This document shows, one piece after another, positions 1 through 38,055 of a stretch of 38,055 bases of DNA. The notes beneath the pieces were generated by a model. That model worked only from the letters and a program-made list of their open reading frames with translations, had not been told where the DNA came from and ran no database searches. This stretch comes from Pseudomonadales bacterium. Lineage in GTDB: Bacteria > Pseudomonadota > Gammaproteobacteria > Pseudomonadales > Azotimanducaceae. The translations under genes were made by a program, and so were the position numbers. The stretch lies in contig JANQOA010000399.1 of the NCBI GenBank assembly GCA_028279305.1, forward strand, positions 1 through 38,055, in the 5' to 3' direction. How positions within the stretch are numbered: position 1 is the stretch's first letter; the number at the start of each line of letters is the position of its first letter.

Positions 1-1342
1 CAGCGTACCAGTTAGGCCGCTCCCAGCCGGCCAGCTCGCCGAAACAGGCGCCGTTGGCCTGCAACGCGTTGTGCAGCGGCGATTGGCGTTGGTTGCGGGC
101 GCTGTCCGGCTGCAAAAACGGCCAGTGCATGGCATACAGACGGCCCAGGCTTTCCGCGGTGCGGTCGACAAGAAAAGCCTTGCGGTTGTGCAGCGGTTGA
201 AAACGGCGCACGTCCACCTCCCACAGATCCATGGGCGGGCGTCCGTTGTGCATCCATTCAGCCATCACCCGGCCGACGCCGCCGGCGGATTGAATGCCAA
301 TGGAGTTAAACCCGGCGGCGACAAACAGTTGCGCCACTTCTGCACTTTCACCCAGCAGGTACCGCCCGTCCGGGGTAAAACTCTCGGGGCCGTTGAACCA
401 GGTGCGGATGCCTGTTGCCTCAGCCCCGGGTAAGCGCTGCAGGGCGTTTTGCAGGTAGGGGGCAAAATGCTCCAGGTCAAAAGGCAGCTCGGCAAAACTG
501 AAGTCTGCGCCGAGACTGCCGGGATCGATGGGTTTGGCGCGGCTTTCAAAACAGCCGATCAGCAGACGGCCGGCGTCGGGTTTGATATACACACCGTGGT
601 CCGGGACCCGCACGATAGGCAACCCCTCCGCCAGCGGCTGCGGCTCGGTGACGGCGTAAAAGTGCTCCGCCGGGTAAAGCGGGAAGTTGGCGCCCACCGC
701 GGCACCCAGGTCCCGGGTCCACAGTCCGGCGCACAACACCACCTGGTTGGCGTAGAAGTGATCCGTGGCAGTTGCCACGCCGCAGGCACGGCCGTTATCC
801 ACCAGCAGCCGGGTGACCGGCGTGTCTTCTTTGATCTCGGCACCGTCAGCGCGCGCCAGGCGGGCCAGCGCCAGGGTAGTGTCCACCGGATTGGTCTGGG
901 CGTCTTCGGGCATGTAGACGCCCCCGGCCAGATCATCGCAGTGCAATTGGGGCCAGCGTTCACTGATGGCGGCGGCGGGCAGCCATTCGCAGTTGATGCC
1001 GTTGTGCCGCGCCATGGCAGCCTGTTTCTGCAGCTCAAAACGGCGGTCTGCGTTGGCGGCCAGGGTGAGTCCGCCCGGACGTTTGAAGCCCAGCGGCTCA
1101 CCCTGCTGTTGCAACCGTTCATAGAGCCGGCCGCTGTACCCGGCCAGGCGGGTGAGGTTGGCGGAGGCGCGCAACTGAGCCACCAGACCGGCTGCGTGCC
1201 AGGTGGTGCCGCTGGTCAGCTTGCTGCGCTCCAGCAGGCACACCGCGGGTGGCGTTGTCTGTGCGGCGCTGACCAGGTGATAGGCGATACTGCACCCCAC
1301 AATACCGCCGCCGACAACTATTATGTCAAAATGATGGTCCAA
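1..1342 (-). CDS. FAD-dependent amine dehydrogenase (dimethylglycine/sarcosine dehydrogenase-like), 3' part cut by window
   Basis: This reading frame leaves the window on its 3' side, so about 447 N-terminal residues are visible. It opens with a Rossmann dinucleotide site (DIIVVGGGIVGCSIAYHL), followed by the SGTTWHAAGLV segment typical of the DAO-type sarcosine/dimethylglycine dehydrogenases, and later FNGPESFTPDGRYLLGE and AAGFNSIGIQSAGGVG. Such enzymes oxidatively demethylate N-methylglycines and usually pass the one-carbon unit to a C-terminal GcvT-like folate domain, which would lie outside the window. The start is a TTG codon: a stop lies eight codons upstream of DIIVVGGG, and TTG preceded by GAGG four bases away is the only good start after it. 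Substrate is inferred from family only. Confidence 0.85.
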   Translation of the reverse strand, partial: MDHHFDIIVVGGGIVGCSIAYHLVSAAQTTPPAVCLLERSKLTSGTTWHAAGLVAQLRASANLTRLAGYSGRLYERLQQQGEPLGFKRPGGLTLAANADRRFELQKQAAMARHNGINCEWLPAAAISERWPQLHCDDLAGGVYMPEDAQTNPVDTTLALARLARADGAEIKEDTPVTRLLVDNGRACGVATATDHFYANQVVLCAGLWTRDLGAAVGANFPLYPAEHFYAVTEPQPLAEGLPIVRVPDHGVYIKPDAGRLLIGCFESRAKPIDPGSLGADFSFAELPFDLEHFAPYLQNALQRLPGAEATGIRTWFNGPESFTPDGRYLLGESAEVAQLFVAAGFNSIGIQSAGGVGRVMAEWMHNGRPPMDLWEVDVRRFQPLHNRKAFLVDRTAESLGRLYAMHWPFLQPDSARNQRQSPLHNALQANGACFGELAGWERPNWYA

Positions 1343-1465
1343 TATGCCTCATTGGAATAAGCAGGCTGGCAATGACCTATGCTGCGGAATGAGATCAGAG
1401 TGCTTGCAAAACGCCGATTTTGGCCCAATATACGTATCTAGACCACAATTTGAGACATATTTAGC

Positions 1466-2137
1466 ATGGTAGATCGAGCGATTTCGAATGCTTCTGTTGC
1501 TGGCCTGTCCGCCCTGGAAACCAGCAAGGTTCTGCGCAATACATATATGCTGCTGGGGATGACCCTGGCGTTCAGCGCGGTCTGCGCCGGTGTTGCCGCT
1601 GCAATGGGCATTACCCCCATTAATCCGTTTATTTTTCTTGCGGTTGTCATCGGCCTCAGCTTCGTGATTCACAAGACCGCCAACAGCGCCATGGGCCTGG
1701 TGTGGGTATTTCTGTTTACCGGCTTTATCGGCTTTTACGTTGGCCCGGTACTCAGCATCTATATGGCCATACCACATGGGGGGCAAAGTATAATGATGGC
1801 GTTGGGCTCCACCGCGGTGGCCTTTGTCGGGCTCAGCGGCTATGCCCTGGTAACCAAAAAGGATTTCAGCTTCATGGCCGGTTTTATACAGATCGGCTTG
1901 TGGGCCATGATCGGCGCCATTCTGCTGGGTCTGTTTTTTGACCTGGGCGTTTTTCAGCTGGCGATCAGCGCCGGTATTGTGATTCTGATGGGCTCTCTGA
2001 TCCTGTGGCAGACCAGCGCCATCGTGCACGGCGGTGAAACCAACTACATCATTGCCACCACCACCTTGTTCATGAGCATCTACAACCTGTTCATGTCACT
2101 ACTGCACCTGTTCATGGCCTTCGGCGGTGACGATTAG
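1466..2137 (+). CDS. yccA: Bax inhibitor-1 family membrane protein, YccA-like FtsH modulator
   Basis: The 223-residue protein has the length of E. coli YccA and shares its layout: a short hydrophilic N-terminus ending in the SKVLRNTYMLLGMTLAFSA motif, about seven hydrophobic segments, a KKDFSFM loop and the terminal IVHGGETNYI...LFMSIYNLFMSLL block. YccA is an inner-membrane substrate and modulator of the FtsH protease, active when membrane protein quality control is strained; that role here rests on family similarity. The ATG at 1466 has no clear Shine-Dalgarno sequence. The gene stands alone, divergent from the FAD dehydrogenase, and ends at a strong hairpin terminator. Confidence 0.9.
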   Translation: MVDRAISNASVAGLSALETSKVLRNTYMLLGMTLAFSAVCAGVAAAMGITPINPFIFLAVVIGLSFVIHKTANSAMGLVWVFLFTGFIGFYVGPVLSIYMAIPHGGQSIMMALGSTAVAFVGLSGYALVTKKDFSFMAGFIQIGLWAMIGAILLGLFFDLGVFQLAISAGIVILMGSLILWQTSAIVHGGETNYIIATTTLFMSIYNLFMSLLHLFMAFGGDD

Positions 2138-2175
2138 GCGCAAGCCAAGGCGGTTTTAACTGCTGAATCAAGCAT

Positions 2176-2203
2176 AAAAGCCATCCTTCGGGGTGGCTTT
2201 TTT
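2176..2203. terminator. Bidirectional rho-independent terminator between yccA and the NorD-like gene
   Basis: An 11-bp stem (AAAAGCCATCC paired with GGGTGGCTTTT, one G-U pair) closes on a TTCG tetraloop and runs into six T residues. The A run on the left arm gives the reverse strand a T run as well, so it can stop both yccA and the convergent gene ending at 2205. Confidence 0.9.
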
Positions 2204-2204
2204 G

Positions 2205-4178
2205 TTACCGTCCCGTCAGCGACGCATATACCTTGCTTAACTGATCCGGCAGATCTTCCATCTCTTCGATAACCAGGTAACGCGCGTCCGGGCACATGCG
2301 TTTCAGGTAATCCTGTCCCGAGCGGTCAACGGTGACGCAAAATGTTTCCACACCTTTGGCCTGGGCTTCCTGCAGGGCTCTGGCGGTGTCTTCCACCCCG
2401 TAATCGTGATTGCCGCGTTCCGGGCCGTAGTCCGCGTCCTGGGGGAAACCGTCGCTGATGACCATCAGCACTTTCATGGCGTGTCCGGATTGCATCAGCT
2501 TATGAACACTGTGCCGTATGGCCGGACCCATGCGGGTGGAGCGTTTGGGTTTCATGGCGGCTATCGCCTGCATGGTGTGCTGGGAAAACGGCTGCTCCGG
2601 CTCCTTGGCGACAAATATCTCCACGTTGTCTTTGCCGTAGCCGGAAAAACCGTAGATCCCGTAGCTGTCACCCAGGGCATCCAGCGCGGCTGCCATGACC
2701 ACCATGGCTTCCCGCTGGATATCGATGATTTTGCGTTTGGGCTCGTCTTCCAACGGGTCGTCGTCAGCATCGTCCCAGGGGTCGCGCAGGTTGGCGTCGT
2801 CTTCGTCGTAGTCCGACCAGTCCCGCGGCGGCGGCGGATCTATCGGGTCATCGGTGGACGCTGATAAATCCACCAGAAATGCCGCGCACACATCCCGGTG
2901 CATACGCTCCTTGCGGGAGTAGAAGCGTTCGTCCGGGGTCTGGCCGGCGCGGATATCCTGGCGCGCCTCAATAATTGCGTTCAGATCAAGCTCGTCACCG
3001 TCCTGTACCCGGGTAACCCGCTGCAGGCCGGTGGGACGGATCTGCTCCAGCTGCTTCTGTACCAGCGGTTGCCATCTGCGGATAACCTCACCGAGGCTGG
3101 TGAGAATGGCCGCTTCGTCCTCAGCGCCCGCCTGCAACTGCTCTTCGTAAACCCGGCAGTGATGGGTGAGGTAACGGTGTTGCAGGTAGCTCCATTCGTC
3201 ATAGCGGAAACTGCGCGCGTTGGATCGGTCAGCGCCCAGCGCGTGCTGCACCGAGGACGTTTCCATATCGATGCGGCGTTTCATGGTATCCCGCTCTTCC
3301 TGCAGGGACTTGATATCCACGTCCGCCTCGCGGATGGCGGCGTCGCCGGTGTCGCCACGCTCGGCGTCAAGTTCTTCAGCCTCCAGCATCTCCACGGCCA
3401 GGGCCATCTCCAGACCCTGCAGGTCTTCTTTCCATTCTTCGATGCGGGCTTCCCGGTTTAACCAGTCCGGCAGGGATTCTTCCTGGGGTGCATAACGGGA
3501 GGTCTCGGTAAAGATGTAGCCGGCCGCCACCGTATCGTATAGCGCGCACAGGTGTTCGACACTGTCGTAGACACTGCATCCGGGCTGCTGCAGGCTGTCC
3601 ATGGCCGCGGTCAACGGCTGCCATTCAGTGTGGTCACCGGGTTCCCCCCATAGGTGCCTGTGGCCGGTAACCAGCGCATCGGTGGATGCCGGCGCGCCTA
3701 ACAGGTATTGGTGGTAGTTGTGAATATGACGCCGCAGGCCGGGGTAGGTGCGCCGCAGATGGCCCAGTACCCGCGCTTTCTCCAGCAGGTTGAACAGCTC
3801 CGCGGCGAGGCCGGGCTGGGCAAAACTGCCGAACAGCAGGTGGTAGTCGCCGGAACGGGGTGAAATGCCTTTGGGTTCCACATAGCGGCGGGCCAGCAGC
3901 GGCACCTGCTGCAGCGCCCTGGACAGGCGGAAAGAAAAGGTACCGCACTCCCGCAGGCCCAGTTGTTCCATCACCAGCACCCGGTAGGCGGCGCGGTCCG
4001 GCGCATCCAGATGTTCAGGCAGGTAGAGGGTATCGCTGGTCTGGCCGGTACCGTCAGCACCCAGGGCCAGGCGCCGCGCGTTGGCGAATTCGTCCGAGGC
4101 GGCAATGTGAAAGTAGCGGCCGGCAATGCCTTCGGTGAACAGCGCCAGGGTTTCTTCCTGCTCCGCCAGGGTTTGCAT
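2205..4178 (-). CDS. VWA-domain protein of the NorD/CbbO family
   Basis: The 657-residue protein has a long helical N-terminal region and a C-terminal von Willebrand A domain (about 431-640). The metal-dependent adhesion site is intact: DLSAS at 437-441, a threonine near 547 (KRSTRMG) and ISDG at 574-577. NorD and CbbO proteins work with a MoxR-type AAA+ ATPase to remodel metalloenzymes such as nitric oxide reductase or RuBisCO; the partner ATPase lies eight bases upstream. Neither client enzyme is in the window, so the target is unknown. A strongly acidic, Pro/Asp-rich insertion (about 442-481) follows the first MIDAS motif. Family assignment is firm; choosing between NorD and CbbO is not. 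Confidence 0.88.
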   Translation of the reverse strand: MQTLAEQEETLALFTEGIAGRYFHIAASDEFANARRLALGADGTGQTSDTLYLPEHLDAPDRAAYRVLVMEQLGLRECGTFSFRLSRALQQVPLLARRYVEPKGISPRSGDYHLLFGSFAQPGLAAELFNLLEKARVLGHLRRTYPGLRRHIHNYHQYLLGAPASTDALVTGHRHLWGEPGDHTEWQPLTAAMDSLQQPGCSVYDSVEHLCALYDTVAAGYIFTETSRYAPQEESLPDWLNREARIEEWKEDLQGLEMALAVEMLEAEELDAERGDTGDAAIREADVDIKSLQEERDTMKRRIDMETSSVQHALGADRSNARSFRYDEWSYLQHRYLTHHCRVYEEQLQAGAEDEAAILTSLGEVIRRWQPLVQKQLEQIRPTGLQRVTRVQDGDELDLNAIIEARQDIRAGQTPDERFYSRKERMHRDVCAAFLVDLSASTDDPIDPPPPRDWSDYDEDDANLRDPWDDADDDPLEDEPKRKIIDIQREAMVVMAAALDALGDSYGIYGFSGYGKDNVEIFVAKEPEQPFSQHTMQAIAAMKPKRSTRMGPAIRHSVHKLMQSGHAMKVLMVISDGFPQDADYGPERGNHDYGVEDTARALQEAQAKGVETFCVTVDRSGQDYLKRMCPDARYLVIEEMEDLPDQLSKVYASLTGR

Positions 4179-4186
4179 CAGCGGCT

Positions 4187-5017
4187 TCAGGGCAGAATGA
4201 CGTCAACAATATCAGCCACCGCCTGCTGCACCGTGCTGTCGTCCGATACCGCGGTGATGATGGCCACGTCTGCTGCGCGCCGGGCATCAATGCCGGCTGA
4301 CATGAGTTCACCCGCGTAAATCAGCAGACGCGTGCTGACGCCTTCCTCAAAACCGTGTTGTTTCAGGTTGCGCACCCGCTCGCCGATCACCGCCAGGCGC
4401 TCAGCGCTGTCGTTGGCGATACCGCTTTCGTGGGCGATGATGGCGGCTTCCGCTTCGACGCTGGGATAGTTGAATTCCAGGCTGACAAAACGCTGGCGGG
4501 TACTGGGTTTCAGATCCTTTAAAACACTCTGGTAACCGGGATTGTAAGAAATTACCAGCAGGAACTCCGGGTGTGCGGCAACCAGTTCGCCGGTTTTGTC
4601 GATCGGCAGAATGCGCCGGTGGTCCGTCAGGGAGTGGATCAACACGGTGGTGTCTTTGCGCGCCTCAACAATTTCGTCAAGATAGCAGATCGCGCCGGTG
4701 CGCACGGCGCGGGTCAGGGGGCCGTCGGTCCAGACGGTTTCATCACCTTTTAACAGATAGCGGCCCACCATATCGGTGGCGGTGAGATCTTCATGGCAGG
4801 ACACCGTCACCAGCGGCACGTCCAGCGGGTTGGCGGTCTCGCGGTACAGGCGCCAGGTCATGTGTTCAACAAAGCGGGTTTTACCGCAGCCGGTGGGGCC
4901 TTTCAGCAACACCGGTAAACGCGCGCTGTAAGCGGCGCGGAAGATTTCAATTTCGTCCGCCAAAGGCAGATAGTAAGGCTCGCTTTCCGCGGCAAAAAAA
5001 TTAACAGCTTGGCTCAT
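4187..5017 (-). CDS. MoxR-type AAA+ ATPase of the CbbQ/NirQ/NorQ family
   Basis: At 276 residues it has the usual length for CbbQ/NirQ/NorQ proteins. Walker A is GPTGCGKT at 40-47, Walker B is CYLDEI at 111-116, and the [12 protein letters not shown] stretch supplies the sensor/arginine region followed by the family's C-terminal helical part with STRLL. These ATPases use ATP hydrolysis, together with a VWA partner, to activate or remodel a metalloenzyme. The VWA partner follows after eight bases, so the two are almost surely cotranscribed. The VOC gene at 5089-5958 lies 71 bases upstream on the same strand and may belong to the same transcript. Confidence 0.9.
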
Positions 5018-5088
5018 ATTATTGTCTTGTCCGCTCTCTTGTCAGCCGCCCATGTTGGAATGGTGGTCTGACCCGCGGGGTTCGCGCC

Positions 5089-5958
5089 TTATTGCGGCGT
5101 GAATTGTTCGTTGCCTCGTCGGTAGGTGAAAAAGTTGGTGTTCGGGTTGCGGTTAACCAGCGGCCGCCGGTACATGGCGTGGGACAGGGCGCGCACTTCG
5201 TGTTCGAGTTCGTACAACAGCTCGCCGCTGTCCGGATCAACAATGTTGACGAACCGGTACTGGTGCTGATCCGATTCTTCGCTGATCATGCCGCGTGACT
5301 GCAGCCAGGCATGCGGGCCGGAGAAGTTGGCGACATAGATGGCAATGTGGTGGCCGTCGTATGCGGGTATCTGCGCATCCGTCTCGCTGAACACAAGCTG
5401 CTGGTTGTGTCCCATGCTGACCCGTGTGGTGGTGCCTTCGGTCTGCGCCGGACAGTTCAGCACCTGTTGATAGAAGCGGGCGATACCGTCTGCGGTGCCG
5501 GGCGGCACGTCCAATTGTACGTAAGGCATGCCCAGATCCATGTCCGCGTAAGCGCTGGATGGGTAAGCCTTCAGGGTGTTGCCGTAGGGGCAGGTCAGCA
5601 GCAGATGGCCGTCACCCTCGGAGCACTGGAATTTTGTCCCCTCCAAACCCTTGGCCGCGAACTTCAGCCGTTTCTGCAGACCGTCCAGGTCCGGCACCAC
5701 CACGCCGATGTGGCCGCGCAATACCTGGGCTTTACTGGTCGGCAGGTGAAACTGCTGGTCGCCCAGGTTCACCCACATATTGAAGGTGCCGAAGTCGATG
5801 TACGGATCCCTGGTGAACCCCAGGCCGGTGACGTAGAACATTGACGCGATGGTCTGATCCGGCACGGTCAGGTTCACGTGTTCCAGCAATTGCACGTTGC
5901 CCACGTCTTCCTTCTTGCGGTCGAAGCTGCGGTCAAATTCGCGGTCTGCAGCGGCCAT
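5089..5958 (-). CDS. Two-domain VOC (glyoxalase/extradiol dioxygenase fold) protein
   Basis: The 289-residue protein has two vicinal-oxygen-chelate modules, about 20-140 and 145-260. Candidate metal ligands are visible as H27 (LLEHVNL), H83 (LRGHIGV), H203/H204 (DGHHIAIYV) and E250 (LLYELEH), the spacing seen in glyoxalase/extradiol dioxygenase families. The substrate cannot be read from sequence. The frame stays open further upstream, but ATG at 5958 is preceded by GAGGGAAAC, a good ribosome site, and the upstream extension has no VOC-like character, so 5958 is chosen. It precedes the NorQ/NorD-like pair on the same strand, which makes it a conceivable client of that chaperone (inference). 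Confidence 0.82.
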   Translation of the reverse strand: MAAADREFDRSFDRKKEDVGNVQLLEHVNLTVPDQTIASMFYVTGLGFTRDPYIDFGTFNMWVNLGDQQFHLPTSKAQVLRGHIGVVVPDLDGLQKRLKFAAKGLEGTKFQCSEGDGHLLLTCPYGNTLKAYPSSAYADMDLGMPYVQLDVPPGTADGIARFYQQVLNCPAQTEGTTTRVSMGHNQQLVFSETDAQIPAYDGHHIAIYVANFSGPHAWLQSRGMISEESDQHQYRFVNIVDPDSGELLYELEHEVRALSHAMYRRPLVNRNPNTNFFTYRRGNEQFTPQ

Positions 5959-5969
5959 GTTTCCCTCGT

Positions 5970-5997
5970 CTGACACAGTGTCCGTCCAGACTATACA
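5970..5997 (+). promoter_or_regulatory. Candidate sigma-70 promoter and palindrome upstream of the alpha/beta hydrolase
   Basis: CTGACA at 5970-5975 and TATACA at 5992-5997 are spaced by 16 bases and point toward the hydrolase start at 6035. The perfect palindrome GACAC-A-GTGTC (5972-5982) overlaps the -35 element and could be an operator. This is a sequence match only. Confidence 0.35.
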
Positions 5998-6034
5998 ACA
6001 GCCTTCAGCGCAATATCGATGTATAGTTGAGCGC

Positions 6035-7117
6035 ATGGAAGACACCGACCCCCTGTTGGAAGCGACCACAGCGCTGATTCCGCCCCTGCTGACCGCCATA
6101 GAAGTGCTCAGCCACGCCGGCCGGCATATGCATCCGCCCAATCTGCCGAACCTGATGGAGCAGCTGCAACCCTACCGCGCGCCCCTCAAAGAAGGCATGG
6201 AAACATTTGCGGCGGTCACCTGGCCGGAGCACCTGCAGAGTTTTGCCGCGCAAGTAGACAAGGCGGCGTCGCTGGCGATGCAGAGTTTTAACGACTTCCT
6301 CAGTGCCCAGAACCAGAGCAACGCCGCCATGGCGGCCTACCGCGCCATGGGTTACAACACCAAAGCCACGGAAGCCATTTACCCGGTGGCGCAGATGCTG
6401 CCGCCGGTCAGCCGCTTTTTTCTCAATCCCGAACAGCGGGAGGACGAAGCGCTGCAGCAGACCATTGCCGCAGCCGACGCCGGCCGCGAACACGTTGGCG
6501 TCATGCATGCATCCAACAGCTCCGACGAACGGGGTGGTTTTTCCATGTATGTGCCCGAGTACTACGACAACGAGCGCGTACCGCTGGTGGTTGCGTTACA
6601 CGGCGGCAGCGGCCATGGACGCAGTTTTCTGTGGACCTGGCTGCGCACCGCGCGCTCGCGTAACGTCATTGTCATCAGCCCGACTTCCAAGGAAGGCACC
6701 TGGTCGCTGATGGGGCCGGATGTGGACTCGGAAAATCTGCATGCCATGGTGGCCTACGCCAGGCAGCACTGGAACGTGGATGAAAAGCGCGTGCTGTTGA
6801 CCGGCATGTCCGACGGCGGCACGTTCAGTTATGTGTCCGGGCTGCAGAGTGAATCACCGTTTACCCACCTGGCACCCAGTTCCGCCTCGTTTCACCCGAT
6901 GCTGGCCGAGGTGGCGGACGCTGAACGGCTGCGCGGCCTGCCCATGTACATTATGCACGGCGCGTTGGACTGGATGTTCCCGGTGGATATGGCGCGCAGC
7001 GCCCGGGACAGCTTTACCGCGGCGGGCGCGGAAGTTGAGTACCGGGAAATAGAGGACCTTTCACACACCTACCCGGTTGAGGAAAACCCGCGCATCATCG
7101 ATTGGCTGGCCCAGTGA
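6035..7117 (+). CDS. Alpha/beta hydrolase with helical N-terminal extension
   Basis: The 360-residue protein has an N-terminal alpha-helical region of about 150 residues that I do not recognise, then an alpha/beta hydrolase domain of the PHB-depolymerase/phospholipase-carboxylesterase type. The oxyanion-hole motif is VALHGGSGHG; the catalytic triad reads as S259 (GMSDGG), D312 (GALDWMFP) and H344 (DLSHTYP). The substrate is likely an ester but not predictable. An open frame extends to 5897, but that would overlap the divergent VOC gene and its control region; ATG 6035 is preferred. The stop codon overlaps the GTG start of the acetyltransferase gene, so the two are translationally coupled. Confidence 0.82.
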   Translation: MEDTDPLLEATTALIPPLLTAIEVLSHAGRHMHPPNLPNLMEQLQPYRAPLKEGMETFAAVTWPEHLQSFAAQVDKAASLAMQSFNDFLSAQNQSNAAMAAYRAMGYNTKATEAIYPVAQMLPPVSRFFLNPEQREDEALQQTIAAADAGREHVGVMHASNSSDERGGFSMYVPEYYDNERVPLVVALHGGSGHGRSFLWTWLRTARSRNVIVISPTSKEGTWSLMGPDVDSENLHAMVAYARQHWNVDEKRVLLTGMSDGGTFSYVSGLQSESPFTHLAPSSASFHPMLAEVADAERLRGLPMYIMHGALDWMFPVDMARSARDSFTAAGAEVEYREIEDLSHTYPVEENPRIIDWLAQ

Positions 7118-7605
7118 ACAAGGTTGATGCGGGCCCGCACGCGGACGGCGCGCGGGTGGTGGGTTACCACCCGGAGTACGCCGCAGACTTCGCGCGCCTG
7201 AACTATCAGTGGATTGAGACCTACTTTGCGGTGGAGCCGGAAGACCGCCTGGCGCTGGACAACCCCCAGGCTTATGCCATCGACCGCGGCGGGGAGATCT
7301 TTTTTGTGCTGACCGGCGCGCAGGTGGTGGGTACCGTGGCGCTGCTGCGGGAATCAGAGGGTGTATTTGAACTGGCAAAAATGGCGGTAGACCCGGAACA
7401 CCAGGGCCGTGGTTACAGCCGCCTGCTGATGGATGCCTGCCTGGCATTTGCCCGTGAACGCGGTGCTGAAGAACTGCGGCTGGTCACCAACACGGTGCTC
7501 GGCCCGGCATTGGGCCTGTATGAGGCGGTTGGGTTTGTCTCCACCGGCACCTATCAGGACCAGCGCTATGCGCGCGGCAACCTGGAGATGAGGTTGCGCC
7601 TTTAA
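7114..7605 (+). CDS. GNAT family N-acetyltransferase
   Basis: The 163-residue protein shows the GNAT acetyl-CoA signature: beta-strand 4 and motif A, ELAKMAVDPEHQGRGYSRLL, with the Q-G-R-G-Y pyrophosphate loop, and a C-terminal LGLYEAVGFVSTG segment. Acceptor substrate is unknown. A TTG codon at 7102 would lengthen it by four residues, but GTG at 7114 makes the classical four-base GTGA overlap with the hydrolase stop and is chosen. The coupling suggests the hydrolase and acetyltransferase are made together, though no shared pathway is evident. Confidence 0.85.
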   Translation: MNKVDAGPHADGARVVGYHPEYAADFARLNYQWIETYFAVEPEDRLALDNPQAYAIDRGGEIFFVLTGAQVVGTVALLRESEGVFELAKMAVDPEHQGRGYSRLLMDACLAFARERGAEELRLVTNTVLGPALGLYEAVGFVSTGTYQDQRYARGNLEMRLRL

Positions 7606-7608
7606 AAC

Positions 7609-7646
7609 GCGGGCGCAGGGTTTCCCTTGACCCGCCCGACACTTTT
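7609..7646 (+). terminator. Weak candidate terminator after the GNAT gene
   Basis: GCGGGC (7609-7614) can pair with GCCCG (7634-7638), enclosing a second small AGGG/CCCT hairpin, and a run of four T follows at 7643-7646. The stem is interrupted and the T run short, so this is tentative. The remaining intergenic DNA to 7770 holds only a GGGTT-A-AACCC palindrome at 7692-7702. Confidence 0.3.
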
Positions 7647-7770
7647 GATAGCCTATGAGCAGCTAGTCAGAGAGCTTCCGGCCCGCGGGAAGGGTTAAAC
7701 CCATCTGGCGAAATCTATTTTCCTCTTTCTTGTCTGGAACGCGGGCACCAGTGAATCAGAAAGGGGGCAC

Positions 7771-8517
7771 ATGTCAAAAAACCCACTTCCCACACAAGGT
7801 GCAAACGACGAGTTTTTGCGCAAAGAAGCAAAACGTGTCCTGAAAGCGTACAAGCAAAAAGATCCTGACGCGGCGCGGGTTGTACATTCATGTTTTCCGG
7901 ATGGAGACGTTGGTCTGCAGCAGGTCCAGCTGGCTTTGGCACGCTCATATGGATTTGACAGCTGGCGGCAGTTGCTTGCCGCGCTTCCCCGGCTGGCAAG
8001 ATTTATCGATGCGCACACCTTACAAATCAGCAGAGAACTGGAGTCGCCGCTGTCTGTAGTCTGGTCCGCAGTGAGTACAAGCAGGGGGATCTCGCAGTGG
8101 TTTACGAAGACCGAAATGAGGTCCGAAGCGGGCGCCCGTTTTGTATTTGAAGGTGCGTATGCCGGCCATATCGCCAGGTTTGAGCCCATGCGTCAGATTG
8201 TATTTGCGGCGGACGACGGCGGCACTACTGAGTTCGAGTTAACGGATTGTAATTTCAAAACGACGCTGCTGCTGCGCGACGTGCTGCGGCCGGATTTTGC
8301 ATGCCCGATACACGTTCTTGAGAGGGAAGGTCCGATCAGCGCTCACCAGCCGGGGGGGCCTGGCACACATTGGGCGGGAATTGTTGCCGGATGGCATAGC
8401 GCCATGGACGCGCTGGAGTGTTACGTCAGCAAATGCAATCCCTATGACCTTGAACACCAGGAGTTAGTGAAGCTCTACGACACCATGATCACGCACTACT
8501 ATGAGGAGGGTGTGTAA
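7771..8517 (+). CDS. SRPBCC (START-like/AHSA1-type) protein with N-terminal helical repeat region
   Basis: The 248-residue protein has an N-terminal part (about 10-80) with LRKEAKRVLKAYKQKDPDAARV and LALARSYGFDSWRQLLAAL, a pattern often placed before ankyrin-like or sterol-binding domains. An SRPBCC domain follows from about residue 85, recognised by ISRELESPLSVVWSAVST...ISQWFT and the C-terminal helix WAGIVAGWHSAMDALECYV. SRPBCC folds bind hydrophobic ligands; no ligand can be named. The ATG follows a purine-rich GAAAGGGGG tract. Its TAA stop shares one base with the ATG of the next gene, so it is coupled to the first GFA-type gene. Confidence 0.75.
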   Translation: MSKNPLPTQGANDEFLRKEAKRVLKAYKQKDPDAARVVHSCFPDGDVGLQQVQLALARSYGFDSWRQLLAALPRLARFIDAHTLQISRELESPLSVVWSAVSTSRGISQWFTKTEMRSEAGARFVFEGAYAGHIARFEPMRQIVFAADDGGTTEFELTDCNFKTTLLLRDVLRPDFACPIHVLEREGPISAHQPGGPGTHWAGIVAGWHSAMDALECYVSKCNPYDLEHQELVKLYDTMITHYYEEGV

Positions 8518-8927
8518 TGAAGGGACAGTGTAATTGCGGCGGGGTCAGATACAGGATCTCAGTGCAGCTGGCAGAGATATTCTGTTGTCACTGCTCCATT
8601 TGCCGACGGGGCTCCGGCCGGAACGGGATTGCGGTAGCTATCTGTCCGCAAGACAGTTTTGAATGGGTAGCGGGCGGGGATGGGCTGGTCACCTGGCAAA
8701 AGCCGGACAGCCACTGGAAGACCAGTTTCTGTCCGCGATGCGGTTCACCCATGCCCATTGCCAGCGATGCCTTGCACGCGATGATCGTACCGGCCGGATC
8801 AATAATGGAGGGTGGAGAATCGCTGCGTGTCGCCCATCATTCCTGGGTAGGTTCGAGTGCACCCTGGGACCGGATAGGGGATACGGGAGCCATTCACCAG
8901 GAAGCGATCCAGTTGACGGCTGAGTAA
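8517..8927 (+). CDS. GFA/CENP-V family zinc protein, copy 1
   Basis: This 136-residue protein has the complete cysteine set of the GFA fold: C5 and C7 (CNCGGVRY), C24, C26 and C29 (CHCSICRR), and C72 and C75 (CPRCGSPMP). The family is named after a glutathione-dependent formaldehyde-activating enzyme, but that activity is doubtful for most members, so I call only a zinc-binding GFA-fold protein of unknown role. GAGGAGG seven bases before the ATG supports the start, which overlaps the preceding stop by one base. It is the first of three related genes within 3.1 kb. Confidence 0.88.
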   Translation: MKGQCNCGGVRYRISVQLAEIFCCHCSICRRGSGRNGIAVAICPQDSFEWVAGGDGLVTWQKPDSHWKTSFCPRCGSPMPIASDALHAMIVPAGSIMEGGESLRVAHHSWVGSSAPWDRIGDTGAIHQEAIQLTAE

Positions 8928-8946
8928 TGAGGCAACTGGAGGCTGT

Positions 8947-9375
8947 GTGTGCCCTCCCGGGCCGGCGCCGGTGAAGACCTATTCGGGAAGTTGCCACTGC
9001 GGGGCGGTGAGATTTTCGGTGCGTGCGAGGATCACCCATCTGCGTGAATGTGATTGTTCCATTTGCGCGATGCGCGCGACACTCAACGTCCGCGTTGCAA
9101 ACGATGCGTTAGAATTGCAGACTTCATTGGCAGAGCTGACTACCTATCGGTGGGGTTCTTACACCGCGATCGACTACTTCTGCGGAACCTGCGGGGTGTT
9201 AACTTTCCGGCGGCCCGGCGCGCCTACCGCGGCAGAGCATGCTGCGGGTATCCGCCCATTCGATGGCTGGGCGGTAAATGCCCGCTGCCTGATTGGCCTG
9301 GATCTGTCAGCCTTTCCCAGAAAGTTTATTCACGGCAAGAACCTGAGACTCGATTCTGAGATCAGCGGGACATAA
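8947..9375 (+). CDS. GFA/CENP-V family zinc protein, copy 2
   Basis: The 142-residue protein carries the same cysteine layout: C16/C18 (SCHCGAVRF), C35/C37/C40 (ECDCSIC) and C79/C82 (CGTCGV). It is clearly divergent from copy 1 and has a longer C-terminus (FDGWAVNARCLIGLDLS). GTG at 8947 follows GGAGG by four bases and is chosen; a second GTG at 8971 would remove eight residues. It sits 19 bases after copy 1 and 22 bases before the MFS gene, so these genes form a probable operon. Biochemical role unknown. Confidence 0.85.
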   Translation: MCPPGPAPVKTYSGSCHCGAVRFSVRARITHLRECDCSICAMRATLNVRVANDALELQTSLAELTTYRWGSYTAIDYFCGTCGVLTFRRPGAPTAAEHAAGIRPFDGWAVNARCLIGLDLSAFPRKFIHGKNLRLDSEISGT

Positions 9376-9397
9376 GAGCGTAAACACGCGTGCAAAC

Positions 9398-10594
9398 ATG
9401 AATCCGCCAGCGGGAAAAAGGCAAGTAGACGTTAAGCTGCTGTTTCTTTGGCTCAGCCAGTTCTCCTCAGCAATAGGCGACCGCCTGCACGAGATTGCAA
9501 TTGTGTGGATCGCCGTTGAGATGATTGGTGCGGACGCTGGGTACGTTGTCGCTGCAGGAGCGTTTGGCCGCTTAAGCGTTGGTCTGTACGGTGGAGTAAT
9601 TGCCGACCTCCTGGACAGGCGGGCGACCATGATCTCAGCCGATCTACTGCGGGCGCTGATTGTTCTTGCTATTCCGCTTGCGTATTACCTGGATGTTCTG
9701 TCAGTCGGGCTCCTGGCGGCGGTGACGTTTGTCGTCGCAACCCTCGACTCGGTATTTCAGCCGGCCCTCCAAGCAACATTGCCCGGTTTGATTCCAAATG
9801 ATCCCGCACGGCTGCAACGCTTCAACGCAGTTATTGGACTGACCGTTCGTGCATCGCTGGCGATTGGACCGGCGTTGACGGGGTTTTTGCTGGCGTACCT
9901 TTCGCTGCCGGTGTTTTTTATTGTAGATGCAACTACATTTCTGGTTTCCGCGATGGCCATCGCATCGCTTCGAAAGTCAAGCTTCCGCGAAACAAAACAA
10001 AAGTTCAGCAATGTCCATGGAGCGATACTGGAAGGCCTCACCGTCGTCCGGGGCCACCCGGCGATTTTCTGGGGTACGGGCAACATGGCCTGTTGTTCAG
10101 TCATTTGGGGCACGGCAATTGTCGCGATGCCGTTATACGTGAGTGAAACGCTTGGCTCGGGGGCTGATACTTTCGGCTACCTTCTGGCGATTTATGGTGT
10201 GGGAAACGCGGCTGCGAATCTGCTCTTTTTGAAGTATCAGGCGCCAAACAGGCCGCTGGTCATGTGCATTGGCATCTTAATATGGTCGTTGGGGTGGGTT
10301 CTGTTTTCGCAAGCGGCGTCGTTTTTTTCTGCAGCTTTATCGATCGGTTTAGCGGCAACCGGAGGGCCGCTGATGCACCTTATGCTTCAGTTGATGATGC
10401 AGACGGATATCGCGGACGAATACCGGGGCCGGGTACTCAGCCTGCGGGTGGCAGGGATGTTCGGAGGCAACGCTGTTGGCATGATGCTTTTCCCTTCTCT
10501 TTCTCAGCTTCTGGGGGCGTCCGGTACGCTTTTTCTGGTCAGCGGCGTGGCAGCATTTGTAGCCGCGCTAACCATAAACAAGATGCGCGGGTAA
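9398..10594 (+). CDS. MFS transporter, EntS/MFS_3-like exporter
   Basis: The 398-residue protein is almost wholly hydrophobic, with about twelve membrane segments. The loop after segment 2 reads GRLSVGLYGGVIADLLDRR, the MFS signature around G-x-x-x-D-R, and the first segment (LFLWLSQFSSAIGDRLHEIAI) matches the EntS-like branch of drug and siderophore exporters. The substrate is unknown. It is the last gene of the SRPBCC-GFA-GFA-MFS set and meets a minus-strand operon tail-to-tail, with 35 bases between stops and no convincing terminator. Confidence 0.87.
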   Translation: MNPPAGKRQVDVKLLFLWLSQFSSAIGDRLHEIAIVWIAVEMIGADAGYVVAAGAFGRLSVGLYGGVIADLLDRRATMISADLLRALIVLAIPLAYYLDVLSVGLLAAVTFVVATLDSVFQPALQATLPGLIPNDPARLQRFNAVIGLTVRASLAIGPALTGFLLAYLSLPVFFIVDATTFLVSAMAIASLRKSSFRETKQKFSNVHGAILEGLTVVRGHPAIFWGTGNMACCSVIWGTAIVAMPLYVSETLGSGADTFGYLLAIYGVGNAAANLLFLKYQAPNRPLVMCIGILIWSLGWVLFSQAASFFSAALSIGLAATGGPLMHLMLQLMMQTDIADEYRGRVLSLRVAGMFGGNAVGMMLFPSLSQLLGASGTLFLVSGVAAFVAALTINKMRG

Positions 10595-10629
10595 ATTCGG
10601 CGGCGTTTTTATGAACTCCGGCCGGCCGG

Positions 10630-11112
10630 TCATTCAGATTCCAACGGTTGGAACAAAGCGATCCGGTTGCCTTCGGAGTCTTCGAATTCTGCAACGGTGC
10701 CCTGGCCGTGTACTTCTTGAGGGTCCAGCAGGACTCTGCCGTTTAATGCGGCCAGCCGCTCCAGCACCGCTGGGATGTCTGGGACTGTAATGTACAGGAC
10801 CGGTCCCGCTTTTGCCGGAACGTACACTTCTCCTTTTGCCAGTGCCCCGGAGGCGCCGGCGCCGTCTGCAATCTCAGGGAAAAGGGCCATCTCAAAGCCA
10901 TCAACAGTTTCCCGGGTAAGGTTTGTCTCAAGCAGCGTCTCGTAGAAAGAGATGGCCCGGTCGAGATCGTTAACCGGTATTTCGAAGTACCTGACACCTA
11001 AAAAGTGGCTATTGCCGGGCACGCTTTCGGATCTCCCAAAGGACACAAAGAATAACAAGAGTAGCGCTATTGCTACTTTGTGGCGATGTTTTTGCAGCAG
11101 CCGGCGGGTCAT
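10630..11112 (-). CDS. VOC-fold protein with N-terminal signal/anchor
   Basis: The 160-residue protein starts with a basic stretch and a hydrophobic segment (KVAIALLLLFFVSFG), so it is probably exported or membrane-anchored. A single VOC module follows (YFEIPVNDLDRAISFYETLL to EFEDSEGNRIALFQP). The usual metal ligands seem replaced: tyrosine where the first histidine is expected, no histidine in VLYITVPD, and alanine in RIALF where glutamate is typical. A metal-independent or binding role is therefore possible. ATG lies three bases after the stop of the upstream GFA gene. Confidence 0.75.
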   Translation of the reverse strand: MTRRLLQKHRHKVAIALLLLFFVSFGRSESVPGNSHFLGVRYFEIPVNDLDRAISFYETLLETNLTRETVDGFEMALFPEIADGAGASGALAKGEVYVPAKAGPVLYITVPDIPAVLERLAALNGRVLLDPQEVHGQGTVAEFEDSEGNRIALFQPLESE

Positions 11113-11115
11113 GGG

Positions 11116-11601
11116 TCACACCTTTATTCTCGTGCCGTGATGGGTAACCAGCTCGTGCTCTTCGGGGAGTTCCTCGCCGCGTCTGCTTCTGACGAGATCT
11201 CTGAGGTTGAACCTGGGTAAATCATCGTTGACAACATCCCAATCGGGCACCAGCTCTATGAAGATATGTTTGTCCGGGCGAATGCCCGGATCGTCGTCAA
11301 ACAGTCCTGCCGGAATTTCGAACCACTTTCCGGGGTTAGGCGGCGGCAGCGGGCTGCCGCAGCGTTTGCAAAAGTACGAATGGTAGGGCGGCGGCATTTT
11401 CAGAACAGGCGCTTCGTAGGTGACCACCGTGTCTAACCCGCTCAACACCCGATAGTCCCGGGCCATGACGCCGACCATCGGCAGACCCGCTGCGCCGCTT
11501 TTTTTCCGGCAGCGGTTGCAGTGACAAATCTCGAAAGGGCCGACCACCCGGTCAACTTCAAACACAAACGACCCGCATAAGCAGCTTCCTCTTATAGACA
11601 T
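11116..11601 (-). CDS. GFA/CENP-V family zinc protein, copy 3
   Basis: The 161-residue protein has C7/C9 (SCLCGSF), C26/C28/C31 (CHCNRCRK) and C78/C81 (CKRCGSPLP), the full GFA zinc set. The KKSG and GSPLPPP motifs make it nearer the classical GFA branch than copies 1 and 2. The frame is open upstream to 11736, but this overlaps the preceding hydrolase gene; ATG 11601 follows AGGA at a normal distance and is chosen. It is the middle gene of a minus-strand operon: cysteine hydrolase, GFA protein, VOC protein. Confidence 0.85.
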   Translation of the reverse strand: MSIRGSCLCGSFVFEVDRVVGPFEICHCNRCRKKSGAAGLPMVGVMARDYRVLSGLDTVVTYEAPVLKMPPPYHSYFCKRCGSPLPPPNPGKWFEIPAGLFDDDPGIRPDKHIFIELVPDWDVVNDDLPRFNLRDLVRSRRGEELPEEHELVTHHGTRIKV

Positions 11602-11614
11602 CTTGTTCCTACCG

Positions 11615-12304
11615 TTAAAGATGGGAGAGCGTATCCAGCAACGAGTCTGTTGAGCGTGCAAGCCCCCAGGACGCATATTTAGCCATGAACGCGCTGTGAG
11701 AATCAGCCTCGTAAGCAGTACATGCATCTTCGGCAAAGAGGGTAACGTAACCCAGGTCCAGAGCCGCCCGTCCGGTGGCTTCTATACACTCATCGGTTTC
11801 AAAACCGGCAATGACCAGCCACCTGATCTCCATGTGCCGTAACACCGCATCGAGGTTGGTTGCGGTGAAGGCGCCGCTCACCGTTTTGCTGATGACAATC
11901 TCTCCCGCGGCAGGGGTCACCGGCGTCAGAAACTGAGTTTCCTCACTGCCCGGAGGATAACACCAACCCAGACGGCGGTGAGACGGCCCGGTATCTCTGG
12001 CATTACCGGACAGGGCTTCTATCTTGACGTGGACGCAGGCGATTTCCGCGCCGCGGGCAGCCTTTAGAAGGCGCTCACAGTTAGCAACGGCAGCATAAAA
12101 ACGTTGTGCATAGTCTGCTAACGCATTTTCAACCGCCGCGGCATCCAGCCCTGACTTAACCGCTTGTCCGGCCAGATGTTCCGGGGTGGCCAGGTCCTGA
12201 ACATCCACAAGCAGCAGAGCGGTGTTGGCTCGATTCATCGGCACGGGAACTTCGACAACTTTATACGATGCGGCGAGGACGTCGCGCATGGAAACTTTTT
12301 CCAC
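11615..12304 (-). CDS. Isochorismatase-like cysteine hydrolase, copy 1
   Basis: The 229-residue protein has the cysteine hydrolase triad: D34 (LLLVDVQD), K140 (VISKTVSGAF) and C173 (FETDECIEATGR). Members cleave amides, ureides or the isochorismate vinyl ether. The acidic residues before the catalytic cysteine (E-T-D-E-C, where T-x-x-C-V is usual) may narrow the substrate range. GTG at 12304 is preferred over ATG 12289 because GAGGAG sits five bases before it. It heads a three-gene minus-strand operon and diverges from a second hydrolase of the same superfamily. Confidence 0.85.
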   Translation of the reverse strand: MEKVSMRDVLAASYKVVEVPVPMNRANTALLLVDVQDLATPEHLAGQAVKSGLDAAAVENALADYAQRFYAAVANCERLLKAARGAEIACVHVKIEALSGNARDTGPSHRRLGWCYPPGSEETQFLTPVTPAAGEIVISKTVSGAFTATNLDAVLRHMEIRWLVIAGFETDECIEATGRAALDLGYVTLFAEDACTAYEADSHSAFMAKYASWGLARSTDSLLDTLSHL

Positions 12305-12433
12305 TATCTCTCCTCAACAATATGGCCGGACCCATAGTAATTCACGGCAGGGCCCCAGTCCTAGAGCCTGAACACCTTCCGCGCGCAGGATACGTCACGG
12401 TTCCGGCGGGCGCAGAATTGCCGGCTGGCGGTG

Positions 12434-12442
12434 TGTTAGAAT
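12434..12442 (+). promoter_or_regulatory. Extended -10 element close to the start of cysteine hydrolase copy 2
   Basis: TG-T-TAGAAT is an extended -10 motif ending ten bases before the ATG at 12452. No Shine-Dalgarno sequence precedes that ATG, so a transcript from here would have a leader of only a few bases. No good -35 element is seen at 16-18 bases. Confidence 0.35.
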
Positions 12443-12451
12443 CGCCGCAAA

Positions 12452-13009
12452 ATGAAAAGTAAAAAAAGTGCGCTGCTTGTGATCGATATGCAGCTGGTGG
12501 CCTTTGACGGCAAGATCACTCCACCCATCCCCAACGGTTCTCATCTTCTAGACAATGTTGCCCGCTTGCTTGAAGCTTTCAGGTCTGCAAATGGCGGATC
12601 GGTTGTTTTTCTTCAGACTTGCGCCATGCCGGGGCAGCCGTATGCCAAAGACGTGCATGGCTGGGAAATTCATCCTGCTGTCGCACCCCACGATGGGGAG
12701 AAGGTATTTCATAAAGTGGGTCCCAGTGGTTTTGAAAATCCGGGGTTAGATGAATTCCTCAAGCAATGTCATACGGACGAAGTCATTGTCTGCGGCACAT
12801 GGAGTGAGGGTTGTGTCGCATCCACCTGTGATTCTGCGCTGGAACTTGGCTACGGCGTCCGCTTGATCGGCGACGGCCATAGCACCGTGCGGGACTCCGA
12901 AGCTGAGGCATTGCAGGTCGTGAGCGAACAGAATGAACAGTTGAGGCAAAAAAACGCGATGGTGCTGACAACAGAGGAGATGATTCTCCAACTCGGCAAG
13001 CGCTGCTAA
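12452..13009 (+). CDS. Isochorismatase-like cysteine hydrolase, copy 2
   Basis: At 185 residues this is the standard length for single-domain isochorismatase-like hydrolases. The triad reads D12 (LLVIDMQ), K88 (KVFHKVGPSGF) and C121 (WSEGCVASTCDSALELGY). It resembles nicotinamidase-related amidohydrolases, with no decisive substrate marker. Its ATG lacks a ribosome-binding sequence and lies directly behind an extended -10 motif, so it may be translated from a nearly leaderless mRNA. It diverges from copy 1; the two are distant in sequence, so a recent tandem duplication is unlikely. Confidence 0.88.
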   Translation: MKSKKSALLVIDMQLVAFDGKITPPIPNGSHLLDNVARLLEAFRSANGGSVVFLQTCAMPGQPYAKDVHGWEIHPAVAPHDGEKVFHKVGPSGFENPGLDEFLKQCHTDEVIVCGTWSEGCVASTCDSALELGYGVRLIGDGHSTVRDSEAEALQVVSEQNEQLRQKNAMVLTTEEMILQLGKRC

Positions 13010-13042
13010 TATTTTGCGGGCCCACCTGAGCAGAGCTTGCGG

Positions 13043-13531
13043 ATGATTGAGCCAGACACTGTGCCGAGGTACTCCATTGCGGAAATAGAACGCCGTTGGC
13101 TGGTTGATCCATCCACAGTTGGCGATCTGTCCGGGGTGCCCTACCGCGTGTACGAAGATCTTTATCTTACCGAGCTGCGGCTTCGGCTCAGAAAGATTGT
13201 TGAGCCAGGCGGTAACGTGCTTTACAAACTAGGCAAGAAGTACGGTAAGCGGTCGAGGCTGTCGGAACCGGTCACTACCCTCTATCTGGACGAGCGTGAG
13301 TACCATCGTCTGAGTAGTCTTGAAGGGAGTTTTTCCTGCAAACGCCGTTACTCTGTTGCCGGCGGTTCGCTGGATGTATATGAGCAACCCGCTGTCGGGT
13401 TTCTGATCTTTGAGCGGGAATTTGACAGCGAAGAGGCTGCTGAAGGTTTTGTCCCCCCTTTGTTTGCCGGCCGGGAGGTTACGGGCGAGCCGGAGTACAC
13501 GGGGTTCCGGATAGCAAACCGCGGAACCTGA
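13043..13531 (+). CDS. CYTH-like (triphosphate tunnel) domain protein
   Basis: The 162-residue protein begins close to EIERRWLVD, which matches the EIERKFLV opening of CYTH/triphosphate tunnel metalloenzymes, and continues with alternating charged strands (ELRLRLRKI, YKLGKKYGK, EREYHRL, FLIFEREFDSEE). In that family the ExExK motif binds metal and triphosphate; here it is E14-x-E16-x-R18, lysine being replaced by arginine. Known members hydrolyse triphosphates or make cAMP; function here is open. ATG 13043 is chosen over the in-frame TTG two codons earlier. It follows hydrolase copy 2 by 33 bases. Confidence 0.7.
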   Translation: MIEPDTVPRYSIAEIERRWLVDPSTVGDLSGVPYRVYEDLYLTELRLRLRKIVEPGGNVLYKLGKKYGKRSRLSEPVTTLYLDEREYHRLSSLEGSFSCKRRYSVAGGSLDVYEQPAVGFLIFEREFDSEEAAEGFVPPLFAGREVTGEPEYTGFRIANRGT

Positions 13532-13567
13532 GCGCTGCCGGCTGATTCTGCCGTCCGCGGGACAGGC

Positions 13568-14083
13568 TCAAGCTTTGCGAAGCCCCTTGGACTGCTGAAA
13601 AATTGATGCAACCCGGGCCAGAGTTTCTTCCTTCCGGGTCGCTTCCACGGTGGGGTGAAGGCATACGGTTTTTTTATCAGCATGCACAGTCGCCGGCATG
13701 ATCCTCAGGTTGGCCTGTTTGGCAATCCGGTAAAAACCGCTTTTCAGGTTGCCTGATGAAGTGCGCGTGCCTTCCGGTGTGATAATCAGAACAAACTCAT
13801 CGCGCAGCTCCATTTGCCGAACAATTTCTTTGACCGCGCTTTGCGGATTGGCTCTGTCTACCGGTATGCCGCCGAAGTATCTGAGCAGCCAACCCAGGGG
13901 CGGAAAGAAGGCCTGTTTTTTGATGAGGACCTTAGGCCTCAAGCCGAGGCGCCGGGTAACGACCAGCATCAGAATGTAATCCCAATTGGAGGTGTGCGTA
14001 CCCGCCACGATTACATACTTCCTGATCCCGTCGGGAAGCGCCCCCGCTATCTGCCAGTTTGTAAACAGCAACAGTTTGGACAT
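13568..14083 (-). CDS. PlsC-type 1-acyl-glycerol-3-phosphate acyltransferase family protein
   Basis: The 171-residue protein carries the acyltransferase motifs: HTSNWD at 30-35 (HX4D, motif I), GIPVDR around 72-77 (motif II/III region) and TPEGTR at 102-107 (glycerophosphate binding). It is shorter than typical PlsC (about 240 residues) and lacks a clear N-terminal membrane segment, resembling the small glycerol acyltransferases of the YihG/lysophospholipid type. It likely transfers an acyl chain to a lysophospholipid or similar acceptor at the membrane. It stands alone, convergent to the CYTH-like gene with 36 bases between. Confidence 0.85.
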   Translation of the reverse strand: MSKLLLFTNWQIAGALPDGIRKYVIVAGTHTSNWDYILMLVVTRRLGLRPKVLIKKQAFFPPLGWLLRYFGGIPVDRANPQSAVKEIVRQMELRDEFVLIITPEGTRTSSGNLKSGFYRIAKQANLRIMPATVHADKKTVCLHPTVEATRKEETLARVASIFQQSKGLRKA

Positions 14084-14171
14084 CGTCAGGCCGCTGCGGT
14101 CATGCGGTGGAGGAGTGTCTGCAACGGATGGTCCAGACCAAGTCAGTCAGCTGAATCGGAGCGCTTCTCTC

Positions 14172-14807
14172 TCACGCGCCGGCCGAAATACTGAAATTCA
14201 ACTCCGCTGCCCGCTTAAACGCTGCTCTGCCGGTATGCAGGCCGGCGTAGTCCTTCAGCCTGGGGCTGATCTCGATGCCGTAAACCTGGGCCCAGGTGAG
14301 CACGGTGGTCATCATCAGATCAGCCGCGCTGAATTGTCCGCCGACCAGAAAGTTGCTGCCCGCCAGCGCGCTGTCCGCCACGGCGACCTGCTTGTTAAAG
14401 CCGGCGATGGCGGTGTCGATGGCGGCGGGGGCTTCGCCGTACAGGTGGGCCAGGTCGCGGTGTTTGCGCATTACATACAGGGTGTGAGCGTCCAGTTCCA
14501 TCTGCACAAAACTGCTCCACTGGTTATACAGGGCGCGCTCACGGGTGTAAGGGGCGGGCACCAGGCCGCTGTCCCGGCCGTAGGTATCACCTAGATAGGT
14601 GACAATGGCGGCGCTTTCCGTCAGCACCAGGTCGCCGTCCACCAGCACCGGGATTTTTTCTTTGGCATTCAGTTGCCGGAATTCGGCTGTCTGGGTTTCG
14701 CCGGTACGCGAACCGATCAGCCTCGGTTCGTATTCCAGACCCAGCTCATGGCACATCCAGTGGGCGCGGATGGTGCGCGAGGTGGCGCCACCCCATATCT
14801 GCAGCAC
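14172..14807 (-). CDS. Glutathione S-transferase family protein
   Basis: The 211-residue protein has the GST layout: an N-terminal thioredoxin-like half with SRTIRAHWMCHELGL and the cis-proline/glutathione-binding NAKEKIPVLVDGDLVLTESAAI, then a helical half with FLVGGQFSAADLMMTTVLTW (N-capping box and hydrophobic staple). The likely catalytic Ser/Thr lies in GATSRTI. It starts with GTG four bases after the stop of the ABM-type monooxygenase gene and is the last gene of the minus-strand operon beginning with the retropepsin-like gene. Substrate unknown. Confidence 0.88.
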   Translation of the reverse strand: MLQIWGGATSRTIRAHWMCHELGLEYEPRLIGSRTGETQTAEFRQLNAKEKIPVLVDGDLVLTESAAIVTYLGDTYGRDSGLVPAPYTRERALYNQWSSFVQMELDAHTLYVMRKHRDLAHLYGEAPAAIDTAIAGFNKQVAVADSALAGSNFLVGGQFSAADLMMTTVLTWAQVYGIEISPRLKDYAGLHTGRAAFKRAAELNFSISAGA

Positions 14808-14811
14808 TCAG

Positions 14812-15117
14812 TTATGCCCCGGGCGGCGGTACTTCGGTCACCTCGTAGAATTTGGCGTCCACGTTTTTCGGCGGGTTAGCGCCCATGGCGGCCTGAAACT
14901 CAGCCATGTGGGGGGTGCCGAAGTGAGCCTGCAGCGCATCCATGCTTTCCCACTGTTCGGTAATGCGCATTTTTGCCGGATTGTTAAGCTCCACGCTGAA
15001 GGTATAGTCGTAGCAGCCTTCCTCAGCGCGGCTGGCGGCTTCCATGGCGGCAATGGCCGCTTGCATGGCTTCAATATTATCTTCCGTGGTTTCGATGGTG
15101 GCGTTAACAACAATCAT
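14812..15117 (-). CDS. ABM-fold monooxygenase (YgiN/quinol monooxygenase-like)
   Basis: The 101-residue protein fits the dimeric alpha-beta barrel 'antibiotic biosynthesis monooxygenase' family in length and pattern: MIVVNATIETTEDNIEAMQAA, then CYDYTFSVELNNPAKMRITEQWESMDALQAHFGTPH-type core, here read as E-x-W-x-S followed by the AHF-x-x-PH motif. Such proteins oxidise quinols or other small aromatics without cofactors, or act as detoxification factors. Its ATG overlaps the TGA of the ATP-grasp ligase gene by four bases (ATGA), so it is translationally coupled to the ligase. The longer open frame upstream is shadow sequence inside the ligase gene. Confidence 0.85.
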   Translation of the reverse strand: MIVVNATIETTEDNIEAMQAAIAAMEAASRAEEGCYDYTFSVELNNPAKMRITEQWESMDALQAHFGTPHMAEFQAAMGANPPKNVDAKFYEVTEVPPPGA

Positions 15118-16112
15118 GCGGTTTGCTCCTTGATGTGGTCCAGCGGCAATTGAGATGCCTGCATGTACGGTGAAAAGTGCTCCTTGGCGTAGTCTACGCG
15201 TTCTTCGATGCTCATTCTGCGGGTTTTCTTGCCCTCGATATGGGTCAGCCGCGGCAGCAGCCCCATGTCGTTGGCAATTTGAATGCTCAGCCCGGGGCGG
15301 GCATTCAACTCCAGAATCAGCGGCCCGCGCTGACGGTCGATGACAATGTCGCAGCCCAGGTAACCCAGGTCGGTCACCTCGTAACAATGGGCCGCAAGCA
15401 TCAGCAGCTCGTGCCAGTTGGGCACGGCAATGTCTTCCAGCGAAGCCCCGGTGTCCGGGTGGTGGGTGACCAGGTGGTTGTTCTGCACGGCGCGGATGGC
15501 CTGGCCGGTGGCGATATCGAGGCCGACGCCGATGGCGCCCTGGTGCAGATTGGCCTTGCCGTCCGAAGATTTGGTGGCCAGCCGTAACATGCCCATGACC
15601 GGGAAGCCTTTAAAGGTAATCAGGCGGATATCCGGCACCCCTTCGTGACTGAACTGGTCGAAGTAAGGGCTGACCTTTACCAGCTCTTCAAAAAAAGCGA
15701 CGTCGGTGCGCCCGCCCAGCGAGTGCAGGCCGCTCAGGGTATTGGTTAGATGCCGTTTTACATCAGCCAGAGAGATCAGTTCGCCGCTGGCTTTCTGATA
15801 GCGGTCGCCGACCTGGCCGGTGACCACCAGTATGCCTTTGCCGCCGCTGCCCTGAGCGGGTTTGGCGACAAACTCTCCCAGCTCCGCCAGGTCTTCCTGC
15901 ACGCGTTCGATATCATGCTGGGTGTTCACCACTTTGATCAGGTTGGGGGCGGCCAGTCCGGCTTCTGCCACCACCTGTTTGGTAGTGAGTTTATTGTCCA
16001 CCATGGGGAAGTAGCGCCGGTCGTTGTAGCGGCTGATGTAGCCGACGTTGCGGCGGTTCATGCCCAGGATGCCTTTGCGGCGCAGGGTCAGCGGATTAAT
16101 CCAGGCGCTCAC
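15114..16112 (-). CDS. RimK-type ATP-grasp ligase (alpha-L-glutamate ligase-like)
   Basis: The 332-residue protein belongs to the RimK-related ATP-grasp amidoligases. The N-terminal GILGMNRRNVGYI motif marks the 'alpha-L-glutamate ligase-like' branch; the nucleotide loop is AKPAQGSGGKGI and the metal site is LILELNARPG near the C-terminus. Such enzymes join an amino acid, often glutamate, to a carboxylate via an acyl phosphate; the acceptor for this branch is not known to me. GTG at 16112 follows GAGG by five bases. It lies seven bases after the 7TM gene and is coupled to the ABM gene, within the known ligase/7TM/retropepsin neighbourhood. Confidence 0.9.
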   Translation of the reverse strand: MSAWINPLTLRRKGILGMNRRNVGYISRYNDRRYFPMVDNKLTTKQVVAEAGLAAPNLIKVVNTQHDIERVQEDLAELGEFVAKPAQGSGGKGILVVTGQVGDRYQKASGELISLADVKRHLTNTLSGLHSLGGRTDVAFFEELVKVSPYFDQFSHEGVPDIRLITFKGFPVMGMLRLATKSSDGKANLHQGAIGVGLDIATGQAIRAVQNNHLVTHHPDTGASLEDIAVPNWHELLMLAAHCYEVTDLGYLGCDIVIDRQRGPLILELNARPGLSIQIANDMGLLPRLTHIEGKKTRRMSIEERVDYAKEHFSPYMQASQLPLDHIKEQTA

Positions 16113-16119
16113 TTAAACC

Positions 16120-17613
16120 TCATTCAGCACGGCGGAAGGCGGCAAACCGGTTGAGTTCCAACAGCCGGTAGCCCGTGTATCTGCCTAACAGCAAGATAAA
16201 GCCGAGCAATACCAGGTGCAGCTCGGGGAAGTGGAAGACCAGATGCTCCACCTCCCGCACGCTCATCAACAGGTAGGCCAGCACCGCCACAAACAGGCTG
16301 CCGCCGCCCTGTATCAGCACCTCCTTGGGGCCTTCTTCCTCCCAGGTAATGGACATGCGCTCGATGGTCCAGGCCAGAATGATCATGGGGAAAAACGTGA
16401 TGGTCAGCCCCTGAATCAGTCCCAGGCGGAAGCTGACGATGCTGAAGATGCTGATGATGGCAATCACCAGCACCACCAGGGTGGAGATTCTCGCCACCAG
16501 TAACAGGTTCAGCGACGACAGGTAAGAGCGGATAAACAGGCCGATGGCCACCACTATGACAAAGCTGGCCAGCCCCGGCAGCAATTCGGTTTGCAGGAAG
16601 GCCAGTGCAATCAACACCGGCATGAACGTGCCTGAGGTGCGTAACCCCACCAGGACCCGCAGCAGGGTCACAACAAAGGCGCCCACGGGCAGCAGCATAA
16701 TCAGCTTGAACATGCCCTGTTCGGCGATGGGCAGGTTGTAAAGGGACAGCGCCAGGTCGTCAGCCTGCTCCTGGGCCAGCACCGTACTTGAGCGGGTCTG
16801 GCTGATCATGGAAAAGGTCACCCGGCTGTTGGTGCCGCCGAGTACTTCAAGTACCGCCGGAGTACCGGTCTGCCACAACAGCAGGTTGTCGGTCTCGGTC
16901 AGCTCACCCACCGCCGGGTTGTACAGGCGCCACCGTTCGCCGTCCCAAACCTGCAGATATGACGCCAGGCTCTGGCGCCGGCGGCCGTCTTCCAGCACCA
17001 GCACCTGAACTTTGCGGGCCGGCACTTCCGCGGTCTGCAGCACCCGCACCAGCAGGTCCTGCTGCTCAAAGTTGGCGGTCAGCAGGCTCAGGTTCTGGTC
17101 CGTGGGGCTGCGCCTCAGCGCTTGAATGATCTGCAGGGTCAAGGTGTGGGCGTCTGCGCTGGTCGGATACACCGTGGTCAGCAGGTGGTCCACCGCGGTC
17201 TGATAAGGTTCGTCCCAGGAAACCGGCGTCACGGTTTCAGGTGGGGTGGGGGCGATCTGATCGTCGTTGGTGACGATATCCAGCTTGTAGAAGAGGATCT
17301 GCCGGTCGATGGGGTCCCGCTGGGACCAGTGCGCGCGGCGCTGTTGCGCCCGCTCGATGGCAAACCCCCAGCCGGAGGAAGCAGCGGATTCCTGCACAAT
17401 TTCAAAGCCGGACTGACTGGGCGGCAGGGTCAGGTAAACCTGGCTGGGCCCGCCCTGGGCAACAAATTCGATGCGCGCTTCCACTTGCCAGATCATCGCC
17501 TGGCTGCTGGGCATCCAGGGGATATCGTAGATCTGATGGCGGAAGGTGGCGGCACCGGCGCCCACCGCCATCAGAATGATGACAATAAATAAAACGGGGC
17601 CGCTGCTATTCAT
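16120..17613 (-). CDS. Inactive transglutaminase-like domain fused to seven transmembrane helices
   Basis: The 497-residue protein has an N-terminal membrane segment (about 7-25), a large periplasmic region (about 30-300) of transglutaminase-like fold, including LLTTVYPTSADAHTLTLQIIQALRR and the AEVPARKVQVLVLEDG region without a recognisable catalytic Cys-His-Asp set, and about seven hydrophobic helices from residue 305 to the end. This matches the 'UUP1' family routinely found between an RimK-type ligase and a retropepsin-like protease. It probably binds peptides or a peptide-modified product at the membrane (inference). It lies 20 bases after the protease gene and seven before the ligase. 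Confidence 0.9.
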   Translation of the reverse strand: MNSSGPVLFIVIILMAVGAGAATFRHQIYDIPWMPSSQAMIWQVEARIEFVAQGGPSQVYLTLPPSQSGFEIVQESAASSGWGFAIERAQQRRAHWSQRDPIDRQILFYKLDIVTNDDQIAPTPPETVTPVSWDEPYQTAVDHLLTTVYPTSADAHTLTLQIIQALRRSPTDQNLSLLTANFEQQDLLVRVLQTAEVPARKVQVLVLEDGRRRQSLASYLQVWDGERWRLYNPAVGELTETDNLLLWQTGTPAVLEVLGGTNSRVTFSMISQTRSSTVLAQEQADDLALSLYNLPIAEQGMFKLIMLLPVGAFVVTLLRVLVGLRTSGTFMPVLIALAFLQTELLPGLASFVIVVAIGLFIRSYLSSLNLLLVARISTLVVLVIAIISIFSIVSFRLGLIQGLTITFFPMIILAWTIERMSITWEEEGPKEVLIQGGGSLFVAVLAYLLMSVREVEHLVFHFPELHLVLLGFILLLGRYTGYRLLELNRFAAFRRAE

Positions 17614-17633
17614 GGCCGCTGCTCATGAACGGG

Positions 17634-18386
17634 TCAGTCTGCCTGGTAGCTGGGTTGCACAAACTTCTGGCTCACGTCCACCATGGCCATGTCCGTCAGG
17701 AAGTTACGCCCCAGGATCATGTTATGTGCCAGATGGCTGCGGTCCGCCAGGGTAAATTCAAAGGTATCCTGCACATCTCCCAGACGGATGCGCAACTCGA
17801 CCACCGGCCGCCGTGAACCGGTTTTATCCGCCTGCTGATAGACCCGCACATATTTCATCACCGGCAGTTCAATGGACACGGTTTCTTCTTCCGCCACCAG
17901 GTCGAAGCGCACCCAGTCGTCGCCGTCGCGTTCAAACTCGGTGACGTTTTCAGCGTGCAGGGAACTGGAACTGGCGCCTGTATCCACCCGGGCGACAATC
18001 ACAAAGCCGGGTTCGGATACCCACACATGTTCTACCTCGCCCAGCACCATTTTGTCCGCGCTGTTGACCAGCACCCGCTGGGTATCCGCGCACTCGGCGG
18101 TTTCCGGCGCCGGGGCGGCGGTGCGGGTTCTGCACGCGGCCAGCAGGTTTTCGCCCAGCTCGTCAACGCTGTTGGACAGCACGGCAAACTGTCCCGCCAC
18201 CTCTGCTTCGCTGGCATAACGCAGATCGCGCAGATGGGCTATTTCGCTTTCAGCCCTCGCCAGGCTGGCTTTCACATCCTGCAGGTTGCGCTGCATCTCC
18301 CTCATCGCGGACGGCTGAGGCTGAACCTGGGCGCAGCCGCTGAGCAGCGCGGCCAGGCTGAGCAAACTTATAAAGGTGAAACGCAT
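17634..18386 (-). CDS. Retropepsin-like aspartyl protease lipoprotein ('ATP-dependent zinc protease', RimB-like)
   Basis: The 250-residue protein starts with a lipoprotein signal, lipobox LLSGC with C18, then a coiled-coil region (about 30-75) and a retropepsin-like domain. The catalytic motif is DTGASSSSLHAENV, and the second half holds MILGRNFLTDMAMVD. Databases call this family 'ATP-dependent zinc protease', but the DTGA motif marks an aspartyl protease fold. The frame is open up to 18458, yet the lipobox distance fixes ATG 18386 as the start. It heads the operon with the 7TM protein and ligase and diverges from the radical SAM gene across a LexA box. Confidence 0.9.
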   Translation of the reverse strand: MRFTFISLLSLAALLSGCAQVQPQPSAMREMQRNLQDVKASLARAESEIAHLRDLRYASEAEVAGQFAVLSNSVDELGENLLAACRTRTAAPAPETAECADTQRVLVNSADKMVLGEVEHVWVSEPGFVIVARVDTGASSSSLHAENVTEFERDGDDWVRFDLVAEEETVSIELPVMKYVRVYQQADKTGSRRPVVELRIRLGDVQDTFEFTLADRSHLAHNMILGRNFLTDMAMVDVSQKFVQPSYQAD

Positions 18387-18440
18387 TGTTGTTGATATGT
18401 TCTTCCCTGGGGGGCGTAGTCTAATGTCGTCATATAGAGC

Positions 18441-18469
18441 TTGATACTGTATATACATACAGTTATAAA
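18441..18469 (+). promoter_or_regulatory. Sigma-70 promoter of the radical SAM gene
   Basis: TTGATA (18441-18446) and TATAAA (18464-18469) are separated by exactly 17 bases, an excellent sigma-70 promoter. Transcription would begin near 18476. The spacer is occupied by the LexA operator, so LexA bound there would block RNA polymerase. Confidence 0.8.
18445..18464. promoter_or_regulatory. LexA (SOS) box
   Basis: TACTGTATATACATACAGTT matches the E. coli LexA consensus (CTGT-N8-ACAG core, AT-rich centre) at 18 of 20 positions. It lies between the -35 and -10 elements of the radical SAM promoter, and 58 bases upstream of the divergent retropepsin-like gene start. Confidence 0.88.
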
Positions 18470-18523
18470 GATCAAATGGAAAAAACCCCGGAAATCAAAC
18501 CCACCGACGTGCTCAAAGGCGGC

Positions 18524-18530
18524 AAGGAGG
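18524..18530 (+). promoter_or_regulatory. Ribosome-binding site deciding the radical SAM start
   Basis: AAGGAGG lies eight bases before GTG 18539. The upstream ATG at 18476 has no such site and coincides with the predicted transcription start, so this site supports GTG 18539. Confidence 0.75.
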
Positions 18531-18538
18531 AAACCGGT

Positions 18539-19630
18539 GTGCTGAAAGGCCGCGGCAGCGGCAGCAATCAGCACAGCCGCTACCTGGCCACCCATTCCGT
18601 GGTTGAAGATGAACACTGGTTCTTTGCAAATACCACCGAAGACAGCGGCGAAGCCGCTGCGGAGGGGGTTTGCGCGGTACCCACGCAGTTTTTCCCGGAC
18701 CGCACCAAACGCCTGATCACCACCAACAAATCGCCGGATGTTCCTTTTTCCCAGTCCATCAATCCGTACAAAGGCTGCGAGCACGGCTGCATATATTGTT
18801 TTGCCCGCCCCACTCACGCCTTTCTGGATCTCTCTCCGGGTCTGGATTTCGAAAGTAAAATCTTCTTTAAAACTGATGTGCGCCGGCATCTGGTGGCGGA
18901 ACTGGGCAAACCCGGCTACCGCTGCTCGGTGATGGCCATGGGCACCAATACCGACCCTTACCAGCCCGGTGAAAAAACCCGGCGGGTCACCCGGGAGGTG
19001 CTGGAAACGCTGGCGGAGTGCCATCATCCGGTTGGCATTGTGACGAAAAGCGCGTTAGTGCTGCGCGACCTTGACGTGCTGGGGCAAATGGCGGCGGAAG
19101 GGCTGGTGCACGTCAACGTCAGCGTCACCACGCTGGACAATGGGCTGAAAACCAAGCTGGAGCCGCGCACCGCCGGCCCCCGCGCGCGCCTGCGCACCAT
19201 CTCAGCTCTGCGCAAGGCGGGCATCCCCACCGGCGCCATGGTGGCGCCTGTCATTCCCTTCATCAACGATCATGAAATCGAAAGCCTGGTTGCCGCCAGC
19301 GCTGAGGCCGGCGCCCAGGCGGTCAGTTACGTTCTGCTGCGGCTGCCGCTGGAAGTGAAGCCGCTGTTCGAAGAATGGCTGCACAATCACTTTCCCCAGC
19401 GCGCCGAGCGGGTCATGTCCGCGGTGCGGGACACCCGGGGCGGTGTGGCTTACCGCGCGCAATGGCACAAACGTATGGTTGGGCAGGGTGAAATTGCCGG
19501 CCTCATCCGCGCGCGCTTCAACGCTGCACGCAAAAAGGCCGGGTTGGCGGACGCGGAGTTGCCTGCTGTGCGCACGGACTTGTTTACACCGCCGCGTGCC
19601 GCGCAGGACCGGCAGCTGGATTTATTCTAG
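18539..19630 (+). CDS. PA0069-type radical SAM protein, SplB (photolyase) superfamily
   Basis: The protein (363 residues from GTG 18539) has the radical SAM cluster motif CEHGCIYC (C80, C84, C87; Cx3Cx2C as in spore photoproduct lyase) followed by FARPTHAFL, AMGTNTDPYQPGE and SVTTLDNGLKTKLEPR, the PA0069/COG1533 pattern. COG1533 contains DNA-repair photoproduct lyases, but this branch is uncharacterised. A further cysteine, C129 (YRCSVMAMG), lies 42 residues after the cluster, near where spore photoproduct lyase has its hydrogen-donor cysteine. Translation could start at ATG 18476 (384 residues); AAGGAGG and the promoter position favour GTG 18539, and conserved homology begins at KGRGSGSNQHSRY. 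Its promoter carries a LexA box. Confidence 0.9.
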   Translation: MLKGRGSGSNQHSRYLATHSVVEDEHWFFANTTEDSGEAAAEGVCAVPTQFFPDRTKRLITTNKSPDVPFSQSINPYKGCEHGCIYCFARPTHAFLDLSPGLDFESKIFFKTDVRRHLVAELGKPGYRCSVMAMGTNTDPYQPGEKTRRVTREVLETLAECHHPVGIVTKSALVLRDLDVLGQMAAEGLVHVNVSVTTLDNGLKTKLEPRTAGPRARLRTISALRKAGIPTGAMVAPVIPFINDHEIESLVAASAEAGAQAVSYVLLRLPLEVKPLFEEWLHNHFPQRAERVMSAVRDTRGGVAYRAQWHKRMVGQGEIAGLIRARFNAARKKAGLADAELPAVRTDLFTPPRAAQDRQLDLF

Positions 19631-19666
19631 GCAGTTTTACGCTAAGCTGCGCGCCAGCATTAAAGG

Positions 19667-21253
19667 GTGAGGGCTGCTATTTTGGAACAAACCGGCTGGG
19701 GCCTTACGGCATGGTCGTGGGTCTTTTTGTTTGCCTACATTGTCATGATGTTGGCGTTCGGCTGGCTGGGCCAGCGCAAGGTGGCCAACGCGGATGACTT
19801 TGCAACCGCGCGCAATGCGTACGGCCCTTTGTTTCTGGCGTTTGCTTTTGCCGCCACCACTGCCAGCGGCGCAACCTTTGTCGGGTTTCCGGGCATCGGC
19901 TACGACGTTGGCATGGCGGCACTGTGGTCGGTATTTCTCTACCCCATTGGTGTTTATCTGGGTGTATTGCTGTGCCTGCGCCTGGTCAGCAGCAGCGGCC
20001 ACGAATTCGGCAGCCGCTCCATTCCCGAATATCTTGGCGCCCGCTACCAGTCCGATCTCATCCGCATCCTGGTTTCGCTGTTCTCGCTGTCGCTGTTTTT
20101 CTATCTGGCCGGGCAACTGGTGTCCGGTATTGTCATGTTCGAAATCATGTTGGGGGTGTCGCCTGCGGTGGCGCTGGGTGTCACCGCGACAGTGTTGATG
20201 ATTTACGTGGTGCTGGGGGGTGCCCATGCGGACATTCTCACCGACGGTGTGCAGGGGTTTATCATGGTTGCCGTCGGCCTGCTGGTGGCGCTGCTGTTTC
20301 TGTTCGGTTACGGCATCGACGGCGGCTTAAGCGGCATGCTGGACCAGTTGCGCGCCAAAGACCCGCAACTGGTGGGATGGCTGAACCGGGATCAGGTGCT
20401 CTACCACTCCTGGTGGTCGGTGGTGGCCATCCTGCTGGCCCATATTCCACTGGGCATGCTGCCGCACATCGGCAACAAGCTGTGGGCGCTGAAAGAACCC
20501 CGGCAACGGCGCTCCTTTATCCGCCTGGCGTTTGCCTTTGGCCTGATCCTCGGCATGCTGGGTCTGGGCGGCATCATGGCGCGTGTGGTATTGGGTGAAG
20601 ACATCAATGGCAACCAGGCGCTGGCGCTGCTGTTTATTGAGCTGTTTCCCACCTGGTTTGCGGCCCTGCTGGGGGTGGGGATTCTGGCCGCGGTCATGTC
20701 CACCGCGGACGGGCTGGTGGTCTCCTCTTCGCAGATTGTCGCCAACGACCTCTACCGCTTGAGTTTTGTGCCCCGCTTCAGAGCCCATCTCAGCGAACAG
20801 GAAATTGAGCGCCGCACCCTGAACATCAGCAGATGGGCCACGGTTGTAATTATGCTGCTGTGTACCGCGCTGGCCTGGTCGATGCTGGATATGAACGTCA
20901 CCATAATTGTCTGGATCGGCACCGGCTGCATGATGGCGGCTTTTGCCGGGCCGCTGATCCTGGGTTCGATCTGGCGCGGCGTAACCCGCGCCGGTGCGTT
21001 TGCCGGTTTGTTAACAGGCGGGCTGGTCTTTATTGTCACTTTCAACGGCCTGATTAACCCTGATTGGTTCAGCCCCGGGATGTTGCGGCGGGCAGCGGAA
21101 TGGCTGCTGGTGGAATCTCCCAATCCCTGGTCCTGCGCAGCCATGGGTGAACTGGTGTCGGTGGCGGTGACCGTGCTGGTGTCAAAATTGACCCAGCCGC
21201 TGCCGCGTGCCCATATGCAGCGATTGTTTCCGGAGGCGGATTCCGCCGGTTAA
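19667..21253 (+). CDS. Sodium:solute symporter family (SSS) transporter
   Basis: The 528-residue protein has about 13 membrane segments in the SSS (LeuT-fold) arrangement. Diagnostic stretches are TTASGATFVGFPGIGYDVG near the start, SIPEYLGARYQS, the conserved GGAHADILTDGVQG segment and AAVMSTADGLVVSSSQIVANDLYR, which contains the usual sodium-site serines. Substrate cannot be named; proline, pantothenate and acetate carriers share the fold. GTG 19667 is listed, but TTG 19682 has a GGTGAGG sequence eight bases before it and may be the real start. It follows the radical SAM gene by 36 bases and ends overlapping the convergent cysteine-cluster gene by four bases. Confidence 0.88.
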   Translation: MRAAILEQTGWGLTAWSWVFLFAYIVMMLAFGWLGQRKVANADDFATARNAYGPLFLAFAFAATTASGATFVGFPGIGYDVGMAALWSVFLYPIGVYLGVLLCLRLVSSSGHEFGSRSIPEYLGARYQSDLIRILVSLFSLSLFFYLAGQLVSGIVMFEIMLGVSPAVALGVTATVLMIYVVLGGAHADILTDGVQGFIMVAVGLLVALLFLFGYGIDGGLSGMLDQLRAKDPQLVGWLNRDQVLYHSWWSVVAILLAHIPLGMLPHIGNKLWALKEPRQRRSFIRLAFAFGLILGMLGLGGIMARVVLGEDINGNQALALLFIELFPTWFAALLGVGILAAVMSTADGLVVSSSQIVANDLYRLSFVPRFRAHLSEQEIERRTLNISRWATVVIMLLCTALAWSMLDMNVTIIVWIGTGCMMAAFAGPLILGSIWRGVTRAGAFAGLLTGGLVFIVTFNGLINPDWFSPGMLRRAAEWLLVESPNPWSCAAMGELVSVAVTVLVSKLTQPLPRAHMQRLFPEADSAG

Positions 21254-21885
21254 GCCCCGGTGCGCCGGTCAGCTTCCGCTGTGTTCAGATGCCGGGCAAC
21301 CCGGTTGTGCAGCTCTGCCGCGTCCGCCGGCGGATGGGTGAACAGTTCCACCAGGCGCAGCGCACTCAGCGCAAGCTGGGTCGGGTTGGCGGTATGGGCG
21401 GGGAAGTCCTGGGCGCGCGCCAGCAGGTAGCGGGCCGCGGTCTGCGCAGCCTGATGCTGTTGGCGGGCTTGTCTGTCCCGGTAACTGAACTGCCAGGCGG
21501 CAACCCGGGTGTTGACGGCTGACTTCTCTGCGCCGCCGGCAGGCTGCCCGGCGGCGCAGAAGATCCTGCAGTCGTAGGTGCGGCAGGTGTGCGGCCGGTG
21601 CTGGTAAATGGAGCATCGCCCGTCAACCAGCATCGGGCAGCAGCCGGTTTCGTCAAAACCCAGCACCCAGGTGTTGTCCTGTCCGGGTGCGGGCACTAAC
21701 AGCGCTGCCGGGATATGTGCCAGCGCTGCCTGCTCCGAACCGTGCACCTGGATGAAGTAAGCGGATCTGCAGCAGGCATTGCAGCTGCCGCAGGGTACGT
21801 CCGCTGCCTGGTTGTCACGGAGCTGGCGGCGTTGTTCCCGCAGCCAGGTGCTGAACTCCCCGGCGTTATCCGGCCTGCTGGTCAC
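21250..21885 (-). CDS. YkgJ-family Fe/Zn-type cysteine cluster protein
   Basis: The 211-residue protein has the YkgJ cysteine cluster: CGSCNACC near residues 32-39, then CCPMLVDGRCSIYQHRPHTCRTYDC, the C-x2-C-x2-C...C-x4-Y-x2-R-P-x2-C pattern thought to bind a zinc or iron-sulfur centre. The C-terminal half is helical and rich in Ala, Gln and Arg, without recognisable domain. Function of the family is unknown. GTG 21885 makes it overlap the end of the upstream permease gene by 20 bases, so they are likely cotranscribed. Confidence 0.85.
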   Translation of the reverse strand: MTSRPDNAGEFSTWLREQRRQLRDNQAADVPCGSCNACCRSAYFIQVHGSEQAALAHIPAALLVPAPGQDNTWVLGFDETGCCPMLVDGRCSIYQHRPHTCRTYDCRIFCAAGQPAGGAEKSAVNTRVAAWQFSYRDRQARQQHQAAQTAARYLLARAQDFPAHTANPTQLALSALRLVELFTHPPADAAELHNRVARHLNTAEADRRTGA

Positions 21886-23272
21886 GGCCCGCCCGGGGTT
21901 CAGGGTCAGCGGCGGCGCTGCCGGTTTCGCGCCGCTGCCAGCGCAAGAATAGAATCAGCCCCAGTACCGTCCATACCAAAATGGTCAGCCATTCGTCGGG
22001 CCACTCCAGCGCGCTGTCGGCCCACGGCAGAAACGCTGACAACAATCCCAGTGACAGGACAATAGCGCCGTAACCCACCAGATTGGGATGACTGACCCGG
22101 AACGGCCGCGGCATATCAGGTTCGTTGCGGCGCAGAGCGAGAAATGAGATGGCGACCATGGTGAAAGCGATGGTTACTGCAAAACTGCCGGTGTTAATCA
22201 GCCACACCAGAATGGTGCGGCCGAACAGCGGCGCAACCACGCACAGGGCGCCGATGGTCAGCACACCTACGTAAGGGGTCTTATATTTGGGATGGATGCG
22301 GGTGAATGCTGCCGGCAGAAAGCCGGATTCAGCCAGCGCAAAAGCCACCCGGGAAGCGCCGACGATAAAGGCGTTCCAACTGGTGAGGATGCCGCCGACG
22401 CCGCCCAGTACCAGTACCGCGCCGGCCCATTCGCTTTGCCACAGCGCGCCGGCGGCGTCAGCGGTGGCCATGCTGCTGTCCTGCAACAGGTTATGTGGTA
22501 TCCCCAGACTGACCGAGGTGGCGATCAGGATGTACCACACGACCGCGCAGCCGACGGAGATAACCAGCAGGCGGCCGATGCGGTTGGGCGGCAGGTCGAT
22601 TTCTTCCGCCGACTGGGGGATCACGTCAAAACCCACCAACAATGCCGGTACCATCACCAGCACCACCAGGATGCCGCTGGCCGGGGTGGCCAGCCAGGGT
22701 TCAGCGTTGGCCAGGCTGCCGTTCAGCGCCGCGCCGCTGAACAGCAGCAAACCGGCAAGGAAGATGATGGCGGTGACCACCGATTGCAGAAATGCCGCGG
22801 TGCGGATGCCGAGATAATTCACCCAGGTGACAACAATGGCGCCGGCAGCGCCCAGCAGTACAAAACCCAGGTCTACATCCGCACCCAGCACATTCCACAG
22901 GGTACCGATGCGGATCTGCGGGAACAGGTATTCAACCGCGGTGGGTAATGCCACGGATTCAAACAGGCATACGTTCAGGTAGGAAAACAGCAGCGCCCAG
23001 GTGCACAGGAAACTCCATTTTGGCCCCAGCGCCCTGTGGGTGTAGATGTGCTCCCCGCCGGCACGGGGCATGGCGGACGCCAGCTCGCTGTAGGTGAGAC
23101 CGATCAGCGCAATGGCCAGACCGCCGCCGGCAAAAGCCACCGCGGTGCCCAGCGTGCCCGCCTCCTGCAGCCAGACGCCGGTCATCAGCACCCAGCTCCA
23201 GCCGATCATGGCGCCGAAGGACAGGGTAATCACTTCCCTGCTGCGTAACACTCTGGCAAACCGCTCCGCCAT
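21866..23272 (-). CDS. APC family amino acid permease
   Basis: The 468-residue protein has about twelve membrane helices. The first contains the APC substrate-binding signature SFGAMIGWSWVLMTGVWLQEAGT, and TYSELASAMPRAGGEHIYTHRALG is the conserved helix 2/3 region. VGFDVIPQSAEEID and NAFIVGASRVAFALAESGFLP match helices 6 and 8 of amino acid/polyamine/organocation carriers. Substrate is unknown. ATG 23272 has only a weak ribosome site. The gene diverges from the 88-residue orphan gene and overlaps the cysteine-cluster gene downstream. Confidence 0.9.
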   Translation of the reverse strand: MAERFARVLRSREVITLSFGAMIGWSWVLMTGVWLQEAGTLGTAVAFAGGGLAIALIGLTYSELASAMPRAGGEHIYTHRALGPKWSFLCTWALLFSYLNVCLFESVALPTAVEYLFPQIRIGTLWNVLGADVDLGFVLLGAAGAIVVTWVNYLGIRTAAFLQSVVTAIIFLAGLLLFSGAALNGSLANAEPWLATPASGILVVLVMVPALLVGFDVIPQSAEEIDLPPNRIGRLLVISVGCAVVWYILIATSVSLGIPHNLLQDSSMATADAAGALWQSEWAGAVLVLGGVGGILTSWNAFIVGASRVAFALAESGFLPAAFTRIHPKYKTPYVGVLTIGALCVVAPLFGRTILVWLINTGSFAVTIAFTMVAISFLALRRNEPDMPRPFRVSHPNLVGYGAIVLSLGLLSAFLPWADSALEWPDEWLTILVWTVLGLILFLRWQRRETGSAAADPEPRAGRDQQAG

Positions 23273-23400
23273 GCTGACTGGACTCCGTTGGTCGAAAAAC
23301 TTCTGACTTGCGTCTGCATGCCGGCAAACAGGGCAGACAGACGGTTAGCTTACTGGATTGACGCTGATTTGTTAGAGTCTGCTGCCGGCGTTAACGGAGT

Positions 23401-23667
23401 ATGGGTTTGGGCCAGATTGTGCAATTTAAGCACCGCCATAAAGAATTCGAACTGAAATTGACTGCGGAAGGCGCGCTGGAGTTGTACCTGGATAATTGCC
23501 TGCGCAAGAGGCGGGAAGCCGGCCCGGAACCTCAATACGTGTGGACCAACGTGGAGCTGGAATGGGAGGAACACCACTATATCGAAGCCCGTTTCTGGCC
23601 GTCCAACGGTTTGTTAAAAGTCACGGTAAACGGTACGCCGCTGCTTGAAAGGCAGCTGCGGAGCTGA
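23401..23667 (+). CDS. Small protein of unknown function (88 residues)
   Basis: I do not recognise a family. The protein is soluble and beta-rich, with a pattern of short strands (IVQFKHRHKEFELKLT, ALELYLDNCLRKRR, YVWTNVELEWEEHHYIEARFWP, LLKVTVNGTPLLERQL). It contains one cysteine and a striking aromatic/acidic centre (VELEWEEHHYIEARFW). Codon composition resembles its neighbours and nothing overlaps it on the other strand, which argues for a true gene. GGAG lies unusually close (one base) to the ATG, so the start could be a few codons later. It could sit in one transcript with the hybrid kinase 135 bases on. Confidence 0.6.
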   Translation: MGLGQIVQFKHRHKEFELKLTAEGALELYLDNCLRKRREAGPEPQYVWTNVELEWEEHHYIEARFWPSNGLLKVTVNGTPLLERQLRS

Positions 23668-23720
23668 CCCGGACCCCCGGTGGGGCAAACAGCGTCAAGA
23701 ATTTGACTGCGCAAGAGTGC

Positions 23721-23735
23721 GCGGCAAATTGCCGC
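23721..23735. repeat. 15-bp inverted repeat upstream of the hybrid kinase
   Basis: GCGGCAA-A-TTGCCGC is a perfect palindrome with a one-base centre, 67 bases before the kinase start. No T run follows, so an operator is likelier than a terminator. Confidence 0.4.
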
Positions 23736-23802
23736 CGAATAAGTCCGCCGGCGGCGCGGGCAGGGTCTAGGCTTAAAACAAGGTCATCACCACGAATCCG
23801 TT

Positions 23803-27243
<3,441 letters not shown>

Positions 27244-28270
27244 CGTAACGTTCCGGGTCGCGCAGGGCGGTAAATGTGTCCGCAACTTCATGCAGGCCGA
27301 TCTCATGTGAAACAAGATGCCCAACGTCGAACTTGCCGTCGCTGATATGGTGCAGGCTGGCGGTGAATTCTTCCAGCGAATAGCCCAGCACAAACTGCAC
27401 CGCCAGCTCTTTGTTGATGGCGATCAGCGGCCGGATGTGGTCGCTCTGCAGGCACACGCCGACAACCACAATGCGGGTATTCTGCGGTGCCTGCAGAAAC
27501 AGCTCATCCAGGATGCCCGGCACGCCGACACATTCGAACACCACCACCTCACGGCCCGCCAGAGCGGGCTGTTGCAGCGGGTGCCCCTGGGCCGGGTCGC
27601 AGACCACATCCGCACCCTGCAATTCGGCAAAACGGCGCCGTCCGGGAGAATAGTCCGCGGCTATCACCGGACCGCTGCCGGCAGCCTTCAAAGCGGTGAT
27701 CACCGCCAGCCCCACGGGCCCTGCGCCAATTACCACCAGCGCTTCATTACCCCGTAAGGCGGCTTTATTTACCGCATGCAGCCCCACCGCCATGGGTTCG
27801 GTGAGGGCGGCGGCGCTGGCCGGCACACCGTCGGGCACGGGCACCAGCAGACGCTCGGACAGCAGCATGTATTGCGCAAACCCGCCGGGCACCTCGTCGC
27901 TGTAACCGACAGCGGTGGGCGGATTGCGGGTCAGCACCGGCACCGAGCAGACCAGTTGGCCGGTTTTCAGACGGCCTTCAGTCTGCGGCCCGAAGTCGAC
28001 AATCTCCGCGCAGAACTCATGTCCCAGCACCACGGGATTAAACGTTGTCAGCTTGAACGCACCGCCGGCTTCGCGGCTGGTGGCAACAAACTCTTCGGTA
28101 TGCTGGGCGGCGTGCAGGTCGGAACCGCAGATGCCGCAGGCTTTGCTGGCCACCAGCACCTCGCCGGCCTGAGGGGTGGGTGCGGGCACCTCGTCAACCC
28201 GCAGTTCGCCCCGTTCCATCAAAACTGCACGCATGTAACTTCACCTGAAGAGAGTGGACTTTGGCTGCAG

Positions 28271-28291
28271 ATTACCGAAAATGGCGGTAAT
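28271..28291. promoter_or_regulatory. Candidate operator between divergent alcohol and aldehyde dehydrogenase genes
   Basis: ATTACCG-N7-CGGTAAT is a perfect 7-bp inverted repeat with a 7-base spacer. It overlaps a second inverted repeat, GAAAAT-N7-ATTTTC (28277-28295). It sits 36 bases from one start codon and 24 from the other, where one regulator could control both genes. Confidence 0.55.
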
Positions 28292-28315
28292 TTTCCGATT
28301 TACAGGCAGGCAGAT

Positions 28316-29770
28316 ATGGCAGCAATACAGGATTCAGCAGCAGACGTCAGCAAGGCTGAAATGCAGGGCATTCTGGACAACCAGCGCCAGGCTTATCTGG
28401 CGGAAGGCGTGGTCAGCAATGCCACCCGCAGCGACCGCCTGGAGCGGGCTGTCAATGCAGTGAAAAAAAATGAACAGCGCCTGGTGGAGGCGTTAAGTGA
28501 AGATTTTGGCCACCGCAGCGCCCACCAGTCGCTGTTTACCGATATTGCGGCTTCCATCGGCCCGCTGCGTCATGCCCAGGCCAATCTGGCCCGCTGGCGC
28601 AAAGCGGAAAAACGCAAGGTGGGCCCGTTTCCGCTGAATCTGCTGGGGGCAAAAGCGCGGGTGGAATACCAGCCGCTGGGGGTGATCGGCGTGATCAGCC
28701 CGTGGAATTTCCCGGTTAACCTCACCTTTGCGCCGCTGGCGGGCATTCTGGCGGCCGGTAACCGCTGCATGATTAAACCCAGCGAGTATACGCCGGCGAC
28801 ATCCGCTGCCATGGCGGAGGCGCTGGCGGCGGAGTTTAACGTTGACGAAATTGCCGTGGTCACCGGCGGCCCGCAGACCGGCGCAGATTTCTCTGCCCTG
28901 GCGTTTGATCACCTGTTGTTCACCGGAGCAACCTCCATCGCCCGGCATGTGATGCGCGCGGCAGCGGAAAATCTGGTGCCGGTGACCCTGGAGCTGGGCG
29001 GCAAATCACCGGTAGTGGTGGGCCGCAGCGCAGATATGGACAAAACCGCGGACGCCATCATGGCAGGCAAAATGATGAACGCCGGGCAGATCTGCCTGGC
29101 GCCGGACTATGTATTTGTGCCCACCGAGCGCATGCGCGAGTTTGTTGAATCCAGCCGCAAGGCGGTGTCCAAAATGTTCCCCACGCTGCTGGATAATCCG
29201 GACTACACATCGGTGGTGAACGAACGTCATTACGAGCGCATCACCGGGTATGTGCGGGAAGCCAGAGACAGCGGCGCGGAGATTGTGGAGATTAATCCGG
29301 CTGAAGAGGACTTCCGCCAGCAGCCTCATCACAAAATTCCGCCGACCCTGATTATCGATCCCCCGGAAGACCTGGCGGTGATGCAGGATGAAATATTCGG
29401 CCCGGTGATGCCGGTGAAAAGTTACGATCAGGTTAATGACGGCATCGACTACATCAATGCCCATGCCCGGCCGCTGGGGTTGTATTATTTCGGCTCGGAC
29501 CAGGGTGAAGAGCAGCGGGTGCTCAGCCATACCACCTCGGGCGGGGTTACCGTGAATGACGTGGTCATGCATGTGGCCCAGGAAGATCTGCCGTTCGGCG
29601 GCGTGGGTCCGTCCGGGATGGGTTCGTACCATGGTTACGACGGCTTTAAGACGTTCAGCCATGCCAAGGCGGTATTCACCCAGAGCAAGGTCAACATCGC
29701 TGAACTGGCCGGCCTGCGTCCCCCTTACGGGGAAAAAATGCTGAAGGCGGTACGCCAGCAAATCAAATGA
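28316..29770 (+). CDS. Aldehyde dehydrogenase, coniferyl-aldehyde dehydrogenase type
   Basis: The 484-residue protein is a class 3-like aldehyde dehydrogenase. It shows PLGVIGVISPWNFPVNL, the FTGAT nucleotide-binding turn, catalytic glutamate in VTLELGGKSP and catalytic cysteine in NAGQICLAPDYV, and ends with PFGGVGPSGMGSYHG. This pattern is shared with coniferyl aldehyde dehydrogenases; real substrates may be other aromatic or long-chain aldehydes. The frame is open far upstream (to 27776), but that part is antisense to the alcohol dehydrogenase. ATG 28316 follows AGGCAGG and is the natural start. Its stop overlaps the next ATG by four bases (ATGA). Confidence 0.9.
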   Translation: MAAIQDSAADVSKAEMQGILDNQRQAYLAEGVVSNATRSDRLERAVNAVKKNEQRLVEALSEDFGHRSAHQSLFTDIAASIGPLRHAQANLARWRKAEKRKVGPFPLNLLGAKARVEYQPLGVIGVISPWNFPVNLTFAPLAGILAAGNRCMIKPSEYTPATSAAMAEALAAEFNVDEIAVVTGGPQTGADFSALAFDHLLFTGATSIARHVMRAAAENLVPVTLELGGKSPVVVGRSADMDKTADAIMAGKMMNAGQICLAPDYVFVPTERMREFVESSRKAVSKMFPTLLDNPDYTSVVNERHYERITGYVREARDSGAEIVEINPAEEDFRQQPHHKIPPTLIIDPPEDLAVMQDEIFGPVMPVKSYDQVNDGIDYINAHARPLGLYYFGSDQGEEQRVLSHTTSGGVTVNDVVMHVAQEDLPFGGVGPSGMGSYHGYDGFKTFSHAKAVFTQSKVNIAELAGLRPPYGEKMLKAVRQQIK

Positions 29771-30555
29771 TCAAGTCACCAGCGGTACAAGCGCTGGAAG
29801 ATCCGGGCGGTTTATTGCGGAGCTTCCAGCGGCACGGTTATGCCCACCTGCCCGGGGTTGTGGATGCGCACACCTGCGGGGAGTTACGCAGCTTCCTGCA
29901 GGGCTCGTTGCAGCCGCTGGTAGGTCCGGCGGAATATGAAGCAGATGTGGGCTATCCGGGTTCCCCGGCAGACCGGAACGCCGCCGGCGGTAACACCCCC
30001 AGGCGCCTGCTGCACGCGTATGCGCGCTCCCAGGGGTTGCGTAAACTGGCGGCCCATCCAACGGTAGCGGCGGTATTGAAAGTGCTGATGCAGGGCCAGG
30101 ACGTACTGTTGTCCCAATGCCACCACAACTGTGTCATGACCAAACATCCGGGCTACAGCAGCGCCACCCTGTGGCACCAGGATATCCGTTACTGGTCGTT
30201 TGATGCGCCGGAGCTGATTTCAGTGTGGTTTGCGTTGGACCGCGAACACCGCAAAAACGGCGCGCTGCGGGTGATTCCGGGCACCCAGAACCTGGAGTTG
30301 GACCGCGGCCGGCTGGACCGGGATCTGTTCCTGCGGCCGGAACTGGATGCCAACCGGGATCTGATCCACCAGGCGGTTACCGTTGAGCTGGAGCCCGGCG
30401 ACGTACTGTTTTTTCACTGCCGCCTGTTTCATGCCGCGGGTAAAAACCTGTCGCAGCAGGTGAAATTGTCACCGGTGTTTACCTACCACGGCGGTGACAA
30501 TCAGCCCATCCCCGGCACCCGCTCAGCCGGGTTGCCCAGCATACCGGTGGCTTGA
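29767..30555 (+). CDS. Phytanoyl-CoA dioxygenase (PhyH) family protein
   Basis: The 262-residue protein has the 2-oxoglutarate/Fe(II) oxygenase core: iron ligands H137 and D139 (LWHQDIRYW) and H222 (RLFHAAGKN), with the AALRVIPGTQN-type strand typical of PhyH proteins. In human phytanoyl-CoA hydroxylase the 2-oxoglutarate-binding arginine lies 11 residues after the distal histidine; here that position is K233. It probably hydroxylates a lipid-like or small carboxylate substrate. Its ATG overlaps the stop of the aldehyde dehydrogenase, so the two enzymes are coupled and may act in one oxidative pathway. Confidence 0.85.
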   Translation: MIKSPAVQALEDPGGLLRSFQRHGYAHLPGVVDAHTCGELRSFLQGSLQPLVGPAEYEADVGYPGSPADRNAAGGNTPRRLLHAYARSQGLRKLAAHPTVAAVLKVLMQGQDVLLSQCHHNCVMTKHPGYSSATLWHQDIRYWSFDAPELISVWFALDREHRKNGALRVIPGTQNLELDRGRLDRDLFLRPELDANRDLIHQAVTVELEPGDVLFFHCRLFHAAGKNLSQQVKLSPVFTYHGGDNQPIPGTRSAGLPSIPVA

Positions 30556-30565
30556 GGGAGTACGC

Positions 30566-31183
30566 GTGTCCGCTGACAGCAAGCAGCCGGGAGAAGATGA
30601 AGCTGGCTTGTTCTCTGCCGCCATGGAGGACGTTGCACCCATTGCCAAGGGCCGCCGGCAGATGCGGCAGAATCAGCATGAGGTGACTCAGACCCACCTG
30701 CAGCGGCGCGACGCGGCGCTGGGGCTCAACGAAGGTAAAGAAGATCCTAATTTCCTGACCTTGGGGGAAGTTCCCGGGGTGGCGCCGCTGGAATATCTGG
30801 AGTGGAAAAAGGACGGCGTGCAGCGCGCCGTGTTCGATAAGTTGCGGCGCGGCGGTTACGGCGTTGAGGAACATCTGGACCTGCACCGCAAGACGGTTAA
30901 AGAGGCGCGTGAACTGGTTTACGTGTTTATCCGCCGCAGCATGGCCCGGGGCTTACGCAGCCTGCTGATTTCTCCTGGCAAAGGCACCTTCAGCGAAACT
31001 CCCGGACGCCTGAAAAGTTATGTGGCCGCCTGGCTGCAGCAGCATCCGGAAGTGATCGCCTATTGTTCCGCCCAGCGCCAGCATGGCGGCGTAGGCGCGG
31101 TATACGTGCTGATCCGCAAGTCCGACAGCAGCCGTGAGCTGAACCGGGAACAGCACGGTTTTAAGAGCGACTATTCAGACTGA
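30566..31183 (+). CDS. smrA: Smr-domain protein, SmrA-like endonuclease
   Basis: The 205-residue protein has an N-terminal charged region (about 1-100, with the family's PLEYLEWKKDGVQ motif) and a C-terminal Smr domain: LDLHRKTVKEARELV, LISPGKG and HGGVGAVYVLI. SmrA-type proteins are putative nucleases, related to MutS2/SmrB, which cleaves mRNA at collided ribosomes; SmrA's target is not settled. GTG 30566 has GAGGGAG five bases ahead and is preferred over open frame reaching back into the dioxygenase gene. It starts ten bases after the PhyH stop and meets the lipoprotein gene tail-to-tail with two bases between stops. Confidence 0.88.
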   Translation: MSADSKQPGEDEAGLFSAAMEDVAPIAKGRRQMRQNQHEVTQTHLQRRDAALGLNEGKEDPNFLTLGEVPGVAPLEYLEWKKDGVQRAVFDKLRRGGYGVEEHLDLHRKTVKEARELVYVFIRRSMARGLRSLLISPGKGTFSETPGRLKSYVAAWLQQHPEVIAYCSAQRQHGGVGAVYVLIRKSDSSRELNREQHGFKSDYSD

Positions 31184-31185
31184 GT

Positions 31186-31491
31186 TCAGCCGCAGCGGTA
31201 GGCGCGAAAACTCTGCGCGCCGTTCTGCGCTTCACCGATGGGCACAATGGCGTTGGCACCCAGGTCCGCAGCCTGGTTGCGCGCCAGTACGATAAGCTCT
31301 TCGCGGACTTTTGCTGAACCCCGGTTAACCACTACCCGGGAGCGGGTGGTGGCGGACACCACCCCCACGCTTTCGCAGTTCACCACATCCGCGGGGGCCG
31401 CCTGGGCCACGCCGTTACCGCCTTCGGAAAGCTGCACAAAGCTGCAGCCGCTGAGAGCAAGTGTCAGTATGGAGAGTTTAGTTCTGATCAT
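31186..31491 (-). CDS. DUF4156 family lipoprotein
   Basis: The 101-residue protein starts with a lipoprotein signal whose lipobox is LALSGC (C16). The mature part has CESVGVVSATTRSRV, the AADLGANAIVPIGE motif and a C-terminal AYRCG, which match DUF4156 lipoproteins of Gammaproteobacteria. The two cysteines may form a disulfide. Function unknown; exposure at the outer membrane or inner membrane cannot be decided. ATG follows AGGAGCGCAAC, a good ribosome site. Confidence 0.85.
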   Translation of the reverse strand: MIRTKLSILTLALSGCSFVQLSEGGNGVAQAAPADVVNCESVGVVSATTRSRVVVNRGSAKVREELIVLARNQAADLGANAIVPIGEAQNGAQSFRAYRCG

Positions 31492-31541
31492 GTTGCGCTC
31501 CTGTTCGCTCGATCGTTACCGCCGCACCCGGGTACAACCGG

Positions 31542-32630
31542 TTATATTCTGCCTTTGCCGAGTTCCAGAATACCCCGGCCGATATTCAGGCGCAGCACGT
31601 CGCTGGCGCCTTCCGCCAGCCGCCATGCCCGTACCTTACGGTACAAGGCCGCCAGTGGATGGGTATCCACCAGGGCACCGCCGCCCACCAATTGAATAGC
31701 AGTGTCCACCATCCTGCCCACCGCTTCGGTGGCAAATACTTTGCAGGCCATCGCCTCGTTGACAATATTCTCGCCGCTGTCAGCCAGGCGCGCGGTGCGG
31801 TACAGCATACTGCGGGCGGCATAAGCCTGGATGCGCTGTTCCGCGTAGTGCCAACGCACCACGTCTTTGTTGCCGCGCGGTTCGCCGCTGCGGTCCGCGG
31901 CGCTCAGGTGGTTGTACAGAAAGTCCAGAACCCACAGCATGTAGCCGCTGGCCTGGGCGGCAAACAGCAGCCGGGTGTCTCCGATCTGGCGCATGGCCCG
32001 GGGCAGGCCCTTGCCGGCTTCACCGATGATATGGCTGCGCGGCACCTGCACATTGGTGAAGGTAAAAGCGGCGTGGTGGGAGCCATCCAGCGAGGCAAAC
32101 TTCTGCTCCAGCTTGACCCCGGGCAAATTTGTGTCAACCACCACCATGGACGGGCCCAGATCCTCTATGTGTACCAGGGTGTTGATAAAGTCGGCGTCAG
32201 CGCCGCCGGTAACATAGTTTTTCTGGCCGTTGATGATCAGCGTGCCGTTGTCCACCGCCGCGGAGGTAGGCTGGGCGGCGTTGTCCGGTTCGGTAAAACC
32301 GAAACTGCCGCGCTTCTCGCCGGCCATCAGCGGTTGCAGATGACTGCTGCGCAGCGGTTCGTCCACGCCCCCCAGCACCCCGGGGCTGGGCCCGAATACG
32401 GTTTCCAGGAACGGCGGGTTGTAGCGGCTCAGGGTTTCGCGGGCCACGGTGAGCGCCAGCGGGCTGGCCTGAGTACCGCCGAAATCCCGCGGTTGAGTCA
32501 TGTAAAACAGCCCTTCATCCTTGGCCGCCTGACGAACCTCCGCGGCGCTGCCGGCCTGCCGCAGCCGGCCGGCAAAGGCTTCGCAACGCGCCCTCAGCGC
32601 TTGCAGGTCGGGACTGATGGATTCCGGCAA
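31542..32630 (-). CDS. Acyl-CoA dehydrogenase family protein
   Basis: The 362-residue flavoprotein shows the acyl-CoA dehydrogenase pattern: GFTEPDNAAQPTSA (flavin/substrate loop), INGQKNYVTGGADADF, the helical C-terminal half with YAARSMLYRTARL and LVGGGALVDTHPLAALYRKVRA, and the catalytic glutamate in RLAEGASDVLRLNI. It is slightly shorter than typical members (about 380). It probably oxidises an acyl-CoA to an enoyl-CoA, with electrons passed to ETF. TTG 32630 is well supported by AAGGAGG five bases upstream. It lies ten bases after the small membrane protein gene. Confidence 0.87.
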   Translation of the reverse strand: MPESISPDLQALRARCEAFAGRLRQAGSAAEVRQAAKDEGLFYMTQPRDFGGTQASPLALTVARETLSRYNPPFLETVFGPSPGVLGGVDEPLRSSHLQPLMAGEKRGSFGFTEPDNAAQPTSAAVDNGTLIINGQKNYVTGGADADFINTLVHIEDLGPSMVVVDTNLPGVKLEQKFASLDGSHHAAFTFTNVQVPRSHIIGEAGKGLPRAMRQIGDTRLLFAAQASGYMLWVLDFLYNHLSAADRSGEPRGNKDVVRWHYAEQRIQAYAARSMLYRTARLADSGENIVNEAMACKVFATEAVGRMVDTAIQLVGGGALVDTHPLAALYRKVRAWRLAEGASDVLRLNIGRGILELGKGRI

Positions 32631-32640
32631 AGCAGCCTCC

Positions 32641-33012
32641 TTACATGTTGGGCGCGATGGTCAGCACCACAATCAGCAGCATGGCCAGTACCATGACCAT
32701 AAAAGCGTACAGCAGCCAGCTTTCACGCTGGGCGTATTTGTTCAGCAGCGCTTCGGTTTCTTCCGGGGTGCGCGTGGATGCGCTGGTGGTGATGCGGTAA
32801 CGGGTAATGCCGTCGCGCTTGGGAAGTTTGACAAACAATTCCGGCGTTGAATCCAGCCGGTTTGCCACCTCTGCGAACCCCATGCCCGTGCGCCGTGCAA
32901 TCTGCGTCGGGTGCAGGGCCACATTGCCTTCATCAAGAAAGCAGAAATAGATATCGAGAATTCTGCGTACCTTGCCGCGGAAACGAAAGTTGAATGGGAT
33001 AATGCCAAACAT
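32641..33012 (-). CDS. Small tail-anchored membrane protein of unknown function
   Basis: The 123-residue protein has a soluble N-terminal domain with a winged-helix-like look (ILDIYFCFLDEGNVALHPTQIARRTGM, then EVANRLDSTPELFVKLPKRDGITRYRI) and one strongly hydrophobic C-terminal helix (LLYAFMVMVLAMLLIVVLTIAP). This suggests a tail-anchored protein with a possible DNA- or protein-binding head. I recognise no family. ATG 33012 has no clear ribosome site. It lies 46 bases after cmoB and ten before the acyl-CoA dehydrogenase, in the same direction. Confidence 0.65.
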   Translation of the reverse strand: MFGIIPFNFRFRGKVRRILDIYFCFLDEGNVALHPTQIARRTGMGFAEVANRLDSTPELFVKLPKRDGITRYRITTSASTRTPEETEALLNKYAQRESWLLYAFMVMVLAMLLIVVLTIAPNM

Positions 33013-33058
33013 GGGGCTAAGTTAACCCGCGGCCGGCTGTTTAGCAAAACTGCGGGAT

Positions 33059-33988
33059 TTAAGCTGTGACAGGCCGCTGCGCGGTCACCACCGCCCTGAC
33101 CGGCGCCGGATACCCTTCCACGGTGAGTTGCGGGTTGTCCGGATCCAGGGCCTGTTGCAGGGATTCAAAATGCATCCAGCCGGTGCTGCGTTGTTCCTGC
33201 ACCGTGGTGGCGGAGGTATCCAGCAGCCGGCAGGCGGTAAACCCCGCTGCCTGCAGCCAGCTCAGCAGCTGCCCGGGGCTGGGCAGCAGCCAGACATTGC
33301 GCATGCGCGCGTAGCGGCCCCGGGGCTGCAGGTTGCCGTCCAGGCTGACAATGGATTCCAGCACCACGCGGCCGCCGGGGCGGGTCAGCTCAAAAAGCTG
33401 CTGCACATGGGCAAAAGGATCACGCCGGTGGTAGATCACACCCATGCTGAATACACAATCAAACCGGCAGGTGGCCGGCACCTCTTCGACCTTGAGCGGC
33501 AGCACCCAGTTGCGGTGGTCCTGCATATAGAACTGCACTGCCTGGTGTTGCATGCAGAACAGCAGGGTGGGGTCGATGCCGATTACTTCCGCGGCGCCCA
33601 TCTGCAGCATGCGCCAGCCGAAATAGCCGTTGCCGCAACCGATATCCAGCACCCGTGCGTCCCGCAGTTGCAGGTGGGGCTGCAGGCGCGCCCATTTCCA
33701 GTCGGACCGCCACTCGGTATCAATGTGGACCGGTCCGATTCTGAACGGACCCTTGCGCCAGGGGTGCAGTTCCTTCAAAGCGGCGCTGAGCGGGGCTGCA
33801 TCCACGCTGCCGCTGACGCTGACGGTGTCGCCGTAATCGGTGCGCTGCACCTGTATCTCCGGCAGCGCAGCCAGCGCCGCGCGCCAGCGCTCATAGTCGC
33901 CGTGGTGGTTTTTGTTATAGCGCTGCGCCTGCAGTTGCAGCGGCCAGCCGGGTAAGGCTTCCGGCATCCGGCTGATGAAATCTGTCAT
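33059..33988 (-). CDS. cmoB: tRNA U34 carboxymethyltransferase CmoB
   Basis: The 309-residue protein is a near full-length CmoB (E. coli 323). Recognisable blocks are ELHPWRKGPFRIGPVHIDTEWRSDWKW, the SAM-site VLDIGCGNGYFGWRM, IGIDPTLLFCMQ and FSMGVIYHRRDPF. CmoB transfers the carboxymethyl group of carboxy-SAM, made by CmoA, to 5-hydroxyuridine at the wobble base, giving uridine-5-oxyacetic acid in certain tRNAs and extended codon reading. cmoA lies directly upstream, 34 bases away. Confidence 0.95.
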   Translation of the reverse strand: MTDFISRMPEALPGWPLQLQAQRYNKNHHGDYERWRAALAALPEIQVQRTDYGDTVSVSGSVDAAPLSAALKELHPWRKGPFRIGPVHIDTEWRSDWKWARLQPHLQLRDARVLDIGCGNGYFGWRMLQMGAAEVIGIDPTLLFCMQHQAVQFYMQDHRNWVLPLKVEEVPATCRFDCVFSMGVIYHRRDPFAHVQQLFELTRPGGRVVLESIVSLDGNLQPRGRYARMRNVWLLPSPGQLLSWLQAAGFTACRLLDTSATTVQEQRSTGWMHFESLQQALDPDNPQLTVEGYPAPVRAVVTAQRPVTA

Positions 33989-34022
33989 GCTGTCATGGCG
34001 TTAATCAGGGTGCTGTTGCCGG

Positions 34023-34733
34023 TCAGGGTGCAGCCATAAAAGAAGCCCAGTTCATGCAGCGGTACCATTGCTGCACGCGGCTGAAGCCGGCCCGCTGCAG
34101 GCGCTGTTCATGCGCGCTTTCCGAATCGATGCGCATGACGTTTTCCAGCGCTGTGCGTTTCTGGCTGACTTCCAGCGCGGAGTAGCCGTTAGCCTGCTTC
34201 CAGGCTTCATGGGTGGCAACGTAAAATCCATGTAACTCACTGTGTTCGTGGCTGACTTTTTCCGATACCAGCAGCAGCCCTTCGGGATGCATCTGCTGAC
34301 GGATCCGGGTCAGCAGGGGCAGCCGTTGTGCGGGCTCGATAAACTGCAGGACCAGGTTCAGGACAACCACGCTGGCGCCATTCACATCGGTATCACACAC
34401 ATCCTGCATGAGGAACGAGGCGCGGCTGTCCGCAACGCCGCGGCGGGCGCCTTCGATCATCGCCGCGGAATTGTCCACGCCGACCACCCGGATGCCGGGG
34501 TTGGGGTTCTGCTGCAGGATGGCCAGGCTGGTGGCGCCCAGCGAGCAACCCAGATCATACGCCAGCCCCTGTTCCTGCAGGTGGCGGGCGGCCATCAGGC
34601 CGGTTATGGGCACCATGGTTTCGTAGCCCGGCACCGAGCGGCGGATCATATCCGGAAAGACATCTGCCACCTGCTGGTCGAAGGCGAAGTCGACGATGTG
34701 GGGCCTGGCTTGGCTATAAACGCGGTCGCGCAT
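34023..34733 (-). CDS. cmoA: Carboxy-SAM synthase CmoA
   Basis: The 236-residue protein has the CmoA hallmark FDQQVADVFPDMIRRSVPGYETM, the SAM-binding YDLGCSLGATSLAI, VVGVDNSAAMI and VVLNLVLQFIEP. CmoA makes carboxy-S-adenosylmethionine from SAM and prephenate, the cofactor for CmoB. The frame is open up to 34976, but this part overlaps ppk antisense; ATG 34733 with GGAGG nine bases upstream fits the family length. It forms an operon with cmoB and diverges from ppk, with 70 bases between. Confidence 0.94.
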   Translation of the reverse strand: MRDRVYSQARPHIVDFAFDQQVADVFPDMIRRSVPGYETMVPITGLMAARHLQEQGLAYDLGCSLGATSLAILQQNPNPGIRVVGVDNSAAMIEGARRGVADSRASFLMQDVCDTDVNGASVVVLNLVLQFIEPAQRLPLLTRIRQQMHPEGLLLVSEKVSHEHSELHGFYVATHEAWKQANGYSALEVSQKRTALENVMRIDSESAHEQRLQRAGFSRVQQWYRCMNWASFMAAP

Positions 34734-34803
34734 GGGGCGCAGCCTCCAATTCATGCATTTGTAACATTTCTCTGCGAGCCTCGAACGGCGCAGTACAGGG
34801 GCC

Positions 34804-36906
34804 ATGCTAACATTGAAAAATAATAATCCGGAGACCGCTGAGTTCATGGATGCGCTTGCCAGCCCCGACCTGTATATCAACCGCGAGTTATCGCAGCTTG
34901 AGTTTATGCGGCGGGTTATTGCCCAGGCGCAGGACGAAACAATTCCGGTTCTGGAGCGCCTGCGGTTTGTGTGCATAGCCAGTTCGGTACTCGACGAGTT
35001 TTTTGAGATCCGGGTTGCCGGGCTGCGGCAGCAGGAAGCTTACGGCAGCGTGCAACGCGGGCCGGATAACCTCTCACCCTCGGATCAGCTCGGCCAGATA
35101 GAACCGCTGGCCAAAGAACTGGTGGAAGAACAGTACCGGATTCTGAACAAGGTGCTGTTGCCGAAACTGGATAAGCAGGGCATACGCCTGTTGACCCCGG
35201 AGCAGTGGAACAACAAGCAGGCCGCATGGCTGAAGAGTTTTTTCAAGAAAGAACTGGCCCCGATCATCAGCCCGGTAGGGCTGGACCCGGCGCACCCCTT
35301 CCCTGAACCGTTAAACAAGAGCCTGGCCTTTATTGTCACCCTGGACGGCAAAGATGCGTTTGGCCGCAGCAGCGGCAAGGCCATCGTGCAGGCGCCGCGG
35401 GCGTTGCCGCGGCTGGTGCGGCTGCCGGAATCAGCAGCCACCGGAGAAAACGAATTTGTTCTGCTGTCCAGCATTATGTCCGCCCACATCTCGGAATTTT
35501 TCCCCGGAATGAATGCCACCGGGTGTTATCAGTTCCGGGTCACCCGCAACAGTGATCTGTTTGTTGATGAGGAGGAGGTGGACGACCTGCTGCGCGCCCT
35601 GGAGGGGGAATTATCCTCACGTCGCTATGGCGACGCGGTGCGGCTGGAGGTGGCGGACGACTGTCCTGAAGATCTGGCCGGGTTTCTGGCTGCGCAATTC
35701 CGCCTCAGCCGCGATCAGGTGTACCGTTGTGACGGTCCGGTGAACCTCATGCGCCTGGCCGCCATTGTTGATCTGGTGGAAAGGCCGGACTTGAAATATC
35801 CGGGATTTACGCCGGCTATCTCCCCCCAGTTCCGGGAAAAGGAAAACTTGTTTGAGGCCATCAAATCCGGCGATGTGCTGTTGCATCACCCGTTTGAGTC
35901 CTTTGCCCCCTTTGTCGACTTTTTGCGCCAGTCCGCGCGGGATCCGAATGTACTGGCTATCCGCCAGACCCTGTACCGCACGGGCACCGACTCCGCGGTG
36001 GTGGAAGCGCTGGTGGACGCAGCCCAGGCCGGTAAAGAGGTGCTGGTGGTGATTGAACTGCGGGCGCGCTTTGACGAGGCCGCCAACATTGAGCTGGCCA
36101 CCAAACTGCAATCCGTTGGCGCCCAGGTGGTATACGGGGTGGTGGGTCTGAAAACCCATGCCAAAATGTGTATGGTCATCCGCCGCGAAGGCAGATCCCT
36201 CAACCGCTACATTCATCTGGGCACCGGCAACTACCATATCCGCACCGCGCGCCTGTATACAGACTACGGATTGTTCTCCTGCGACCGGGAGCTGGGTGAA
36301 GATGTGCAGAAGGTATTCCAGCAGCTCACCGTGATGGGTAAAGCCGGCAAGTTGAAAAAAATTCTGCAGGCGCCGTTTACCCTGCATTCAACCATGCTGG
36401 AGCTGATCGAGGCAGAGGCCAACCGCGCGCGCAAGGGTAAGCCGGCGGGTATTTACGCCAAGATGAACTCGCTGATAGAGCCGCAGATCATTCAGGCCCT
36501 GTATGCCGCTTCCCAGGCCGGGGTGAAAATCCACCTGATCGTGCGCGGCATCTGTGCGCTGCGGCCCAAGGTAAAAGGCGTGTCGGAGAACATCAGCGTG
36601 CGCTCTATCGTCGGCCGCTTTCTCGAGCATACGCGGGTCTTCTGTTTTGAAAACGGCGGCGACCGCAAAGTGTATCTGTCCAGCGCGGATTGGATGGGAC
36701 GCAATTTCTTCTCCAGGGTGGAAACCTGTTTTCCCATCGAGGACGCCAAATTGAGGCGCCGGGTGTTCAGCGAAACCATCGACTGTTATCTGGACGACAA
36801 CGCGCAGAGCTGGGAGTTGAACGCGGACGGCAGTTATACCCAGCGTAAATACAAACAGAAACGCCGCGCGGCCCAGGAAGAGCTGCTGCACCGCCTGTGT
36901 AGCTGA
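34804..36906 (+). CDS. ppk: Polyphosphate kinase 1
   Basis: The 700-residue protein has the PPK1 layout: N-terminal domain with YINRELSQLEFMRRVI and SVLDEFFEIRVAGL, head domain, and two C-terminal PLD-like catalytic domains. Catalytic histidines are visible in LKTHAKM (H452) and YIHLGTGNYH (H471). PPK1 reversibly polymerises the gamma phosphate of ATP into inorganic polyphosphate, used in stress survival and phosphate storage. ATG 34804 is near AGGGG; ATG 34846 is a possible alternative, removing 14 residues. It is convergent with a ppx-type gene, with eight bases between stops. Confidence 0.95.
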   Translation: MLTLKNNNPETAEFMDALASPDLYINRELSQLEFMRRVIAQAQDETIPVLERLRFVCIASSVLDEFFEIRVAGLRQQEAYGSVQRGPDNLSPSDQLGQIEPLAKELVEEQYRILNKVLLPKLDKQGIRLLTPEQWNNKQAAWLKSFFKKELAPIISPVGLDPAHPFPEPLNKSLAFIVTLDGKDAFGRSSGKAIVQAPRALPRLVRLPESAATGENEFVLLSSIMSAHISEFFPGMNATGCYQFRVTRNSDLFVDEEEVDDLLRALEGELSSRRYGDAVRLEVADDCPEDLAGFLAAQFRLSRDQVYRCDGPVNLMRLAAIVDLVERPDLKYPGFTPAISPQFREKENLFEAIKSGDVLLHHPFESFAPFVDFLRQSARDPNVLAIRQTLYRTGTDSAVVEALVDAAQAGKEVLVVIELRARFDEAANIELATKLQSVGAQVVYGVVGLKTHAKMCMVIRREGRSLNRYIHLGTGNYHIRTARLYTDYGLFSCDRELGEDVQKVFQQLTVMGKAGKLKKILQAPFTLHSTMLELIEAEANRARKGKPAGIYAKMNSLIEPQIIQALYAASQAGVKIHLIVRGICALRPKVKGVSENISVRSIVGRFLEHTRVFCFENGGDRKVYLSSADWMGRNFFSRVETCFPIEDAKLRRRVFSETIDCYLDDNAQSWELNADGSYTQRKYKQKRRAAQEELLHRLCS

Positions 36907-36914
36907 TGCTGTGC

Positions 36915-38055
36915 TCAGTGCTCCTTAACACACAGGTGGACGTCTACCGCTTCGAGATAGAGCGCCTCGTTCTGCAGATCCACCGCGGTTAAAGGGTGTT
37001 CCGCCAGCCACTCGGCGGGGATCGACAGGGTCAGCTTATTGTCTTTGGCCCGGGCGTTGATATGCGGCAGCGGATCATGGCTGCGGTTGCGGTGCAGCAG
37101 TACCGCCAGTCTCAGCAGCACGGTTAAACGCAAAACCGTCAGGTCGGTGTCGGCAAACAGCGGTTTGCTGAGCTTGCGCCGGTGGGCCCGCACCAGCGCA
37201 GCCAACTGTTGTTGCTCCGAGCGGGAAAAGCCCGGCATATCCATGTTCTCCAGCACATAGCTGCCGTGTTTGTGGAAGCCCGAGTGCGAAATGTCCATGC
37301 CGATTTCGTGCAGATTGGCGGCCCAGGTGATGGCGTGGTGATGCTGGGGTGAGGTGAGCTGCCAGGCCATGGCAACCTGGGACAGCAGCGCAATGGCGGT
37401 CTCACGCACCTGGCGGGCGTGGGTGTCGTCGATACGGTAGCGGGCCATAAGGCTGCCCACGGTGCGGTTGCGGGCGTCATCTTCCTGCTGGCGCCCCAGC
37501 AGGTCAAAGATCAAACCTTCGCGCAGTGCGGACTGCGCCGCGGTCATGGTGCGGATGTTCAAGGCGCCGAAAATTCCGCTGAGGATGGCAACCCCGCCGG
37601 CAAACACCGCTTTGCGCTCGTCCGCCAGCCCGTTGAGGTTGAGGTTGTCGATGTGGCCCGCGTCTATAAGCTGCTGTTGGATGTCGTCAAGGCCGGCGGC
37701 GGTGATCTCGGTGTGGTCCATGGCTGCCAGCACCTCGCGCACCGCATTGATGGTGCCGGATGCGCCCACCGCCTGATCCCAGCCGGAGTTTGTAAAAGCG
37801 CGGCTGATCGGCGCCAGCTCTACCTGGGCTTCGTCGACGGCACGCTTGAAGGCAGCGGCACTCAGGGTGCCGTCGCTGAAATGTTTAAGCGACATCGACA
37901 CACAGCCCATATACAGGCTTTCCAGTTGTTCAGGGGTGGCTTTGCGGCCGAGGATCAGCTCGGTGCTGCCGCCGCCGATGTCGACTATCAGACGCCGGGT
38001 TTCATCGCCGCCCAGATCGTGGCTGACCCCCAGGAAGATCAGGCGCGCTTCTTCT
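36915..38055 (-). CDS. ppx: Ppx/GppA family exopolyphosphatase, 5' part cut by window
   Basis: About 380 C-terminal residues are visible and the frame enters from beyond the window end. The first visible part has the phosphatase motif IVDIGGGSTELILG, followed by SGTINAVREVL and, from about the middle, an HD-type domain with WAANLHEIGMDISHSGFHKHGSYVL. This two-part layout (sugar kinase/actin-like ATPase fold plus HD domain) is that of exopolyphosphatase Ppx, which releases phosphate from polyphosphate chain ends; GppA, which degrades pppGpp, is similar. Its position opposite ppk favours Ppx. Confidence 0.92.
   Translation of the reverse strand, partial: EEARLIFLGVSHDLGGDETRRLIVDIGGGSTELILGRKATPEQLESLYMGCVSMSLKHFSDGTLSAAAFKRAVDEAQVELAPISRAFTNSGWDQAVGASGTINAVREVLAAMDHTEITAAGLDDIQQQLIDAGHIDNLNLNGLADERKAVFAGGVAILSGIFGALNIRTMTAAQSALREGLIFDLLGRQQEDDARNRTVGSLMARYRIDDTHARQVRETAIALLSQVAMAWQLTSPQHHHAITWAANLHEIGMDISHSGFHKHGSYVLENMDMPGFSRSEQQQLAALVRAHRRKLSKPLFADTDLTVLRLTVLLRLAVLLHRNRSHDPLPHINARAKDNKLTLSIPAEWLAEHPLTAVDLQNEALYLEAVDVHLCVKEH

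Follow-up and report, generated by a model that had tools for sequence, protein, structure and literature searches.

A predicted LexA operator inside the promoter of a PA0069-family radical SAM gene, and its conservation among Pseudomonadales

Within a 38,055-nucleotide stretch of DNA from a Pseudomonadales genome (the whole of which is referred to here as the window), a close match to the LexA operator of E. coli occupies the promoter of a gene encoding a PA0069-family radical SAM protein, and a comparable box precedes nearly every orthologous gene that we examined in the same order. We read this arrangement as a working LexA operator of the recA type, governing an SOS-induced radical SAM enzyme whose target is most likely damaged nucleic acid, and we place the probability of this reading as a whole at about 0.72. 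LexA control of the gene is very likely, because the operator is accompanied by a matching host LexA with other boxed SOS genes and by conservation of the box. The DNA-damage inducibility that a preliminary description of this DNA had predicted is well supported by a box that lies within the promoter and recurs in 35 of 37 members of the order. A role in repair, argued from regulation and from a predicted fold, is plausible.

Operator, promoter and coding sequence

The features of the locus that bear on this reading are listed below by position in the window.

17634-18386, minus strand: divergent gene with a Zn_protease domain (PF05618), starting 58 bases to the left of the operator
18441-18446, plus strand: predicted -35 hexamer TTGATA; the same hexamer and arrangement are found in the E. 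coli recA promoter and in the close relative L082
18445-18464, plus strand: predicted LexA operator (SOS box) TACTGTATATACATACAGTT, agreeing at 18 of 20 positions with the E. coli consensus
18464-18469, plus strand: predicted -10 hexamer TATAAA, the same in L082
18524-18530, plus strand: putative Shine-Dalgarno sequence AAGGAGG, 8 bases before the GTG at 18539
18539-19630, plus strand: PA0069-family (NF033668) radical SAM gene with a probable GTG start at 18539; a longer open reading frame begins at the ATG at 18476
18776-18799, plus strand: CxxxCxxC cluster motif CEHGCIYC (residues 101-108 of P0001), unchanged in all 30 sequences aligned
19667-21253, plus strand: sodium:solute symporter-family gene (PF00474), separated by 36 bases from the stop codon of the radical SAM gene

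Direct reading of positions 18441-18469 yields TTGATA, CTGTATATACATACAGT and TATAAA in succession, with a spacer of 17 bases (18447-18463) between the two hexamers. The 20-base box shares the last two bases of TTGATA and the first base of TATAAA, and its count of 18 agreements refers to the E. coli LexA consensus, TACTGTATATATATACAGTA. The preliminary description had placed an operator of this quality between these two hexamers, and the direct reading bears it out. Allowing up to three mismatches, the 16-base LexA core occurs once in the window, against an expectation of 0.02. By manual count, each hexamer matches its own consensus at five of six positions. A sigma-70 promoter scan of positions 17600-19800 listed no promoter; its rule requires the second hexamer to finish with T, and this pair was passed over because TATAAA has A in that place. 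A similar arrangement is found in the E. coli recA promoter-operator (CTTGATACTGTATGAGCATACAGTATAAT, compared with CTTGATACTGTATATACATACAGTTATAAA in the window), the box lying inside the -35/-10 spacer in both cases. The recA sequence in the K-12 record reads CTTGATACTGTATGAGCATACAGTATAATTG, however, with a spacer of 16 bases rather than 17, and the gene under control is a different one. The radical SAM promoter itself is ordinary.

The open reading frame downstream of the operator (18476-19630) encodes 384 residues, and its product contains a Radical_SAM domain (PF04055). The NCBIfam model for PA0069 family radical SAM proteins, NF033668, matches it at 461.7 bits (cut-off 360), with profile positions 1-348 of 348 aligned to residues 24-384. 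Together with the cluster motif at residues 101-108, this match confirms the earlier assignment of a PA0069-type protein with a Cx3Cx2C motif; the CxxxCxxC pattern is present in 203 of 204 translations. Translation probably begins at the GTG at 18539 rather than at the ATG at 18476, since 23 residues precede the family domain, the ATG lies near the expected transcription start, and AAGGAGG precedes the GTG. A second in-frame GTG occurs at 18509. In L082, the ATG adjoining the box falls in another frame. The starts that are in frame there are GTG codons, and one of these stands just before the KGRG motif, as one does in the window.

Host LexA and the distribution of the box

The host genome (5.70 Mb in 399 contigs; 97.4% complete with 6.6% contamination, as tool figures) contains a single lexA match of 243.9 bits, and within the 25-residue stretches that were compared, the encoded protein has the same 16-residue DNA-binding segment as E. 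coli LexA. The pattern CTGT-N8-ACAG occurs at 47 places genome-wide and is by itself weak evidence, because the reversed pattern occurs at 27. Twenty regions containing 22 of the other 46 sites were taken for their surroundings, and scoring over 20 bases, which covers these 22 sites, gave a value of 17 or higher for four of them, namely the single boxes upstream of recA-recX and of a dinB-like polymerase gene and two further sites. Two boxes precede the host lexA gene, agreeing with the consensus at 15 and 13 of 20 positions as against 18 at the radical SAM gene, and two more precede a SulA-domain gene that is followed by an IMS-domain gene, which we read as an imuA-imuB-like pair. As judged from these sequences, the host LexA is likely to read the gammaproteobacterial type of box.

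Two other boxes in this genome were also observed. At L033, positions 1532-1547 (contig C196:7031-7046), a perfect LexA core, CTGTATATATATACAG, stands directly before an open reading frame of 74 residues (L033:1306-1530, minus strand) that has no Pfam match over cut-off (PgaD reaches 15.3 bits against 27) and is possibly a small SOS gene. At L035, positions 1482-1497 (contig C282:15081-15096), an 18/20 LexA box, TACTGTTTATTTATACAGTA, lies 3' of a peptidase-like gene, and an open reading frame of 113 residues downstream of the box (L035:1633-1974) is without a Pfam match.

Conservation of the box was scored in regions spanning 250 bases before and 20 bases after the family start of PA0069 genes exceeding the NF033668 cut-off. 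The sample comprised 37 genes of the same order, the window included, and 87 others of the class, 124 in all; the 87 represent 92 genomes over the cut-off after removal of two partial genes (G060 and G082) and three order members, and the upstream regions of L059 and L205 were short. The score was the sum of matches and core matches, and the threshold of 19 or more was picked after a first look at the data. At this threshold, a box was found in 35 of 37 genes in the order and in 12 of 87 elsewhere in the class; among the controls, the reversed upstream sequence reached it in 2 of 124 cases (both outside the order, hence 0 of 37 within it) and gene bodies in 0 of 124. The fixed pattern CTGT-N8-ACAG was present in 31 of 37 and 9 of 87 genes, respectively, and in 0 of 124 for both controls. 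Because the genomes share ancestry, these counts are not independent trials. The preliminary description had proposed looking for the box upstream of PA0069-family genes across Gammaproteobacteria, and this conservation holds within the order but not in the rest of the class, where 75 of the 87 orthologues have no canonical box directly upstream.

In the order members, the box starts upstream of the conserved KGRG start, at distances of 29 to 100 bases. The sequence TTGA stands immediately 5' of the box, as it does in the window where the box fills the -35/-10 spacer, in just 2 of the 36 order members scoring 17 or more (the window and L070); it does so as well in the named relative L082, whose promoter-operator is nearly letter-identical to that of the window and whose PA0069 protein is 68% identical. 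The box is conserved, but its register relative to the promoter, and hence its nesting there, is not. Within the order, L069 has no box in its upstream region, and L070, which belongs to the same family as the host genome, carries a degraded one, ACCTGTATGCACATACATAT, scoring 17 and departing from CTGT-N8-ACAG at one base. L076 was counted as boxed, with a score of 19, but has one good half only; its intact half-box is followed immediately by AAGGAGG, possibly reflecting a recent loss of SOS control.

Outside the order, a lexA match at E <= 1e-55 was found for 12 of 12 boxed genomes versus 33 of 75 unboxed ones, genomes outside the lexA matches listed being counted as without lexA. On this comparison, a canonical LexA seems to be needed but insufficient for a box on the PA0069 gene. 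The 33 unboxed orthologues occur in genomes that do have lexA, and SOS control therefore looks lineage-specific. As a check for operons, frames of at least 80 codons ending near the gene were counted at 60 of the 75 loci without a box and at 33 of the 47 with one, a comparison that proved uninformative.

A set from named genomes, consisting of the best 80 of at least 593 loci, overlaps the first, in that L120 and L125 carry the same gene as L172 and L059. Among these best 80 of at least 593, a LexA box was found in 38 loci, and in 0 of 80 when the sequence was reversed; it is present in 22 of the 23 loci titled Pseudomonas, whose PA0069 orthologues belong to the same NF033668 family, and also in loci titled Marinomonas, Marinobacterium, Modicisalibacter, Caballeronia, Paraburkholderia and Cupriavidus plantarum, and it was not found at Cupriavidus yeoncheonensis or at a Burkholderiales MAG. 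The 28 loci that record titles place in Alphaproteobacteria present GTTC-N7-GTTC, the alphaproteobacterial LexA motif, in 27 upstream regions and in 0 of 28 for both controls. A GTTC or GAAC repeat also occurs in 4 of the 52 other named loci (L094, L115, L135 and L150). That a single gene family lies under operators of two unrelated types argues for selection on SOS control, and the same two-operator argument appears, in the available excerpt of a 2012 paper, for alpha- and betaproteobacteria (PMC3323433).

Predicted fold, proposed mechanism and alternative readings

An AlphaFold2 model computed from 30 sequences, of moderate confidence (mean pLDDT 74.1, pTM 0.77) and with pLDDT below 50 at residues 1-66 and in the loop that holds the cluster (101-113), displays a radical SAM fold resembling that of spore photoproduct lyase. 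In a Foldseek search, the top six PDB matches were all entries for this lyase (E 1.3e-7 to 6.7e-7, TM 0.45-0.57), ahead of NifB, SkfB and lipoyl synthase. Spore photoproduct lyase (SplB; 4FHC and relatives) is thus the best fold match. It also has a CxxxCxxC motif, and an EP-x7-R-x9-AG-x7-AP segment is common to it and the PA0069 family in a profile alignment (69% probability) for which two lyase fragments were used. The identity between the lyase and the window protein is 14-16% over the fold alignment, however, and TIGR04070, the lyase family model, gives 11.6 bits against a cut-off of 400. The kinship with spore photoproduct lyase put forward earlier lies chiefly in the fold, and on the score against the family model we rejected the protein as a spore photoproduct lyase proper. 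When the PDB was searched by sequence with the family profile, SkfB was reached but the lyase was absent among matches at E up to 1, and the protein matches the MoaA, PqqE and SkfB models weakly.

The lyase and the PA0069 family probably differ also in the residue that would quench the radical. C140 of the 4FHC protein is presumably the conserved hydrogen-donor cysteine of the lyase, and C140A/S mutants are named among the lyase PDB matches. In the PA0069 family, the three cysteines of the cluster are the only ones conserved throughout 30 aligned sequences, which leaves no invariant candidate for that role among them. When T157 is taken as the equivalent of C140 (our own placement, at the strand end before NTD versus CTSD), the position is a cysteine in 0 of 192 readable sequences, and when C150 is taken instead (an hhalign assignment at the edge of a weak alignment), it is a cysteine in 125 of 192; a further 12 of the 204 sequences could not be read, one of these, L077, owing to a misplaced anchor. 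The predicted fold is lyase-like, probably with a different mode of radical quenching, and the lyase reaction itself is doubtful.

By the mechanism that we propose, a LexA dimer would cover the -35/-10 spacer and keep RNA polymerase off the promoter, which would be released upon DNA damage by RecA-triggered cleavage of LexA. The PA0069-family enzyme would then be made along with RecA, LexA and error-prone polymerase proteins. It would be a SAM-cleaving [4Fe-4S] protein with a fold like that of spore photoproduct lyase, and its 5'-deoxyadenosyl radical chemistry would most likely be directed at damaged nucleic acid, where the lesion need not be the spore photoproduct. Repression and induction in the host, the cluster and its SAM chemistry, and DNA as the substrate are all matters that we infer.

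Other readings of the locus have been considered, the most basic of which is that the box is a chance match or a functionless relic in the host genome. The genome-wide tally of the loose pattern against its reverse (47 versus 27) and the degraded box of L070, a member of the same family, would fit such a view, but it leaves unexplained an agreement of 18 in 20, a box at 35 of 37 orthologues of the order, and a whole promoter in L082 that is near-identical despite 68% identity between the proteins, and we consider it extremely improbable. It is also very unlikely that the main target of the LexA site is the divergent Zn_protease gene (17634-18386, minus strand), or that this gene and the radical SAM gene are both served. 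The operator does lie in the intergenic region that they share, 58 bases from the start of the Zn_protease gene, and L083 retains both the divergent gene and a box. Across the 110 loci of relatives scanned for neighbours (with flanks of roughly 1500 bases for 30 of them and of at most 3000 for the other 80, less where a contig ended), however, a Zn_protease relative was found near the radical SAM gene at L083 alone, and boxes precede radical SAM genes that lack this neighbour; in the window, moreover, both hexamers of the radical SAM promoter share bases with the box. An operator acting mainly on the divergent gene was rejected because of this single occurrence in 110 loci. The same count, and the case of L082, which keeps the promoter-operator and where the Zn_protease gene was not found, point to the radical SAM gene as the likely target of the box.

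Several observations were made on the neighbouring genes. A minus-strand run at 15114-18386 consists of ATP-grasp, 7TM-transglutaminase-like and Zn_protease genes, and among the 110 loci, relatives of this trio are found near the radical SAM gene at L083 only. Relatives of the symporter gene are present at L082 and L083 only of the 110 and are 86-87% identical, more conserved than the radical SAM protein (68% at L082, 65% at L083). The symporter gene may be co-transcribed with the radical SAM gene.

Another alternative accepts the operator as real and assigns the enzyme to some other SOS task, such as the modification of tRNA, of the nucleotide pool or of a protein, rather than to reversal of a DNA lesion. 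The weak matches to the MoaA, PqqE and SkfB models, a PDB sequence search that arrives at SkfB and at no lyase, and the lack of any invariant cysteine beyond those of the cluster in 30 sequences are consistent with this proposal. By fold, however, the lyase comes clearly first, and the orthologues fall under two unrelated LexA-type motifs, as a damage function would predict, so that we regard a task of this other kind as unlikely. The reading that we prefer remains that of an SOS-induced enzyme most likely acting on damaged nucleic acid. A broader proposal would make the PA0069 family a widespread group of LexA-controlled direct-reversal DNA repair enzymes in non-sporulating proteobacteria, combining a lyase-like fold that lacks the conserved donor cysteine with a lesion other than the spore photoproduct and with a switch fixed under two unrelated LexA motifs; we offer it tentatively, as an idea that may hold but about which we are more doubtful than confident.

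Precedents and implications

A link between the SOS response and COG1533/SplB proteins, which the preliminary description had treated as unrecognised, is already in print for several groups. In the available excerpts of these papers, the SplB radical SAM protein (COG1533) is described as SOS regulated in several species, with citation, among others, of a P. aeruginosa SOS study (Cirz et al., 2006, cited in PMC8565304); COG1533/splB under LexA is ascribed to DNA repair (PMC3323433, PMC8565304); a radical SAM protein is counted in the core SOS regulon of Gram-positives and also in that of Balneolaeota (PMC7739468); and SplB-like proteins are tied to SOS-related operons (PMC3765255). As excerpted, the published splB/COG1533 genes resemble that of the window in being radical SAM genes under a LexA box (PMC3323433, PMC8565304, PMC7739468). 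They come from multi-chromosome alpha- and betaproteobacteria, Bacteroidetes, Gram-positives and Balneolaeota, along with the cited P. aeruginosa study. According to the excerpt of one paper, the trait was not seen in the gammaproteobacteria studied there (PMC3323433); in the present survey, by contrast, it is common within one order of that class. In P. fluorescens, as excerpted, a gene called SplB is upregulated under epigallocatechin gallate (PMC5435343).

Literature searches returned no paper linking PA0069 to LexA or Rv2578c to LexA, nor one when Pseudomonas, LexA binding, SOS regulon and radical SAM protein were combined, and a search for PA0069 by itself revealed the use of this gene as a tag site in strain building. 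The LexA regulon that Cirz and colleagues published for P. aeruginosa in 2006 reportedly includes PA0069, and we take this gene to be one of the 15 SOS genes of that species. We know of no substrate for a PA0069-family enzyme.

The operator described here adds a confirmed, well-conserved instance to a regulatory link that was already known. The SOS regulon of P. aeruginosa is small, with 15 known genes, all but two of which changed expression after UV-C according to the available excerpt (PMC12796719), and a LexA-boxed radical SAM gene with the fold of a repair enzyme in relatives is, against this background, a loose end. With a LexA box preceding almost all of the PA0069 genes that we examined in the order, and another LexA-type motif on nearly all of the alphaproteobacterial ones examined, the PA0069 family is therefore a good target for testing light-independent lesion reversal outside spores.
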